Assembly (NCBI RefSeq): GCF_000819885.1
Contig: NZ_CDBO01000034.1
Span: 555 to 64,554, forward strand
Direction: 5' to 3'
DNA from: Aeromonas fluvialis
GTDB lineage: Bacteria > Pseudomonadota > Gammaproteobacteria > Enterobacterales > Aeromonadaceae
Length of the DNA: 64,000 bases
In this document: positions 1 to 64,000 of the stretch, in pieces
How positions within the stretch are numbered: position 1 is the stretch's first letter
Layout of the letters: every line of letters starts with the position of its first letter
Position numbers and translations under genes: made by a program
Notes under the pieces: model-generated
The model's input: only the letters and a program-made list of their open reading frames with translations
Databases searched by the model: none
What the model was told of the DNA's origin: nothing

Positions 1-772
1 TCGTGCGGGAGAGTTTGTGCTGAAAATCGGCGCGGGCATTGGCTACCCGTTCGTGCAGGGCGGCCAGTTGTAATCTGGCCTTACTACGATTGGCACTGCC
101 TTTTTTCTTGCGAGACAGGGCCTTTTGCTTTCGCCGCAGATTGCGGCTCGCATTAATAAGATGGCGAGGATTGTCCGTTTTCTTGCCATTGGATTGAATC
201 AAGTAGTGAGACAGACCGAGATCACAGCCGATTACATCTGTTATAAGAGTTGGCTTGGCTAGGCACTCACATCCATCATCACAAAGGATGGACGCATAGT
301 ATTTCCCTGTCGGGCCACGGCTGACCGTGATGCTGGATACCACGCCGATAATATCTCGGTGAATGACCGCCCTGATGGGCGTCATCTTCGGCAACAGGAT
401 AGCATCGGTCAGCACTTTCCCATTGGGGTGGTAGCTCGATTGCCTGCCTCGCTTGCTCTTGAAGGTAGGCATCCTGGCGTTGAGCTTGGGGTTGAAAAAA
501 TTGGCAAATGCCTTATCCAGGTTGATCACCGCCTGCTGTAAGGCTTGTGAATCATACTCTTTCAGCCAGCAGTATTTACGCGACTTTTTTGCTACTGCGA
601 GCAAGGGTTTTAAATCGCGCTTTGGCTTTAAAGACACGCCATGGTGACGATACATGTGTCGCTGGATCGCAAGCGCCTTGTTGTACGCGAACCGCACCGC
701 GCCGAACTGGGCATTCAAGAATGCCGCTTGTTGGTCGGTGGGGTAGAGGCGTACCTTGGTGGCTCTTTTCAT
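1..772 (-). CDS. tnpB: TnpB-type protein of an IS200/IS605-family element (partial, runs off left edge)
   Basis: The frame opens at an ATG whose complement lies at 770-772 and continues past base 1, so only the first 257 residues are visible. The N-terminus (MKRATKVRLYPTDQQ) and the run NKALAIQRHMYRHHG match the helix-turn-helix entry domain of TnpB/IS1341-type proteins. VIGCDLGLSHY near residue 184 is the first RuvC-like motif with its catalytic Asp, followed by the usual basic helix (NLRRKQKALSRKKKG). TnpB proteins are RNA-guided DNA nucleases that help keep the element at its donor site. The remaining RuvC acidic residues, the zinc finger and any guide RNA at the 3' end lie outside the window, so activity cannot be judged. 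No tnpA is present upstream. The family call is firm; intactness is unknown. Confidence 0.9.
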   Translation of the reverse strand, partial: MKRATKVRLYPTDQQAAFLNAQFGAVRFAYNKALAIQRHMYRHHGVSLKPKRDLKPLLAVAKKSRKYCWLKEYDSQALQQAVINLDKAFANFFNPKLNARMPTFKSKRGRQSSYHPNGKVLTDAILLPKMTPIRAVIHRDIIGVVSSITVSRGPTGKYYASILCDDGCECLAKPTLITDVIGCDLGLSHYLIQSNGKKTDNPRHLINASRNLRRKQKALSRKKKGSANRSKARLQLAALHERVANARADFQHKLSRT

Positions 773-787
773 GGTTAAAAACACAGG

Positions 788-803
788 CTGGTTATAAAAC
801 CAG
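788..803. repeat. Small palindrome upstream of tnpB, possible element-end hairpin
   Basis: CTGGTT, a 4-base spacer and AACCAG form a perfect 6-bp inverted repeat 15 bases before the tnpB start. IS200/IS605 elements carry imperfect subterminal hairpins that their transposase recognises, so this is a candidate left-end structure. A second hairpin, CGCCC-GATT-GGGCG at 908-921, lies further out. The true boundary cannot be placed without the other end. Confidence 0.35.
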
Positions 804-1039
804 TTATAGCATACTGGTGATATGAGCAACAGCCGTAGGTGATACCATTGATGTCCAGGCACGATGGGGCAAGAGATCACAGACCAGATTAGCTCCCCTT
901 ATATCCCCGCCCGATTGGGCGAGGGTTTACGGGGCATCTGCTAAGCTGCTATCTGTTTGTTTTAGCTGTGTGATAGCGCGTGATGGGCAGGGGATGCCGG
1001 CCAGACAGCCCCTTCACACCGCAAGTCTGGGAGGCAAGG

Positions 1040-1882
1040 ATGCTGGGGATCTGGTTGAGTGTGGCGCAGGTGGTGATCAGCGGTTATCAACCCATCGCGG
1101 AACAAACCTGGGTGCAGTTGAACTCGGAATATTACCCGCTGGTGCGTACCCCGCCTGCGATGTTTGTGGCCTGGCGTGGCAATCAGTTTCCGCCGTTGGC
1201 CCAGAAGCAGAAGCATGGTCGTTGGCAGATCCTCTTTCCGGCCAGGCTGGTGCCCCCCTTCGATCTGTTCGAGGGGGAGGCGCAGCTCTCCAAAACCTAT
1301 CTGGCAAGGCTGAGGCGTATCGACGAGATGGCTTATGGGGTCGCCCCCGGCCAGGCGGTAGCGGCTGTTGTCATCGAGCAACAGGGGCGTGTTTCGCCTC
1401 TTGAACCCTCGCAACCTGTCGCGCCCTTTATCGCCGAGTTCAACACTCCTCGTGCCATGCCAGTTCAGCTGGCGGTAGTACCCCGCTACGCGTCGGAGCC
1501 ACTGCTGGCGATGCTTGGTGCAGCGGTTGGCGGGATGGGGGAGGACGGTGCTGGTCTGTCGACGACCAGCGAGTCATCTGATCGCACTACGCTGACACGC
1601 TCTGTGCCGGCAACAGGCGAGGGGCGCACAGTGTGCCATCGGGTTGCAGCGGGTGAGACGTTGTGGCGCATCGCCAATCAGCTATCCCGCAGGGTGGGGG
1701 CTGATACTTACAGCTATCTGTTGGCCTTGGCCGCTGAAAATAGAGCCGGCCTTGGCAACAGCATCCGGGTCAAAATCGGGGAGGGGCTCTACTGCCCTCG
1801 TGCCGAGACGCTGGCACAGTTTGATGCCTTGAGTCCGGCCCAGCGCCAGCAGCAATTTGCCCGGCTGGAGCAGGGGGGGTAA
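1040..1882 (+). CDS. LysM-like domain protein of unknown function
   Basis: A 280-residue protein. I chose the ATG at 1040 because GGGAGG at 1029-1034 lies 5 bases before it; an upstream in-frame ATG at 980 has no comparable ribosome site. The start (MLGIWLSVAQVVISGY) is mildly hydrophobic and may be an export signal, but it is not a clean signal peptide. A Ser/Thr-rich linker runs from about residue 170 to 200. The last third holds a LysM-like segment beginning CHRVAAGETLWRIANQL, resembling the variant LysM of FimV-like proteins, which bind peptidoglycan. The middle region matches no family I can name. It stands alone between tnpB and rplY. Coding confidence is good; function is inferred only from the C-terminal segment. 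Confidence 0.75.
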   Translation: MLGIWLSVAQVVISGYQPIAEQTWVQLNSEYYPLVRTPPAMFVAWRGNQFPPLAQKQKHGRWQILFPARLVPPFDLFEGEAQLSKTYLARLRRIDEMAYGVAPGQAVAAVVIEQQGRVSPLEPSQPVAPFIAEFNTPRAMPVQLAVVPRYASEPLLAMLGAAVGGMGEDGAGLSTTSESSDRTTLTRSVPATGEGRTVCHRVAAGETLWRIANQLSRRVGADTYSYLLALAAENRAGLGNSIRVKIGEGLYCPRAETLAQFDALSPAQRQQQFARLEQGG

Positions 1883-1899
1883 ATGCAAGGGGCGCGCCT

Positions 1900-1927
1900 T
1901 GTATCCGAATTTGGCACGTGGTAGTAT
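1900..1927 (+). promoter_or_regulatory. Candidate rplY promoter
   Basis: TTGTAT at 1900-1905 and TAGTAT at 1922-1927 are separated by 16 bases. The -35 is weak and the -10 matches 4 of 6. It lies just upstream of the leader hairpin and would give a leader of roughly 65 nt. Confidence 0.35.
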
Positions 1928-1944
1928 TCGCGCTCGTTTTGCGA

Positions 1945-1970
1945 GGTGCTGACCGGTCGCAGTCAGTACC
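1945..1970 (+). promoter_or_regulatory. rplY leader hairpin, candidate L25 autoregulatory site
   Basis: GGTGCTGAC (1945-1953) pairs with GTCAGTACC (1962-1970) across an 8-base loop, giving nine continuous pairs with one G-U. It lies 29 bases before the rplY start, inside the predicted leader. Many ribosomal protein genes are controlled by their own product binding a leader structure, and L25 normally binds loop E of 5S rRNA. That this hairpin is an L25 target is inference. Confidence 0.45.
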
Positions 1971-1999
1971 ATAAATTCATCTTAAAAGAGATACACACT

Positions 2000-2287
2000 A
2001 TGTCTTTCGTATTCCAAGCTGAAGTCCGTTCTGACCTGGGGAAAGGTGCGAGCCGCCGCCTGCGTCATGCTGACCAAGTTCCTGCCATCGTTTACGGTGC
2101 AGGCAAAGAAGCCCTGTCCATCACTGTTGACCACAAGAGAATGGTTCTGGCTCAAGAGAAGCCGGAATTCTATGAGTCTGTACTGACTCTGGTTATCAAC
2201 GGTGAAGAAGTTAACGTAAAAGTGAAAGCTATCCAGCGTCACCCGGTACGTTACAAGCTGATCCACCTGGACTTCGTTCGCGTTTAA
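2000..2287 (+). CDS. rplY: 50S ribosomal protein L25
   Basis: A 95-residue protein, the length of the short, single-domain L25 found in E. coli and relatives, without the C-terminal CTC extension. The sequence from [10 protein letters not shown] through KGASRRLR and VPAIVYG to HLDFVRV is typical. L25 binds 5S rRNA in the central protuberance of the large subunit. I chose the ATG at 2000 because it aligns with the family start and is preceded by the purine-rich AAAAGAGA; upstream in-frame codons overlap the leader hairpin. It is a single-gene unit with its own leader and terminator. Confidence 0.97.
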
Positions 2288-2310
2288 TAGCGAGCTTTCA
2301 GGTTGAAGAA

Positions 2311-2335
2311 AAGCCACTCTCAGGAGTGGCTTTTT
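2311..2335 (+). terminator. Rho-independent terminator of rplY
   Basis: AAGCCACTC (2311-2319), a TCAG loop and GAGTGGCTT (2324-2332) form a nine-pair stem running into a T-tract, 23 bases after the rplY stop. Confidence 0.9.
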
Positions 2336-2402
2336 GCTACCTGGCATTTGGCATTGTGCGGACGTTGGATAAGAAGGGCGCGAAACCACCACCCCACTGC
2401 GG

Positions 2403-2798
2403 TTATCCCAGCTGACCCAGCGCCTGCTGGCAGCGCCGCTCGGCGGCATCCAGCTCCAGCAGCACCATCCTGATATCTTCCATCTGTTGCTGCAGCGTCT
2501 CCCGCTTCTCGGCAACCAAATTGAGCATGGTTTGCAACTGGGTGCGGCTGCTCTTGTCGGCATCATAGAGATCAAACAGCTCACGGATTTCGGCAAGAGT
2601 AAAACCGAGCCGTTTGCCACGCAGAGTCAACTTGAGACGAACCCGATCCTGCTTGCTGTAGATGCGGGCCTGTCCTTCTCTGGCGGGGTTGAGCAGTCCT
2701 TGATCCTCATAAAAGCGGATGCTGCGAGTAGTAATGTCAAATTCCCGTGCCAGCTCACTGATGCTGTAGCTCCGGGCTTCATCCTTGTTTTTGTTCAT
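2403..2798 (-). CDS. liuR: MerR-family transcriptional regulator, LiuR-like
   Basis: A 131-residue MerR-type regulator. The N-terminal winged helix (YSISELAREFDITTRSIRFYEDQGLL, residues about 10-36) is followed by the second DNA-contacting wing and a long dimerising coiled coil (about 80-125). There is no C-terminal metal-binding cysteine pair, which argues against a metal sensor. It resembles LiuR, which controls branched-chain amino-acid and acyl-CoA catabolism in gammaproteobacteria. It is divergent from the thiolase at 2921, and a palindrome fitting this regulator class lies between them. Gene identity as LiuR is likely but rests on memory of the family and the neighbour. Confidence 0.75.
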   Translation of the reverse strand: MNKNKDEARSYSISELAREFDITTRSIRFYEDQGLLNPAREGQARIYSKQDRVRLKLTLRGKRLGFTLAEIRELFDLYDADKSSRTQLQTMLNLVAEKRETLQQQMEDIRMVLLELDAAERRCQQALGQLG

Positions 2799-2833
2799 AC
2801 AGACTTCTTGGCGAGCTAAATCCTGCTGGCACC

Positions 2834-2847
2834 TTACCTAAACGTAA
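2834..2847. promoter_or_regulatory. Palindromic operator between the MerR regulator and the thiolase
   Basis: TTACCT-AA-ACGTAA is an inverted repeat with one mismatch. It sits between the divergent start codons at 2798 and 2921. LiuR sites are rich in TTTACGT half-sites, which this resembles. Binding is inferred, not shown. Confidence 0.4.
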
Positions 2848-2920
2848 ACTGCACTGCAACTCTTGTGCCCATGGCATAGAAAATCTATGTTATGGCCATG
2901 TAACAAACAGAGGCAGGCAA

Positions 2921-4084
2921 ATGGATATTGCAATTGTGGGGGCAAAACGTACGCCAATGGGGGCGTTTCAGGGGGCATTGGCAGAGGTGACTGCTGCGGA
3001 ACTGGGGGCCTGTGCCATTACCGCTGCGTTGGCGCAGAGCGGGCTTGTTCCCGAGCAGATCGATGAAGTGTTTATGGGCAACGTGCTGTCGGCCGGTGTG
3101 GGACAAGCGCCGGCAAGACAGGCGATGTTGAAGGCCAGTTTACCCTCATCAGTGCCTGCCACCACGGTCAACAAGGTATGCGGATCCGGTATGAAGGCGG
3201 TGATGCTGGCGGCGGATACCATTCGTCTGGGGGATAACAAGGTGGTGGTAGCGGGGGGGATGGAGAGCATGAGCCGGGCCCCCTATCTGCTGGATAATGC
3301 CCGCAATGGTTTTCGGATGGGCCATCAACAGCTGTTGGATCACCTCTTTCTCGACGGATTGCAGGATGCCTATGATGGCCAGTTGATGGGAATACATGCC
3401 CAGCGCAGCGCCGATCAGGCCGGTTTGACCCGCCAACAGATGGATGCGTTTGCTCTGGCCTCGTTACATCGTGCCCGTGAGGCTCAGCAGGCCGGTTATT
3501 TTTCCTTTGAACTGGCCCCTTTCTGGCGCCATGACCGTTTGCTGTTGGCAGAAGATGAACAACCGGGCAAGGGCCGGCCCGAGAAGGTCCCGACCCTGAA
3601 GCCAGCCTTTGGCAAAGAGGGAACGATTACCGCCGCCAATTCGAGCTCTATCTCGGACGGCGCGGCGGCACTGATCTTGATGGATGGAGCCATGGCCGCC
3701 GCGCGACAGGTGCCGGTATTGGCACGGATTGTCGGTTATCAGAGCCATGCAGCATTGCCCGCCGAGTTTACCTCTGCGCCCATTGGCGCCATTTCACGGT
3801 TGCTGGCGCGTCTCGACTGGTCAGTGGATGAGGTCGACTTGTTTGAAGTGAATGAAGCCTTTGCCATGGTCACCATGCTGGCCATGAGCGGGGTCGGTAT
3901 CCCTCATCACAAAGTCAATGTGCATGGGGGGGCATGTGCGCTCGGTCATCCGCTGGGGGCGAGTGGTGCGCGCATTCTGGTGACGCTGATTGCGGCATTG
4001 CGGCAGCGCAGAGGGAGACGAGGCATAGCCTCCCTTTGTATCGGTGGTGGCGAGGCGACGGCTATTGCGGTAGAGATCCCTTAA
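2921..4084 (+). CDS. Acetyl-CoA C-acetyltransferase (thiolase)
   Basis: A 387-residue thiolase, close to the usual 390-395. It joins two acetyl-CoA units or cleaves acetoacetyl-CoA, the last step of several acyl-CoA degradation routes. The nucleophilic Cys is C87 in VNKVCGSGM. NEAFA supplies the conserved Asn-Glu motif, and GGACALGHPLGASGARI near the C-terminus holds the second region with the catalytic His; the final CIGGGEATAIAVE carries the second active Cys. The start at 2921 follows an AGAGGCAGG ribosome site. It is divergent from a LiuR-like regulator, suggesting control by acyl-CoA or leucine catabolism. It overlaps the convergent EAL-HDOD gene by four bases at the stops. Biosynthetic versus degradative direction cannot be told from sequence. 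Confidence 0.92.
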   Translation: MDIAIVGAKRTPMGAFQGALAEVTAAELGACAITAALAQSGLVPEQIDEVFMGNVLSAGVGQAPARQAMLKASLPSSVPATTVNKVCGSGMKAVMLAADTIRLGDNKVVVAGGMESMSRAPYLLDNARNGFRMGHQQLLDHLFLDGLQDAYDGQLMGIHAQRSADQAGLTRQQMDAFALASLHRAREAQQAGYFSFELAPFWRHDRLLLAEDEQPGKGRPEKVPTLKPAFGKEGTITAANSSSISDGAAALILMDGAMAAARQVPVLARIVGYQSHAALPAEFTSAPIGAISRLLARLDWSVDEVDLFEVNEAFAMVTMLAMSGVGIPHHKVNVHGGACALGHPLGASGARILVTLIAALRQRRGRRGIASLCIGGGEATAIAVEIP

Positions 4085-5304
4085 TCACCGGTATCCATTG
4101 CTTGCAGCTGCTCGTTCACCCAGGTCGTTGCCGCGAGATAAAGGTGGCTCACCTTATCCTCGCTCAGCCCCAAGCGGGCTGTTCTGGCCGTTACCCGCGA
4201 CCAGTTGGCATTCTCGTAATCTTCACAAAACGCCAGGTAGAAACCCAAATTGCCTTTGCGCTCGAGCAGTGCCAGCCGAATATCCTCGATCAGGGGGATG
4301 GTCCCCAGCAACTTGTCCATCGGCTGTTCCATCAGCACATCCAGCAGCGAAAAGAGGCCGGTGATAAAGGCTTGCTGAGCTTGTTGAGTCGGCGCATGGG
4401 TATGTGCCAGCAGCTCGCAAAAACGGGCCCGGATCATCGACATCCGATAGAGCTCGGCACTTTTGCCCTTGCCTACACTGGTCGCCGCCACCAGCGAGAC
4501 AAAACGCTTTAGCTGGGGATTGCCCAGGTAAACCGCTGCCTGGCGAAATGAGGAGATGGGGTTGCTTTGGCCTCTCAGGTGGTTAACGTAGCGCAGTAAC
4601 TTGAGTGACAGAGAGATATCCTGGTTGAGCAGCTGCTCAATCTTGTTGATATCGGGGTCTGTCTCGTTAACCACGTTGAGCAACTGCATCACAACGACTT
4701 GCGCTGGCTCCATGGTGGCTTGCTTGACCATCTCGGGGCGGCTGAAGAAAAAACCCTGGAACAGTTGGATCCCCAGTTTTTTAGCCCGCTCGAACTCCGC
4801 CTTGTCCTCTACTTTTTCCGCCAGATAGACGAGCCCCAGCGCCTGATGATGCTTGATGAAGACCTTGATCTGCAGCAGGGGCGTGCTACGCAGATCAAAC
4901 TTGATGATATGGATAAACGGGAGGAATCGCTCCCAATCCGGTGACATGGTGAAGTCATCGAGTGCCAGCTGATAGCCCAGTTTGTGCAGCTGTTTTACCT
5001 TGTCCAGCAGGGCATCATCCGGGGGCGCGTCCTCCAGAATTTCGATCACCACCTTTTCAGGCGGCAGGCACTCTGCCAATCCCTCTAGCAGCAGTGAGTG
5101 GGGGAAATTGATAAAGCAGGGGCGGCCCCCCAACAGCTGATCGATATTTTGTTGCAGGAACTGTTCGACCACCAGGTGTGACGTCGCCTGTTGGGAGGAG
5201 ATGCTCGGGAAGACATTATTCAGACTATCGCGAAAGAGCAGCTCATAGGCATGGGTATTGAGGTCTCTGTCGAGGATCGGCTGTCTGGCTACGTAGGAAT
5301 ACAT
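4081..5304 (-). CDS. EAL-HDOD signalling protein (YuxH type), probably no phosphodiesterase activity
   Basis: A 407-residue cytoplasmic protein with an N-terminal EAL-like domain (about 1-200) and a C-terminal HDOD domain (about 205-390). In active c-di-GMP phosphodiesterases the first motif is E-A-L; here it reads YELLFR, and later motifs are present only as remnants (VIEILED, LDDF, AEKVED, QGFFFSRP). This is the pattern of the YuxH-like EAL-HDOD family, where the EAL part is a binding or interaction module. The start at 5304 has GGAG about 6 bases upstream. A 53-base inverted repeat lies 46 bases upstream of the start. Family confident, target unknown. Confidence 0.88.
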   Translation of the reverse strand: MYSYVARQPILDRDLNTHAYELLFRDSLNNVFPSISSQQATSHLVVEQFLQQNIDQLLGGRPCFINFPHSLLLEGLAECLPPEKVVIEILEDAPPDDALLDKVKQLHKLGYQLALDDFTMSPDWERFLPFIHIIKFDLRSTPLLQIKVFIKHHQALGLVYLAEKVEDKAEFERAKKLGIQLFQGFFFSRPEMVKQATMEPAQVVVMQLLNVVNETDPDINKIEQLLNQDISLSLKLLRYVNHLRGQSNPISSFRQAAVYLGNPQLKRFVSLVAATSVGKGKSAELYRMSMIRARFCELLAHTHAPTQQAQQAFITGLFSLLDVLMEQPMDKLLGTIPLIEDIRLALLERKGNLGFYLAFCEDYENANWSRVTARTARLGLSEDKVSHLYLAATTWVNEQLQAMDTGD

Positions 5305-5349
5305 GCCTTGCTCCAGTATGGGTACTGGGTTGATTTTATGGTGTCGCAG

Positions 5350-5402
5350 AACACTATGCCAGTATTGATCCGGCTCGCTGAGTCAATGACTGGCATAGTG
5401 TT
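5350..5402. repeat. Long inverted repeat upstream of the EAL-HDOD gene
   Basis: The left arm (5350-5368) begins AACACTATGCCAGT and ends ATTGA; the right arm (5383-5402) is its complement, with one extra base after the first 14 pairs. Together they give 19 pairs around a 14-base loop. The rest of the 421-base gap 5305-5725 shows no convincing gene; its far end holds the fadL terminator. On the minus strand this would be a hairpin in the 5' leader of the EAL-HDOD mRNA. Confidence 0.75.
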
Positions 5403-5685
5403 TGTTTGCAAGAAAAATGAGTTAGCCGCGATCACCAGCAGGGCAATGGCGGGCGGTTTGATGATGGGATGCATGGCAAAGTTCTGGCTGTTACCAGAAG
5501 GTTAAATAGGTCATATGAATAGATGCGGGATTTTATATGGTATGACCAGCAAGCCAATGATGATGGCGGTTCACCGGGAAAAACAAGATTGAATGCTGGG
5601 GTAGTACACTCTAATAGATTGATTAAGAAGGAAAAATAAACGATTTTATGCTGCATCTGTGCGCTGAAAAGGAGTTTTTGATAAA

Positions 5686-5711
5686 AAAAGAGCGCCTGGT
5701 GGCGCTCTTTT
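5686..5711 (-). terminator. Rho-independent terminator of fadL (symmetric)
   Basis: AAAAGAGCGCC (5686-5696), a TGGT loop and GGCGCTCTTTT (5701-5711) form an 11-pair stem flanked by A and T runs. It lies 14 bases past the fadL stop and reads as a terminator in both directions. Confidence 0.88.
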
Positions 5712-5725
5712 AGGGGGTGTGTTAA

Positions 5726-7006
5726 TCAGAACTTCATATTGAACTGGGCAGAGGCCAGGAAGGCGTCGCCGTGGGAAGTACCAACCCAATGTGGATTTTG
5801 TGGGGTTGCAGGACCATGAGTGCCCCCCAAGCTCTCATCTACATCTACTTCCTTGCCATCGATATAGGTCAGGCCAAAATCGAAACTCATATCGGGGTTG
5901 ATGTGGTAGGTGGCGCCAGCGCTGTACCAGACGCGGTCGGCGTCAGGGATACTCAGGTTACGATATTCGGATTTAATCGGGCTTTCATCATAGGCAAAGC
6001 CGATACGGGCTTCCCATGCCGGGTTGATATACCAGGTGCCGCCGAGTGCATAGCGAGTAGAGTCTTTAAATTTTTCCTCTTTTTTTAGCAACGTTGCACC
6101 ACTGCTTGAAGTTGCTTTCAGTTCTTGGAATGCACTCCAGTCAGTCCAGTTGACGGAGTAATGAACAGCAAATTGCTGATTTAAACGATGGTAACCAGCG
6201 AATTCAGCTTGTGCTGGTAAATCGAGCTCCAGATTGCCGTCAATCGTTCTACCAGCCAAGCCGCCAGCAAGCCTAGGGAGGTCATTCGAATAATCACCGT
6301 CAAAGCTCATATCGACTTGTGAACGGTAGGTCAGTGCGAAGCGGTGGTTTTCATTGACTTCATACAGGGTACCAACGTTCCAGCCAAAGCCCCAAGTGTC
6401 ACCTTTCATGTGAGCAACACGAGTATTATTAGGTAGTTGAGGAATCAAATCTCCGTTGTAGCGATTCAATTCAGCCGAGCCATAAACGGCATTAATACCA
6501 GCACCGATGCTGAATTGCTCGTTGATTCGGTAGGCAATGTTGGGGTTGATGTTGAAAGTTACGAGAGATGTATCACCTGCGCCGGTGCCTGCTGCAAAGC
6601 TTTTATCGTATTCAGTAGACAAGCCATAGTTGGAGAACAAACCAATACCCCATGCCCATTGATCATTCAATGGTTGGATAAAATATGAGGCGGGTACAAA
6701 TGCTGCGGGGGCAATGTCATTTTGGCTGGCATTAACTCCACGTAACGGAACGGTTCCATCCACATCCACATCCGGCTTGATATAGGTACCGGACACAGAC
6801 ACCGCCATCTTGTCGAAGGTGGTCATGGCGGCCGGGTTACGGGCCAGCACGGAGGCGTTGTCGGCAATCGCTGCTTCACCGGCATAGGCACGACCCAGAC
6901 CGGAGGCCGAGTGCTCGTTCAGCTGGAATGCCGCAGCATGGACTTGACCGGTGGCCAGTGCAATGGTGGCGGCAATCAGGCTCTTTTTGAAAATAGTTGT
7001 CGTCAT
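5726..7006 (-). CDS. fadL: Long-chain fatty acid outer membrane transporter FadL
   Basis: A 426-residue outer membrane beta-barrel. The Sec signal peptide is MTTTIFKKSLIAATIALATGQVHA, and the mature protein starts AAFQLNEHSASGLGRAYAG, with the N-terminal hatch and the NPAAM motif typical of FadL. Alternating hydrophobic strands run to a C-terminal Phe (FNMKF), the assembly signal for barrels. FadL moves exogenous long-chain fatty acids across the outer membrane by lateral diffusion. It is a single-gene unit here, but fadI and fadJ lie 8 kb away. A FadR-like operator lies about 135 bases upstream. The family includes aromatic-hydrocarbon transporters; the fad context and operator favour fatty acids. 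Confidence 0.93.
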   Translation of the reverse strand: MTTTIFKKSLIAATIALATGQVHAAAFQLNEHSASGLGRAYAGEAAIADNASVLARNPAAMTTFDKMAVSVSGTYIKPDVDVDGTVPLRGVNASQNDIAPAAFVPASYFIQPLNDQWAWGIGLFSNYGLSTEYDKSFAAGTGAGDTSLVTFNINPNIAYRINEQFSIGAGINAVYGSAELNRYNGDLIPQLPNNTRVAHMKGDTWGFGWNVGTLYEVNENHRFALTYRSQVDMSFDGDYSNDLPRLAGGLAGRTIDGNLELDLPAQAEFAGYHRLNQQFAVHYSVNWTDWSAFQELKATSSSGATLLKKEEKFKDSTRYALGGTWYINPAWEARIGFAYDESPIKSEYRNLSIPDADRVWYSAGATYHINPDMSFDFGLTYIDGKEVDVDESLGGTHGPATPQNPHWVGTSHGDAFLASAQFNMKF

Positions 7007-7138
7007 GGAGTTCTCTCTTGTAGGCAGATTTTTTTGCCGATATTGGCTGCACGTTCAATGCAAACCTCGACAAAATCCGTTTTTATTTCAGCTTCTTCCC
7101 AATTCATTCTGGCGTGATTCTATGGGTCTGGTAGGAGG

Positions 7139-7157
7139 TAAGAAATCAGACCAGTGA
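7139..7157 (-). promoter_or_regulatory. FadR-like operator upstream of fadL
   Basis: Read on the minus strand, the site is TCACTGGTCTGATTTCTTA. It carries the ACTGGTC half of the FadR consensus and closely resembles a FadR site I remember from the E. coli fadL promoter. A second weaker TCTGGT copy lies nearby at about 7126-7131. The rest of the 402-base gap 7007-7408 shows no gene. Confidence 0.55.
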
Positions 7158-7349
7158 CAGCAGAATACATAAAAGTGATCGATGTGTTAATCATTTGTTT
7201 TAACTAGCTGTTTAATTCATCGTTTTCAGGGTTTGAAGGCGGATTATTGACCTGGATTGCCGATCTCCGTCACAAAAATAATTTTGTCAATTTTTCGAAA
7301 TCGTGAGGCAAATGAGTGACAAAGGGGAGTAAACAGGGGGGGAACAGGC

Positions 7350-7373
7350 AGCAGCGGGTGACCGCCGCCTGCT
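7350..7373 (-). terminator. Possible weak terminator hairpin after the DUF3379 gene
   Basis: AGCAGCGG (7350-7357) pairs with CCGC and TGCT (7365-7373, one bulged C). It lies 36 bases past the last gene of the bat/sigma cluster. There is no clear T-tract, so it may be a processing or Rho-dependent end. Confidence 0.3.
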
Positions 7374-7408
7374 ATTGAGGATGGCTCTGAGGTTGTTAAC
7401 GGGCGATG

Positions 7409-8188
7409 TTAAATATCCCACTGCAGACGTGACTGCAGGGCGTTGGCAACAGGGGCAAGTGGCTCTTTCATCTCGCCAATCAGTACCATATTGGCGCCTT
7501 TGAGCTGGACTATCTCCCCTTTGAGGGTGCCATCTTCAAAGTTGGCCTGTTGCAGGGTTAATGGCACATGTTTGGGCACTATAAAGAGGGTGACTGGCCC
7601 CCTCTTTCCCTGGAGCACCATGTGCAGGGCCGGTCCCTGATAAAACGAACAGTGATTGACATAGGTCACCTTGAGCCCATCCATCCCGCTTAAGGTGGCG
7701 CCATACTTCTCCATCTTGGCATTGATGTTTTGCAGATTGACCTGCTCATCGACACCTTCGATAAAGGGCGCTTCGCCATAGACATGAGCCATCGCCACTT
7801 GTGCGAGGGAGAGGGCCGTGGACGTTTTCTCTGGCAGCGTGATCCAGCGGGTGCTCATTCCGAGCAGGAAGGCGACCGATGCGGCCATGGCGATCTGGCG
7901 CCAGGATGTCGAGCTCCGGAGCTTGACTGGCGCCATGCCAAGGGGCCGGGATGGCGGCAAATCATTTTGCGCATCGCTGTCTTGCTGCATGGCTTGCCTG
8001 AGCAGGATCCGCTCGGCCAGTCCGGCGGGGACCTCTACCTGCATGGCACGCTTGAGGCTTCTGTCGAACTGCTTCATCTCGTCGAGGTAGTTCCTATTGG
8101 CCTGGCTGGTTTCGGCGGTTTTGAGAAAATCCGGCTGTTGATCGTTGGGCTGGATCATGGCGTTGCGGCGAAATTCGAGTTCATCCAT
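7409..8188 (-). CDS. DUF3379 protein, probable membrane-bound anti-sigma partner
   Basis: A 259-residue protein with a cytoplasmic N-terminal part (about 1-95), one membrane segment (about 97-117, IAMAASVAFLLGMSTRW) and a C-terminal domain that would lie outside the inner membrane. This layout fits anti-sigma factors. I recognise it as DUF3379, which in Vibrio and relatives follows a sigma-70-like gene. Its start overlaps the upstream sigma gene by 8 bases, implying coupled translation and equal stoichiometry. No HCC zinc motif typical of ZAS anti-sigma proteins is visible, so the anti-sigma role is inferred from topology and position. Confidence 0.8.
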   Translation of the reverse strand: MDELEFRRNAMIQPNDQQPDFLKTAETSQANRNYLDEMKQFDRSLKRAMQVEVPAGLAERILLRQAMQQDSDAQNDLPPSRPLGMAPVKLRSSTSWRQIAMAASVAFLLGMSTRWITLPEKTSTALSLAQVAMAHVYGEAPFIEGVDEQVNLQNINAKMEKYGATLSGMDGLKVTYVNHCSFYQGPALHMVLQGKRGPVTLFIVPKHVPLTLQQANFEDGTLKGEIVQLKGANMVLIGEMKEPLAPVANALQSRLQWDI

Positions 8189-8780
8189 GTCCGTGTCCTC
8201 TTGCTTGGTTCTTCTGTTCCATCGCCTCCTTGATCTGGTTGCGGGCGCGAAACAGTCGGGTCATGACGGTGTTCTTGTTCAGGCAGAGCATCTCGGCGAT
8301 CTCTTCACCACTGAATCCTCCCACGACTTGTAGCAGGAGTGGCTCCTGATACTCCTCGGGCAGGCGGGCGATGTGACGGTGCAACCACTCGTTCTCCATC
8401 TCCTGTTCGCTGTGCAGCGCATCGTGCTGGGGCTGAGGGTGATCGTCGAGATCCACCAACTCCAGCTGCTTGCGTTCAAAGCGGCGGGCGTTCTCCCGTC
8501 TGAGGATGGTGATCAGCCACCCTTTGGCCGCCTTGTCATCTTGCAGGGTATCGATAGCCTTCCAGGCACGCAGGAAGGTCTCTTGCACCAGATCTTCCGC
8601 CACGTTGGGATCCCGGGTCAGCCAATAGGCATACCGGTAGAGATCGCCGTGCAGCGCATGAACCAGTGCTTCAAATTTGGTTTGTTTGTCAGCCATGGGA
8701 TCAGAGACCGGCGAAGTGGCTGGATCATTTCCACCAATATGCTGTTGAGCGCGTTTTTTTCTAAAAAACAGCAGTGCCAT
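8181..8780 (-). CDS. ECF-type RNA polymerase sigma-70 factor
   Basis: A 199-residue sigma factor. Region 2 (DLYRYAYWLTRDPNVAEDLVQETFLRAW, about 46-73) contacts core polymerase and the -10 element. Region 4 (LPEEYQEPLLLQVVGGFSGEEIAEML and NKNTVMTRLFRARNQI, about 139-180) binds the -35. The two-domain plan defines group IV (ECF) factors. The first ATG at 8780 has AAGGA about 6 bases upstream on the minus strand and is preferred to an internal ATG at 8696, which lacks a ribosome site. It lies 13 bp after batD, so it is probably transcribed with the bat cluster as well as from any promoter of its own. The signal it answers is unknown. Confidence 0.92.
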   Translation of the reverse strand: MALLFFRKKRAQQHIGGNDPATSPVSDPMADKQTKFEALVHALHGDLYRYAYWLTRDPNVAEDLVQETFLRAWKAIDTLQDDKAAKGWLITILRRENARRFERKQLELVDLDDHPQPQHDALHSEQEMENEWLHRHIARLPEEYQEPLLLQVVGGFSGEEIAEMLCLNKNTVMTRLFRARNQIKEAMEQKNQARGHGHG

Positions 8781-8793
8781 AGGGCAATCCTTG

Positions 8794-10329
8794 TCAGGGT
8801 TTGTGGTGGCGGGAGCGGTAACTCCCGTGCGCCAGCAGGTAAATCAGGTGCGCAATACCGGTAGTTTCATCGGCCCTGAGGGTACGCGCCAGAGCGCGCC
8901 ACGCGATGGGCGGGCCAGAAGATGGCCGTGCAAAACAGGCTCGCTCGAGTTCGCCAAGCGCGTTGCCGACCCGATTATGCCCAGCGTCAGGCAACTGGCC
9001 TAATTGATAATAGGAGACCTGCCAGCGCAAGGTCGCCCACTGGATCAGCGCTTTGCGGCTGGCATCAGGCTGATGTTGGCCAAGGGATCGCTGCAGACGA
9101 TAGAAGGCGCGCCAGCGGGGGCCGTGGCGCCATAGCGCACGCAGCGCCAGGGCCAGCAAGACCCACCAAAGGCTCTCTCGCAGCGCTATCTGCGAGGGTT
9201 GCTGATCAGGTTGCCGATTTGTCGTTGTCTGAAACGTCAGCGTGATGGCGGGCAGGCTGGCCTGCTCAATCCGGCCGCTTTGGGTATTAAACCAGGGCAG
9301 ATCAATGGGGGGGAGCAGATAGTCGCCGCTCTGCTCCACGACCAGGGTCTGGCGCCATTGCCGCTCAAACAGCAGCTTGCCATCGCGGTAACGCTCCTGC
9401 TGTTGCTCGCCATCGGGATGGGCCTGTATGCCGCTGGGCAGTTGATGGGCCATCAGGGGGGCAAGCTGGATCTGGCCGCTGTCACCATTTTCCATGGTCA
9501 GGGTGAGGATCCGGATCAGCGGTTCACCCACTTCCCCTATGGTGGCAGGTTCAAGCCGTTGACTCAGGGTGAGCCGGGTGGCCACCGGCGTGGCAGGGGC
9601 CTTGTCCACCTTGATCTGGAGTGGCGTGGCGCGCGCCGAGAGTTTTTGCGGTTTGCCCCCTTGCTGCGTGAGCTGTGCCTGCAAGCGGGGCGAGTCGAGG
9701 TGCCAGAGACCCGGTGCTTTTGCCTGAACGAGCCAGTGGCGGGTGAGCCTGCCGGGCAGACCCGCCTGAGGGGGGGCGATCCACTCGTCACTGCCGAGGC
9801 GACGGATGGTGAAGTGGGCGGAGTTAAGCTCGCCGAGCGCCGGGTGTTGCATGCTGGTGGGCAGCCAAAGAGTCAGGCGGTAGATCACCGGCTGGCCGGG
9901 ATAGATCGGGCCCTGATGATCAAGGCTGGCCTGCATCTCGAGGGGCGAGGGGGCTGGGGGCTTGGGCAGCGCCGCTGTTTGCGCCTCTCTCAATGGCACG
10001 GTGAGCGAGGGGGTGAACGCATTGCCCAGCTTGAGCGGGGCAATCACCACCTCGGTATTGGCGGGTGAATTGCTCTGGTGCAGCGGGATCTGCCAGCGAG
10101 TCAGTTGTTGTACCGGGGTCGTGACTCGGCTCATGGTCACTCTGCCCACCGCAAACTGGCGTAGTAGCGGGGTGATCTCCAGCTCTCCGCTCTGGCGCTC
10201 ACCATCCGCTTCGATGACTAGCAGCCAATCGCCGGGATTGGCCCCCGGCAGCAACTCGGCCCGTGGGGGCAGGGCCCAGCCAAGCGGACTCGCCAGTGCG
10301 AGCAGTAGTCCCCATCCTGCCCGCGTCAC
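8794..10329 (-). CDS. batD: BatD-like protein of the Bat/MoxR cluster
   Basis: A 511-residue protein with an N-terminal signal peptide (TRAGWGLLLALASPLGWA), a large periplasmic part built of beta-rich repeats, one membrane segment near residue 390 (SLWWVLLALALRALW) and a cytoplasmic C-terminal tail. This is the BatD (oxygen tolerance) plan. The start codon is GTG, overlapping the TGA of the upstream VWA-TPR gene in a GTGA junction with GGAGG nearby. Bat proteins were named for aerotolerance in Bacteroides; a direct role in oxygen defence is not established for gammaproteobacteria. It is thought to work with the two VWA proteins encoded just upstream. Confidence 0.85.
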   Translation of the reverse strand: MTRAGWGLLLALASPLGWALPPRAELLPGANPGDWLLVIEADGERQSGELEITPLLRQFAVGRVTMSRVTTPVQQLTRWQIPLHQSNSPANTEVVIAPLKLGNAFTPSLTVPLREAQTAALPKPPAPSPLEMQASLDHQGPIYPGQPVIYRLTLWLPTSMQHPALGELNSAHFTIRRLGSDEWIAPPQAGLPGRLTRHWLVQAKAPGLWHLDSPRLQAQLTQQGGKPQKLSARATPLQIKVDKAPATPVATRLTLSQRLEPATIGEVGEPLIRILTLTMENGDSGQIQLAPLMAHQLPSGIQAHPDGEQQQERYRDGKLLFERQWRQTLVVEQSGDYLLPPIDLPWFNTQSGRIEQASLPAITLTFQTTTNRQPDQQPSQIALRESLWWVLLALALRALWRHGPRWRAFYRLQRSLGQHQPDASRKALIQWATLRWQVSYYQLGQLPDAGHNRVGNALGELERACFARPSSGPPIAWRALARTLRADETTGIAHLIYLLAHGSYRSRHHKP

Positions 10330-11783
10330 CAGGGCTCCTCCACCTTGATCATGTCCCGGCGCAGCGCCTCTTTGCGCAGACGCTGCTCCAGCAGCAACAC
10401 CGGGGGAGAGGGGGGCAGGGGCATTGCCGTTGCATGCTGATCAGTTGTTGGTTCGGGCTGCTTGCTGTTGCTGTTATCGGGAGCGGCTACCGCTCCCGCA
10501 CCACCCTGTAACAGAGAGAGGTTATAGAGCGCATCTTCATGGTCGGGTTTCAGCGCCAGAGCGGCCAGATAGGCCTCTTTGGCTGAGGCAAACTCCCCCA
10601 GTTGCAGCAGGGCATTGCCGCGGTTGTAGTGGGCGGTGGCGCTGGCCGTTTCCTGATAGGCTGCGATGGCTAGCCGGTAGGCTCCGGCCCGATACCAGGC
10701 ATTGCCACGCCAGATCGGGTCGTTGAAAGTGCGAGCGGCACGCTGAAAATCCCCCTGTTGATAAGCCTGCATCGCGTGCAGATCCCCCCTCTCTACCGCT
10801 TGCAGATCTTGTGGCGCAAGCAGTTGCGATCCCATCATCATTACCACCATCAGCCGTGCGCCGACTCTGGCCAGCAAGGCCAGCGGTAATAAAGGGATCA
10901 GCAACCAGGGGCCAAGATCCAGTGGCGCCGGGGTGAGGGCCGAGGTAGTGGTGGGGAGGGGGGCAAAGCGGGGGACATCGCTGCCAAGCCACTGTAGCTC
11001 ACCGCCGAGACGATTGGCCAGTGCGGCAATGGCCTGACTATCGGGGGTGGGCAACTGTGCAGGCATGCGGGTGGCAAACCCCAACTCATTGGCCGGGATG
11101 GCGGGCATGGGGGCCGGTTGACCGCTGCTGGCAAGCAGGATATCGAGGCGTGCCGACTGGGTATCGCGGCAGAGAAGGCGCTGCTGGCAGGGCCACAGGG
11201 CGGCAATTTGGGTCATCTGACTCTGGGTGAGGTCGTCGGTGATCAGCAGCAGGCGCGCCTGTTCATCGGGGGCCAGCTGCTTCATGGCAAGTTCCACCGC
11301 CCGTGCCGGGTTGCTGCCTTGCAGCGGCATGATATCGGGGCGCAAGTCGGGTAGCAGCAGCGAAAGGGCCTGATGATCCCGGGTGGGCGGCATGGCGAGG
11401 TAGGCATCGCCAGCGTAGAGGATCAGCGCGATGCGCTCGCCCTTGGCACGGCTCAGTAGTTGCTGCAACTGCCACCTGACACGGGTTGCCCGATCCGGTT
11501 TGAGGTCGGTGGCGTTCATTGAGCGTGACAAGTCCAGCAGCCAGATATCGAGGGGGGCCGCAGGCTGCGCTTGCAGCCCACCACGCAGGGCTGGCCCGCT
11601 CAGGGCCAAAATCACCGGCAGGGTTGCCAGCCAGCGCCAGTGGCGCTGAGGGCGGGATGCTGGCAGCAGATAAGCCTGCATGGCTGGCGCGAGTAGCGGG
11701 GGCTGGCGATGGCGGCGCCACCCTTGCCAGAGCCAGGGAATGAGTGCGATCAGCCACAGGGGGCGGAGTAAGATCAGCTCCAT
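10326..11783 (-). CDS. batB: VWA domain protein with C-terminal TPR (BatB-BatC fusion)
   Basis: A 485-residue membrane protein. Two N-terminal membrane segments (about 5-20 and 52-65) precede a von Willebrand A domain with the MIDAS signature DLSRSM at 84-89. A further membrane segment lies near 293-315. The C-terminal half carries TPR-like repeats (WYRAGAYRLAIAAYQ, AHYNRGNALLQLGEFASAKEAYLAALALKPDHEDALYNL) and a low-complexity tail. Bacteroides has BatB and BatC as separate genes; the fusion is common in Proteobacteria. It overlaps batD by four bases and batA by ten, so all three are probably co-translated. Confidence 0.88.
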   Translation of the reverse strand: MELILLRPLWLIALIPWLWQGWRRHRQPPLLAPAMQAYLLPASRPQRHWRWLATLPVILALSGPALRGGLQAQPAAPLDIWLLDLSRSMNATDLKPDRATRVRWQLQQLLSRAKGERIALILYAGDAYLAMPPTRDHQALSLLLPDLRPDIMPLQGSNPARAVELAMKQLAPDEQARLLLITDDLTQSQMTQIAALWPCQQRLLCRDTQSARLDILLASSGQPAPMPAIPANELGFATRMPAQLPTPDSQAIAALANRLGGELQWLGSDVPRFAPLPTTTSALTPAPLDLGPWLLIPLLPLALLARVGARLMVVMMMGSQLLAPQDLQAVERGDLHAMQAYQQGDFQRAARTFNDPIWRGNAWYRAGAYRLAIAAYQETASATAHYNRGNALLQLGEFASAKEAYLAALALKPDHEDALYNLSLLQGGAGAVAAPDNSNSKQPEPTTDQHATAMPLPPSPPVLLLEQRLRKEALRRDMIKVEEPW

Positions 11784-12766
11784 CTGCGTGCGCCTCGTGC
11801 CAGCCAGCTACGCACCGTGCGAAACTCCAGTCTGCCGCGCCCTGATGGCAGAAGCAGCAAGCCACAAAGCAGTGCCAACGGCCACGGGTAGAGCTCGATC
11901 ACCGGTTGGTAGTGGGCAACCGGCATGGGGGCCGGCTCAAGGGCATTGAGGGTCGTGTTGATGGCATCGAGGTCGCTCTGGGTGCGCGCCCTGAAATAAC
12001 GCCCCTGGCCTGTCTGGGCCAGCTCTTGAAGAAGCGGCTCGTCCAGTTCGCTGCTGGGGTCAGCTTGACCGCTGCCTGCCTCATCGTAGGGTTGGATAAA
12101 GGTATCGGGATCGGCCCCCACCCCCAGCGTATAGATCCGTATGCCCTGTGCTGCGGCGAATTTGGCCTCCTGCAGCGGGTCGGCATTGCCTGCGGTATTG
12201 CGGCCATCGGTGACCAGCAGCAGGGCGGTGGGGCGATGGGGATCCCCATGCTGGCGTGCCAACTGGATCGCCTCGCCAAGGGCGGTGGTACGGCCGACCA
12301 GATCAAAGTCGAGCTCGTCGCTCAAGGTCAACAGCGCCGGGATCTCCTGGGTGAGGGGAGAGAGCAGGTAGGCGTGATCGGCAAAGACGATGAGGCCCAC
12401 CCTGTCACCGGCCCGTTTGGCGATCAGCGCCTTGATCTGCTGGCGCACCGCCGTCAAGCGCGCTTGTTGCTCGCCGTTATCGAGCATATCAGGGGTGCGC
12501 ATGCTGTCTGACAGATCCACCGCCAGCAGCAGATCCCGACTCCCGTCATATTGGATTACCGGTTCTCCCCACCATTGGGGGCGGCACAGGGCGAGGATAA
12601 GGGCGCACCAGAGCAGCATGGCGCGCCAGAGCGGTAATCCGGCCTGGGGGCGCAGCAGCGCAAACCCGGGGTGAGCCAGATAGCCGCGGCGCAGGGGCGG
12701 CAAGGCGAAGCGCACCAGCAAGGGCAGCACCAGCGCCAGCGCAAACCAGGGCCAGGCCAGGATCAT
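11774..12766 (-). CDS. batA: VWA domain protein BatA
   Basis: A 330-residue protein with two N-terminal membrane segments (about 2-24 and 48-61), a VWA domain opening with the MIDAS motif AVDLSDSM (D84-S86-S88), and a membrane segment close to the C-terminus (YPWPLALLCGLLLL). I chose the ATG at 12766 because GGAGG lies 6 bases upstream and the codon overlaps the previous stop in an ATGA junction; a longer in-frame reading to 12964 runs inside the upstream gene. BatA and BatB VWA domains are thought to form a metal-dependent scaffold acted on by the MoxR ATPase. Confidence 0.9.
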   Translation of the reverse strand: MILAWPWFALALVLPLLVRFALPPLRRGYLAHPGFALLRPQAGLPLWRAMLLWCALILALCRPQWWGEPVIQYDGSRDLLLAVDLSDSMRTPDMLDNGEQQARLTAVRQQIKALIAKRAGDRVGLIVFADHAYLLSPLTQEIPALLTLSDELDFDLVGRTTALGEAIQLARQHGDPHRPTALLLVTDGRNTAGNADPLQEAKFAAAQGIRIYTLGVGADPDTFIQPYDEAGSGQADPSSELDEPLLQELAQTGQGRYFRARTQSDLDAINTTLNALEPAPMPVAHYQPVIELYPWPLALLCGLLLLPSGRGRLEFRTVRSWLARGARRWS

Positions 12767-13302
12767 GGATGCCTCCGCGCGGTTTTGCGCTCCGAGCGGA
12801 GAGATCGCTGTAAAAAGAGGGTTTGACCCCAGCGGCGATACTCTTGCCGCAACTGTTCGCACTGTTCGCGAGCCGGGTTCTGGCTGCCATAGAGCCAACT
12901 GCGCCAGTGAGGCGAGAACTGGCTGAAGTTGCTGCCGCCGTGACGATCGATGAAGGCGAGCCACGCCTCTCCCTGCAGCTGGCGTGCCTCGGGCCAGCGT
13001 TGCAGCGCTTCATGACGCAGGGCCTCCTGCATGCGCATCACCAGCAGCGCCGGATCTCCCTCCAGCTGGCGGTACCAGCGGCGGTAACGTATCACCCTAC
13101 GGGCAATCAGGACGATCAGAAACAGAAGTAAACTGGCGATCAGGAGCCACCATAGCGCCTGTGCTCTGGGATCCAGGCTCTGTTCAATCAGATCCGGCCC
13201 CGGGTGAATGTCGCGCATCAAGGCGGTCAGCGGCGGGGTCATGGCGTCGGAGGCAGGGCTGGCACTGTCGAGCTCGGCGGGCGAGATCATCCCTGATGAC
13301 AT
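12763..13302 (-). CDS. DUF4381 membrane protein of the Bat/MoxR cluster
   Basis: A 179-residue protein with one membrane segment (about 49-66, ALWWLLIASLLLFLIVLIARR) and a basic cytoplasmic C-terminal domain. DUF4381 genes sit between the DUF58 and batA genes in many proteobacterial MoxR clusters. I chose the ATG at 13302, which has AGGAGG 4 bases upstream; the first in-frame ATG at 13317 lacks one. It overlaps DUF58 by 16 bases and batA by four. Its biochemical role is unknown. Confidence 0.85.
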   Translation of the reverse strand: MSSGMISPAELDSASPASDAMTPPLTALMRDIHPGPDLIEQSLDPRAQALWWLLIASLLLFLIVLIARRVIRYRRWYRQLEGDPALLVMRMQEALRHEALQRWPEARQLQGEAWLAFIDRHGGSNFSQFSPHWRSWLYGSQNPAREQCEQLRQEYRRWGQTLFLQRSLRSERKTARRHP

Positions 13303-14192
13303 AACCCCTCCTGCCACTGCTGTTGCAGCGTCTGGCTGTTATCGAGCAGGTAAAGGCGCTGCACCAGCGGCAACAACTGCTGCTTGCCGTGGGCCAGTTG
13401 CTGTTCGGCCGCTTGCCGGTAGCGGCGGGAGAAACCGGCATGGCCCCCATCCAGCCAGCCCTGATAGTGCTGCCCTGGCCGATCAATGGCCACTGGCAGC
13501 TGGCCGCCTCGGGGAAGGGCTGCCTCAAGGGGATCACGGATCTGCCAATAGTGAATATCGTGGCGCCGCGAGAGCAGTTGCAACTGCTGACAGAGTGCCG
13601 ATTCGCAGGGTCTGTGATCGGTGATGATCGTCAGCTTGGCGCCGTGAGGCAGCTTTACGCCGGACAAGGTGTCGGCCAGCGAGTGAGAGGGTACCCGACG
13701 TGCCAGCCCTTGCTGATAGTGATGGCAGAGGGATTCGAGCAGTGGCAGCACGCTGCCGCGCTGGCTCTGCTGGTGATGGGGGATAAGCCCGTGACAGATC
13801 AGGGTGTTGTGCTGCTTCTCCCCTTGCCAGATCAGGGCTGCCACCAACTCGCACCCCAGGCGCGCCTTGAGCTGCAGAGTGGAGCCGAAATACATGGCGG
13901 GAGAGAGATCGAGCAGCAGCCAGTGCGCCTGATCGAGCTCTTCACTATAGAGGCGGGTATAGGGGCGACCGAGGCGTGCGGTCACTCGCCAGTCGATATG
14001 GCGTACCTCGTCACCGGCCTGATAGGCGCGCAGCTCCCGAAACGTGAGCCCGGGGGAGCGGCCCGGTTTGCCGCGTTCGCTGCTGCTTCTGCCCGCGTGA
14101 GGTGGCGTCTTGGCCTTGGCCCAGAGCCGGATATTGAGCAGCCGTGGCAGCGACAGGGCGATGTCGGGATGCAGGCTGGGATCTAGGGGCAT
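13287..14192 (-). CDS. DUF58 domain protein
   Basis: A 301-residue soluble protein. The block GRSPGLTFRELRAYQAGDEVRHIDWRVTARLGRPYTRLYSEE (about 43-84) is the conserved core of DUF58, a divergent VWA-like fold. LLLDLSPAMYFGS near residue 93 is the degenerate MIDAS region. DUF58 genes almost always follow moxR, and the pair is taken to act together, the ATPase remodelling or loading the VWA-like protein. It overlaps moxR by ten bases. Confidence 0.9.
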   Translation of the reverse strand: MPLDPSLHPDIALSLPRLLNIRLWAKAKTPPHAGRSSSERGKPGRSPGLTFRELRAYQAGDEVRHIDWRVTARLGRPYTRLYSEELDQAHWLLLDLSPAMYFGSTLQLKARLGCELVAALIWQGEKQHNTLICHGLIPHHQQSQRGSVLPLLESLCHHYQQGLARRVPSHSLADTLSGVKLPHGAKLTIITDHRPCESALCQQLQLLSRRHDIHYWQIRDPLEAALPRGGQLPVAIDRPGQHYQGWLDGGHAGFSRRYRQAAEQQLAHGKQQLLPLVQRLYLLDNSQTLQQQWQEGLCHQG

Positions 14193-15133
14193 GGCACCTG
14201 ATCCAGCAGTTGGGCGATCAGGATGTCATTATCCAGATTGTCGGCCAGTGCCTGATAGCTGGGGATTAGACGGTGTCGTAGCACCGGATAGGCCTGCAAC
14301 TGGATATCTTCCGGCAGTACATAGTCACGCCCGGCCAGCCAGGCGCGGGCGCGGGCGGAGCGAGCCAGCCCCAGTGTCGCCCGGGGGCTGGCCCCCACGG
14401 CAATCAGCGGCTCAAGGGCAGGGCAGAGACCGCTGCCCGGGCGGGTGGCGCAGACCAGCTCCACCAGATAGTGCTCCAGTCTGCTTTGCATGGTCACCGC
14501 CAGCACGTCGCTACGGGCTCGTTGCAAGGTGGTCTGGCTCAGGGTCACCGGCGCCGTGCCAAGTTGTTCGCCACTGGCGTTGAGCTGCAAGATGGCGAGC
14601 TCCATGGTGGGGCTCGGGTAATCCACCATCAGTTTGAGCAGAAAGCGGTCGAGCTGCGCCTCAGGCAGGGGGTAGGTTCCCTCCTGCTCGATGGGGTTCT
14701 GGGTGGCGGCCACCATAAAGAGAGGCGGTAGCCGCCAGCTCTTTTTGCCCACGGTGATCTGGTGTTCGGCCATGGCTTCCAGCAGCGCTGATTGCACCTT
14801 GGCTGGCGCCCGGTTGATCTCGTCTGCCAGCACCAGATGGTTGAAGAGGGGGCCCGGTTGAAATACAAAACTGGCATCCTGCGGGTGAAACACCTCGCTG
14901 CCGGTGAGATCGGCGGGAAGCAGATCGGGAGTGAACTGGATACGGGCAAAGCGCCCCTCAACGGCGCCAGCCAGCGCCTTGACGGCGCGGGTTTTGGCAA
15001 GACCGGGAGCCCCTTCGATTAACACATGTCCTTCACATAACAGGGCAATCAGGAGTCCTTCGATGAGCTCCTCCTGCCCCAGGATCTGACTGCCAAGATA
15101 GTCCCTAAGCGCGCTGAACTCGGCCGCTGCCAT
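14183..15133 (-). CDS. MoxR-family AAA+ ATPase
   Basis: A 316-residue AAA+ protein. Walker A is GAPGLAKTR (about 40-48) in the MoxR form with Ala before Lys. Walker B is [22 protein letters not shown] (about 100-121), followed by sensor 1 ([26 protein letters not shown]). MoxR ATPases act as chaperone-like factors for VWA proteins. It is the first gene of the eight-gene minus-strand run, and its promoter must lie in the 182-base gap shared with divergent fadI. Confidence 0.93.
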
Positions 15134-15225
15134 GCGATAAACCCGTTGTTTTTATGGAAGTTGATCTTTTTATACTCCAGTTGCTTCCCAAGGGCGAGCA
15201 AAGGGGGCTTGCCGTGCTTAATTTA

Positions 15226-15247
15226 GTTTCAATCAGCTGTATGAAAC
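15226..15247. promoter_or_regulatory. Palindrome in the moxR-fadI intergenic region
   Basis: GTTTCA and TGAAAC flank a 10-base centre containing CAGCTG. Eighteen of 22 positions are symmetric. It lies 69 bases upstream of fadI and 93 upstream of moxR, so it could regulate either. The arms are in the opposite orientation to a PsrA site and it does not match FadR. Confidence 0.45.
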
Positions 15248-15315
15248 TTGTGATTGGATTGTTAAGATGTGGCGCAATGAGGTCAGACCTCTGCCTTTTA
15301 AACCAAGGAGCCAGG

Positions 15316-16626
15316 ATGAAACAGCCATTGAAACTGACGACTCGCCAGGGCGAACGGATTGCCGTCGTGGCGGGGCTGCGAACCCCCTTTGCCAAGCAGG
15401 CGACTGCCTTTCATGGCGTGCCTGCAGTCGATCTCGGCAAACTGGTGGTGTGCGAGATGCTCGCTCGCACCGATCTCGACCCCAAACTTATCGACCAGTT
15501 GGTGTTTGGTCAGGTGGTGCAGATGCCGGAAGCCCCCAACATTGCCCGCGAGATCGTGCTTGGCACCGGCATGAGCGTCAGCACCGATGCCTATAGTGTC
15601 TCCCGCGCCTGCGCCACCAGTTTTCAGGCGGTGGCTAACGTCACCGAATCCATCATGGCCGGTACGGTGGATATCGCCATCGCTGGCGGTGCCGACTCCT
15701 CTTCCGTGCTGCCCATCGGGGTAAGCAAGAAGCTGGCTCGCGCCCTGGTGGATCTCAACAAGGCGCGTAACCTACAGCAGCGTTTCAACATTCTGCGTCA
15801 ATTGCGGGTCAAGGATCTGCTGCCGGTGCCGCCTGCAGTGGCGGAATACTCCACGGGACTTTCCATGGGGCAGACGGCCGAGCAGATGGCCAAGAGCCAC
15901 CAGATCAGTCGCGAGGCGCAAGATGCGCTGGCTCACCGCTCCCACACCTTGGCTGCCCAGGCCTGGGCCGATGGCAAGCTCAGTGGCGAGGTGTTTACTG
16001 CCCATGTGCCGCCCTACAAGTCACCGCTGGAGCGAGACAACAACATCCGTGAAAGCTCGGATCTGGCGAGCTACGCCAAGCTCAGGCCGGTGTTTGACCG
16101 GGTTCATGGCACTGTGACGGCGGCCAACGCCACCCCGCTCACCGACGGTGCCGCCGCCGTGCTGCTGATGCGGGAAGGGCGGGCGAAGGAGCTGGGTCTC
16201 GAGCCGCTTGGGTTTATCCGCAGCTTCGCCTTCTCCGCCATCGATGTCTGGCAGGACATGCTGATGGGTCCCTCCTATGCCACGCCGCTGGCGCTGGACC
16301 GTGCTGGTATTACGCTTGCTGACCTGACGCTCATCGATATGCATGAAGCCTTTGCAGCCCAGACCCTGGCCAACCTCAAGATGTTTGCCAGCAAAGAGTT
16401 TGCCCAGAGCAAATTGGGGCGCGATCAGGCTATTGGCGAGGTGGACATGGAGAGGTTCAACGTCCTCGGTGGTTCGCTTGCCTATGGCCACCCCTTTGCC
16501 GCGACCGGTGCGCGGATGATCACCCAGACCCTGCACGAGCTGCGGCGTCGCGGCGGGGGATTGGGGCTTAACACCGCCTGCGCGGCGGGTGGATTGGGCG
16601 TGGCGATGGTGTTGGAGGTTGAATGA
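15316..16626 (+). CDS. fadI: 3-ketoacyl-CoA thiolase FadI
   Basis: A 436-residue thiolase, exactly the usual FadI length. It cleaves 3-ketoacyl-CoA in the anaerobic-type beta-oxidation complex, where it partners FadJ. The nucleophilic Cys lies in SRACATSF (about residue 99). MHEAFAAQ gives the variant NEAF block, [17 protein letters not shown] holds the catalytic His, and [13 protein letters not shown] ends the protein. I chose the ATG at 15316, five bases after AAGGAG; upstream in-frame starts fall in the promoter region. It overlaps fadJ in an ATGA junction. Confidence 0.96.
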
Positions 16627-18773
16627 TGAGCGCTAAGACTTTTTCCCTGGATGTTCGCAAAGATGGCATCGGTATCCTCACCATGGATGTGCCGGGCGAG
16701 AGCATGAATACCCTGAAAGCCGCCTTTGTCGAGGAGATCCGCACCGTGCTGGCCGAGGTGAAGGGTAACAAGGATCTGATCGGCCTGGTGATCGCCTCCG
16801 GCAAGAAGGACTCTTTCATCGCCGGTGCTGACATCACCATGCTGGCCGCCTGCACCAGTGCCAAGGATGCTGAAACCCTGTCACGAGATGGGCAGGCGAT
16901 TTTTGCCGAGATCGAGGGGCTGACTATTCCGGTGATCGCTGCCATCCACGGCCCCTGCCTCGGTGGCGGACTGGAGTTGGCGCTGGCCTGTCATGGCCGG
17001 GTGGTGACCGAGCACGGTAAAACCGTGCTGGGATTGCCGGAAGTGCAGCTCGGTCTGTTGCCGGGATCTGGTGGTACCCAACGTCTGCCGCGCCTCATCG
17101 GGGTGGCCAAGGCGCTGGATCTGATGCTGACCGGCAAGCAGGTGCGGGCCAAACAAGCCAAGAAATTGGGGCTGGTGGACGATGTGGTGCCGCCGTCAAT
17201 CTTGCTGGATGCTGCCATCAAGCTGGCCAAGAAGGGCAAACCGCGCCATCAGTTGAAGCGGGATCTGCAGGGCAAGGTGCTGGAGACCAACAAGCTGGGC
17301 CGCAAGGTGCTGTTCGATCAGGCCAGCAAGGGGGTGAAAGCCAAGACCCGTGGCAACTACCCGGCGCCGGAGCGGATCCTGGATGTTGTGCGCATCGGCG
17401 TGGAGGAGGGGATGAAGGCCGGTCTGGCCGCTGAATCCCGCCACTTTGGCGAACTGGTGATGACGGCTGAGTCTGCCGCCCTGCGCTCCCTCTTCTTTGC
17501 CACCACCGAGATGAAGAAAGAGGTCACCTATCAGGGAGCCGAGCCGCGCAAGGTGGCCCATGCCGCCGTGCTGGGCGGTGGTCTGATGGGGGGCGGCATT
17601 GCGTTCGTCACCGCCACCAAGGCGGGCGTGCCGGTGCGGATCAAGGATGTGGCAAGCGCCGGGATCGGCAATGCCATGCGCTACAGCTATGACATTCTGG
17701 CCAAGAAGCTCAAGCGCCGTCACATCTTGCGCAGCGAATTGGAAAAGCAGATGAGCCTGCTGACCGGCACCCTCGACTACGCCGGTTTTCACCGGGTGGA
17801 CATGGTGGTGGAGGCGGTGTTTGAAGATCTCAATCTCAAACACCAGATGGTGAAAGACGTGGAGCGCGAGTGTGGTGAACACACAGTGTTTGCCTCCAAC
17901 ACCTCTTCCTTGCCCATCAACCAGATTGCGGCAGAGGCGGCGCATCCGGAGCGAGTCGTGGGGCTGCACTACTTCAGCCCAGTGGACAAGATGCCGCTGG
18001 CAGAGATCATCCCCCATGCTGGCACCAGTGCCGAGACGGTCGCCACCACCCTGGCCTTTGCCCGTGCTCAGGGCAAAACGCCCATCGTGGTGAAGGATGA
18101 AGCCGGTTTCTACGTCAACCGCATTCTCGCGCCCTACATGAACGAAGCGGCACGACTGCTGCTGGAAGGGGAGCCGGTGGAGGTGCTGGACAGCGCGCTG
18201 CTGGACTTTGGCTTCCCGGTTGGCCCCATCACCTTGCTGGATGAGGTGGGGATTGATGTGGGTGCCAAGATATCCCCCATCCTCGAGAAAGAGCTGGGGG
18301 GCGAGCAGTTCCAGGCACCCAAGGCGTTCGACAAGCTGCTGCAAAACGATCGTAAGGGACGCAAGAACGGCAAGGGCTTCTACCTCTATGGCAAGGCGGC
18401 GCCGCGTAACAAGCTGACCGGCAAAGAGGGCAAGAAGACGGTGGACGAGAGCGTCTATGGCGTGCTCGGCATCAAGCCTTCTGCCAAGCTGGCCCGTCAG
18501 GAGATCGCCGAGCGCTGCGTGCTGCTGATGCTCAACGAAGCGGCCATGGCGCTGGACAGTGGTGTGGTAGCCTCGGCTCGTGATGGTGATATTGGTGCCA
18601 TCTTCGGTATCGGCTTCCCGCCTTTCCTCGGCGGCCCGTTCCGCTATATGGACACGCTCGGAATTGATCATCTGGTTGGCCGTCTGGAGCATTACCAGAA
18701 GCGCCACGGCGACCGGTTTGCCCCCTGTGCCCGACTCAAGGCGATGGCGGCAGAGCAGCAGACCTTCTACTGA
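16623..18773 (+). CDS. fadJ: Fatty acid oxidation complex subunit alpha FadJ
   Basis: A 716-residue two-domain enzyme. The N-terminal crotonase domain (about 1-190) has the oxyanion-hole block GADITML and the two catalytic Glu regions ([35 protein letters not shown]), giving enoyl-CoA hydratase and isomerase activity. From about 310 the 3-hydroxyacyl-CoA dehydrogenase domain starts with the NAD fold [13 protein letters not shown] and includes the catalytic ASNTSSLPI and [11 protein letters not shown]. With FadI it forms the complex used when oxygen is scarce. ATGATG at the start gives two possible initiators, 16623 or 16626. Confidence 0.96.
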
Positions 18774-18799
18774 TCACCGCTGCAGCTTGACCGTAAGGC

Positions 18800-18830
18800 A
18801 AAGAGGCCCGCACCCCATGCGGGCCTCTTT
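18800..18830 (+). terminator. Terminator of fadIJ
   Basis: AAAGAGGCCCGCA (18800-18812) pairs with TGCGGGCCTCTTT (18818-18830) over a 5-base loop, 26 bases after the fadJ stop. Confidence 0.92.
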
Positions 18831-18893
18831 CTATATTGTGGTTTGTTCGGGTTATTCAGGTGGTGCTGCGATGATGCAGGCAGAGGCGAAGGT

Positions 18894-18923
18894 CGAAAAA
18901 ATGGCCCACCGAAGTGGGCCATT
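18894..18923 (-). terminator. Terminator of ycgB
   Basis: On the minus strand AATGGCCCAC-TTCG-GTGGGCCATT is followed by a run of T. It lies 15 bases past the ycgB stop. Confidence 0.9.
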
Positions 18924-18938
18924 TGCGAGGTGGTTAGC

Positions 18939-20459
18939 TTAGATACCCGGCTTGCGCTCCGGGCAGCGGCCGATGATATCTGCAGGCAGGTCGCCGTTAT
19001 CCTGTTCCAGCACCACGTCGAATCCCCACAGCTGATGCAGGTGTTTGAGCACCTCATGGCGTGAGTCGCCAAGGGGTATGCGGTTGTGGGGCACATAGCG
19101 CAGGGTAAGGGAGCGATCCCCCTTCACGGCAACGTTGTAGACCTGAATATTGGGCTCCAGATTGCTGAGGTTGTACTGGGCCGACAGGGTATTGCGCACC
19201 TGACGGTACCCCTCGTCATTGTGGATAGCGGAGACCTTCAGATAGTTCTTCAGATCGTCGTCATCGATGGCGAACAGCTTCATATCCCGCATCACCTTGG
19301 GGCTCAGGAACTGGCTGATAAAGCTCTCGTCCTTGAAGTTCTGCATGGCAAAGTGGAGGGTATCGACCCAGTTGCTGCCGGCATAGTCGGGGAACCACTG
19401 TCTGTCCTCCTCGGTCGGGTTCTCGCAGATGCGGCGCAAGTCGGTAAACATGGCAAACCCCAGCGCATAGGGATTGATCCCCGAATAGTAGCGACTGTTG
19501 TAGGCCGGTTGATAGACCACGTTGGTGTGGCTGTGGAGCACCTCCATCATGAATCTATCGCTCAGCTTGCCCTCGTCATAGAGGTGGTTGAGGATGGTGT
19601 AGTGCCAGAAGGTGGCCCACCCCTCGTTCATGACCTGGGTCTGCTTTTGCGGATAGAAATACTGGCTGATCTTGCGCACGATGCGCACCACTTCCCGCTG
19701 CCAGGGCTCCAACAAGGGGGCATTCTTCTCAATGAAGTAGAGGATGTTCTCCTGGGGCTCGGCGGGATAGCGTCTGTCTTCCACCCCCGCAGCTTTATGC
19801 TGCTTTGGCAGGGTACGCCACAGCTCGTTGACCTGGGTTTGCAGATAATCTTCCCGTGCCTTCTGACGCCGTTTCTCCTCTGCCATCGAGATCTTCTGGG
19901 GGCGCTTGTAGCGATCGACCCCGAAGTTCATCAGGGCATGGCAGGAGTCGAGCAGTTGCTCCACCGCGTCGATACCGTGCTTCTCTTCACACTCGGTGAT
20001 GTATTTTTTGGCAAACAGCAGGTAGTCGATGATGGAGGAGGCATCGGTCCACGCCTTGAACAGGTAGTTGTTCTTGAAGAAGGAGTTGTGACCGTAGCAG
20101 GCGTGGGCCATCACCAGTGCCTGCATCGGCATGGTGTTCTCCTCCATCAGGTAGGCGATGCAGGGATCGGAGTTGATGACGATCTCGTAGGCCAGCCCCA
20201 TCTGGCCGCGCTTGTAGTTGCGCTCGGTATGGATAAAGCGCTTGCCGAACGACCAGTGCTGATAGCCGATGGGCATGCCGACGCTGGAATAGGCATCCAT
20301 CATCTGCTCGGCGGTGATCACCTCGATCTGGTTGGGGTAGGTGTCCAGCTTGTAGAAACGGGCGACCCGGGCGATCTCCTGGTGATAGGTCTCCAGCATA
20401 TCGAAGTTCCAGTCTGGTCCGTCATCCAGTGGCGCTACACGTTTTTCAGTTTCGATCAT
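18939..20459 (-). CDS. ycgB: SpoVR family protein
   Basis: A 506-residue protein of the SpoVR/YcgB family, full length. The conserved opening (DWNFDMLETYHQEIARVARFY), the metal-like HACYGHNSFFKNNY block (about 121-134) and MNEGWATFWHY near 276 are all present. B. subtilis SpoVR affects spore cortex formation; in non-sporulating gammaproteobacteria the role is unclear. It is the last gene of a tight yeaG-yeaH-ycgB set, 9 bases after yeaH, with GAGGTCACATG as ribosome site. Confidence 0.93.
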   Translation of the reverse strand: MIETEKRVAPLDDGPDWNFDMLETYHQEIARVARFYKLDTYPNQIEVITAEQMMDAYSSVGMPIGYQHWSFGKRFIHTERNYKRGQMGLAYEIVINSDPCIAYLMEENTMPMQALVMAHACYGHNSFFKNNYLFKAWTDASSIIDYLLFAKKYITECEEKHGIDAVEQLLDSCHALMNFGVDRYKRPQKISMAEEKRRQKAREDYLQTQVNELWRTLPKQHKAAGVEDRRYPAEPQENILYFIEKNAPLLEPWQREVVRIVRKISQYFYPQKQTQVMNEGWATFWHYTILNHLYDEGKLSDRFMMEVLHSHTNVVYQPAYNSRYYSGINPYALGFAMFTDLRRICENPTEEDRQWFPDYAGSNWVDTLHFAMQNFKDESFISQFLSPKVMRDMKLFAIDDDDLKNYLKVSAIHNDEGYRQVRNTLSAQYNLSNLEPNIQVYNVAVKGDRSLTLRYVPHNRIPLGDSRHEVLKHLHQLWGFDVVLEQDNGDLPADIIGRCPERKPGI

Positions 20460-20468
20460 GTGACCTCC

Positions 20469-21740
20469 TCACGCCGCTTGTTTCTTGAACAGCTCGCGGA
20501 ACACCGGATAGATATCCTCGACCTTGCGAATGTGCTCCATCGCAAAGTGGGGGAACTGGCTGGCTACCGACTCATATTCGTGCCACAGGGTCTGGTGGGC
20601 ACGGGTAGTGATCTCGATGTAGGAGTAATAGCGCACCCTTGGCATGATGTCCCGTGCCAGGATCTCCTTGCACTGCGGTGAGTCATCAGCCCAGTTGTCA
20701 CCGTCAGATGCCTGCGCCGCATAGATGTTCCACTGATTGGCGGGGTAACGCTCGTTGATGATGTCGTTCATCATTTTGAGCGCACTGGAGACGATGGTGC
20801 CGCCTGTCTCCTGGGAGTAGAAGAACTCGTGTTCATCCACCTCCTTGGCCTGGGTGTGGTGGCGGATATAGACCACCTCGACGTTCTTGTAGGTCCGGCT
20901 CAGGAACAGATAGAGCAGGATATAGAAACGCTTGGCCATCTCCTTGGTGGCCTGATCCATGGAGCCCGAGACATCCATCAGGCAGAACATCACCGCCTGG
21001 CTGGAGGGGACGGGCCGCTTGACGAAGTTGTTGAACTTGAGATCGAAGGTATCGATAAACGGCACCGCATCGATCCGCCGTTTCAGCTCCCAGATCTCCT
21101 TCTCGAGCAGGGCGATTTCGGCAAAGTGCTCGTTGGGATCGGCGGCCAGCAGGGCCAGCCGATCTTCCAGCTCATGCAGCTGGCGTTTCTTGCCCGCCTG
21201 CAGTGCCATGCGCCGTGCCAGCGAATTTTGCAGGGAACGCACCACGTTGATGTTGGCGGGCACCCCGTTTGAGGTGTAGCCCGCCCGGTAGGTTTTCACC
21301 TCCATCAGCTGGTTGAGCTGGGTTTTCTGCAGCCTGGGCAGCTCCAGATCTTCAAACAGCAGGTCGAGGTACTCGTCCTTGGAGATCTGGAACACGAAAT
21401 CATCGGCCCCTTCACCCTGATTGGATGCCTGTCCCTCACCGGAACCCTGTCCACCGCCCCCTCCTTTGGGGCGGTCAATCTTGTCGCCAGAGATGAACTG
21501 ATCATTGCCGGGATGCACCATCTCCCGTTTACCGCCGTGCCCCTGATGGAAATGGGGCTCGCCGATGTCCTTGGTCGGGATGCTGATGCTCTCGCCCTTG
21601 TCTACGTCCTGAATGCTGCGTTTGGAGACAGCATCCGAGACCGCTTGTTTTATCTGCTTCTTGTAGCGGCGGATGAAGCGCTGCCGATTGACAGCGCTTT
21701 TGTTTTTGCCGTTGAGCCTGCGGTCGATAAAATGCGCCAT
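20469..21740 (-). CDS. yeaH: YeaH/YhbH family protein
   Basis: A 423-residue member of the DUF444 (YeaH/YhbH) family. I chose the ATG at 21740 ([15 protein letters not shown]), five bases after GGGAG, matching the E. coli start; the frame extends upstream to 21794 without support. The N-terminus is basic, a Gly-rich linker lies near residues 85-110, and the C-terminal half contains a VWA-like core ([18 protein letters not shown]) with a MIDAS-type DVSGS. It lies 23 bases after yeaG. YeaG and YeaH are co-expressed in E. coli stationary phase and nitrogen starvation; the molecular task of YeaH is not known. Confidence 0.94.
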
Positions 21741-21763
21741 AACTCCCCCTTGAACCGTCAGGG

Positions 21764-23686
21764 TCAGGATGACTTGCGTACCCTGAGATACCATTCGGAG
21801 AGCAGTCGCACCTGTTTGCGGGTGTAGCCTTTCTCCATCATCCGTTCGACAAAGTTATCGTGCTTCTTCTGCTCCTCGGCCGAGGTTTTGCTGTTGAAGG
21901 AGATAACCGGCAGCAGCTCTTCCGTGTTGGAGAACATCTTTTTCTCGATCACGGTGCGCAGCTTCTCGTAACTGGTCCAGTTGGGGTTACGGCCTGCATT
22001 GTTGGCCCGGGCACGCAGCACGAAGTTGACGATTTCGTTGCGGAAATCTTTCGGGTTGCTGATCCCGGCGGGTTTTTCAATTTTCTCCAGCTCGCTGTTG
22101 AGGGAGGCTCTGTCAAACAGCTGACCGGTTTCGGGATCACGGTACTCCTGATCCTGGATCCAGAAGTCGGCATAGGTGACGTAGCGATCGAAAATGTTCT
22201 GCCCATACTCGGAGTAAGACTCGAGATAGGCGGTCTGGATCTCCTTGCCGATGAACTCCACATAGCGGGGGGTCAGATAGCCCTTGATGAATTCAAGGTA
22301 GCGATCGTGCAGCTCTTGCGGGAACTGTTCGCGCTCGATCTGCTGCTCCAGCACATAGAAGAGATGTACCGGGTTGGCCGCTACTTCCGCGTGGTCGAAG
22401 TTGAAGACGCGGGAGAGGATCTTGAACGCAAAGCGGGTAGAGAGACCATTCATCCCCTCGTCCACCCCGGCGTAGTCACGGTACTCCTGATAGCTCTTCG
22501 CCTTGGGATCGGTGTCTTTGAGGCTCTCGCCATCATAGACCCGCATCTTGGAGTAGAGGCTGGAGTTTTCCGGCTCCTTGAGGCGTGACAGTACGGAGAA
22601 TTGGCCTAGCAGCTCCAGAGTACCCGGGGCGCACTTGGCATCGGTCAGCTCGCTGTTGACCAGCAGCTTCTCATAGATCTTCACCTCTTCCGAGACGCGC
22701 AGGCAGTAAGGCACCTTGACGATGTAGACCCGGTCGAGGAAGGCTTCGTTGTTCTTGTTGTTGCGGAACTGCTGCCACTCGGATTCGTTGGAGTGGGCCA
22801 GCAGGATGCCGTCGAAGGGGAGGGCGGAGAGTCCCTCGGTGCCGTTGTAGTTCCCCTCCTGGGTCGCCGTCAACAGCGGGTGCAGCACCTTGATGGGGGC
22901 CTTGAACATCTCGACGAACTCCATGATCCCCTGGTTCGCTTTGCACAGCGCCCCCGAGTAGGAGTAAGCATCGGCGTCATCCTGGGCAAAATGCTCCAGC
23001 ATGCGGATATCGACCTTGCCGACCAGTGAGGAGATATCCTGGTTGTTGTCATCACCGGGTTCGGTTTTGGCGATGGCGATCTGGTCGAGGATAGAGGGGT
23101 TGACCTTTTCCACTTTGAATTTGGTAATGTCGCCACCAAACTCGTGCAGCCGTTTGGCGACCCAGGGGGACATGATGGGGCGCAGGTAGCGGCGCGGGAT
23201 GCCGTACTCTTTTTCCAGCAGCTCGCCATCTTCCTCAATGTCGAACAGGCAGAATGGGTGATCGTTGACCGGTGAGCCCTTGATGCGATAGATGGGCACT
23301 TTTTGCATCAGCGACTTGAGTTTCTCTGCCAGCGAGGATTTACCGCCGCCAACGGGACCCAGCAGATAGAGGATCTGTTTCTTCTCCTCCAGTCCCTGGG
23401 CGGAGTGTTTGAGGTAGGAGACGATCTGTTCGATGGCCTCTTCCATCCCGTAGAAATCCTTGAAGGCGGGATAGCGTGCCACGACACGGTTGGAGAAGAG
23501 TCGGCTCAGTCTGGGGTTGGCTGAGGTGTCGACCATCTCTGGCTCACCGATGGCGGTCAGCAGACGTTCGGCGGCAGAGGCGTAGCAGGCTTTGTCCTGC
23601 TTACACATATCGAGGAACTCCTGAATGGTATATTCCTCTTCTCTCGCTTTTTCATATCGCTGTTGGTAATGCTCGAAGATGCCCAT
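21764..23686 (-). CDS. yeaG: PrkA family serine protein kinase YeaG
   Basis: A 640-residue PrkA family protein. The N-terminal AAA domain has Walker [12 protein letters not shown] (about 109-119) and a Walker B region later; the C-terminal third resembles a protein kinase fold. E. coli YeaG is a kinase involved in adaptation to nitrogen starvation and slow growth. It leads the operon with yeaH and ycgB. I searched by eye for a sigma-54 element upstream and saw none that convinced me. The family call is firm. Confidence 0.95.
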
Positions 23687-24077
23687 AACTTTGCCCTCGT
23701 TATAGTCGCTTACCCTGAAAAGAGTGGATGACTGTTTTTGTGTTGTCCGCTGTTAAAGCCTAGTCAACAGCCCCCAGTAATCCATCACGGTAGATTGGTT
23801 AAATTATGAAGAAACCTGCCCGATCCTTTTGCGGGGAGGGTCAGCCAACAACGCCGCTATGTTACTGACTGTTAAATTATTTTTGCCACGATAGTGGGGT
23901 GAATGTCAAAGATATAAAAGATAAATGTTTATGGGGAACAGGGGACTTGTTGCGAAAAGATTAAGGCGTTTAGCGAAAGGCAATGGGGACGCGGGTTGGC
24001 GGGCTATGGATGAAAATATCGTTGCGTGAACGTCAACGTAAATCGCCTTGTTTGGGGTTTTAGCTCTAATTTTTACA
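23687..24077. other. Gap upstream of yeaG with no visible gene
   Basis: The 595-base gap between yeaG and the RecQ-like gene holds the yeaG promoter region, which is AT-rich around 23870-23945. I see no coding frame with a ribosome site before the transcription unit at 24078-24221. Confidence 0.5.
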
Positions 24078-24106
24078 TTGACGCTACATTTTGAGTGCCC
24101 TAGATT
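24078..24106 (+). promoter_or_regulatory. Sigma-70 promoter of an orphan transcript
   Basis: TTGACG (24078-24083) and TAGATT (24101-24106) are separated by exactly 17 bases. This is one of the better sigma-70 promoters in the window and faces a terminator, not a gene. Confidence 0.65.
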
Positions 24107-24110
24107 GGCG

Positions 24111-24221
24111 ATGTGTGAGCGGCAAGACGCTTTAGCAAGAGAGTTGACTGTTGCCTCACCAAGCTCTGTTTAAGCACGTTTCCGTTGGCTTGACCCTCGC
24201 AACCGCGAGGGTCTTCTTTTT
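24111..24221 (+). ncRNA. Candidate small RNA of about 110 nt
   Basis: A strong promoter at 24078-24106 is followed about 85 bases later by a perfect Rho-independent terminator: GACCCTCGC (24192-24200), AACC loop, GCGAGGGTC (24205-24213), then TTCTTTTT. The unit stands alone between divergent yeaG and the RecQ-like gene, which reads toward it on the other strand. It resembles no sRNA I know. A 20-codon frame (ATG at 24111, TAA ending 24173) begins close to the predicted transcript start and could be leaderless, so a tiny leader peptide or dual-function RNA is possible. Confidence 0.6.
24192..24221 (+). terminator. Terminator of the orphan transcript
   Basis: A nine-pair GC-rich stem with an AACC loop and a T-rich tail on the plus strand. 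It is not usable by the minus-strand RecQ-like gene, whose side lacks T residues. Confidence 0.85.
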
Positions 24222-24281
24222 GCAGCATCGGCAAAAGTGGTATTGATGTCGGCAGGGGTTGCGGCTGGGTGAACTCACGGC

Positions 24282-26195
24282 TCAAGGATAGGCTTGCTGC
24301 ACTGCCGCCAGGACGCGGGCAAACGGGTGCGCAGCCAGCTGGCCTGCGCCCGCCAGCGATTTGGCCTTGACCCGGCTGGTCAGCGGCGTGGCGATACCGC
24401 ACAGAAAACGTGCCAACACCCTTGCATCCGTCGCACCGGTCTTGGCAATGAGCGGATCGCACCAGGCGCGGATCCCTCCCTCGTTTGGCATGGTCAGTGG
24501 GGGCAGGGGGGGGAGATGTGCCACCTCACCGCGGCAGACCGAACAGTGGCCACAATGAACCGGCGCCGCCTCATCGGCGAAATAGCGGGCGAGGCGGTGG
24601 CTCAGGCACTCATCCGAAGTGAAAAAGTCGAGCATGGCTTGCAGTCTGGCCAACTCGCTCTGCTCTTTTTGCAGGAACAGGGCGTGAAGGGCGTTGGCCT
24701 CCTGCTCGCTATCCCACCCTTGACGGGTTATGCGGTAGACCTCGGTCATCTGCTTGCTTTCAAGCTCGATCCAGCCTTGCTGTTGCAGGTAGTCGAGCGC
24801 CGCAACGGCCCGCTGCCGCTCTCCCTGATAGCCCTGCCAGAGGGCGTCAAAGTCCATGGTGCACCAGCTGCGCGCTTGTGGGGCGCAGGCGAACAACTGC
24901 TCCAAAAACTGGCGGCGATCCGGATTGAAACGGCTCAATATTTCGCCTTTATTCAGCACAAACTTGAAACGATAGTCGGCGTAGTAGCTGTAGGCGGGGG
25001 TGATGATGCCCGCTATCTCCAGATAGACCAGCAGAGTCTTGAGGGGCAGCTGGCGGATATTTATTTCGTTTGAGAGGCGCAGCAAGGTGAATTCCCACTG
25101 CGGGCCGCCGTCTGTAATGATGTCAAGCAACTGGCGGATGGCCGCCAGATCCGGGGTATCGCCATAGACGAAATTTTCCAGTACCGGCAGCTGGCTCTGA
25201 TTGGCCAGCACGGTGCAGTGCGAGAGTTGCCCATCCCGTCCGGCGCGGCCAATCTCCTGACTGTAGTTCTCGATGGATTTGGGCAGATCGTAGTGAATGA
25301 CCCGCCGGATATCCGCTTTGTCGATCCCCATGCCAAAGGCGATGGTGGCGACGATGCAAGCCACCTTGCCAGCCATGAAGTCGTGCTGGATCTGGCTGCG
25401 CAGCGCCGGGTCGAGTCCGGCATGATAGGCGCGGGCGTTGATCCCTTGCCCAATGAGCTGCTCGGCGCAGGCTTCGGCGGTGTGCTGCAAGGTGACGTAG
25501 ACGATGGTGGGGGTCGCCGGCTCTTTGGCCAACGCCTGTACGAGCCAGCTATCGCGCTGCTCGGGAGGGAGTGGCACCACGGCGAGATCGAGATTGGGGC
25601 GATAGAAGCCGGTCACGATCACGTTGTCGGGCTCGATGGCGAATTTGGCCTGCATATCCTGAATCACCGCCGGTGTGGCGGTGGCGGTCAGCAGCAACAC
25701 CAGCGGGATCTTCAGATCATGGCGATAGCTCGGCAGCTTGAGGTAGTCGGGGCGAAAGTTGTGACCCCACTCCGAGATACAGTGCGCCTCATCGACGACC
25801 AGCAGTGAGAGCGGCACCTGCTGGATAAAGCGGCGAAAACGTTCGTTCTTGAGCCGCTCCACCGAGATCATCAGGATCTTGAGCTGTCCATCCAGGGCCT
25901 GCTGCATCACCCTGCGGCTCTCTTCCGGACTCTGGCTCGAGTCGAGGGTGGCGGCACTGACCTCCTTGCTTTTAAGGAAGGCCAGCTGATCGTGCATCAG
26001 CGCCAGCAGCGGCGAGATCACCAGGGTCAGGTGAGGCAGGGCGAGGGCCGGCAGCTGATAGCAGAGGGACTTGCCGGAGCCGGTGGGAAAGATGGCGGCG
26101 GCACTCTGGCCTGCCAACACTCGGCTGATCACCGCCTCTTGACCTGGCCTGAGTTCGGAGAAACCAAAATAGCGATTGAGCAGGGATGGGATCAT
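24282..26195 (-). CDS. RecQ family ATP-dependent DNA helicase
   Basis: A 637-residue superfamily 2 helicase. Motif 0/I are LRPGQEAVISRVLAG and FPTGSGKSLCYQLPAL (about 36-51), motif II is VVDEAHCISEWGHNFRPDY with DEAH, motif III LLLTATATP, motif VI QEIGRAGRDG. Zinc-binding cysteines lie near 531-555 (DECLSHRLARYF, HCGHCSVCRG). No HRDC domain is evident at the C-terminus, unlike E. coli RecQ, so this may be a second RecQ paralogue. I chose the ATG at 26195 (MIPSLLNRYFGF) with GGAG upstream; the frame remains open to 26285 without support. Confidence 0.92.
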   Translation of the reverse strand: MIPSLLNRYFGFSELRPGQEAVISRVLAGQSAAAIFPTGSGKSLCYQLPALALPHLTLVISPLLALMHDQLAFLKSKEVSAATLDSSQSPEESRRVMQQALDGQLKILMISVERLKNERFRRFIQQVPLSLLVVDEAHCISEWGHNFRPDYLKLPSYRHDLKIPLVLLLTATATPAVIQDMQAKFAIEPDNVIVTGFYRPNLDLAVVPLPPEQRDSWLVQALAKEPATPTIVYVTLQHTAEACAEQLIGQGINARAYHAGLDPALRSQIQHDFMAGKVACIVATIAFGMGIDKADIRRVIHYDLPKSIENYSQEIGRAGRDGQLSHCTVLANQSQLPVLENFVYGDTPDLAAIRQLLDIITDGGPQWEFTLLRLSNEINIRQLPLKTLLVYLEIAGIITPAYSYYADYRFKFVLNKGEILSRFNPDRRQFLEQLFACAPQARSWCTMDFDALWQGYQGERQRAVAALDYLQQQGWIELESKQMTEVYRITRQGWDSEQEANALHALFLQKEQSELARLQAMLDFFTSDECLSHRLARYFADEAAPVHCGHCSVCRGEVAHLPPLPPLTMPNEGGIRAWCDPLIAKTGATDARVLARFLCGIATPLTSRVKAKSLAGAGQLAAHPFARVLAAVQQAYP

Positions 26196-26408
26196 GGTAA
26201 GGCTCCGCGGCAAATGGGGGATGATAGCACAGCGACAGGGGCCACGGATGGCACAGGAAGGGTCGTGAGGGGGATGGCAGAGCATGCCGATTAAACGTAC
26301 AAAAATGGGTGGTTACGCTGTGGTTAAGGTTTTGTTGCGGTTTTTTATGATGAAAACGGGATATTTTTTGGTGAGTCTCTGGAAAAAAATGATGGCGAAT
26401 GGGATATT

Positions 26409-26509
26409 CTGTCATGCAATCCGGTGACGGGGGGATTGGCCCGATAGAAGGCTGGCCACGGGCACCACATTCGGGCGACAGGGGTCTCCCGATGGGGGAT
26501 TGCAGACAG
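26409..26509 (+). promoter_or_regulatory. Structured leader upstream of sstT, riboswitch-like
   Basis: CTGTC plus TGCAATCC (26409-26422, one bulged A) pairs with GGATTGCA plus GACAG (26497-26509), a 13-pair closing stem around about 74 nt. Inside, GGTG (26423-26426) can pair with CACC (26463-26466), enclosing TGGCC/GGCCA (26437-26441 with 26454-26458), and TCGGG (26471-26475) with CCCGA (26488-26492). A competing hairpin is possible: CAATCC (26417-26422) with GGATTG (26433-26438). Downstream, GCAC-TACG-GTGC has a UNCG-type loop. The rest of the 355-base gap holds promoter sequence only. No riboswitch class I know fits. Confidence 0.55.
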
Positions 26510-26550
26510 GACTCATGATTCATGCACTACGGTGCTTAGGGACTTTTTTG

Positions 26551-27801
26551 ATGACACAACAACACCCCCTCCTTCGGCTGGTCTATCGCACCAGTCTGGT
26601 CAGCCAGATCCTGGTTGGTCTGGTATTCGGTATCTTGCTGGCACTGTTTGCGCCCGAGTGGGCGAAAACGGCAGGTCTGCTCGGCAGCCTGTTTGTTGGC
26701 GCGCTGAAAGCGGTGGCGCCGCTGCTGGTATTCGTACTGGTCATGGCGGCCATCATTGGCCACAAGCAGGGACAGAAAACCAATATCCGCCCCTTGCTGG
26801 TACTCTATTTGTTTGGCACTTTCGCTGCGGCCGTCGTTGCGGTGATTGCCAGCTTCCTGTTCCCTTCCAACCTCCATCTGGTTGCCAACACCGCCGAGAT
26901 CACTCCGCCGGGCGGCATCACAGAAGTGATGCAAACCCTGTTGTTCAACATCGTGACCAACCCGGTCAAGGCGTTGATGGATGCCAACTATATCGGGATC
27001 CTGGCGTGGGCCATTGGTCTGGGTATCGCCATGCGTCATGCCAACGAGAGTACCAAGGCGCTGATCACCGATCTCTCCCACGGTGTCTCCACCATCGTCA
27101 AGGCGGTGATCCGTTGCGCCCCGCTCGGTATCCTGGGTCTGGTCGCCTCCACCCTTGCCGAGACCGGCTTCGACGCCCTGTTTGGCTACGCCCAACTGCT
27201 GGTGGTGCTGATCGGCTGCATGCTGTTTATCGCCTTCGTGGTCAACCCGCTGATCGTGTTCTGGAAGATCAAGCGCAACCCCTATCCGCTGGTGCTGACC
27301 TGCCTCAAAGAGAGCGGCGTGACCGCCTTCTTTACCCGTAGCTCCGCCGCCAACATCCCGGTCAACATGGCGCTGTGTGAAAAACTGCGTCTGCCGGAAG
27401 ATACCTATGCGGTCTCCATTCCGCTGGGTGCCACCATCAACATGGCCGGCGCCGCTATCACCATTACCGTACTGGCCATGGCGGCAGTGCATACCCTGGG
27501 GGTGGAAGTGGATCTGACCACGGCTCTGCTGCTCTCCGTGGTTGCCACCGTCAGTGCTTGCGGCGCCTCCGGTGTCGCCGGTGGCTCCTTGCTGCTGATC
27601 CCGCTGGCGTGCAGCCTGTTTGGTATCAGCAACGACATCGCCATGCAGGTAGTAGCCGTCGGCTTTATCATCGGCGTGCTGCAGGATTCTGCCGAGACAG
27701 CGCTTAACAGCTCCACCGACGTGTTGTTCACCGCCGCGGCTTGCATGGCCGAAGATGAAACCTTGCTGGATGTGGCGCCGATACCGAGCCGCGAAGCCTG
27801 A
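26551..27801 (+). CDS. sstT: Sodium:serine/threonine symporter SstT
   Basis: A 416-residue inner membrane transporter of the DAACS family with about eight membrane helices and two hairpin loops. The conserved Ser-rich hairpin [16 protein letters not shown] (about 267-282) and the motif [13 protein letters not shown] (about 295-307) bind substrate and sodium. I chose the ATG at 26551 ([13 protein letters not shown]), which follows AGGGA; the frame extends to 26500 inside the structured leader. It takes up serine and threonine with sodium. Length and sequence fit E. coli SstT well. Confidence 0.95.
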
Positions 27802-27831
27802 TCCTGCAACAGCCTGTTTCGTAACACACTT

Positions 27832-27856
27832 GCGCCCTCTTCGGAGGGCGCTTTTT
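27832..27856 (+). terminator. Terminator of sstT
   Basis: GCGCCCTC, a TTCG loop, GAGGGCGC and five T residues, 30 bases after the stop. Confidence 0.93.
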
Positions 27857-28305
27857 ATTGCCGGCTCTGCTCTTTTTTTCCCTTCATTGGCCGATGTTCC
27901 CAGACGTTCTGCCATATTTGCCCAGCGTATCTCTTGCTGCGTTATCTCCAACCCTTTGTGTATTACTCCCTTCTTGTGTTGTGCGCTATGCATCTGTTTT
28001 GCCAGTTCACCCCGAGCTGAAGAGTGTGATTGCCATGGGATAACCCAGAGTGGGAAAAGATGGCTGCATCACCAATGAACGGAAATGTATGGTTGCGGCA
28101 GATTAACTCGCCCCATTAGATACGCCATCATGGTTTGGTGAGCGGGAGTAAACCTGTTGGCGATATTGAGTGGCGGGCATTGGCGTAGTTCATGGTGATA
28201 ACCGACATGTTCAGTCATGGCGATGATGAGCATGCAGACAGCCAATAGAATGGGAGGTGCAATAAGAAGAGAGCAGGGCAATCGCGCAGGCACAGATCGC
28301 AGAGA
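27857..28305. other. Gap between sstT and the sdaC-type gene, nothing recognised
   Basis: About 450 bases lie between the two convergent terminators. Open frames exist on both strands, but none has a ribosome site, a family match or a plausible start. One on the minus strand would have to start inside a terminator stem. Confidence 0.6.
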
Positions 28306-28336
28306 TAAAAAAGCCAGCCGCATATTCGGCTGGCTT
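28306..28336 (-). terminator. Terminator of the sdaC-type permease gene
   Basis: On the minus strand AAGCCAGCCG, a 6-base loop and CGGCTGGCTT are followed by a T-run. Confidence 0.9.
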
Positions 28337-28361
28337 GTTGCTATCAGTGGTTGGTGTGGGA

Positions 28362-29660
28362 TTAACCGACCAGCTGATAGAGGATGGCAGAGATGGCGAT
28401 CATCCCCATGGTTGCAACGAAGACGTTGCTGATATGACCCTGATATTTCGCCATGGCCGGTACGCGCTTGATGGCGTACATCGGCATGATGAACAGGATG
28501 GTGGCGATGATCGGGCCACCCAAGGATTCAATCATGCCCAGGATGGAGGGGTTGGCAATGGCTGTGCCCCACAGGGTCAGGATAAAGAAGGCGATGATGA
28601 ACATCTCGACTTTCTTGGCGTTTGGCTCTTTGCCGGACTTGCGCATGTTCTGCACGATCATCCCTTTCAGACCTTCACGGGCACCCAGATAGTGACCGAA
28701 GAAGGAGGAGACGATGGCGACAAACGCAACCAGCGGACCGAAGTAGGAGATGATGGGGCTGGCATGCTGGTTAGCCAGATAGGAGAGCACGGCGATGTTT
28801 TGTGCCTTGGCTTCTGCCAGCTGGGCCGGTGTCAGGCTCATGACGCAGGAGAAGACGAAGAACATCACGAAGCCCAGCAGCACCATGGCAGTACGCTTGA
28901 GGATGGCATCGGCTTTCTCGACAGCCTGATCACCGTTGTCGCGGCGCTGTGCCAGGGAGAAGCTGGAGATGGCCGGGCTGTGGTTGAAGGAGAAGACCAG
29001 GACCGGGATGGTCAGCCACAGGGTAGTGGCGAAATCCTTGGCAGAGGGCACTTGCTCCAGCGCGGCGCCGGTCCAGTCAGGGATCAGGTACAAAGAGATA
29101 CCGGCCAGAATGACGATGAGCGGGTAAACCAGGAACTCGGTCACTTTCAGCATCAGCTTTTCACCAGCCAGCATCACCGACATCATGCCCATGATCAGCA
29201 CGATGGAGAGGATCCAGCGCGGAGGTGGAGTCATCTGCAACTGGTTGACCATGAAGCTCTCGACCGTGTTGGTGATACCCACGCCGTAGATCAGCACGAT
29301 GGGGTAGATGGCGAAGAAGTAGAGCAGGGTGATGAGTTTACCGGCCCCCACGCCGAAGTGCTCTTCCACCACTTCGGTGATGTCTGCATTTGGCTTTTTG
29401 GAGGAGAGTACGAAGCGGGCCAGACCACGGTGGGCCAGATAGGTCATGGGGCCAACCAGCAGCGCCATCACCACCAGCGGCCAGAAACCGCCCATGCCAG
29501 CATTGATCGGCAGGAACAGGATCCCTGCGCCAACAGCGGTGCCGAACAGGCTGATGACCCAGGTAGAGTCGCGTTTTTCCCAACGAGTGGTTTGAGTAGA
29601 GCGGATCCCTTGCTCTGTTGTCGCCGCAACCCCCTGCGAGCCAGTAACTGTATTTGACAT
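28362..29660 (-). CDS. sdaC: HAAAP family serine/threonine permease (SdaC type)
   Basis: A 432-residue membrane protein with about 11 helices. The first helix region [22 protein letters not shown] (about 34-55) is the family signature; [12 protein letters not shown] (about 222-233) is another conserved block. Members of the hydroxy and aromatic amino acid permease family (SdaC, TdcC) import serine or threonine with protons. The convergent neighbour is sstT, so two different Ser/Thr importers lie side by side. Which of SdaC or TdcC it matches best cannot be settled by eye. Its 216-base upstream gap carries a CRP-like half-site. Confidence 0.9.
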
Positions 29661-29775
29661 CTATCTCACCTCGAATGTGTGGTTCTTATTAAGTCGGCGC
29701 AAGGATACGGTTTTTCTAATCAAAAATGTTGATCAAATTCATCCTTACGGCCCGAAAAGCCACACTTTTTTGTGG

Positions 29776-29797
29776 AAATGTGATCAAAACAAGAAAG
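29776..29797. promoter_or_regulatory. CRP-like site upstream of the sdaC-type gene
   Basis: AAATGTGATC matches one full half of the CRP consensus; the other half is poor (AAAACAAGAA). It lies about 115 bases upstream of the gene start. Catabolic permeases of this type are CRP-controlled in E. coli, which makes the guess reasonable. Confidence 0.35.
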
Positions 29798-29876
29798 CTT
29801 CAATTTTTGTTTATTCATTGACGTGTTATTTGAATGTTAATGATTAAATCTCGCTCGGCCAAATATGGGTAAATTG

Positions 29877-30443
29877 TTATTTTGCAAGATGCTGGGCTAG
29901 CTGATTTATCATGCTGGCGGTTGCCCCCCAGATAAAGTGCTGTTGCCAAGGGATCCAGTAGATGGTGTGCGATTTCCCCCCTCTGGCAAGGGTCAGGGGG
30001 ATGTGGTTGCGCCGATCCAGCAGATGGGTCAGCGGCACTTCGAAGGCGTGATCCACCTCATCCTGACTCAGAACAAGGGGATAGTGGCTATCGAGCAGCC
30101 CCAACACCGGCAGCACCTCGAAGCGTGACACCGTATTGAGTGGGTTGAGGGTGCCGATCACCTCGACAAGCTGGGGCGGAATGCCGAGCTCTTCCTCGGT
30201 TTCTCGCAGCGCCGTGGCAATCAGGTTCTCGTCACCGGGATCCTGGCGTCCGCCGGGAAAGCTTATCTGCCCTCCATGATGACGCAACCGGGCACTGCGC
30301 CGGGTGAGCAGCACAGTGAGTCCCTTCTCGCGTACCACCACAGGGATCAATACCGCCGCCGGACTGAGCCCGCCGATGGCGAGGCGATGGGCCGGGGCGG
30401 GTTGCTGCAACTGGAAGCGGGTCAGCAGTTCGTGGCGATCCAT
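29877..30443 (-). CDS. nudL: CoA pyrophosphatase NudL (Nudix)
   Basis: A 188-residue Nudix hydrolase. ISFPGGRQDPGDENLIATALRETEEELGI (about 60-88) is the NudL form of the Nudix box, with REtEEE as the metal-binding core. NudL cleaves coenzyme A and its derivatives to phosphopantetheine and 3',5'-ADP. It follows pabB by 42 bases in the same order as in E. coli. Start at 30443 with GGGGAG-like purines upstream. Confidence 0.93.
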   Translation of the reverse strand: MDRHELLTRFQLQQPAPAHRLAIGGLSPAAVLIPVVVREKGLTVLLTRRSARLRHHGGQISFPGGRQDPGDENLIATALRETEEELGIPPQLVEVIGTLNPLNTVSRFEVLPVLGLLDSHYPLVLSQDEVDHAFEVPLTHLLDRRNHIPLTLARGGKSHTIYWIPWQQHFIWGATASMINQLAQHLAK

Positions 30444-30485
30444 GGTGGGGAGCTCTCTTGTGCGTTGGCCTGATAGTGGGGAGGG

Positions 30486-31856
30486 TTACAGCGCCGACAG
30501 GGGCGGCAGGATGCGGGCGACCTTGTCATAGGTCTCCTGATATTCGCTGTCTGCATCGGAGTCGGCGATGATACCGCCACCGGCCCAACAGTGCAGACGA
30601 CCCGCTTCGGCGATCAGGGTACGAATGCAGATGCTGGTATCCATCCGGCCATGCTGGCTGAGATAGCCGATGCTGCCGCAGTAGGCATTGCGGCGCTGGG
30701 GTTCCAGCTCCTCGATGATCTCCATAGCGCGGATCTTGGGGGCACCGGTGATGGAACCACCCGGGAAACAGGCGCGCAGCAAGTCGACCCCCTGCCAGCG
30801 CTCGTCGAGCTCACCGTGGATGGTGGAGACCAGATGATGCACCGCCGGAAACGACTCCACCGCAAAGAGATGAGGCACGCTGACCGAGCCCGGCCGGCTG
30901 ACTCGACCGATGTCGTTGCGCAGCAGATCCACGATCATCAGATTCTCTGATCTGTCCTTGTCTGCCTCTGCCAGCGCCTGCGCAATCTGCCGATCGATAG
31001 CCGGATCCGGGTGGCGAGGGCGAGTCCCCTTGATGGGTTTGGTTTCGATATGGCGGCCATCAAGCAGCAGGAACCGCTCGGGGGAGAGGCTGAGCAGCGC
31101 GCTTTGCGGCAACCGGATAAAGGCGGAGAAGGGGGCCTTGTTGGTGCTTGCCAAGAGGCAATAGGCCTGCCACTCATCTCCCTGATAGGGAGCCGAGAAA
31201 CGCTGGGTCAGGTTGATCTGGTAGCAATCTCCGGCGGCGAGGTAGGCCTGAATGCGGGCAAATTTCTCGCCATACACGGCGCGGCTCATATTGCTCTGCC
31301 ACGATCCCTGCAAGGCAAAAGCGGGGGATGGTTTGGCCTGTTGCTGTTCAAGCCAGGCCAGCCGTCTGGCAAGGCCTGCTTCATCCCCCCAGTGCACCAG
31401 CTGCCAGGCGCCGCTCGCCACATCGCGCAGCAGCGCCCAGTCGTAGATGCCTACCGCCATGTCGGGCACCGCAATATCGGCGGCGGCCTGCACGGGGAGC
31501 CGCTCGAAGCGGCGGCCGAGATCATAGCCAAACAGACCGAGGGCACCGCCAATAAAGGGGAGGCGAGTGGCGCACAAGTCCAGCGCCCCCAGCAGTTGCT
31601 GCTGGGTGTGCGCCAGCAGTGCGAGGGGATCGTCATGGTGCTGACTGAGCTGGCCATGGCGGGTGAGGGTGGTCACCGGGCCCCGGGTCTCGAGGGTCGC
31701 CAGCGGATCGGCACTGATGATATCAAAGCCGTTGTCAGCGCCGAGCGGCCCTGCCGATTCCAGCAACATGGCCCAGGGCTGATGTTGCAGGCGGGCAAAT
31801 TGCTGATGGAGTTCAGCATGATGGTCAAAATGATGGATATGAAGTGTTGGCGTCAT
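30486..31856 (-). CDS. pabB: Aminodeoxychorismate synthase component I
   Basis: A 456-residue chorismate-utilising enzyme of the anthranilate synthase component I family. The active-site blocks PIKGTRPRH (about 274-282), ENLMIVDLLRNDIG, FPGGSITGAPKIRAMEII and CWAGGGIIADSD are intact. PIKGT with Lys is the PabB form; anthranilate and isochorismate synthases have other residues there. It makes 4-amino-4-deoxychorismate for folate, together with PabA encoded elsewhere. It is the first gene of a pabB-nudL pair. Confidence 0.95.
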   Translation of the reverse strand: MTPTLHIHHFDHHAELHQQFARLQHQPWAMLLESAGPLGADNGFDIISADPLATLETRGPVTTLTRHGQLSQHHDDPLALLAHTQQQLLGALDLCATRLPFIGGALGLFGYDLGRRFERLPVQAAADIAVPDMAVGIYDWALLRDVASGAWQLVHWGDEAGLARRLAWLEQQQAKPSPAFALQGSWQSNMSRAVYGEKFARIQAYLAAGDCYQINLTQRFSAPYQGDEWQAYCLLASTNKAPFSAFIRLPQSALLSLSPERFLLLDGRHIETKPIKGTRPRHPDPAIDRQIAQALAEADKDRSENLMIVDLLRNDIGRVSRPGSVSVPHLFAVESFPAVHHLVSTIHGELDERWQGVDLLRACFPGGSITGAPKIRAMEIIEELEPQRRNAYCGSIGYLSQHGRMDTSICIRTLIAEAGRLHCWAGGGIIADSDADSEYQETYDKVARILPPLSAL

Positions 31857-31966
31857 TTTATGTTACACAGGCAACAGTTTAGTTCCCGAACCCTAGTCGG
31901 TGCTGGTGGGCAAGCGTATCATAGGTGTCGGTGACTTAAGAAAAAACTGCCGTGTCGTTCGTCTTT

Positions 31967-31992
31967 TGCTGGCTGATAGTTTTTAGCCAGCA
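31967..31992 (+). other. Hairpin in the leader of the fumarase gene
   Basis: TGCTGGCT (31967-31974) pairs with AGCCAGCA (31985-31992) across a 10-base T-rich loop, about 70 bases before the start codon. It could be a leader structure or a symmetric operator; nothing distinguishes them. Confidence 0.4.
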
Positions 31993-32063
31993 CGTCAGCA
32001 CGGCCCATCATATGGAAGCCCTTGCTCTGCTTTGTGGCAGAGGCAAGGACCAGTGAGGATGAT

Positions 32064-33590
32064 ATGAGCAGTATAAAAAAACAGGATTTCATCGATTCTA
32101 TCGCAGATGCCCTCCAGTACATCTCCTATTACCACCCCTTGGATTTTGTTCAAGCTGCCAAAGCGGCGTATGACCGCGAGGCCAACCCGGCCGCCAAAGA
32201 CGCGCTGGCCCAGATCCTGATCAACTCCCGCATGTCCGCCGAAGGTCATCGTCCGCTCTGCCAGGACACCGGCATTGTGACCTGTTTCGTCAAGATCGGC
32301 ATGCAAGTCCAGTGGGACAGCGACATGACAGTGCAGGAGATGGTGGACGAAGGGACCCGTCGTGCCTACACCAATCCTGACAACCCGCTGCGCGCCTCCG
32401 TGCTGGCCGATCCGGCCGGCAGTCGCAAAAACACCAAGGACAACGCCCCTGCCGTGGTTCATATCGACATGATCCCCGGCAACAAGGTGGAAGTGAGCAT
32501 CGCGGCCAAAGGCGGCGGTTCCGAGAACAAATCCAAGATGGTGATGCTCAACCCCTCTGACGATATCGTCGAGTGGGTGCTGAAAACCGTGCCGACCATG
32601 GGCGCAGGCTGGTGCCCGCCCGGCATGCTGGGCATCGGCATCGGCGGTACTGCCGAGAAAGCGGCGGTGCTGGCCAAAGAGGCCCTGATGGAGCACATCG
32701 ACATTCAGGAGTTGATCGCCCGTGGTCCCCAGACCACCGAAGAGAAGCTGCGGGTCGAGCTCTACGACAAGGTCAACAAGCTGGGGATCGGTGCCCAGGG
32801 TCTGGGTGGCCTGACTACCGTGCTGGATGTGAAGGTGAAATCTGCGCCGACTCACGCCGCCTCCAAGCCGGTGGTGATGATCCCCAACTGCGCCGCCACC
32901 CGTCACGTTCACTTCGAACTGGATGGTTCAGGCCCCGCCGAACTGACTCCGCCGAAGCTGAGCGACTGGCCGGAGATCACCCGTGAAGCGGGTGGCAACG
33001 TGCGCCGAGTCAACGTCGATGGCATCACCAAGGCCGAGCTCGCCAGCTGGAAGAGCGGTGATACCGTGCTGCTGTCCGGCAAGATCCTCACCGGTCGTGA
33101 CGCAGCCCATAAGCGCATCGCCGACATGCTGAAAAATGGCGAAGGGCTGCCGGAAGGGGTCGATTTCACCAACCGCTTTATCTATTACGTTGGTCCGGTC
33201 GATGCGGTGCGTGACGAAGTAGTTGGCCCGGCAGGCCCCACCACCTCCACCCGGATGGACAAGTTCACCGACATGATGCTGGGTGAAACCGGCCTTATCG
33301 GCATGATCGGCAAGTCCGAGCGTGGCCCGAAAACCGTCGAGAGCATCAAGCAGCACAAGGCCGTCTATCTGATGGCCGTCGGCGGCGCCGCCTATCTGGT
33401 GGCCAAGGCCATCAAGAAGGCCCGCGTGGTGGCATTTGCCGATCTCGGCATGGAAGCGATCTACGAATTTGAAGTGGAAGATATGCCGGTGACCGTGGCG
33501 GTCGACTCCGAAGGCAACAATATCCACGAAACCGGCCCGGCCTACTGGTCTGCAAAAATTGCAGAGCTGGACGGCAAACTCTCCTCCTGA
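32064..33590 (+). CDS. Class I (iron-sulfur) fumarate hydratase
   Basis: A 508-residue class I fumarase with N-terminal alpha and C-terminal beta domains fused. The three cysteines that bind the 4Fe-4S cluster are seen in RPLCQDTG, GWCPPGML and PNCAATRH. The beta part has PAGPTTSTRMD and the closing ELGMEAIYEFEVEDMP-like block. It converts fumarate and malate in the citric acid cycle and is oxygen sensitive. I chose the ATG at 32064, five bases after GAGGA. It differs clearly from E. coli FumA and is closer to the Vibrio/Pseudomonas form, so no letter is given. Confidence 0.93.
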   Translation: MSSIKKQDFIDSIADALQYISYYHPLDFVQAAKAAYDREANPAAKDALAQILINSRMSAEGHRPLCQDTGIVTCFVKIGMQVQWDSDMTVQEMVDEGTRRAYTNPDNPLRASVLADPAGSRKNTKDNAPAVVHIDMIPGNKVEVSIAAKGGGSENKSKMVMLNPSDDIVEWVLKTVPTMGAGWCPPGMLGIGIGGTAEKAAVLAKEALMEHIDIQELIARGPQTTEEKLRVELYDKVNKLGIGAQGLGGLTTVLDVKVKSAPTHAASKPVVMIPNCAATRHVHFELDGSGPAELTPPKLSDWPEITREAGGNVRRVNVDGITKAELASWKSGDTVLLSGKILTGRDAAHKRIADMLKNGEGLPEGVDFTNRFIYYVGPVDAVRDEVVGPAGPTTSTRMDKFTDMMLGETGLIGMIGKSERGPKTVESIKQHKAVYLMAVGGAAYLVAKAIKKARVVAFADLGMEAIYEFEVEDMPVTVAVDSEGNNIHETGPAYWSAKIAELDGKLSS

Positions 33591-33633
33591 GTGACCATTT
33601 TCGCTGCCGGTTAACGGCATCGGCCATGTAAAC

Positions 33634-33663
33634 AAGGCGCATCCATCCTGATGCGCCTTTTTG
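33634..33663 (+). terminator. Terminator of the fumarase gene
   Basis: AAGGCGCATC (33634-33643), six-base loop, GATGCGCCTT (33650-33659) and T residues. Confidence 0.9.
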
Positions 33664-33715
33664 CTTTTGCTGGCCTGTTATGGGCTCAGGTTGGCCGTAT
33701 GCGGCAAGCGGGTAT

Positions 33716-33745
33716 AAAAAAGGATGGCGTGACGCCATCCTTTTT
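33716..33745 (-). terminator. Terminator of phnA (symmetric)
   Basis: GGATGGCG-TGA-CGCCATCC flanked by A6 on the left and T5 on the right. It lies 55 bases past the phnA stop and could stop transcripts from either side. Confidence 0.9.
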
Positions 33746-33800
33746 CGTTGCGCTTGTGCTTGTGCTCTGGCAGCAGACAGCAGAGCAATCGCCCTTGGCT

Positions 33801-34379
33801 TTAGGCCTTTTTCAGGTAGGCCGCAACCAGCACGATCTGCACGCCGTTGACCTTGCCTTCGATATGGAGCGGGTTGTTGGTCAGACGGATGCCCTTGACC
33901 AGGGTGCCGCGCTTGGCGGTGAAACCGGCGCCTTTCACGTCCAGATCCTTGATCAGGGTGACGGAGTCGCCCTCTTGCAGCACGGCGCCGTTGGAGTCAA
34001 CGGTCGGTACGCTGTCGTCATCTTCGTCAGCAATACCAGCTTCAGCCCAGGTCTTGGCTTCGTCTTCCATGTACATCATGTCCAGCAGATCCTGCGCCCA
34101 CACCTCACCCTTGCCGGAAAGGGCTTTCAGCTGGCGCCATGCCATCACTTGCACCGCAGGCACCTGGCTCCACATGCTGTCACTCAGGCAACGCCAGTGG
34201 TTGACCATCAGGGTATCCGGTTGTTCCAGCTGACCACGGCAGGTGTCACAGATAGCAACGCTGTGATCATCGTCGCTGGCGGGAGAGTGAGGCACCACGA
34301 AGGCGGTCAGCGCCTGCTCGGCGCTGCACAGTTCACACTTGGCGCCCGCACGCGCTTGCAGAATGGCGTTGATGGTCAT
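33801..34379 (-). CDS. phnA: PhnA/YjdM family zinc ribbon protein
   Basis: A 192-residue protein. Two CxxC pairs (CELC at about 15-18 and CDTC near 44) form an N-terminal zinc ribbon. The C-terminal PhnA domain contains VDSNGAVLQEGDSVTLIKDLDVKGAGFTAKRGTLVKGIRL, a family signature with a KOW-like fold. The name comes from the E. coli phn region, but a role in phosphonate use is not established. I chose the ATG at 34379, aligning with the family start; the frame is open to 34595 without support. Confidence 0.9.
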   Translation of the reverse strand: MTINAILQARAGAKCELCSAEQALTAFVVPHSPASDDDHSVAICDTCRGQLEQPDTLMVNHWRCLSDSMWSQVPAVQVMAWRQLKALSGKGEVWAQDLLDMMYMEDEAKTWAEAGIADEDDDSVPTVDSNGAVLQEGDSVTLIKDLDVKGAGFTAKRGTLVKGIRLTNNPLHIEGKVNGVQIVLVAAYLKKA

Positions 34380-34597
34380 GTTGTTGGTCCCATAGCTAGT
34401 GTAAAGCGACCCGCGTTGGGCGGGGCGCGTGAGAGAGGGGGCGTAATATAGCATAAAACCCCGCACTTTGTCAGATCTGCCCTGGGTCACAGGGTTGGCG
34501 GTGCTGTTGCGCGGCGCTGATTGCCAGGTATTGAAGGTGCAATTTGAAGCGGGATCGCTAGAATGAGCCTCTTTTTGACTGCAAGGCAGGGGCATTC

Positions 34598-35782
34598 GTG
34601 CTGGCTCAACGTTTTCAACAACTGGATCGACTGCTCACCCGCTATCGGCGCTGGTGGCAATATCAGCCATATCATCATCTGACCATGGCCTTTGCCGATG
34701 AGGCGCCCGATCTGGCGGCGCAGCTCAATGGGCTGACGCTGACCCAGTTGGCGGAGCTCGATGCGGATATGGATGCCCTCAGCACGCTGCTTGCCCCCTG
34801 GATTGCCGAGGGTGCCGAGTTGCAGCAGCTGAGCCAACTAGCCCCATTTACCCCGGAGCCCATCACCTGCAGCAAGGAGATGGCGCTGCATATGCCGGGG
34901 CGCAAGCAGGCCCAGATCGAGTCGTTCACCGCCTGTTTGCCGGCCCATCAGGGCCCTTATCTGGAGTGGTGTGCCGGCAAGGGGCATCTTGGGCGGCTGG
35001 TGTCACTTCATCGACAGGCTCCGATCCTCAGTCTGGAGTTGCAAGAGCAGCTCTGTGACGAAGGTCGGCTGCTGGCCGAGCGGGATGGCGCCAATATGAC
35101 CTTTACCTGCGCCGATGCCTTTGCCCCCGAGTCGGCGGCGCTGATCGCCCCCGAGCACCACGCCATGGCGCTCCATGCCTGCGGCGAGCTGCACACCCAT
35201 CTGCTGGAGCGGGTGGCCGAGCGCGGTGCCCGCGGCGTGACCCTCTCTCCCTGTTGTTATCACCTGATCCGCACCAGCCACTATCGCCCGCTGTCGGCCG
35301 CGGCCAACGCCAGCGAGTTGGTGTTGAGCAAGGCGGATCTCAAGCTGCCGCTACAGGAGACGGTGACTGGCGGTGCGCGGATCGCCCGCCTGCGCGAGCA
35401 GGAAGTGGTGTGGCGGCTCGGGTTTGACTGCCTGCAGCGTCAGGTGCGCGGGGTGGATGAGTATCTGCCGGTGCCCAATATGCAAAAGAGCCTGCTGACC
35501 GGCACGTTTGAGGCATTCTGCGGTTGGGCTGCCGAGCGCAAAGGGATTGTGCTGCCCGCCGGACTCGACTACTCCGCCTGGTTGGCAGAAGGGGAGCGCC
35601 GCTTTGGTGATGTCGCCCGCATGGAGCTGGTGCGCCACCTCTTTCGCCGTCCCCTCGAGGTCTGGCTGGCGCTGGATCGCGCGCTCTTTTTGCAAGAGCA
35701 GGGCTATCGGGTCGAGGTGGGGGAGTTTTGTGCCAAACCCATGACCCCGCGCAATATCCTGATCCGTGCCGTGCGTGCCTGA
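34598..35782 (+). CDS. SAM-dependent methyltransferase, family of unknown substrate
   Basis: A 394-residue protein starting at GTG, six bases after AGGGG. The SAM-binding motif I is YLEWCAGKGHLGRL (about 121-134), with ALHACGEL (about 190-197) and LSPCCYHLI (about 214-222) as later motifs. The SPCCYH block is typical of GSTCD/METTL25-like Rossmann methyltransferases. The substrate is unknown. No operon partner; it is convergent with smrB across 143 bases. Confidence 0.85.
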   Translation: MLAQRFQQLDRLLTRYRRWWQYQPYHHLTMAFADEAPDLAAQLNGLTLTQLAELDADMDALSTLLAPWIAEGAELQQLSQLAPFTPEPITCSKEMALHMPGRKQAQIESFTACLPAHQGPYLEWCAGKGHLGRLVSLHRQAPILSLELQEQLCDEGRLLAERDGANMTFTCADAFAPESAALIAPEHHAMALHACGELHTHLLERVAERGARGVTLSPCCYHLIRTSHYRPLSAAANASELVLSKADLKLPLQETVTGGARIARLREQEVVWRLGFDCLQRQVRGVDEYLPVPNMQKSLLTGTFEAFCGWAAERKGIVLPAGLDYSAWLAEGERRFGDVARMELVRHLFRRPLEVWLALDRALFLQEQGYRVEVGEFCAKPMTPRNILIRAVRA

Positions 35783-35925
35783 CGTTCGGTGCTTTTACGC
35801 CTTCTCTGCAAGCACTGGTAATGGCTGGCAGGTCAAGGAAGAGGTGAACTAGCCCCCGGTGCGAGAGGTGAAAGCACCGCTTGGCGCCATGCATGGGATG
35901 TAGAATGAGCCATCCCCCACGTGAT

Positions 35926-36450
35926 CTACTCTTCAATATCCAGCAACACCAGGATGGCGCTGTCGCCGCCCCATTCACGGGGCGCCTGATGGAAGGCGCG
36001 CACATTGGGGTGCTGGGCCAGCCAGCTGGGGATGCGCTGTTTGAGGATGTGTTTGCCGATGCCGTGCATCACCGAGGCGACGTGAATGTTCTCTTTTTGG
36101 CAGAGGGTGAGCAGGGCGGCCAGCTCCTGTTTTGCTTGCTGCTGGTTCATGCCGTGCAGATCCAGATAGATCTCCGGCGGATAAATGCCCCGCTTGAGCT
36201 TTTTCAGCTCAAATTTTGATACATCTTCCCGCACGTACCGGGTCGGCCCATCATCGTCGAGATGGGGTTGATACTCATCGCTGAAATAGTGGTCAACCCC
36301 AAGCTTTTCGCGGGTTTCACGCAATTCGCGTTTCTGCTTGACCGGGCGTAACTCGGCCCTTATGGTATCTTGCTTGATTTTCCGGGTACCTTTTATCGCA
36401 TCGCGGAACAGCAGGGTTTCCTCGTCTGTCGGTGAGGGCGTTTTTTTCAT
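35926..36450 (-). CDS. smrB: Ribosome rescue nuclease SmrB
   Basis: A 174-residue protein with a basic N-terminal extension and a C-terminal Smr domain. [15 protein letters not shown] (DLHG, about 95-99) and [14 protein letters not shown] (HGxGxG-like, about 127) are the domain motifs. SmrB cuts mRNA at collided ribosomes so that stalled complexes can be rescued. It is divergent from prmB with 65 bases between, the same arrangement as in E. coli. Confidence 0.95.
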
Positions 36451-36515
36451 CAGGTACTCGTCTTGCTCGCTTTGTAAAATTCTCGGGCCGGATATTACTC
36501 GACTTGGAGGTGGAT

Positions 36516-37451
36516 TTGGACAAGATATTTATCGATGAGGTGGTTGCCGAGATGCACACCATCCAGGACATGTTGCGCTGGGCCATGAGTCGTTTCAACG
36601 ACGCCGGGATTTTTTACGGTCATGGAACCGACAACGCCTGGGATGAAGCCGTGCAACTGGTACTGCCCGCGTTGCATCTGCCGCCGGACGTTGATCCCGC
36701 CATGCGCCACTCCCGTCTCACCAGCAGCGAACGTCACCGTATCGCCGAGCTGATTATCCGTCGGGTACAGGAGCGTATCCCAGCCGCCTACCTGACCAAC
36801 AAGGCCTGGTATGCCGGTTGGGAGTTCTACGTGGACGAGCGGGTGCTCATCCCCCGTTCCCCCATTGCCGAGATGGTGGCCAATCGCTTCGCGCCCTTCC
36901 TCAAACATGAACCGACCCGGATCATGGACTTGTGCACCGGCTCCGGCTGCATCGCCATCATCATGGCTCACGAGTTCCCGCAAGCGGAAGTGGATGCCAT
37001 CGACATCAGCATCGATGCGCTGAACGTGGCCGAGCGCAACATCAACGATCACGGGTTGGAGCAGCAGGTCATTCCGATCCGCTCCGATCTGTTCCGCGAT
37101 CTGCCGGCCGGCGACAAATACGATCTCATCGTCTCCAATCCGCCCTATGTGGACTCCGAAGATATGTCGGATCTGCCGGACGAGTTCCGTCACGAGCCCG
37201 AGCTGGCGCTGGCGTCCGGCTCTGACGGTCTCAAGCTCACCAAGCGTCTGCTGGCCCATGCGGCCGACTTCCTTAAGGATAACGGCGTGCTGGTGGTCGA
37301 AGTGGGCAACAGCATGATCCATCTGGAAGCCCAGTTCCCCGAGATCCCCTTCACCTGGGTTGAATTCGAAAACGGCGGCCACGGCGTCTTTGTGATGACC
37401 CGTGACGAGCTGGTGCAGTATCAGGATCATTTCGCCATCTACAAGAACTAA
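36516..37451 (+). CDS. prmB: Ribosomal protein L3 N5-glutamine methyltransferase PrmB
   Basis: A 311-residue methyltransferase. The SAM motif is [13 protein letters not shown], and VSNPPYVD is the NPPY catalytic motif that contacts the glutamine side chain. I place the start at TTG 36516, five bases after GGAGG, because the following [21 protein letters not shown] aligns from residue 2 with E. coli PrmB (310 aa). An upstream in-frame ATG at 36432 would add 28 residues that overlap smrB and match nothing. PrmB methylates L3 during large-subunit assembly. It is followed by aroC 12 bases later. Confidence 0.94.
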
Positions 37452-37463
37452 GCAGGAGCGCGC

Positions 37464-38552
37464 ATGGCAGGGAACAGTTTTGGTCAACTCTTTCGGGTCA
37501 CCACCTTTGGCGAGAGCCACGGCCTGGCGCTGGGCGCAGTGGTCGATGGTTGCCCGCCGGGGCTCGAGATAAGCGAGGCGGATCTGCAGGGGGATCTGGA
37601 TCGGCGCAAGCCCGGCACCTCCCGCTACACCACGCCGCGCCGCGAGCCGGACGAGGTGAAGATCCTCTCCGGGGTGTTTGAGGGCAAGACCACCGGCACC
37701 TCCATCGGGCTGCTCATCGAGAATACCGATCAGCGCTCCAAGGATTACTCAGACATCAAGGATCTGTTCCGGCCGGGTCATGCTGACTACACCTACCACC
37801 AGAAGTATGGTCAGCGCGACTATCGCGGCGGCGGTCGCTCCTCTGCCCGTGAGACCGCGATGCGGGTGGCGGCGGGGGCCATCGCCAAGAAGTACCTCAA
37901 ACAGGTGCACGGCATCGAGATCACCGGTTTTCTCTCCCAGCTTGGCCCCATCAAGGCCGAGGCGTTTGACGCGGCGCAGATCGAGCAGAACCCCTTCTTC
38001 TTCCCCGATGCGGGCAAGCTGGAGGAACTCGATCAATACATGCGCGACCTGAAGAAAGAGGGCAACAGTATCGGTGCCAAGGTGCAGGTCATTGCGCGCA
38101 ATGTGCCGGTGGGCCTTGGTGAGCCGGTGTTTGACCGCCTCGATGCCGACATCGCTCACGCCATGATGGGCATCAATGCGGTGAAAGGGGTGGAGATCGG
38201 TGACGGCTTTGCGGTGGTGGAGCAAAAAGGCTCCGAGCATCGCGACGAGATGACCCCGGCAGGCTTTGCCAGCAACCATGCGGGCGGCATTCTGGGTGGG
38301 ATCTCGTCAGGTCAGGATATTGTGGTGAGCATGGCGCTCAAGCCCACCTCCAGCATCACGGTGCCGGGCAAGACCATCAATACCGAAGGCGAGGCTATCG
38401 AGATGATCACCAAAGGGCGTCACGACCCTTGCGTTGGTATCCGCGCCGTGCCCATCGCCGAAGCCATGCTGGCACTGGTGTTGATGGATCACCTGCTGCG
38501 TCACCGCGCCCAGAATCAGGGGGTGCTGACCCATACCCCGCAGCTGCGTTAA
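37464..38552 (+). CDS. aroC: Chorismate synthase
   Basis: A 362-residue enzyme catalysing the last step of the shikimate pathway, EPSP to chorismate, with reduced FMN. All three signatures are present: [19 protein letters not shown] (about 17-35), [20 protein letters not shown] (about 122-141) and [17 protein letters not shown] near the C-terminus. It follows prmB with AGGAG before the ATG. Its product feeds pabB, encoded 6 kb away. Confidence 0.97.
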
Positions 38553-38586
38553 AGGGTGTGATGGGCTCGTGGCTGAGGCCATGATC

Positions 38587-38614
38587 AATAAGGCGACCCC
38601 AGGGTCGCCTTATT
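38587..38614 (+). terminator. Terminator of prmB-aroC
   Basis: AATAAGGCGACC (38587-38598), CCAG loop, GGTCGCCTTATT (38603-38614): 12 pairs. Confidence 0.9.
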
Positions 38615-38875
38615 ATTACCGCGCGTCCTTGTTTGCCAAAAAAGGCCCAAGGCGGGCATCAGTCAGTTGTTTATCCACCGTGCTGGGAGGAATGTCACAT
38701 TTTTCTCGTTTATCCCGGGCAACTCCGTTAGACTGCGCCTCTATTCTTTCCCCTTTGCTCTGCTCCCCGGGGAAATCGTTGTTTTCTCAATAGGCCCAGA
38801 TCTTGTGAGATGGCATCGGCTCAGCAGAGGAGCCCCACCACAAATCCCCGGCGCCCCTATCTCTAGCAGGTAATT
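38615..38875 (+). promoter_or_regulatory. Upstream region and probable long leader of rhlE
   Basis: TTAGACT at about 38728 resembles a -10 element, which would give a leader of about 140 nt. The leader contains a five-pair hairpin, GGCTC (38818-38822) with GAGCC (38830-38834). Long leaders are common on cold-induced DEAD-box genes, but no cold-shock motif is recognised. Confidence 0.3.
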
Positions 38876-40282
38876 ATGAGTTTTACTTCCCTCGGTCTGG
38901 CCGAACCCTTGTTGCGTGCCGTTGCCGAGCAAGGCTACGACACCCCGTCTCCCATTCAGCAGCAAGCGATCCCCGCCGTTCTGGCTGGCCGCGATCTGAT
39001 GGCGGCGGCCCAAACAGGGACCGGCAAGACCGCAGGCTTTACCCTGCCGATGCTGCAACGTCTGATGGAGAGCAAGCGTAAGGTGTCTCCGAACCGTATT
39101 CGTGCGCTGGTGCTGACCCCGACTCGCGAGTTGGCCGCCCAGGTGGGCGAGAGCGTGCGTAACTACGGCAAACACCTGCCGATGCGCAGCCACGTCGTGT
39201 TCGGCGGCGTCAGCATCAATCCGCAGATGATGGCGACTCGCCGTGGTCTGGACGTGCTGGTGGCCTGTCCTGGCCGCCTGATGGATCTCTACAACCAGAA
39301 TGCCGTCAAGTTTGACGAAGTGGAGATCCTGGTACTGGACGAAGCGGATCGCATGCTCGACATGGGCTTTATCCGCGACATCCGCAAGATCCTGGCCCTG
39401 ATGCCGAAGAAGCGCCAGAACCTGCTCTTCTCCGCCACCTTCGCCGATGAAATTCGCGAGCTGGCCACTGGCCTGCTGGACAACCCGGCTGTCATTGAAG
39501 TCGCCCCGCGCAACAGCACCGCCGAGCGTATCGAGCAGCTGGTGCACCCGTGCGACAAGGCCAACAAGATTGCCCTGCTGAGCCACCTGATCTCCAGCAA
39601 CAACTGGCAGCAGGTGCTGGTCTTTACCCGTACCAAGCACATCGCCAATCGCGTTGCCGAGAAGCTTGAAAAAGACGGCATCAGTGCTGCCGCCATTCAC
39701 GGCAACAAGAGCCAGGGTGCCCGTACCCGCGCACTGGCCGGTTTCAAGGATGGCAGTGTGCGCGTCATGGTGGCGACCGACATCGCCGCCCGCGGCCTCG
39801 ACATCGACAAGTTGCCGCAAGTGGTGAACTTCGAACTGCCCAACGTGGCGGAAGATTACGTTCACCGCATCGGTCGTACCGGCCGTGCTGGCGCCGCCGG
39901 TCATGCTATCTCCCTGGTAGCGGCCGACGAGGGCAAGCTTATCAAGGCGATCGAGCGCCTGACCAAGCAGAATATTCCCTGCGAGCAGGTGGCGGGCTTT
40001 GAAGCCTCCCGCGAGACGCTCGATAACATAAGCCGTGGTATCGGCGCGCCGCTGCGCAAAGAGCCCCGTGATCCGAGCGAGCAGCGCCGTGCGCCCCGTC
40101 CGCAAGGTCAAGGGCAGCGTCAGGGCGCCGGTCGTTCCGGCAATGGCGCCGGTGGTAACGGTGGTGGCAATCGCGGTGGCAACGGCGGCAAGCCCAAGCC
40201 CCAGGGGGGTCAGCGTCCGGCCGAGGGCGCTGCCAAACCGGCTCAGGCCCGTCGCCCCCGTCGTTCCAGTCACAACCAGTAA
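38876..40282 (+). CDS. rhlE: DEAD-box RNA helicase RhlE
   Basis: A 468-residue helicase. Motifs in order: Q motif ([10 protein letters not shown]), Walker [10 protein letters not shown] (about 44-52), [14 protein letters not shown]-like ACPGR, DEAD at about 153, SAT (FSATF), then ARGLDI and [10 protein letters not shown] in the second domain. From about residue 390 there is a basic low-complexity tail rich in Gly, Asn, Gln and Arg, an RNA-binding extension seen in RhlE relatives. It unwinds short RNA duplexes and acts in ribosome assembly and RNA decay. Single-gene unit. Confidence 0.94.
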
Positions 40283-40323
40283 GCGGCTCGGGAGCTTGTC
40301 TCCCCAGCTGTACGGTTGACTGA

Positions 40324-40352
40324 AAAAGCCCTGCCAATCTGGCAGGGCTTTT
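40324..40352 (+). terminator. Terminator of rhlE
   Basis: AAAAGCCCTGCC, AATCT loop, GGCAGGGCTTTT: 12 pairs with a T-rich end. Confidence 0.93.
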
Positions 40353-40403
40353 CTATTTCCGGTAGATAGGGTCTTGGTGGGATAGCGGTTTGCCGGCAAA
40401 ACG

Positions 40404-40790
40404 TCAGGGGAGCAGTGCCGTGATCAGGAGATGGGCCGCGCTCATCAGGATCACCGTGAAGGTCAGCCCCATTCCCGCCACCCGGTAGCGGAAGTTCTCC
40501 GGCGTGCGGCTCATGCCAAAGGCGTGACAGACGCGACCAAGCAACAGCCCACTCCCCAGCAGATGGACGAGCCAGGGGGACTGGCTGGTGGCTTCGACAA
40601 AGTAGATGAGCAGCAGGGCGAGGGGGACATACTCGGCAAAATTGGCATGCACCCGCATGGCGCGCAGCATGGCGGGATCATCCCCGTGTCCCAGCGCCAC
40701 CTTGCGGCTATGGCGGGTACGAATGGTTCGAATGCTCAGCAACACAAACAGCAAGGCGAGCAGGGCCGCGTAAACAGGCAGTATGATCAT
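40404..40790 (-). CDS. MAPEG family membrane protein
   Basis: A 128-residue protein with four membrane helices. The conserved MAPEG block AMRVHANFAEYVPLALLLIYFVE (about 46-68) is clear, and RVCHAFGMSR follows near 88-97. MAPEG proteins include eicosanoid and glutathione-metabolising enzymes; bacterial members such as YecN have no settled role. I chose the ATG at 40790, since the 39 residues that could be added upstream are polar and unlike the family. Confidence 0.88.
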   Translation of the reverse strand: MIILPVYAALLALLFVLLSIRTIRTRHSRKVALGHGDDPAMLRAMRVHANFAEYVPLALLLIYFVEATSQSPWLVHLLGSGLLLGRVCHAFGMSRTPENFRYRVAGMGLTFTVILMSAAHLLITALLP

Positions 40791-40936
40791 GGTATCTGGC
40801 TCCCGGTGTGATGATGTCGAGTCGCCAGTGACTTGATTGATATTGCATGGCGTCTCAATGGGTTGCCTCTGAGGGTAGCAGTCATCTGTACCAGATTGAC
40901 CCGTCATATCGCGATGTTGCGAACGTTATACCGACC

Positions 40937-40984
40937 TAATAGCAAAAGCCCCACCCATATCCATTGGCGGGGCTTTTGCTATTA
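40937..40984 (-). terminator. Terminator of tyrP
   Basis: TAATAGCAAAAGCCCC (40937-40952) pairs perfectly with GGGGCTTTTGCTATTA (40969-40984), 16 pairs around a 16-base loop. It lies 23 bases past the tyrP stop; the T-rich part lies within the stem. Confidence 0.75.
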
Positions 40985-41007
40985 GGGGCATTGAATTGCG
41001 GTCAGCA

Positions 41008-42201
41008 TTAGAGCGCGGGCAGCATTCCGAGGCTGACGCTGACCTGTACGCCGACAATCAGCACACCCATGGCGGCGGCCAGTCCCAGTGCTACTACGCC
41101 ACCCGGGGCGCGGTAGTGGTGGGCTGGCGTCTGTTTGCGGCTCTGCCATACCAGTGCCACCGGCAACAGTACCGCGAGGATCGCCAGCGCAATGGCGGCG
41201 TAGCCAAGCGCCATGATAAAGCCCTGCGGGAAGTAGAGGGCAAACAGCAGGGGGGGCACAAAGGTGATAAGACCTGTCTGGGTGCGGCCCTGCCAGTTGT
41301 TCTTGCGGCGCGTCACCTTGGCCATAAAGTCGAACAGTCCCAGCGTCACCCCGAGGAAGGAGGTGGCGAGCGCCAGATCGGCAAACAGGTGCATCGCCTG
41401 ATTAAACGCAGGCCAGCTCACCAGCTTGCCGATGTTGGCCAGCAGGCTGTCCAGCGCGCCACCGGTTTGCAGCAGGGCTTGCTGGCCGAGCAGACCGAGG
41501 ATCGCTACCTGCCACAGCACGTACAGGATCAGCGGCAGGGCAGAGCCCCAGACAAAGACCCGGCGCAGCTGCTTGGGGCAGTCACCAAGGTAGAGCATTA
41601 TGCTCGGAATGGAGCCATGAAAGCCGAACGAGGTGAAGATCACCGGCAGGCCCGCCAGCAACAAGCCCTGACCCAGCGGCATGGAGAGCAGGTGCTGCCC
41701 TTCGGCGCGCGGCAGCAGCAGTGCCAACACCGCCACCATGATCACCAGTTTGACGGTGAACATCAGCCGGTTGAGGTAATCCACCGAGCGGGTGCCGACG
41801 CAGACCATGCCGCCAAACAGCAAGGTAAAGGCCCAAGCGGCTTGCTCCTGGGTCAGGGTCATGCCCGCATCGACCAGCGCCTGTACCAGCAGGCTGCTGC
41901 CGCCGCTGATGTAGGCCGAAGCCAGCGAGTAGAACAGCATCAGGATACAGAAGGAGGCGATGCGCTTGCCCCAAGGGCCGAGCAGATGATCCGCCAGCTG
42001 GTGCAGGTACCACTTGCCGGTGTTGAGGCTGGCCTCTACTTGCAACATGGCGGTGAAGGCCATCAGGGCCCAGAGGCCGACCATCAGCAGCAGGGTGGCG
42101 GGGCCGCCAAGGGAGGAGGAGGCCAGCGGCAGGGCCAGCATGCCGGCCCCTATGGTGGTGCCGGCAATCAACAGCGTACAACCCAGGGTTTTGGTATTCA
42201 T
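41008..42201 (-). CDS. tyrP: Aromatic amino acid transporter, TyrP type
   Basis: A 397-residue permease with 11 predicted helices. TLGCTLLIAGTTIGAGMLALPLA (about 5-27) is the signature of the Mtr/TnaB/TyrP family; FTSFGFHGSIPSIMLYLG (about 190-207) is a second conserved block. These proteins import tyrosine, tryptophan or phenylalanine with protons. I prefer the ATG at 42201 (MNTKTLG), which has GGATGG upstream; an ATG three codons earlier (42210) is possible. A TyrR-like box about 160 bases upstream supports tyrosine. Confidence 0.9.
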   Translation of the reverse strand: MNTKTLGCTLLIAGTTIGAGMLALPLASSSLGGPATLLLMVGLWALMAFTAMLQVEASLNTGKWYLHQLADHLLGPWGKRIASFCILMLFYSLASAYISGGSSLLVQALVDAGMTLTQEQAAWAFTLLFGGMVCVGTRSVDYLNRLMFTVKLVIMVAVLALLLPRAEGQHLLSMPLGQGLLLAGLPVIFTSFGFHGSIPSIMLYLGDCPKQLRRVFVWGSALPLILYVLWQVAILGLLGQQALLQTGGALDSLLANIGKLVSWPAFNQAMHLFADLALATSFLGVTLGLFDFMAKVTRRKNNWQGRTQTGLITFVPPLLFALYFPQGFIMALGYAAIALAILAVLLPVALVWQSRKQTPAHHYRAPGGVVALGLAAAMGVLIVGVQVSVSLGMLPAL

Positions 42202-42360
42202 GTTATCCATCCGAACGTAGCGGTGTCAGTGCAAACAGGCGATGTCAGCAGTGACGTCAACAAGAGGGGGCAAATTGGCGTTATCAGCAGGCGCCTCCGG
42301 GGATAGGGCCGGAGGCTAGCAATATCGGAACGGGAACATCTGTACCTAAAACCTGTCACT

Positions 42361-42378
42361 TGTAAAAGATGGTTGCCA
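42361..42378. promoter_or_regulatory. TyrR-like box upstream of tyrP
   Basis: TGTAAA-N6-TTGCCA fits the TyrR consensus TGTAAA-N6-TTTACA with two mismatches. It is 160 bases before the start codon. The rest of the 557-base gap 42202-42758 shows no gene. Confidence 0.45.
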
Positions 42379-42670
42379 CGTTAGCGGATCAAAATAGCGG
42401 AAACAACCCCTTTTAGACGGATCTTGTGCTGGTATGTGGCATTAAGTGGAAATAAATGATGACAGTGGTGACTAATTGCAGAAAAATGCGCCGAAATAAC
42501 GACTGACAAGGGGCCAATGCATAAAGATAAGTCAAGTGGCAGCAGCACGGATAGGGGAACGAGGAAGGCGTTGTATTGACGTTGAGGGGCAAAAGGGGTG
42601 TGGAGGCCGGTTGCTTAGTCGGTCAGACGGGAAGAGAAAGCCAAGCGGGCGGGTAGGGTTATGGGGATAA

Positions 42671-42704
42671 ACAATAAGGCTGCCAATCCTGGCAGACTTA
42701 TTGT
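42671..42704 (-). terminator. Terminator-like hairpin after cra
   Basis: ACAATAAG and CTGCCA pair with TGGCAG and CTTATTGT around an ATCC loop, with one G-A mismatch. It lies 54 bases past the cra stop. The following bases on the minus strand are T-rich. Confidence 0.65.
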
Positions 42705-42758
42705 CATCTGTTCTCTTTACCCATCGATTGCCAGCAAACAGGGTCTGTTGCGGTCAGG

Positions 42759-43754
42759 TTAGCGGCGGCGTTTGAGGGTGCGGCTCACATAGTGCAGGCC
42801 GTTCTGGTATTCGCCGTTCACCGCCTTGAGCGCCAGCTCCAGCGCCTGGCTCGCCAGTGCATCATGCTGCTGGGGCAGGGAGTTGATGCCAAAGGGGAGA
42901 AAGTCGAGCAGCCGATCGTCCCCGAAGGTGGCCATGGCGAGCTGGCTCATATTGGTCTCTTGTTCCAACTCTAACTCCAGCAAGTAATCGAGCACCCCCT
43001 CCATCAGGATATAGGAAGTAGTGATCAGCGCTTCGGGCAACTGGCCCAGCTGCTGGTGCAGATCCTTGATCAGGCGATACCCCTCAAGGCGGGAGAAGTG
43101 ATCCCCCTCGCACAGATGGCGAGTCGCGCTATGACTGGCGACCGCCTGCTCGAAACCCGCTTTGCGCTCCTGACTGATCGTGAGTGCTGGCAGCGCGGTG
43201 ATCAAGGCGATATGGCGCAAGGTCGGGGTGAGCAGGGAGCTGGTGAGATCAAAGCTCGCTTTCTCGTTTTCACTGGCGACGGTGACGAACTTGTCGGCGG
43301 CCATCGCCCGGTCGATGGCGAGGATCTGGCTGCCTTGTGCCTGCAATTTGCCGTAGAAGGGGTCGTCTGGCGGCAGGCAGCTGGCCACCAGCAGGGCATC
43401 CACATGGCGGCTTACCAGCATCTGGGCCAGCTCTTTTTCGGTGGCGGGTTCATCTTCCGAGCAGACGATGAGCAGCTGATAGCCCTGCGCCCGCGCCCCC
43501 TGTTCCAGCCGCTTGGCCAACTTGGCGTAACTGGCGTTCTCAAGGTCGGGCAGGATAAAGCCGAGGGTCTTGGTCTGGCCACCACGCAGGGAGGCGGCGC
43601 GGCTGTCAGGCTGGTAGTTATGGGCGGTGACAACGGCCATCACCTTGTCGCGGGTGGCCTGGCTGATGCGGTATTGGTCGGCCTTGCCATTGATCACATA
43701 GCTTGCCGTGGTGCGCGAGACACCGGCGAGGGCGGCGATTTCATCCAGTTTCAT
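42759..43754 (-). CDS. cra: Catabolite repressor/activator Cra (FruR)
   Basis: A 331-residue LacI-family regulator. The N-terminal helix-turn-helix and hinge (MKLDEIAALAGVSRTTASYVINGKADQYRIS) match Cra nearly residue for residue, including the TTASYVINGKA recognition helix. The C-terminal domain binds fructose 1-phosphate, which releases DNA. I chose the ATG at 43754 to match E. coli; the adjacent ATG at 43757 would add one Met. It is divergent from fruBKA, with two Cra sites between, so it should repress that operon and probably itself. Confidence 0.95.
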   Translation of the reverse strand: MKLDEIAALAGVSRTTASYVINGKADQYRISQATRDKVMAVVTAHNYQPDSRAASLRGGQTKTLGFILPDLENASYAKLAKRLEQGARAQGYQLLIVCSEDEPATEKELAQMLVSRHVDALLVASCLPPDDPFYGKLQAQGSQILAIDRAMAADKFVTVASENEKASFDLTSSLLTPTLRHIALITALPALTISQERKAGFEQAVASHSATRHLCEGDHFSRLEGYRLIKDLHQQLGQLPEALITTSYILMEGVLDYLLELELEQETNMSQLAMATFGDDRLLDFLPFGINSLPQQHDALASQALELALKAVNGEYQNGLHYVSRTLKRRR

Positions 43755-43869
43755 CATATTGGCTCTGTTTGAGTTGCAAGGCCCACGGTCACAGCCGGGT
43801 GAGGGCACCGAAAAGTGTGCGCGGGATCATATCATTGAAAAGCACTCTTTGTGGGTACTTGATCAATTG

Positions 43870-43884
43870 GCTGAAACGATTCAG
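43870..43884. promoter_or_regulatory. Cra operator 1
   Basis: GCTGAAACGATTCAG holds the Cra core TGAAACGATTCA (43872-43883), close to the consensus TGAAWCGWTTCA. Confidence 0.8.
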
Positions 43885-43895
43885 TCTGAGTGTAA

Positions 43896-43910
43896 GTGAA
43901 ACGATTCAGC
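43896..43910. promoter_or_regulatory. Cra operator 2
   Basis: GTGAAACGATTCAGC repeats the same 12-base core (43897-43908), with centres 25 bp from operator 1. Two same-face sites in the cra-fruB gap indicate cooperative repression of fruBKA. Confidence 0.8.
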
Positions 43911-43950
43911 CTGTCAGCAACGAAGAGACCCAGTGGCCTGAAAATCGGGC

Positions 43951-43976
43951 CCCGATCACAGTGAACCGTGATCGGG
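43951..43976 (+). other. Hairpin in the fruB leader
   Basis: CCCGATCAC and GTGATCGGG form nine pairs over an 8-base loop, 78 bases before the fruB start. A second short hairpin (CCGGC-GCA-GCCGG, 44022-44034) precedes the ribosome site. The first is followed by TCTATTG, not a T-run, so attenuation is only a possibility. Confidence 0.5.
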
Positions 43977-44053
43977 TCTATTGTCAGCTGGCGAGTTACC
44001 CGAATGTTCAATTGTGACGTACCGGCGCAGCCGGAACCTGATGGAGAGTCTCT

Positions 44054-45169
44054 ATGTTGAAGTTGACGCGAGAGCAGATCTTGCTGGGACAGTCGGTGGC
44101 GACCAAGTCTGACGCCATTGCCCTGCTGGCAGGCAAACTGACCGAAGCCGGTCTGGTGGAAGCGGGCTATGTCGATGGGATGCTGGCCCGTGAAGCGCAG
44201 CATGCCACCTACCTTGGCAGCGGCATCGCCATTCCCCACGGTACCACCGACACCCGCCATCTGGTGAAGAGCACCGGCGTCATGGTGGCCCAGTTCCCCC
44301 AGGGTATCGAGTGGGATGAGGGGCAGATCGCCTATGTCGCCATCGGGATTGCCGCCAAGTCCGACGAACATCTGGGCATTTTGCGCCAGCTCACCCATGT
44401 GCTGGGTGACGAGCAGGCGGCTGCCCAGCTCAAAGAGGCCACCGATGCCGACACCATCATCAACATCCTGACTGGCGCCACTGCCGCCAAAGAGGTGCAA
44501 TACCTGACCTTGGCCGACTTCCCGGCCGATGATCGCGACCAACTGCTGCTGGGAGCCGCCGCCCGCGCCAAATCGGCGGGCTGGGGTGATGCCGCCATGG
44601 TGAGCGCGCTGCTGGCAAGCGAACCCGCCTATCTGGGCGAGGGGATCTGGCTGGCACGGGCCAATGTTCAGCAAACAGCATCGGCCCAGACCGGCTGGGT
44701 GCTGGCCACGCCGAGCAGCGCACTTATGGCAGAGGAGCTGCCGGTCAGTGCCCTGCTGCTGCTGTGCGCCGCCGATACGGGCCATCTGCCGCAACTTGAG
44801 AATCTGGCCAAACTGGCCGCTGCCGGTCAGCTTGCCACGCTGGCAGGCAGCGAGGGGCTTGCCATGCTGCAAGCGGGGCCTGCCAGCGGTCTCTCAGATA
44901 CCTTCACCATCATCAACCCCCACGGGTTGCACGCCCGTCCCGGTGCCATGCTGGTCAAGGTGGCCAAAGAGTTTGCATCCGACATCCGGGTTGCCAATCT
45001 GGATGGCAGCGGCGAAGCGGTCTCCGCGAAGAGCCTGATGAAGGTGATCGGCTTAGGCGTCAAGTGTGGCCATCGTCTGGCGTTTCGCGCCGAAGGACCG
45101 GATGCCGAAGCCGCCCTCAAGGGGATCGGTGAGGCCATTGCCGCCGGTCTGGGCGAAGGGGCGCATTGA
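44054..45169 (+). CDS. fruB: PTS fructose EIIA-HPr fusion FruB (DTP)
   Basis: A 371-residue phosphotransfer protein. The N-terminal EIIA domain (about 1-145) has the phospho-His H62 in [11 protein letters not shown] linker domain follows, and the C-terminal HPr-like domain (about 283-371) has its phospho-His near 293 in [12 protein letters not shown]. FruB takes phosphate from EI and passes it to FruA. It lies behind two Cra operators. The stop overlaps the fruK start in TGATG. Confidence 0.96.
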
Positions 45170-46158
45170 TGAAGATTGTCACCATTACCCTCAACCCTGC
45201 CCTTGATCTCACCACCCGTCTTGAGGCGATGAGCCTGGGCGAGGTCAATCTGGTGAGCGAGGCCAACCTGCGCGCGGCGGGCAAGGGGATCAACGTCGCC
45301 ATGGTGCTTAAAGATCTGGGCCACGAGGTGGGCGTCACCGGCTGGCTGGGCGCTGACAATGCGCAGAGCTTTGTCTCCCTGTTTGCCGAGCGGGCGCTGG
45401 ATGATCACTTTGTGCGCGTGGCGGGCAGCACCCGCATCAACGTCAAGATTTCCGAGCAGTCCGGTCGGGTCACCGATCTCAACCTGCCGGGGCTCACCAT
45501 CCACCAAGGGGAAGTGAGCGCGCTGGAGCAGGCCATCGACGAGCTGGCAGCACACGCCGAGTGGTTCGTGCTGGCGGGCAGCCTGCCCAAAGGGGTTGCC
45601 CCCGATTACTGCGCCCATCTGATCCGCCTGCTCAAGGCCAAGGGCAAGCAGGTGATCTTCGATTGCAGCGGCGTGGCCCTGAGCGAAGGGATCAAGGCCG
45701 CGCCGACCCTGGTCAAACCCAATCTGGAAGAGCTGAGCCAGTGGGCAGGCCGCCCCATCAAGACCCTGAGCGAGCAGGCCGAGTGTGCCCGTGCGCTGCA
45801 GGCAAGCGGGATCCCCAACGTGGTGATCTCCAATGGCGCAGACGGCCTCATCTGGTTTGGCCCGGATGCGGTCTGGCAGGCCATTCCGCCGCGGATGCAG
45901 GTGGTCAGCACGGTCGGTGCTGGCGACTCGCTGGTCGCCGGTCTCGCCCATGGCCTGAGCCTTGGCTGGGCGCCGGAGCAGACCTTGCGTCTGGCCACCG
46001 CCGTCTCGGCCTTGGCGGTCAGTCAGGTGGCGGTCGGTTTTAGCGATGTCAGTGTGCTCAACCCCTTACTTGAGCAGGTGCGTGTACAGCGTCTGGATCT
46101 GCAGGCACCGGTTCAATGCAATACCCCCTCAATGGAAAACTCAGGAGATGCCCAATGA
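45169..46158 (+). CDS. fruK: 1-phosphofructokinase
   Basis: A 329-residue PfkB-family kinase. TLNPALDLT at the N-terminus, GKGINVAMVLKDLG (about 38-51) and the anion-hole motif TVGAGDSLVAGLAHG (about 247-261, with the catalytic Asp) are all present. It makes fructose 1,6-bisphosphate from fructose 1-phosphate. The start ATG at 45169 shares a base with the fruB stop, and its own stop overlaps fruA in ATGA, so the three genes are translationally coupled. Confidence 0.96.
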   Translation: MKIVTITLNPALDLTTRLEAMSLGEVNLVSEANLRAAGKGINVAMVLKDLGHEVGVTGWLGADNAQSFVSLFAERALDDHFVRVAGSTRINVKISEQSGRVTDLNLPGLTIHQGEVSALEQAIDELAAHAEWFVLAGSLPKGVAPDYCAHLIRLLKAKGKQVIFDCSGVALSEGIKAAPTLVKPNLEELSQWAGRPIKTLSEQAECARALQASGIPNVVISNGADGLIWFGPDAVWQAIPPRMQVVSTVGAGDSLVAGLAHGLSLGWAPEQTLRLATAVSALAVSQVAVGFSDVSVLNPLLEQVRVQRLDLQAPVQCNTPSMENSGDAQ

Positions 46159-47885
46159 AAGCAATCTTGGTTACGGCTTGCCCAGCGGGCATTGCCACCA
46201 GCTTTCTCGCTGCAAAACGGATAGAACAGCAGGCCAAACTGGCTGGCTGGGAGCTCACCCTCGACGTCGGCTCGAGCATGCAGCCCCGTCAGGTGCCGGA
46301 CAAGGAGCAGATTGCCGCCGTCGATCTGGTGCTGGTTGTCGCCAGCGCCCCGGTGGATCTCGCCGCCTATGATGGCAAGCGGGTCTATCAGGGGAGCATG
46401 GATCTCGCCCTGCAAGATCCGGCTGCCTTGCTGGAAGCCGCAACCAGCGGTGCCACCCTCTATTGTCATCAAGCCGCGCCCGCTGTTGCTGCTGCCAAAC
46501 CGGCCGCTGTTGGCAAGCGCATCGTGGCGGTGACCGCTTGCCCCACTGGCGTGGCCCACACCTTTATGTCGGCAGAAGCGCTGGAGACCATGGCCAAACA
46601 GCTGGGTTATGAGATCCGCGTAGAGACCCAAGGCTCGGTCGGTGCCCAGAATGCCCTGACCGCCGAGGAGATAGCCGCCGCCGATCTGGTGTTCCTCGCC
46701 ACCGATATCGAAGTGGACATGGCGCGCTTTGACGGCAAGCAGGTCTATCGCACCAGCACCGGCGCTGCGCTGAAGAAAACCCGCGCCGAGCTCGAGAAGG
46801 CGTGGAATGAGGCGACACTCTATCGCCACAGCGGTGCCAGCCAGCCCAAGAAAGAGGAAAAGGCAGGCCCCTACAAGCACCTGCTGACCGGTGTTTCCTT
46901 CATGCTGCCCATGGTGGTGGCAGGTGGCCTTATCATCGCGCTCTCGTTCGTATTCGGGATTGAAGCATTCAAGGTGGAAGGCACCCTGGCTGCTGCCCTG
47001 ATGCAGATAGGTGGTGGCTCAGCCTTCGCCCTGATGATCCCGGTGCTGGCCGGTTACATTGCCTACTCCATTGCTGATCGCCCGGGCCTCGCCCCCGGCA
47101 TGATCGGCGGTATGCTGGCAAGCTCGCTGGGCGCCGGTTTCCTTGGCGGCATCGTGGCCGGTTTCCTGGCCGGTTACAGCGCCAAGTACCTGAGCGACAA
47201 GGTGCGCCTGCCGGTGACCCTGGAAGCGCTCAAGCCGATCCTGATCATTCCGCTCTTTGCCAGCCTCTTTACCGGTCTGGTGATGATCTACGTAGTGGGT
47301 GGCCCGGTTGCCGGCATCATGAATGCCATGACCGAGTTCCTTAACAACATGGGCTCTGCCAACGCCGTGCTGCTGGGTGTCATCATCGGCGCCATGATGT
47401 GCTTCGACATGGGCGGTCCGGTTAACAAGGCGGCTTACGCCTTCGGTGTCGGCCTGCTGGCTTCCAAAACCTATGCCCCGATGGCTGCGGTGATGGCCGC
47501 TGGTATGGTGCCAGCACTGGGGATGGGAATTGCCACCTTCCTCGCCAGCAAGAAGTTCATCAAGGCGGAGCAGGAAGCGGGCAAGGCTTCCTTTGTACTG
47601 GGTCTGTGCTTTATCTCCGAGGGGGCCATTCCGTTTGCCGCCAAGGATCCGATGCGCGTCATCCCGGCCTGCATGGTCGGCGGTGCCCTGACCGGTGCGC
47701 TCTCCATGCTGTTTGGCTGCGAGTTGATGGCACCCCACGGCGGTCTGTTCGTGCTCTTTATCCCGCACGCCATCAGCAACGTCATGATGTATATCCTGGC
47801 GATTGCCGCAGGCTCGCTGCTGACCGGCGTCTCCTACGCCATGCTCAAACGCGCGGAAGTGCAGGCCAAGTTGGCCACTGCATAA
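46155..47885 (+). CDS. fruA: PTS fructose transporter EIIB'BC FruA
   Basis: A 576-residue membrane enzyme. The N-terminal IIB' domain has the pseudo-site ACPAGIATSFLAA (C8). The true IIB domain follows with ACPTGVAHTFMSAEAL and the phospho-Cys near residue 129. From about 240 the IIC channel has eight or more helices (LLTGVSFMLPMVVAGGLIIAL, MCFDMGGPVNKAAYAFG, ISEGAIPFAAKDP). It imports fructose as fructose 1-phosphate. Start ATG 46155 follows AGGAG. Last gene of fruBKA. Confidence 0.96.
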   Translation: MKAILVTACPAGIATSFLAAKRIEQQAKLAGWELTLDVGSSMQPRQVPDKEQIAAVDLVLVVASAPVDLAAYDGKRVYQGSMDLALQDPAALLEAATSGATLYCHQAAPAVAAAKPAAVGKRIVAVTACPTGVAHTFMSAEALETMAKQLGYEIRVETQGSVGAQNALTAEEIAAADLVFLATDIEVDMARFDGKQVYRTSTGAALKKTRAELEKAWNEATLYRHSGASQPKKEEKAGPYKHLLTGVSFMLPMVVAGGLIIALSFVFGIEAFKVEGTLAAALMQIGGGSAFALMIPVLAGYIAYSIADRPGLAPGMIGGMLASSLGAGFLGGIVAGFLAGYSAKYLSDKVRLPVTLEALKPILIIPLFASLFTGLVMIYVVGGPVAGIMNAMTEFLNNMGSANAVLLGVIIGAMMCFDMGGPVNKAAYAFGVGLLASKTYAPMAAVMAAGMVPALGMGIATFLASKKFIKAEQEAGKASFVLGLCFISEGAIPFAAKDPMRVIPACMVGGALTGALSMLFGCELMAPHGGLFVLFIPHAISNVMMYILAIAAGSLLTGVSYAMLKRAEVQAKLATA

Positions 47886-47916
47886 GCCTTGCTACCCGAC
47901 ACACGTCATCACCAAG

Positions 47917-47939
47917 AGCGGCCTGCGGGCCGCTTTTTT
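47917..47939 (+). terminator. Terminator of fruBKA
   Basis: AGCGGCC, TGCG loop, GGCCGCT and six T residues. Confidence 0.93.
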
Positions 47940-47980
47940 ATATTTGATCGAGGGGAGTCATTGAGAAAAGGAGGGGGAGG

Positions 47981-48232
47981 CTAGAAATCCCAGCCGGGTT
48001 GCGGCATCTGTTCGGTGGACGCCCCTTCTCTGGCCTTGCGCCGCGCCGCCTCAACCCGGCGTTTGCGATCTCGGCACAGGCGCATCACCTCCTGCTGCTG
48101 GGTAGGGGTCATGGCGAGCCAGTTGAAACGCTCTTCGCGGCTGCGTAAACACCCTTTGCAATAGCCCTTGTTGTTCACCTCGCAGACCCCGATACAGGGG
48201 CTCTGCAGCGGGAATATTTCGAGCTGTTCCAT
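47981..48232 (-). CDS. DUF1289 protein, small Cys-rich
   Basis: An 83-residue protein. SPCIGVCEVNNKGYCKGCLRSREE (about 11-34) is the DUF1289 core with four cysteines spaced CxxxC and CxxC, which could bind zinc or an iron-sulfur cluster. The C-terminal part is a basic helix. The function of DUF1289 is unknown. It is a single gene convergent with fruA and divergent from mltA. Confidence 0.88.
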   Translation of the reverse strand: MEQLEIFPLQSPCIGVCEVNNKGYCKGCLRSREERFNWLAMTPTQQQEVMRLCRDRKRRVEAARRKAREGASTEQMPQPGWDF

Positions 48233-48380
48233 CCATCACCTCGCATATCCTGTCACATTGTTATAACCCAGGGTCCCCCTTTGGAGAAATCTCTCTTCAA
48301 GTGATTGATGTCGTTTGCTTTCCCCCTGCAAATTTGGCATCTTCCCGCCGAGCATGGCTCTTGGTGTTAAATGAGGACAT

Positions 48381-49532
48381 ATGAACAAACACGGATACTG
48401 GCTGACTGCTATCGTGCTGGGGTTGGCCGGGTGTGCGGGTAACTCTGAGCATGTAGATGAGCCCAAAAAACAGACCGACAACAGATGTTTTCTCAACTGT
48501 GAGGTGCCAGAAAATCTGGGCAAGCAGTATCTGGATGGTACCTTGCCGGAGGATCTGGTGCGGGTCGAGCGGGTCAACAGTCGTGCCAGTGCCGATTACA
48601 GCAAATTTGGCCCCCAAAGCCGCATTGTCATACAGCGTTCCGGACGGATGGCGAGCCGCTATGGTGAACTCTATCGTCTGCTCTCCCGCTGGGTAGCGAA
48701 CGGCGGCAATCCCGCTGACATTACCCGTTACGGCATCAGTCTGGCCCAGCTGGGCGGTGCGGATCGGATGGGCAATGTGCTTTTTACCGGCTACTACTCA
48801 CCGGTACTGGAGGTGCGTCACCGCCCGGATGCCGAGTACAAATACCCCATCTATGCCATGCCCAACTGTGGTAGCCGTTGTCCGACCCGTGCCGAAATCC
48901 ATCAGGGGGCGTTGGCCAACCGCGGATTGGAGCTGGGTTTCAGTAAATCCCTCATCGACAACTTCCTGATGGATGTGCAGGGCTCGGGCTTTGTTCACTA
49001 CGGCGACGACGATAGGCTGCAATATCTGGGTTACAGCGGCAAGAACGGCCACGGCTACGTGAGCATTGGCCGGGTGCTTATCGATCGGGGTGAGGTGCCC
49101 AAAGAGCAGATGTCGTTGAAAGCCATCAAGGAGTGGGCCAACCGTCAACCGGAGGAGAGCGTCAAGGAGCTGGTGGAGCAGAACCCTTCCTATGTCTTCT
49201 TCGAGCGTCGTCCCACCAATGACGTCGTGGGCGCCGCAGGCATTCCACTGTTGCCCATGGCGGCAGTGGCGGCCGACAAGACCCTGCTGCCGATGGGCAC
49301 GCCGATCCTGGCGGAAGTACCGCTGCTGGACAAAGAGGGAAACTGGACCGGCAAGCACCAGCTGCGGCTGTTGATTGCGCTGGATGTGGGTGGTGCGGTG
49401 AAGAAGGGCCACCTCGACCTATACCATGGCATGGGCGAGAAGGCCGGTGTCGCGGCGGGTCACTACAAGCACTTTGGCCGGGTCTGGAAGCTGGGCCTGC
49501 ACCACGGGCCGACTGCTGCCCCCTGGTTGTAA
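48381..49532 (+). CDS. mltA: Membrane-bound lytic murein transglycosylase A
   Basis: A 383-residue lipoprotein. The signal ends at a lipobox (LGLAGC, C18), with Ala-Gly following, which should direct it to the outer membrane. The MltA barrel includes FTGYYSPVLEV (about 135-145), GSGFVHYGD and the 3D domain with PMGTPILAEVPL and LLIALDVGGAVKKGHLDLYHG, which carries the catalytic Asp region. It cleaves glycan strands to 1,6-anhydromuropeptides. Start at 48381. Confidence 0.95.
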   Translation: MNKHGYWLTAIVLGLAGCAGNSEHVDEPKKQTDNRCFLNCEVPENLGKQYLDGTLPEDLVRVERVNSRASADYSKFGPQSRIVIQRSGRMASRYGELYRLLSRWVANGGNPADITRYGISLAQLGGADRMGNVLFTGYYSPVLEVRHRPDAEYKYPIYAMPNCGSRCPTRAEIHQGALANRGLELGFSKSLIDNFLMDVQGSGFVHYGDDDRLQYLGYSGKNGHGYVSIGRVLIDRGEVPKEQMSLKAIKEWANRQPEESVKELVEQNPSYVFFERRPTNDVVGAAGIPLLPMAAVAADKTLLPMGTPILAEVPLLDKEGNWTGKHQLRLLIALDVGGAVKKGHLDLYHGMGEKAGVAAGHYKHFGRVWKLGLHHGPTAAPWL

Positions 49533-49587
49533 CCCTATATGGTTTGGGCGTCTGCGCAGGGCGCCCTGAAACAATATGATGAGACAA

Positions 49588-49620
49588 GAAAGCCGCCGGA
49601 TTGCTCCGGCGGCTTTCTCT
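49588..49620 (+). terminator. Terminator of mltA (also faces yfaE)
   Basis: GAAAGCCGCCGG (49588-49599) pairs with CCGGCGGCTTTC (49606-49617) with T residues after. It lies between convergent mltA and yfaE and may serve both. Confidence 0.9.
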
Positions 49621-49649
49621 TTTGCGAGAGTGGTTAGCTTGTGGCGGCG

Positions 49650-49970
49650 TCAGCTCTTCTGGATATCGAGCCGGATGGCGCCCACCGGCTTGCAACAACA
49701 GGGGAGGCACTCCCCCTCGGAGACAAAGGCGAGCGGCACATTGGGGTAGTGCACCTTGCCCGTGATGAGCGGGGTTCGGCAGGCGCCGCAATAGCCGCTG
49801 CGGCACTGGAACTCGACCCGATGGCCGTAGCGCTCCAGGGTCTCCAGCACGCTTTCGCCGGGATGGGCGTGCAGCACGCCATCCCGGGTATGTACCCGTG
49901 GAGCCTGCACAGCCTGCATTTCGGCTTGTTCATGTGGGGCAGGGGGCAGCCTGTTGGTGGCGTCACTCAC
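49650..49970 (-). CDS. yfaE: 2Fe-2S ferredoxin YfaE, class I RNR maintenance protein
   Basis: A 106-residue ferredoxin. C56, C61 and C64 (CRSGYCGACRTP) and a later Cys in CLPCCC (about 88-93) form the plant-type 2Fe-2S site. E. coli YfaE supplies electrons to regenerate the diferric-tyrosyl radical cofactor of NrdB. The GTG at 49970 gives a GTGA overlap with the small frame upstream; it adds about 20 residues relative to E. coli YfaE (84 aa). The ATG at 49919 is an alternative start. Third gene of the nrd operon. Confidence 0.9.
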   Translation of the reverse strand: MSDATNRLPPAPHEQAEMQAVQAPRVHTRDGVLHAHPGESVLETLERYGHRVEFQCRSGYCGACRTPLITGKVHYPNVPLAFVSEGECLPCCCKPVGAIRLDIQKS

Positions 49971-50047
49971 AGCTCGAAATCACCTAGCTCATTGGTATTC
50001 ACTTCACTGTCGTGCTGGCCAACTAGCATATCAGATAACTGGTTCAC
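49967..50047 (-). CDS. 26-codon frame encoding a second NrdB C-terminal tail
   Basis: This frame starts at GTG (50045-50047), overlapping the nrdB TGA in a GTGA junction, and ends in a TGA that overlaps the yfaE GTG the same way. An internal ATG at 50027-50029 is a second possible start. Its last 23 residues align with the NrdB C-terminus at 16 positions: LVGQ, DSEVN and LGDFEL are shared. Among the 16 shared residues, at least 8 codons differ silently. No strong ribosome site is seen, so expression would depend on coupling to nrdB. It is either a remnant of an older nrdB 3' end or a retained tail peptide; I cannot decide between them. Confidence 0.55.
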
Positions 50048-51177
50048 AGCTCGAAGTCACCCAGATCGTCGGCATTGACTTCGCTGTCGATCTGACCCAC
50101 CAGGTAGGAGCTTACCTCTACCTCTTGCGGGGCGACCTGTACGTTGTCGGAAGAGAGCCAAGTGTTGATCCAGGGGATTGGGTTCTGTTTCGCGCCCTCA
50201 AAGGCGGGTTGCAGACCCACAGCTGCCATCCGCAGGTTGGTGATGTATTCCACGTACTGGCAGAGGATATCCTTGTTCAGGCCGATCATGGATCCGTCCT
50301 GGAACAGGTACTCGGCCCACTCTTTCTCCTGTATGGCGGCCTCTTTGAACAGATCGAAGCTGGCCTGCTCGCATTCCCGTGCGATCTCGACCATCTCTGG
50401 GTCGTCCTGACCGCTGCCCATCAGGTTCAGCATATGCTGGGTACCGGTCAGGTGCAGTGCCTCGTCACGGGCGATCATCTTGATGATCTTGGCGTTGCCC
50501 TCCATCAGCTCCCGCTCGGCGAACGCGAAAGAACAGGCAAAGCTGACATAGAAGCGGATCGCCTCCAATGCGTTGACGCTCATCAGACACAGATAGAGCT
50601 TCTTCTTCAGCTCGCGCAATGTGATGGTCACCTCGCGGCCAGCTACCTGATGGGTGCCTTCACCATGCAGGTTGTAGAGGGCGGTCGCCTCGATCAAATC
50701 GTCGTAGAAGTGGCTGATGGAGCCGGCGCGCTTCAAGATCTGCTCGTTGGTGACGATATCGTCAAACACCTGAGCGGGGGTGTTGACGATGTTGCGGATG
50801 ATATGGGTGTAGGAGCGAGAGTGGATGGTCTCGGAGAAGGCCCAGGTCTCGATCCAGGTTTCCAGCTCCGGGATGGAGACCAGGGGCAGCAGCGCCACGT
50901 TGGGGCTACGGCCCTGGATGGAGTCCAGCAGGGTCTGGTACTTGAGGTTGGAGATGAAGATGTGCTGTTCGTGCGGGGGCAGGGCCTGGTAGTCGATGCG
51001 ATCACGGGAGACATCCACCTCTTCCGGGCGCCAGAAGAAGGAGAGTTGCTTTTCGATCAGCCGCTCGAACACTTCGTGCTTTTGCTGGTCATAACGGGCT
51101 ACGTTGACCGATTGGCCAAAAAACATCGGCTCTTTGAGCTGGTCGTTTTGGGTTTGGCAGAAAGTTGAATAGGCCAT
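50044..51177 (-). CDS. nrdB: Class Ia ribonucleotide reductase, beta subunit
   Basis: A 377-residue R2 protein. The diiron ligands lie in the ferritin-like bundle: PPHEQHIF and [17 protein letters not shown] near the N-terminal half, and ECEQASFD and [14 protein letters not shown] later. The C-terminal tail [11 protein letters not shown]...LGDFEL is the segment that docks on NrdA. R2 holds the tyrosyl radical that starts ribonucleotide reduction. It follows nrdA by 80 bases and is followed by a second, diverged copy of its own tail. Confidence 0.97.
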
Positions 51178-51212
51178 GGTTACCAGAATGTCTATATGGA
51201 GAAAACAGGAGA

Positions 51213-51233
51213 GCGGGAGCTTGTCGCTCCCGC
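51213..51233 (-). other. Hairpin between nrdA and nrdB
   Basis: GCGGGAGC and GCTCCCGC form eight pairs over a 5-base loop in the 80-base gap. It is not followed by a clean T-run and may tune the nrdA:nrdB mRNA ratio. Confidence 0.55.
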
Positions 51234-51257
51234 CCGGTTATCAGTTCTTGCCGCAAC

Positions 51258-53525
51258 TTAGATTTTGCAAGCCCCGCCGGCACAACCGTCATCTTGCAGA
51301 TCGGTCTGGGTATCGTCGGCACCATCACGGGTGTTGTGATAGTAGAGGGTCTTGAGGCCGTATTTGTAGGCGGTCAGCAAGTCCTTCAGCAACTGTTTCA
51401 TCGGGACCTTGTTGCCTTCGAAACGGGCCGGGTCGTAGTTGGTATTGGCGGAGATCGCCTGATCCACAAACTTCTGCATGATACCGACCAGCTGCAGGTA
51501 GCCGTCAACGCTCGGCTGCTTCCAGAGCAGTTCATATTGATCTTTCAGGCGCTCATACTCGGGCACTACCTGTTTGAGAATGCCGTCCTTGGATGCCTTG
51601 ACCGACACCAGGCCGCGCGGAGGCTCGATGCCGTTGGTGGCATTGGATATTTGGCTGGAGGTCTCGCTCGGCATCAGGGCGGTCAGGGTGGAGTTGCGCA
51701 GACCCACGGTGCGGATCTCTTCGCGCAGGGCTTCCCAATCCAGGTGCAGCGGCTCGTTGCACAGTACATCCAGATCCTTCTTGTAGGTGTCGATCGGCAA
51801 GATCCCTTGGGCATAGGTGGTCTCGCCAAACAGCGGGCAGGGGCCAAATTCGCGCGCCAGTTGCACGGAAGCTTTCAGCAGGTAGTACTGAATCGCTTCG
51901 AAGGTGCGGTGAGTCAGAGCCAGACCGGAGCCGTCAGAGTAGCGGACTCCGTTCTTGGCCAGGTAGTAGGCGTAGTTGATGACGCCGATCCCCAGAGTAC
52001 GACGACCCATGCTGCCACGCTTGGCGGCGGCAATCGGATAGTCCTGATAGTCGAGCAGGGCATCGAGGGCTCGCACCGCCAGATCGGCCATCTCTTCCAG
52101 ATCGTCGAGCTTGTCGATAGCGCCCAGGTTGAAGGCAGAGAGGGTGCACAGGGCGATCTCGCCGTTCTCGTCGTCGATGTTGTTGAGCGGCTTGGTCGGC
52201 AGCGCAATCTCGAGACAGAGGTTGGACTGGCGTACCGGGGCCACGCTCGGATCGAACGGGCTGTGAGTGTTGCAGTGATCGACGTTCTGGATGTAGATGC
52301 GACCGGTACCGGCACGCTCCTGCATCATCAGGGAGAAAAGCTCCACCGCCTTGAGGGTCTTCTTGCGAATGGCCGGATCCTGCTCGTACTTGATGTAGAG
52401 CGCTTCGAATTGTTCCTGATCGGCGAAGAAGGCATCGTACAGACCCGGCGCATCGGACGGGGAGAACAGGGTGATATCACCGCCCTTGATGAGGCGCTGA
52501 TACATCAGCTTGTTGATCTGTACACCGTAGTCCATGTGACGAACCCGGTTCTCTTCCACCCCGCGGTTGTTCTTCAGTACCAGCAGGCTCTCCACTTCGG
52601 TGTGCCACAGCGGGTAGAACAGGGTAGCCGCACCGCCGCGCACCCCGCCCTGGGAGCAGCACTTCACGGCAGTCTGGAAGTATTTGTAGAAGGGGATGCA
52701 ACCGGTGTGGAAGGCTTCGCCGCCACGGATGGGGCTACCCAGACCGCGAATTCGGCCGGCGTTGATGCCGATACCGGCGCGCTGGGAGACATAACGCACG
52801 ATGGAGCTGGCGGTGGCGTTGATGGAATCCAGGCTGTCATCGCACTCGATCAGGACGCAGGAGCTGAACTGGCGGGTCGGGGTGCGCACGCCGCTCATGA
52901 TCGGGGTCGGCAGGGAGATCTTGAAGGTCGAGACCGCATCATAGAAGCGCTTGATGTAGTCCAGACGAGTATCTTTTGGGTACTTGGAGAAGAGGCAGGC
53001 CGCGACCAGGATGTAGAGGAACTGCGGGCTTTCGTAGATCTCGCCGGTGACGCGGTTTTGTACCAGATATTTGCCTTCCAACTGCTTGACCGCCGCGTAG
53101 GAGAAATCCATGTCGCGCCAGTGATCCATGTGGGTGTTCAGCTCTTCGAACTCGGCCTGGGTGTAGTCTTCCAGCAGGTGTTTGTCATACTTGCCCATGT
53201 CCACCAGACGAGCCACGTGCTGGTAGAGGTGGGGCGGTTCAAACTGGCCATAGGCTTTCTTGCGCAGGTGGAAGATGGCCAGACGGGCAGCCATGTACTG
53301 GTAGTCAGGGGTCTGCTCTGAGATGAGGTCAGCCGTCGCCTTGATGATGGTTTCGTGAATGTCGGCGGTACGGATGCCGTCATAGAACTGGATGTGGGAC
53401 TTGAGCTCTACCTGGGAGACCGACACGTTGTCGAGACCCTCGGCGGCCCAGTCCAGCACGCGGTGAATTTTATCCAGATCGATGGGTTCTTTGTGTCCGT
53501 TACGCTTCGTCACAAACAAGTTCAT
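51258..53525 (-). CDS. nrdA: Class Ia ribonucleotide reductase, alpha subunit
   Basis: A 755-residue R1 protein closely matching E. coli NrdA. The N-terminal ATP-cone is present (LFVTKRNGHKEPIDLDKIHRVLDWAAEGL). Active-site features include SSCVLIE (redox Cys), NLCLEIALPT (with the thiyl-radical Cys) and the C-terminal redox pair CAGGACKI. It reduces ribonucleoside diphosphates. I chose the ATG at 53525 (MNLFVTKRNG) to match the family; a longer frame to 53561 adds nothing recognisable. First gene of nrdA-nrdB-(tail)-yfaE. Confidence 0.97.
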   Translation of the reverse strand: MNLFVTKRNGHKEPIDLDKIHRVLDWAAEGLDNVSVSQVELKSHIQFYDGIRTADIHETIIKATADLISEQTPDYQYMAARLAIFHLRKKAYGQFEPPHLYQHVARLVDMGKYDKHLLEDYTQAEFEELNTHMDHWRDMDFSYAAVKQLEGKYLVQNRVTGEIYESPQFLYILVAACLFSKYPKDTRLDYIKRFYDAVSTFKISLPTPIMSGVRTPTRQFSSCVLIECDDSLDSINATASSIVRYVSQRAGIGINAGRIRGLGSPIRGGEAFHTGCIPFYKYFQTAVKCCSQGGVRGGAATLFYPLWHTEVESLLVLKNNRGVEENRVRHMDYGVQINKLMYQRLIKGGDITLFSPSDAPGLYDAFFADQEQFEALYIKYEQDPAIRKKTLKAVELFSLMMQERAGTGRIYIQNVDHCNTHSPFDPSVAPVRQSNLCLEIALPTKPLNNIDDENGEIALCTLSAFNLGAIDKLDDLEEMADLAVRALDALLDYQDYPIAAAKRGSMGRRTLGIGVINYAYYLAKNGVRYSDGSGLALTHRTFEAIQYYLLKASVQLAREFGPCPLFGETTYAQGILPIDTYKKDLDVLCNEPLHLDWEALREEIRTVGLRNSTLTALMPSETSSQISNATNGIEPPRGLVSVKASKDGILKQVVPEYERLKDQYELLWKQPSVDGYLQLVGIMQKFVDQAISANTNYDPARFEGNKVPMKQLLKDLLTAYKYGLKTLYYHNTRDGADDTQTDLQDDGCAGGACKI

Positions 53526-53635
53526 TGGCTGATGACCTTCAGTTGATTCCCGAAAAACCATCGCACGTCACCCGTCTGCCAGCGGTCACAGGAGGACGGA
53601 CCGATGCAGTTGTTGGGTAACTATTGTGCGATGAA

Positions 53636-53680
53636 TCACAAGATATAGTGTTATTTTGAATTTGATCTACAAGATAGTGA
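53636..53680. promoter_or_regulatory. NrdR-like boxes upstream of nrdA
   Basis: TCACAAGATATAGTGT (53636-53651) matches the NrdR consensus ACACTATATATAGTGT at 13 of 16 positions. A weaker second copy (ATCTACAAGATAGTGA, 53665-53680) lies 29 bp further, close to the usual three-turn spacing. Tandem NrdR boxes are the rule at nrd promoters. Confidence 0.6.
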
Positions 53681-53701
53681 GGTCTGCCCGGCTTTGCAAT
53701 C

Positions 53702-53739
53702 TGTGGGTAAAACAATTGCTGTGGATAAATTGTGGGTGT
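53702..53739. promoter_or_regulatory. Cluster of DnaA boxes upstream of nrdA
   Basis: TGTGGATAA at 53720-53728 is a perfect DnaA box (TTATCCACA on the other strand). TGTGGGTAA at 53702-53710 has one mismatch, and TGTGGGTGT at 53731-53739 is weaker. E. coli nrdAB is also controlled by DnaA. The remaining gap 53740-54184 shows no gene I can support. Confidence 0.65.
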
Positions 53740-54184
53740 TGTCGATGGAGTTAGTGGACGCTCACAGCGAACGGGTTTTCATCCGTCCGATCTGGTAAAT
53801 GCAAGTCTGATGATCGAACATGGAAAATTTAAATAACTTTTTTGCTTGCGAAAGCGGGGTGTTTTTACTAGTAAATTCAGCCTGGTTATCCCTTGTGCAG
53901 CAAGGGTCAACAGATGTCTTATCCCGCAGCCGCACTGCTTGTCAAACCGGCAAAACGGGGGATGATTGCCGATCCCACGTTTTGTCGCTCGAGTGACCAG
54001 ATGGGCGTCATTTTTACCGCACAGCTCAAGGGATGGTCGCAAAGCTGCGTCTGTTATCCATCTCTTGCGTTATCTACGTGTGGCGTTATCCAAGACAGCC
54101 CACGCGCGGAGCTCCTCCTGATTGTCCAACTCTAGATGTATCCACGGCAGCCTTGCCCGAGTGCTCAGACAGGAGGGCGACCGC

Positions 54185-54874
54185 TTAGTCCAGTTCGTAC
54201 CTCAGCCAGTGGTGCAGCGCCTGTACGGTATCGAACTGCAGATCCGCGCCCCAGTCGGCGGGATCCTCATTGTCATTCAGATAACCCCAGCCGGCGACGG
54301 CGGTGCGCATGCCAGCGTTGCGGCCAGCCTCGATGTCTCGCACATGATCCCCCACATAGAGGCAGTGAGCCGCCTCGATCCCCAGCTTCTCGCAGGCAAA
54401 AAACATCGGTGCGGGGTCTGGCTTGCGTACCGGCAGGGTATCGGCGCTGACCGTCACGCCGCAGTTGGCAAGCGGTGGCAGGGCGGCCAGCAGCGGCTCG
54501 GTGAGAAAGCCCGGCTTGTTGGTGACGATGCCCCAGGGCAGTGCTTTTTCATCCAGCCACTCGATAAGCGCCACCATCCCCTCATAGGGGCGGGTACCGA
54601 CGCAAAGATGGGCAGCGTAGTAATCGAGCAGGGCGGTGCGCAGGCGCGTGGTCCCCAGCTCTTCAAGCAGTTCGTCGCCAAGGCCCGCCTTGAGCAACCC
54701 GAGCGCCCCGTGGGAGGTGGTCTGACGGATGATGTCGTCAGAGAGGGGGGCAAAGCCTTCATTGATCAGCACATGGTTGACGGCGGCCCCCAGATCCGGG
54801 GCGGTATCGAGCAGGGTGCCGTCCAGATCAAACAGTACGCAGCGCAGGGGCAGAGGGTGAGTGGCGCTCATCAA
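54185..54874 (-). CDS. HAD-IA phosphatase, MupP/phosphoglycolate phosphatase type
   Basis: A 229-residue haloacid dehalogenase-family phosphatase. Motif I is [13 protein letters not shown] (nucleophile Asp and acid Asp, about 14-26), motif II VTNKPG, motif [11 protein letters not shown] and motif [17 protein letters not shown]. It overlaps ubiG in ATGA. In Pseudomonas the gene in this position is mupP, which dephosphorylates MurNAc 6-phosphate in cell-wall recycling, and the C-terminal [12 protein letters not shown] block resembles MupP. Phosphoglycolate phosphatase (Gph) is the alternative; sequence alone does not settle it. Confidence 0.85.
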
Positions 54875-55587
54875 CTTTGCTCCGGGCGGACAAACTCCAC
54901 CATGTAGTTGACGTCGACGTTGCGACCCAGCTTGAAGCTGTTTGACAGCGGTGCATAGTGGACGCCGCTCATGTCACGCACCAGCAGGCCCGCCGCTTCC
55001 CCCATCTGGCACAGTTCGGCCGGCGTGATGAACTTGTTGTGATCATGGGTACCCTTGGGCACCATCTTCATCAGGTATTCGGCGCCGATGATCATCATCA
55101 AATAGGATTTGGGGTTGCGGTTGATGGTGGAGACAAACACCCGTCCACCCGGACGTACCAGCGTGGCGATGGCGCGCAGCACGGAGGCGGGGTCAGGCAC
55201 GTGCTCCAGCATCTCCATACAGGTGACCACGTCATACTGACCCGGTACTTCGGCGGCATGGGCTTCGGCGGTGATCTGGCGATATTCGAGCTCGATCCCC
55301 TGTTCCAGGGCGTGCAGGCGGGCGACGCCGAGGGGCTCCTTGCCCATGTCGATGCCGGTCACCCTGGCACCGCGGCGGGCCATGCTCTCGGAGAGGATGC
55401 CACCACCACACCCGATATCAAGAATGCGCTTGCCAAACAGACCGCCACTTTTGTCGGTGATCCAGTCAAGGCGTACCGGATTGATTTGATGCAGGGGTTT
55501 GAACTCACCTTCCATGTCCCACCAGCGGGAGGCGATGGCTTCAAACTTGGCGATTTCTGTCAGATCGACATTGGCATCACTGTTCAT
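54871..55587 (-). CDS. ubiG: Ubiquinone O-methyltransferase UbiG
   Basis: A 238-residue SAM methyltransferase. [25 protein letters not shown] (about 56-80) is motif I with the following acidic residue, [14 protein letters not shown] is motif II and [11 protein letters not shown] follows. UbiG carries out both O-methylations of ubiquinone synthesis. I chose the ATG at 55587 ([16 protein letters not shown]), with AGGA upstream, to match the family; the frame continues to 55656. It is divergent from gyrA, as in E. coli. Confidence 0.95.
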
Positions 55588-55786
55588 TTTTCGAAGATCC
55601 TGTGGCAGGGCGCCCGCTTCTGAGTCATGGGCGCAATCTATTGTCCTGGCGGGCATTATAACGGACGGACTTTGTCACACCAGCCCGATGTGATACCCGA
55701 TTTGTGGCTTAATGTATTTGGCTCAGTGTGTTACCATGTCGCGCTGTTTAAGCCAAAGAACAACTAATTTAGGGATAAGGCTTTCT

Positions 55787-58534
55787 ATGAGCGATCTGGC
55801 CAGAGAGATCACGCCGGTCAACATCGAAGAAGAGCTCAAGAGTTCCTATCTTGATTACGCCATGAGCGTGATCGTAGGACGAGCTCTGCCGGATGTGCGT
55901 GATGGCTTGAAACCGGTTCACCGCCGCGTTCTGTTTGCTATGAACGAGTTGGGGAACGACTGGAACAAGCCCTATAAAAAATCGGCCCGTGTGGTCGGTG
56001 ACGTAATCGGTAAATATCACCCGCACGGCGATAGCGCCGTGTATGACACCATTGTCCGGATGGCGCAGGATTTCTCCATGCGTTACATGCTGGTCGATGG
56101 TCAGGGCAACTTCGGTTCAGTCGACGGCGACAGCGCCGCGGCCATGCGATATACCGAAGTGCGGATGGCCCGCATCTCCCACGAGCTGCTGGCTGATCTG
56201 GACAAAGAGACCGTGGACTGGGTGCCGAACTATGACGGCACCGAGATGATCCCGGCGGTCATGCCCACCAAGGTGCCCAACCTGCTGGTCAACGGCTCCT
56301 CCGGTATTGCGGTGGGCATGGCGACCAACATTCCGCCTCACAACCTCACCGAGATAGTCAACGGCTGTCTGGCGCTGATCGAAAACGGCGACCTCACCAT
56401 TGACGAGCTGATGACCTATATCACTGGCCCGGATTTCCCCACCGGCGGCATCATCAACGGTCGTTCCGGCATCGTGCAGGCTTACCGCACCGGTCGTGGC
56501 TCTGTCTATGTCCGTGCCAAGGCTGAAGTGGAAGTGGACGAGAAGACCAGTCGAGAGACCATCATCGTTCACGAGATCCCCTATCAGGTGAACAAGGCTC
56601 GCCTGATCGAGAAGATCGCCGAGCTGGTTAAAGAGAAGAAGATCGAGGGCATCAGTGCCCTGCGCGATGAGTCTGACAAAGACGGCATGCGCATCGTTAT
56701 CGAGATCAAGCGCGGCGAGTCCGGCGAGATTGTGCTGAACAATCTCTACAAGCACACCCAGATGCAGACCACGTTCGGCATCAACATGGTGGCGCTCGAT
56801 AACAACCAGCCCAAGGTGATGAACCTTAAAGAGATCCTGGATGCGTTCCTGCTGCACCGCCGTGAAGTGGTGACTCGCCGGACCGTGTTTGAACTGCGCA
56901 AGGCGCGGGATCGGGCACACATTTTGGAAGGTCTGGCGGTTGCGCTGGCCAACATCGACCCCATCATCGAGCTGATCCGTCACAGCGCAACCCCGAGCGA
57001 TGCGAAAGCGGGCCTGGTTGCCAAGGGCTGGGAGCTCGGCAACGTGGCCGCCATGCTGGAGAAAGCGGGCGACGACGCGGCGCGGCCAGAGTGGCTGGAG
57101 CCGGAGTTCGGGATCCGCGAAGGTCAATACTTCCTGACCGAACAGCAAGCCCAGGCCATCCTTGATCTGCGTCTGCACAAGCTGACCGGTCTGGAGCACG
57201 AGAAGATCCTGGAAGAGTATAAGTCTCTGCTGGATCTGATTGCCGAGCTGCTGCACATCCTGGCGAGCCCGGAACGTCTGATGGAAGTGATTCGCGATGA
57301 ACTGCTGGCCGTGCGCGAGCAGTATGGTGACGAACGTCGCACCGAGATCAGCATGTCCAGTGCCGAGATCAACATCGAAGATCTGATCACCCCGGAAGAC
57401 GTGGTGGTTACCCTGTCTCATCAGGGTTATGTGAAGTATCAGCCGCTCTCCGACTACGAGGCCCAGCGCCGCGGTGGTCGTGGCAAGTCGGCCACCCGGA
57501 TCAAGGAAGAGGACTTTGTGGAGCGTCTGCTGGTGGCCAACACCCACGACACCATTCTGTGCTTCTCTACCCGCGGCAAGGTCTACTGGCTCAAGGTTTA
57601 CCAGCTGCCGGAGGCGTCCCGTGGCGCCCGTGGTCGTCCGATCATTAACCTGCTGCCGCTGGAAGAGGGTGAACGTATCACCGCCATCCTGCCGGTGAAG
57701 GAGTATGATGCCGAGAAGTATGTGTTCTTCGCCACCGCCAACGGTACCGTGAAGAAGACCAGCCTCTCTGACTTCAGCCGTCCGCTCTCCTCCGGTATTC
57801 GTGCCATTAACCTTAAAGAGGGTGATGAGCTGATCGGGGTGGATATCACCGATGGTAGCAATGAGATCATGCTCTTCTCCGACGCGGGCAAAGTTGTTCG
57901 CTTTGCGGAAGGCAGCGGTCGCGCTGATGCCGATGCCACTGACGAAGTTGAAACCGACGACGACGCCGGCAACGACGATGATGGCAGCGACAACGGTGAA
58001 AGCAGCGAAAGCAAGGGTACCTTCAAGGGCGTACGTCCCATGGGTCGTACCGCTGCCGGTGTGCGTGGCATCAAGCTGGGCGCCGGTGACAAGGTGGTTT
58101 CCCTCATCGTTCCCCGTGGCGAAGGAGCCATCCTCACCGCCACCGAGAACGGTTACGGCAAGCGTACTGCACTTGACGAGTACCCGACCAAGAGCCGTGG
58201 TACCCAGGGCGTTATCTCCATCAAGGTGGATGAGCGCAATGGCAAGGTGATCGATGCGATTCAGGTCGAGGATACCGACCAGATCATGCTGATCACCAAC
58301 GGCGGCACCCTGGTGCGTACCCGCGTTGCCGAAGTGAGCGTCATTGGCCGTAACACCGGCGGTGTCCGTCTGATCCGTACCGGTGAAGACGAGACCGTGG
58401 TAGGCCTGCAGCGCATCGCCGAGAGCGACGAAGACGAGAACGACGCTCTGGCCGTTGACGGTGAGGTATCTGAAGGTACCGATACCGCGACCGGCACTGA
58501 TGCGGTCGAGGCAGGGGAAACGGGCGACGAGTAA
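55787..58534 (+). CDS. gyrA: DNA gyrase subunit A
   Basis: A 915-residue GyrA, longer than the 875 of E. coli. The catalytic Tyr is in [10 protein letters not shown] (Y122). The quinolone-resistance region reads [11 protein letters not shown] with Ser83 and Asp87, the susceptible state. The GyrA box QRRGGRG is present in the C-terminal beta-pinwheel. An acidic insertion of about 34 residues (about 711-744, rich in Asp and Glu) lies in the pinwheel, and a second acidic tail ends the protein. I chose the ATG at 55787 with AAGG upstream; the frame is open to 55712. Confidence 0.97.
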
Positions 58535-58567
58535 TCGTCACCGGTTACCCGAGCAACGTCTCTGATC

Positions 58568-58598
58568 AAAAAGAGCGACCCTGGTGGTCGCTCTTTTT
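58568..58598 (+). terminator. Terminator of gyrA
   Basis: AAAAAGAGCGACC and GGTCGCTCTTTTT form 13 pairs over a 5-base loop. Confidence 0.94.
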
Positions 58599-58735
58599 AT
58601 TTGCCTGCTTTTTCCGCCACGGTCAGTCACCGTTTTACAAATGATTTTTTTTGTCATTCCCCTGTCATCCCCAGCCGCTATCCTGGTGGGCGAGTGGTGC
58701 GCTGTTGCCATCACCTTCACCCTAAGGAGCGGCAT

Positions 58736-58891
58736 ATGACCCGTTGGATCACGTGGGAAATTTGGTGGAGCCGGGTATGGGGCCCGTCAGTGGTTTCGAC
58801 GTGTGGGGAGGATGAGCATGAAGTGGCCCATGAACCCTCGCGACTGCCGGTTGAAATGGTGCTACAGGGTCGGGACCCGCGGGCAGGCTAG
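58736..58891 (+). CDS. Small Trp-rich protein of 51 residues, unknown
   Basis: The ATG at 58736 has AAGGAG six bases upstream, one of the clearest ribosome sites in the region. The peptide begins MTRWITWEIWWSRVW, with five Trp in 15 residues, then becomes charged (CGEDEHEVAHEPSR). It matches no family I know. The Trp-rich start recalls an attenuation leader peptide, but no plus-strand gene follows; the next gene is on the other strand. It could be a small membrane-associated peptide. Coding status rests on the ribosome site only. Confidence 0.45.
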   Translation: MTRWITWEIWWSRVWGPSVVSTCGEDEHEVAHEPSRLPVEMVLQGRDPRAG

Positions 58892-58931
58892 GGGATGGTG
58901 CATCGTGCAAGCGGGGGAGTGCGAAGGATAA

Positions 58932-59996
58932 TTAGAAGAGCGACAACTGCTCCCCCGGACGGATGAAACCATCCTCCCTGAGCTGAATATGACGTTTGCC
59001 CAGATCAAGGCGCTTGCTGACAAGGCGATAGCGCTGGGCCAGCAGATCGGCAAAGTGCCCCTCGCCACGCATCCGCGAACCAAATGCCACACTGTTGAGC
59101 CCGCCACCCCGGCTGGCTCGCAGCTGATTCAAAATAGCCTCCTTCTGGTCCGGATAGTGGGTATCGAGCCAGTCACCAAAAAGCGGTGCCAATTCGTGGG
59201 GCAGCCGTAGCAAGATGTAATCGGCGCAGCTGGCACCTGCCGCGGCGGCCGATTTGATGATCTGCTCGAGCTCCGGCTCATTGAGCCGCGGGATCATGGG
59301 GGCGGCCAGTACTCCCACCGGCACGCCCGCACTGGCCAGCTTCTCGATCACCTTCAACCGGCCAGCTCCCGTGCTGGCACGTGGCTCCAGCTGGCGGCGC
59401 AGGGTTTCGTTCAAGGTCGTCACCGATACCATCACCTGACAGAGCCCCGTTTTGGCCAGTTCGGCCAGCAGATCGAGGTCGCGCAAGATCATGGCGCTCT
59501 TGGTAATGAGCCCGACCGGATGACGGTGGGCCAGCATCACCTCCAGCAGTTGGCGGGTGAGGCGATAACGCTGCTCGATCGGCTGGTAGGGGTCGGTATT
59601 GGCGCCAATAACGATGGTTTGTGGCTGATACGCCGGTTTGGCAAACTCCCGGCGCAGCAGATCTGCCGCATTGCGCTTGGCAAACAGCTTGCTCTCGAAA
59701 TCGAGGCCGGGGGAGAGCTCCAGATAGGCGTGGCTGGGTCTGGCATAGCAGTAGATGCAGCCGTGTTCACACCCCTGATAGGGGTTGATGGAGCGGCCAA
59801 AGGGAACATCCGGCGAGCTGTTGTAGCTGATGATGCGGCGTGCGTCGATCTCCCTCACCTCTGTGCCTGGGGCTGAGGGCGTGAAGGCGGCGTCCCGGTC
59901 GAAAGAGTACCAGCCGTCATCGACCATCTCGATCCTTTGGCCGCTGAAACGGTGAGCGATATTGTGGGGGCTGCCTCGTCCTGCCATGGTATGCAC
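58932..59996 (-). CDS. Radical SAM protein of the PA0069 / Rv2578c-like family
   Basis: A 354-residue radical SAM protein. CEHGCIYCYARP (about 75-86) is the CxxxCxxC cluster motif, with the extended NPYQGCEHGC context seen in spore photoproduct lyase-like proteins. IGANTDPYQPIE and GLITKSAMILRD are further conserved blocks. Substrate unknown. A perfect LexA box (60002-60017) lies 5 bases upstream of the ATG at 59996, so the gene should be part of the SOS response, suggesting a role in DNA damage. An ATG three codons in (59987) is an alternative start. Confidence 0.9.
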   Translation of the reverse strand: MHTMAGRGSPHNIAHRFSGQRIEMVDDGWYSFDRDAAFTPSAPGTEVREIDARRIISYNSSPDVPFGRSINPYQGCEHGCIYCYARPSHAYLELSPGLDFESKLFAKRNAADLLRREFAKPAYQPQTIVIGANTDPYQPIEQRYRLTRQLLEVMLAHRHPVGLITKSAMILRDLDLLAELAKTGLCQVMVSVTTLNETLRRQLEPRASTGAGRLKVIEKLASAGVPVGVLAAPMIPRLNEPELEQIIKSAAAAGASCADYILLRLPHELAPLFGDWLDTHYPDQKEAILNQLRASRGGGLNSVAFGSRMRGEGHFADLLAQRYRLVSKRLDLGKRHIQLREDGFIRPGEQLSLF

Positions 59997-60001
59997 TATG
60001 T

Positions 60002-60017
60002 CTGTATATACATACAG
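60002..60017. promoter_or_regulatory. LexA box
   Basis: CTGT-ATATACAT-ACAG is a perfect match to CTGT-N8-ACAG with an alternating AT core. It overlaps where the minus-strand transcript of the radical SAM gene would begin. It lies 144 bases before the divergent Sel1-repeat gene. Confidence 0.85.
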
Positions 60018-60160
60018 TCATTTTGCGGGTACCACAGAGAAATGACAACTGCGGCGTATCGATCTGGCATAAAAAGGGTTGTCACAGGGATCTCTTGCTT
60101 GATTGCAGTGCTACATTTCGTTTACATGGAGAAAATGAGAACTGGATCACGAAAATCATC

Positions 60161-60742
60161 ATGAGACTTACCACTTCCCGTTGGCTGTTTATTGGTTTGC
60201 TTGGCCTAGTTATCTGGCGCCTGCTCCCGCTCTCCACCGAGCAGGAGATGGCCTCGGCAAATCGTGCCTGGCGCACTGGCCACTTCGATGAGGCGACCCG
60301 GATCTGGTCGCCACTGGCAGTACAAGGGCTACCCCGTGCGCAAGCCCTGATGGGGTGGAGCCATGAAGTGGGGCAGGGGAGTGAGCAGGATATTAACCGG
60401 GCCATCCTCCTCTATCGTCAGTCGGCGCAGGCGGGAGATGCCTTTGGCCAGTACCGGTTGGCGGAGCTTTACCTGCGCGGGGTGGGGGTGCCACGGGACT
60501 TGCACATGGCGTTTCACTGGATGGAGCTGGCGGCTCGCAACGGCGATGTGCCCGCTATGCTAAAGCTGGGAGGGCTCCATCTGATGGGGGCCAACGGCCA
60601 AGTCAACATGGCCGAGGCTAACCAGTGGCTCTATCAGGCCTCCCAGAAGGGAAACAAGCTGGCGCTACGGGTCCTGCAGGAACTGGCGCTGGCGGAAGAG
60701 GGGCGCAGTGACTTCGACTTCAACGGGGAGCCACTACTGTAG
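60161..60742 (+). CDS. Sel1-repeat protein with N-terminal membrane anchor
   Basis: A 193-residue protein. The start MRLTTSRWLFIGLLGLVIWRLL is a signal anchor, and the remainder consists of Sel1-type TPR repeats (AQALMGWSHEVGQG, AFGQYRLAELYLRGVGVPRDLHMAFHWMELAA, AMLKLGGLHLMGANGQVNMAEANQWLYQA). Such repeats mediate protein contacts, often in the periplasm or at the membrane. I chose the ATG at 60161 because it opens with the anchor; the frame is open to 60023 but those residues are unlike a signal. The ribosome site is weak. Partner unknown. Confidence 0.82.
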   Translation: MRLTTSRWLFIGLLGLVIWRLLPLSTEQEMASANRAWRTGHFDEATRIWSPLAVQGLPRAQALMGWSHEVGQGSEQDINRAILLYRQSAQAGDAFGQYRLAELYLRGVGVPRDLHMAFHWMELAARNGDVPAMLKLGGLHLMGANGQVNMAEANQWLYQASQKGNKLALRVLQELALAEEGRSDFDFNGEPLL

Positions 60743-60769
60743 GTCGGCCAAGCAAGCTAGCCTGCGCTT

Positions 60770-60982
60770 TCAGGTACTGGCGCTGACTTTGCCCGGGGTG
60801 ATGTCGGTGACGTAGAGCGTGCTGCGGTCGGCGCTGTGCACTATGCTGCAAACCTCGCGCTTGCTGCCATCGCTCAGGATTACCAGCTCACCGAGATGGA
60901 CGGGGCAGTGCGTAGTCAGTAGGTGATCTGGATGGATAATTTTCTCCGCGTGCTCCGGAAACGATATGTCATAGGTGTACAT
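60770..60982 (-). CDS. Small protein of 70 residues, unknown
   Basis: The ATG at 60982 is preceded by AGGAGAGA, a strong ribosome site. The protein starts MYTYDISFPEHAEKIIHPDHLL and contains THCPVHLGELVILSDGSKREV. It has no signal or membrane segment and looks like a small soluble beta-rich domain. I recognise no family. It ends 28 bases from the convergent Sel1-repeat gene. Confidence 0.65.
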   Translation of the reverse strand: MYTYDISFPEHAEKIIHPDHLLTTHCPVHLGELVILSDGSKREVCSIVHSADRSTLYVTDITPGKVSAST

Positions 60983-61167
60983 CGTTCTCTCCTCCCAGAC
61001 GGGCTCCTATGCTATGAAAGCTAGCACAGGGAGGGAGACGATGGGGTGTCTGGCGGCAATAACTATTTTCATAATAAGGGCCAGCCCTGAGTGGTCATGG
61101 GGTTGTATACCCGCCCACACAATCCGGTAGTCAGCCCCGGCGCTGTATGCAAAAGCGTCATGGCAAC

Positions 61168-61195
61168 TTGCCTGAGTTGTCACGTCTGATACAAT
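61168..61195 (+). promoter_or_regulatory. thrS promoter
   Basis: TTGCCT (61168-61173) and TACAAT (61190-61195) are separated by 16 bases, with TG just before the -10. Transcription would start near 61202 and give a leader of about 170 nt, similar to E. coli thrS. Confidence 0.6.
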
Positions 61196-61224
61196 CCCCC
61201 GCTGTACCTGTCAATTGATAGCAT

Positions 61225-61349
61225 CACACAAAAAATACTTTGTGTGCCACTGTGTGTACCAACCGTATTGTGAACGGTGAAACATCAAGGTGAGTGGCTT
61301 GATTTTTAAGGACATTTTCAATTCGCACGTGGCCTTTGGTACGGGTCAC
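61225..61349 (+). promoter_or_regulatory. thrS operator with two tRNA-Thr anticodon-arm mimics
   Basis: First a hairpin, CACACAAA with TTTGTGTG (61225-61246). Then ACCGT-ATTGTGA-ACGGT (61262-61278): a five-pair stem and a seven-base loop with U at position 33 and UGU as anticodon. Then GTGGCCT-TTGGTAC-GGGTCAC (61329-61349): a seven-pair stem and a seven-base loop with U33, anticodon GGU and A37. Both anticodons are threonine anticodons. In E. coli, ThrRS binds two such arms (operator domains 4 and 2) and blocks translation. The second arm ends 21 bases before the start codon. Confidence 0.75.
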
Positions 61350-61370
61350 CACTGTATAAGGAAACACATA

Positions 61371-63299
61371 ATGCCAATCATTACTCTGCCTGACGGCAGC
61401 CAACGTCAATTTGCCCATTCTGTTTCCGTCATGGATGTGGCCGCGGACATCGGTCCGGGTCTCGCCAAGGCGTGCATTGCTGGTCGGGTAAACGGTGAAC
61501 TGGTGGATGCCTGCGAGCTTATCGAAGCCGATGCTGCGCTGGCCATCATCACTGCCAAAGACGAAGAAGGTCTGGACATCCTGCGCCACTCCTGCGCCCA
61601 CTTGCTGGGTCACGCTATCAAGCAACTCTGGCCCCAGACCAAGATGGCCATCGGTCCTGTCATTGACAACGGTTTTTACTACGACGTTGATCTTGACCGC
61701 ACCCTGACCGATGAAGATCTGGCTGCCCTGGAAGAGCGCATGCTGGCGCTGGTAGCCAAGGATTACGACGTCATCAAGAAGAGAGTCTCCTGGCAGGAAG
61801 CACGCGATGTGTTCGATGTCCGTGGCGAGACTTACAAGGTCGAAATCCTGGATCAGAACATTGCCCGTGATGACCAGCCAGGTCTCTATCATCACGAAGA
61901 GTACATCGACATGTGTCGCGGCCCGCACGTGCCCAACATGCGTCACTGTCATCACTTCAAGTTGCTGAAGATGTCCGGCGCCTACTGGCGTGGCGACTCC
62001 AACAACAAGATGCTGCAGCGTATTTACGGTACTGCCTGGGCTGACAAGAAACAGCTCAAGGCATACCTGCAGCGCCTGGAAGAGGCCGCCAAGCGCGACC
62101 ACCGCAAGATCGGCAAGCAACTCGACCTGTACCACATGCAGGAAGAGGCGCCCGGTATGGTGTTCTGGCACAACGATGGCTGGACCATCTTCCGTGAGCT
62201 GGAAACCTTTATCCGCGGCAAGCTCAAAGAGTACGACTATCAGGAAGTGAAAGGTCCCTTCATGATGGACCGCGTGCTGTGGGAGCGTTCAGGTCACTGG
62301 GAGAAGTATGCCCATGCCATGTTCACCACCCAGTCCGAGAACCGCGAGTACGCCATCAAGCCGATGAACTGCCCGGGTCACGTCCAGATCTTCAATCAGG
62401 GTTTGAAGTCCTATCGCGATCTGCCGCTGCGCATGGCCGAATTCGGTTCCTGCCACCGCAATGAGCCATCCGGTTCCCTCCATGGTCTGATGCGGGTACG
62501 GGGCTTTACTCAGGATGACGCACACATCTTCTGTACCGAAGAGCAGGTGATGGAAGAGGTCTCCGCCTGTATTCGTATGGTCTATGACGTCTACGGCACT
62601 TTTGGCTTCGAGAACATCGTGGTCAAGCTGTCAACCCGACCCGAGCAGCGGATCGGTTCCGATGAAGCCTGGGATCGCGCGGAGGCTGCACTGGCCGAAG
62701 CTCTGGAGCTTAACGGTCTGAAGTACGATCTGCAGCCGGGTGAGGGGGCGTTCTACGGTCCCAAGATTGAATTTACCCTGCACGATTGCCTTGATCGTGC
62801 GTGGCAATGTGGTACCGTGCAGCTCGACTTTGCCCTGCCTGGTCGTCTGGGCGCCACTTATGTGGGCGAAAACAACGAACGTCACGTTCCCGTGATGATC
62901 CACCGGGCCATTCTGGGTTCCATCGAGCGTTTCATCGGTATTCTGACTGAAGAGTACGCCGGTCTGTTCCCGACCTGGTTGGCACCGACTCAGGCTGTGG
63001 TCATGAATATCACGGATAATCAGGCCGATTATGCGGTGAAAGTAGCCAAAGCATTGAATGATGTGGGCCTTCGCGCAAAAGCGGACTTGAGAAATGAGAA
63101 GATTGGCTTTAAAATCCGCGAGCATACTTTGAAGCGAGTACCTTTCATGCTGGTCTGCGGCGATAAAGAAGTTGAAGCCGGTAAGATTGCAGTACGGACT
63201 CGTAAAGGGGCTGACCTGGGCACTTATCCTGTTGAAGAGTTCATCGCTCTGCTGACCCAGGAAGTTCAGACCCGCGGACAAAAGAAAGTGGAGGAATAA
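61371..63299 (+). CDS. thrS: Threonyl-tRNA synthetase
   Basis: A 642-residue class II synthetase, same length as in E. coli. Domains in order: N-terminal TGS (about 1-62), editing domain with [16 protein letters not shown] and the later [11 protein letters not shown] (about 72-225), catalytic core with motif 1 near 300, motif 2 [28 protein letters not shown] (about 360-387) and motif 3 [13 protein letters not shown]-like, then the anticodon-binding domain. I chose the ATG at 61371 ([10 protein letters not shown]), preceded by AAGGAAA. Translation is probably autoregulated through the leader. Confidence 0.97.
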
Positions 63300-63302
63300 G
63301 CT

Positions 63303-63851
63303 ATAAAAGGCGGAAAAAAACTGGGCAAGCAACCGCAAGCCCGCGCTCACCGGATCAATGAAGAGATCCGTCTGAAAGAAGTTCGTCTGACTGGTCTGGA
63401 GGGTGAAGCCATTGGCATCACCACCATTCAAGATGCTCTGAACTTGGCCGCAGAGGCCGGAGTTGATCTGGTCGAGATCAGTCCAAATGCTGAGCCGCCC
63501 GTTTGCCGGATCATGGATTACGGCAAATTCCTCTACGAAAAGAGCAAAACAACCAAAGAACAGAAGAAAAAGCAGAAAGTCGTCCAGGTCAAGGAAATCA
63601 AATTCCGTCCTGGCACTGACGAAGGCGACTATCAGGTAAAACTACGCAACCTGGTTCGCTTTCTGGAAGACGGGGACAAGGCTAAGGTCACCCTGCGCTT
63701 CCGTGGTCGTGAAATGGCACACCAGGATCTTGGTATCAAGGTTCTCGAGCGCGTCAAGAACGATCTGGAAGAGTTGGCCGTAGTCGAGTCGTTCCCGAAA
63801 GTCGAAGGCCGTCAAGCTGTGATGGTCCTCGCACCTAAGAAGAAATCTTAA
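63303..63851 (+). CDS. infC: Translation initiation factor IF-3, with ATA start codon
   Basis: A 182-residue IF3. The frame begins ATA AAA GGC GGA AAA, aligning with the E. coli start MKGGK, where the initiator is the equally unusual ATT. GGAGG lies eight bases upstream inside the end of thrS. No ATG, GTG or TTG occurs in frame between the thrS stop and the conserved [23 protein letters not shown] block; a start at the first in-frame ATG-like codon downstream would delete a quarter of the protein. [23 protein letters not shown] and [12 protein letters not shown] are typical. IF3 discriminates against non-standard starts, so this codon gives negative autoregulation. Confidence 0.93.
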
Positions 63852-63867
63852 GGCCCACAAGAAATTG

Positions 63868-63891
63868 ACTCATGGGGCTCGCTCCATGAGT
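63868..63891 (+). promoter_or_regulatory. Hairpin in the infC-rpmI gap
   Basis: ACTCATGG (63868-63875) and CCATGAGT (63884-63891) form eight pairs. In E. coli the region before rpmI carries the L20 translational operator. Whether this hairpin belongs to such an operator here is inference. Confidence 0.4.
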
Positions 63892-63937
63892 TGGTTCGCC
63901 TTGCGATTTTGTTGTCACTCACAATGCGGAGTATGAA

Positions 63938-64000
63938 ATGCCGAAGATGAAAACCAACCGGGGTGCTGCAAAGCGCTTCAAAAAGACTGGCTCGGGTCGC
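63938..64000 (+). CDS. rpmI: 50S ribosomal protein L35 (partial, runs off right edge)
   Basis: The ATG at 63938 follows GGAG by seven bases. The first 21 residues, MPKMKTNRGAAKRFKKTGSG and one more Arg, match the start of L35 in gammaproteobacteria. The order thrS-infC-rpmI is conserved, and rplT would be expected next. Confidence 0.93.
   Translation, partial: MPKMKTNRGAAKRFKKTGSGR

Follow-up and report, generated by a model that had tools for sequence, protein, structure and literature searches.

A second nrdB 3' end at the nrdB-yfaE junction of Aeromonas, possibly acting as a relay cistron

Three described systems may be compared with the short frame considered here. The first is termination-reinitiation, together with the short ORFs that deliver ribosomes to a following gene. 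In the cited part of a study with E. coli reporters, termination-reinitiation fell by 80-90% in two gene pairs at a spacing of 38 nt and was lost altogether in a third (PMC10666635). In an excerpt from another study, 13 of 14 gene pairs are given as strictly coupled at their overlaps (PMC6728339). The second system, the nearest analogue, is mycobacterial MIRU, presented in a section of PMC12548453. This short unit sits at the start of a gene, and coupling of its ORF at -4 nt is taken there to let the unit insert with little effect on that gene. Repeats of 77 bp between senX3 and regX3 in mycobacteria are mentioned in an excerpt of PMC9392950. The third system is that of NrdB (R2) tail peptides binding NrdA (R1). 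A passage of PMC3483043 states that the mouse R2 C-terminal heptapeptide inhibits RNR and that the E. coli R2 tail peptide was solved in complex with R1.

The stretch analysed here, called the window, is 64,000 nucleotides of an Aeromonas fluvialis contig (NZ_CDBO01000034.1). In it, nrdA, nrdB and yfaE form one run on the minus strand and a mini-ORF sits between nrdB and yfaE. The features are as follows.

51258..53561, minus strand: nrdA, class Ia RNR large subunit (NF006578)
50044..51177, minus strand: nrdB, class Ia RNR small subunit (NF006576)
50044..50100, minus strand: original 3' end of nrdB, last 18 codons plus stop
49967..50047, minus strand: 26-codon mini-ORF (proposed relay frame), from a GTG overlapping the nrdB stop to a TGA overlapping the yfaE start
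50044..50047, minus strand: GTGA overlap of nrdB stop and mini-ORF start
50024..50043, minus strand: 5' part of the 77-bp insert, 20 nt; candidate sources are the yfaE start or the nrdB codons that immediately precede the copied segment
49967..50023, minus strand: second copy of the nrdB 3' end, 45/57 nt identical to the first
49979..49985, minus strand: AGGTGAT, Shine-Dalgarno-like, in the second tail's L-G-D codons and ending 8 nt ahead of the yfaE GTG
49967..49970, minus strand: GTGA overlap of mini-ORF stop and yfaE start
49650..49970, minus strand: yfaE, class I RNR maintenance ferredoxin (NF007985, Fer2)

The GTG of the mini-ORF (50047-50045) and its TGA (49969-49967) thus give 4-nt overlaps with the nrdB stop and with the yfaE GTG, the geometry that a relay ORF requires at both ends. 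The frame, its start and stop and the two overlaps, all on the minus strand, are as claimed in a preliminary description of this DNA. Its counts also hold when repeated by eye: the NrdB tail is matched at 16 of the last 23 residues, with silent differences in 8 of the 16 shared codons. Over the 57-nt second copy, which starts at VGQ, 12 nucleotides and four residues differ from the window's own nrdB end.

The resemblance between the two tails is not due to chance, because the only matches are two adjacent ones, because DNA, profile and structure matches agree, and because a doubled tail is present in 8 of the 37 Aeromonas genomes, the window included. With a 28-residue NrdB-tail query, the whole genome of the window gives only two matches at E<=1, which are adjacent, the second having an E value of 1.0e-4. 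A DNA search of the same genome finds the second copy at 78% identity over 60 nt (E 1.5e-7), the remaining matches being only 14-17 nt long (E 1.8 and 3.3). The mini-ORF also matches positions 353-376 of the NrdB model NF006576 (E 0.008) and solved RNR beta chains (7mdi_E, E 0.00023). It further matches the 20-residue R2 chain 1r1r_D (E 0.012), the tail, including the Leu that precedes VGQ, aligning with residues 2-20 of that chain. These searches and the recurrence establish the mini-ORF as a second nrdB tail, as had been proposed.

Like MIRU, the mini-ORF joins the downstream gene at a -4 nt spacing. Unlike MIRU, the Aeromonas unit duplicates the end of the very gene it adjoins, was found at a single locus in its own genome and bears no sign of mobility. 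The shared length of 77 bp is probably a coincidence. By analogy, the unit would work like MIRU, but it is not MIRU because it copies the end of a neighbouring gene and is found at one locus. With known ribosome-delivering ORFs, as far as the cited parts of PMC10666635, PMC6728339 and PMC12548453 describe them, the mini-ORF shares the 4-nt overlaps on both sides and the dependence on distance. It differs from them in lying within an operon between two established genes and in having arisen by partial duplication of the upstream gene; furthermore, the coupling is here predicted from sequence. The likeness to NrdB tail peptides lies in the tail sequence itself (residues 2-20 of 1r1r_D), whereas the mini-ORF is a separate frame with an unrelated start, and its docking end is not kept in all carriers. 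Among the matches listed by a search of the open-access literature, no description of such a second nrdB tail was found, which is weak evidence of absence.

In each of the 37 Aeromonas genomes searched, nrdB is followed by an intact yfaE. In 17 of them, no extra DNA is present at the junction and yfaE directly overlaps nrdB: an intact yfaE frame runs in 17/17 from a codon overlapping the nrdB stop, by 4 nt in 15 genomes and by 1 nt in two, these putative starts having been read off the sequence. The other 20 genomes carry extra junction DNA, with gaps of 31-76 nt. A full second tail is found in eight of these carriers, each time as a 77-bp insert with a full frame. They are the window, A. allosaccharophila, A. 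finlandensis, A. sobria, A. aquatica, A. piscicola, A. popoffii and genome G035. The remaining 12 carriers form a decay series. One of them (G025) is 3 nt longer than the 77-bp type and has lost the GTG, nrdB ending with TAA; another (G003) shows an in-frame loss of 42 nt, and in the other ten the gaps are shorter or scrambled. Among these ten, the last 21 nt before yfaE are clearly like those of intact copies in five (G022, G004, G012, G032 and G017, P<0.004), weakly so in G031 (P 0.026) and at the borderline in G023 and G026 (0.07), while G007 (0.32) and G036 (0.94) show no likeness over these 21 nt.

Three related gaps of 55-64 nt, each from a different species (G012, G017 and G032; loci L205, L209 and L210), keep an open frame, for example VIKQCGAGVIGGTIAILGEIAP, whose peptide resembles the NrdB tail only at its end. 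Full-length matches to the sequence of these gaps occur solely at the nrdB-yfaE junction, short partial matches being found in other genomes.

In the genomes and loci covered here, the doubled tail was seen in Aeromonas only. At 62 loci from other bacteria, no tail-like stretch was detected within 300 nt after nrdB, the best scores being 14-26 as compared with a tail self-score of 103-111. Among 38 other Aeromonadaceae genomes, the tail was matched in 36 and an adjacent second tail in none; a weak and distant second match occurs in one of them (G059, E 0.29). Finally, an order-wide sample of 247 genomes gave a tail match in 179, 18 of which are Aeromonadaceae. Two matches were obtained in G000, G002 and G230 only, the second one of G230 lying on another contig. 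Adjacent matches were thus confined to Aeromonas, with no adjacent double tail outside the genus among the 247 genomes, as judged with an Aeromonas tail query at a cut-off of E 0.05, settings that might overlook a diverged second copy in a remote genus.

How did the insert arise? The best account is one old in-place duplication within Aeromonas, followed by repeated loss or erosion and by partial homogenisation through gene conversion. The insert measures 77 bp in 8/8 intact carriers. Its 20-nt 5' part shows 0-2/20 differences among six genomes (G001, G013, G035, G028, G020 and G021) that span both main species groups. Equal length and a near-identical 5' part across both groups suggest that the insert arose once and was afterwards lost or exchanged by recombination. 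The window and A. aquatica differ at 5-9/20 and 3-9/20 positions, respectively, and their 5' parts would have drifted. For the scrambled gaps, independent origins may still be envisaged. On a gyrB+rpoB tree built by a quick method, all genomes with extra DNA fall into one group of 31 species (support 89, not starred), and 11 members of this group are without the insert. At least eight changes of state are needed on this tree, as against seven on the nrdB tree, nine on the yfaE tree, nine on the nrdA tree (35 rows) and seven on the gyrA tree (32 rows).

A 77-bp tandem duplication across the nrdB end and the yfaE start would predict an ungapped match of the 5' part to the yfaE start. Without gaps, the 5' part matches one yfaE start at 10/20 positions (G034, P 0.011) and the best of the 37 yfaE starts at 12/20 (G029, P 0.012). 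With gaps, it does not exceed shuffles against yfaE starts (P 0.32) and matches nrdB just upstream of the copied segment (P 0.0125). The two candidate sources fit equally well, one in ungapped and the other in gapped comparison.

Another origin had been put forward in the preliminary description, where the frame was viewed as an allele-replacement scar, left when a homologous nrdB came in and was joined upstream of the 3' end of an older gene. A full nrdB followed by another tail is indeed the structure expected of such a scar, and A. sobria looks like the recipient of a transferred nrdB. Its nrdB is nearest to that of A. piscicola (support 87, within a starred set of five) and its yfaE is nearest to those of G035 and A. 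allosaccharophila (within a starred set of six). However, the 5' part of the A. sobria insert is identical to that of G035, so that the nrdB import does not explain the insert. Moreover, the AU test rejects a single clade for the nrdB bodies of the 20 gap carriers (p 1.6e-43) and likewise for those of the eight intact carriers (1.4e-140). Neither the nrdB trees nor the AU test give the carriers a shared nrdB origin apart from the non-carriers, and the nrdB of the window is nearest, by path, to that of no-insert genomes (G015, G030 and G016). The uniform 77 bp of the eight intact carriers is what one short in-place duplication gives. Because the carriers' nrdB bodies are rejected as a clade, a replacement scar is not supported as the common cause; the data contradict it, and we regard it as highly improbable.

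The A. sobria case is informative in another respect. Between its second tail and its nrdB end, 2/57 nt differ, as compared with 7-12 in the other seven intact carriers. Most simply, nrdB would have been imported in this lineage and the second tail then overwritten from the imported gene. Furthermore, at a position of the tail occupied by N or H, both copies agree within each genome in 8/8 intact carriers. The two copies are subject to gene conversion, most clearly in A. sobria, and their silent divergence thus reflects the time since the last conversion. The divergence had been taken to reflect either two alleles or selection; it needs neither. It may also be observed that, in A. sobria (loci L007/L196), a recombination breakpoint lies near the nrdB-yfaE junction, and that the second tail matches the new nrdB.

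Concerning the function of the mini-ORF, we put at about even the chance that it is a relay cistron, keeping translation of yfaE coupled to that of nrdB. In such a model, a short in-place duplication would copy the last 18 codons of nrdB plus the stop, creating a mini-ORF between nrdB and yfaE. Since the copied segment carries the stop/start overlap as well as a GGTGAY motif, the new frame would at once be linked by 4-nt overlaps to both genes. Ribosomes finishing nrdB would restart on the mini-ORF and be delivered to yfaE, and ferredoxin synthesis would thereby stay tied to NrdB synthesis. The peptide itself would be of little weight, so that the tail may drift, be overwritten by gene conversion from nrdB, or be deleted.

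The case for this relay is suggestive. Given the strong dependence on distance reported in E. coli, a gap of 31-76 nt should uncouple yfaE unless it is bridged. Under a strict definition, a frame bridges nrdB to yfaE in 18 of the 20 gap genomes, 12 of them with 4-nt overlaps at both ends, and under a loose one in all 20; the definition of a bridge was fixed after the sequences had been seen, and shuffling gives the strict bridge a per-genome probability of 0.02-0.81. Such a bridging frame is present even in gaps whose peptide has lost its likeness to the tail. The GTG frame is open in 19/20 gaps, as compared with 11/40 for the other forward frames and 35/60 for the reverse frames; when one genome is taken per sequence family, this test is not significant (Fisher P ~0.16, and 0.28 without the copy family). 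In families that can be aligned by eye, the length differences are multiples of 3 (-42 and +3 for the 77-bp type; gaps of 55, 61 and 64 nt). Seven of the 20 gaps (G022, G004, G036, G007, G023, G026 and G031) have lengths that differ from 73 nt by something other than a multiple of 3 and are thus out of step with the copy. Two of these (G022 and G004) are recognisably derived from the copy, so that at least one lineage has lost the frame it began with; the bridge there is a new frame that stops 8 nt inside yfaE. The frame of G023 stops 4 nt short of yfaE, and G031 bridges only from a TTG.

The ribosome-binding motif may also be considered. GGTGAY stands ahead of yfaE in 10/10 copy-type gaps, a conservation which may be plain inheritance from the nrdB codons. 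In the window, the AGGTGAT duplex has an energy of -9.3 kcal/mol, against a mean of -5.4 after shuffling, and 4.5% of the shuffled sequences pair as strongly. Pairing with the rRNA end exceeds that of 95% of shuffles in three of the ten copy-type gaps only, and it is weak in G032, G017 and G036. The main rival to the relay cistron is that the duplication has no role, yfaE initiating on its own from the GGTGAY in the copied DNA and the mini-ORF being open because it was open at birth in GC-rich DNA. We hold such a neutral remnant to be the case with roughly one chance in three. It would account for the absence of the insert in 11/31 species of the group that holds it, for the loss of the full tail in 12/20 carriers, for the seven out-of-step gaps and for the family-level result of the frame test, but less readily for a frame bridging the gap in 18-20 of 20 genomes.

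Coding constraint also bears on this alternative. Among the eight intact frames, pN/pS is 0.27, as compared with 0.08 for their own nrdB tail, 0.06 for the rest of nrdB and 0.28 for yfaE. Neutral simulations, run with the third-position transition bias of nrdB and kept only if stop-free, gave a mean of 0.67. This dN/dS-type comparison thus places the intact frames under the neutral expectation (P 0.001; 0.0008 without A. sobria), with the reservation that the genomes were chosen as intact and that conditioning on stop-free simulations covers this bias only partly. The tail part alone gives P 0.006, a value that conversion from nrdB can lower, and the 5' part alone 0.038. The four veronii-group genomes taken alone give 0.09, and the three hydrophila-type genomes 0.025. 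Neutrality is thereby rejected for the eight frames together but not for the veronii-group four. There is weak coding constraint on the intact frames, less than on nrdB. A pN/pS of 0.27 is more constraint than a pure relay predicts, and conversion from nrdB could be the cause of the share contributed by the tail.

Such a constraint could be expected if the peptide itself mattered. In this third reading, also advanced in the preliminary description, the product would be a free NrdB tail, made in ratio to NrdB, which would dock on NrdA and compete with NrdB. The mini-ORF would then be a real gene, a separately translated brake on RNR, matched by conversion to the NrdB of its own genome in the remaining carriers. 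In addition to pN/pS, the alignment to residues 2-20 of 1r1r_D, the LGDFEL end in six of the eight intact copies and the agreement of both tails at the N/H position in 8/8 genomes speak for it. Nevertheless, the insert is absent from 17/37 genomes, the full tail is present in just 8/20 carriers, and the concerted N/H states can be explained by gene conversion. By sequence, the NrdA-docking tail is present in the mini-ORF, yet the docking residues are not conserved among carriers: in place of GDFEL, the G035 copy ends in GDFKL and the A. aquatica copy in GDFAP. It had been anticipated that an interrupted frame in relatives would speak against a peptide, and the Aeromonas junctions do include eroded, deleted and shifted versions, which bears this out in part. 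The modulating peptide is therefore weakened by the scarcity of the full tail and by its two altered ends, and retains the weak coding constraint in its favour. We judge it very unlikely, both as a competitor of NrdB and as a real gene in its own right.

The idea that the tail is kept as part of a coupling to yfaE fared better, as it fits all 37 junctions best, this fit falling short of a proof of coupling. If the relay cistron is right, it would offer a simple birth route for a small coupled cistron. Copying an overlapping stop/start junction would double both the overlap and the ribosome-binding motif, and the newcomer would be wired into the operon at once. Aeromonas would then provide a graded series, from the intact copy to an unrecognisable bridge, in which it may be asked what selection keeps: the peptide, an open frame or only the binding motif.

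Two observations concern the neighbouring genes. In the longest nrdA frame, MVFRESTEGHQP precedes MNLFVTKRNG (window 53526-53561, minus strand). Since the match to the NrdA model NF006578 begins at residue 14 of this frame, the true start of nrdA is probably the later, second Met. On the other side of the junction, YfaE of the window has about 24 extra N-terminal residues ahead of the RVHTRDG core (49899-49970, minus strand), and its Fer2 match runs only from residue 33 on. This extension changes rapidly among Aeromonas (for instance at loci L060, L063 and L066), and the yfaE genes of Oceanimonas and Zobellella start nearly at the RVHTRDG core, at the overlap with nrdB.
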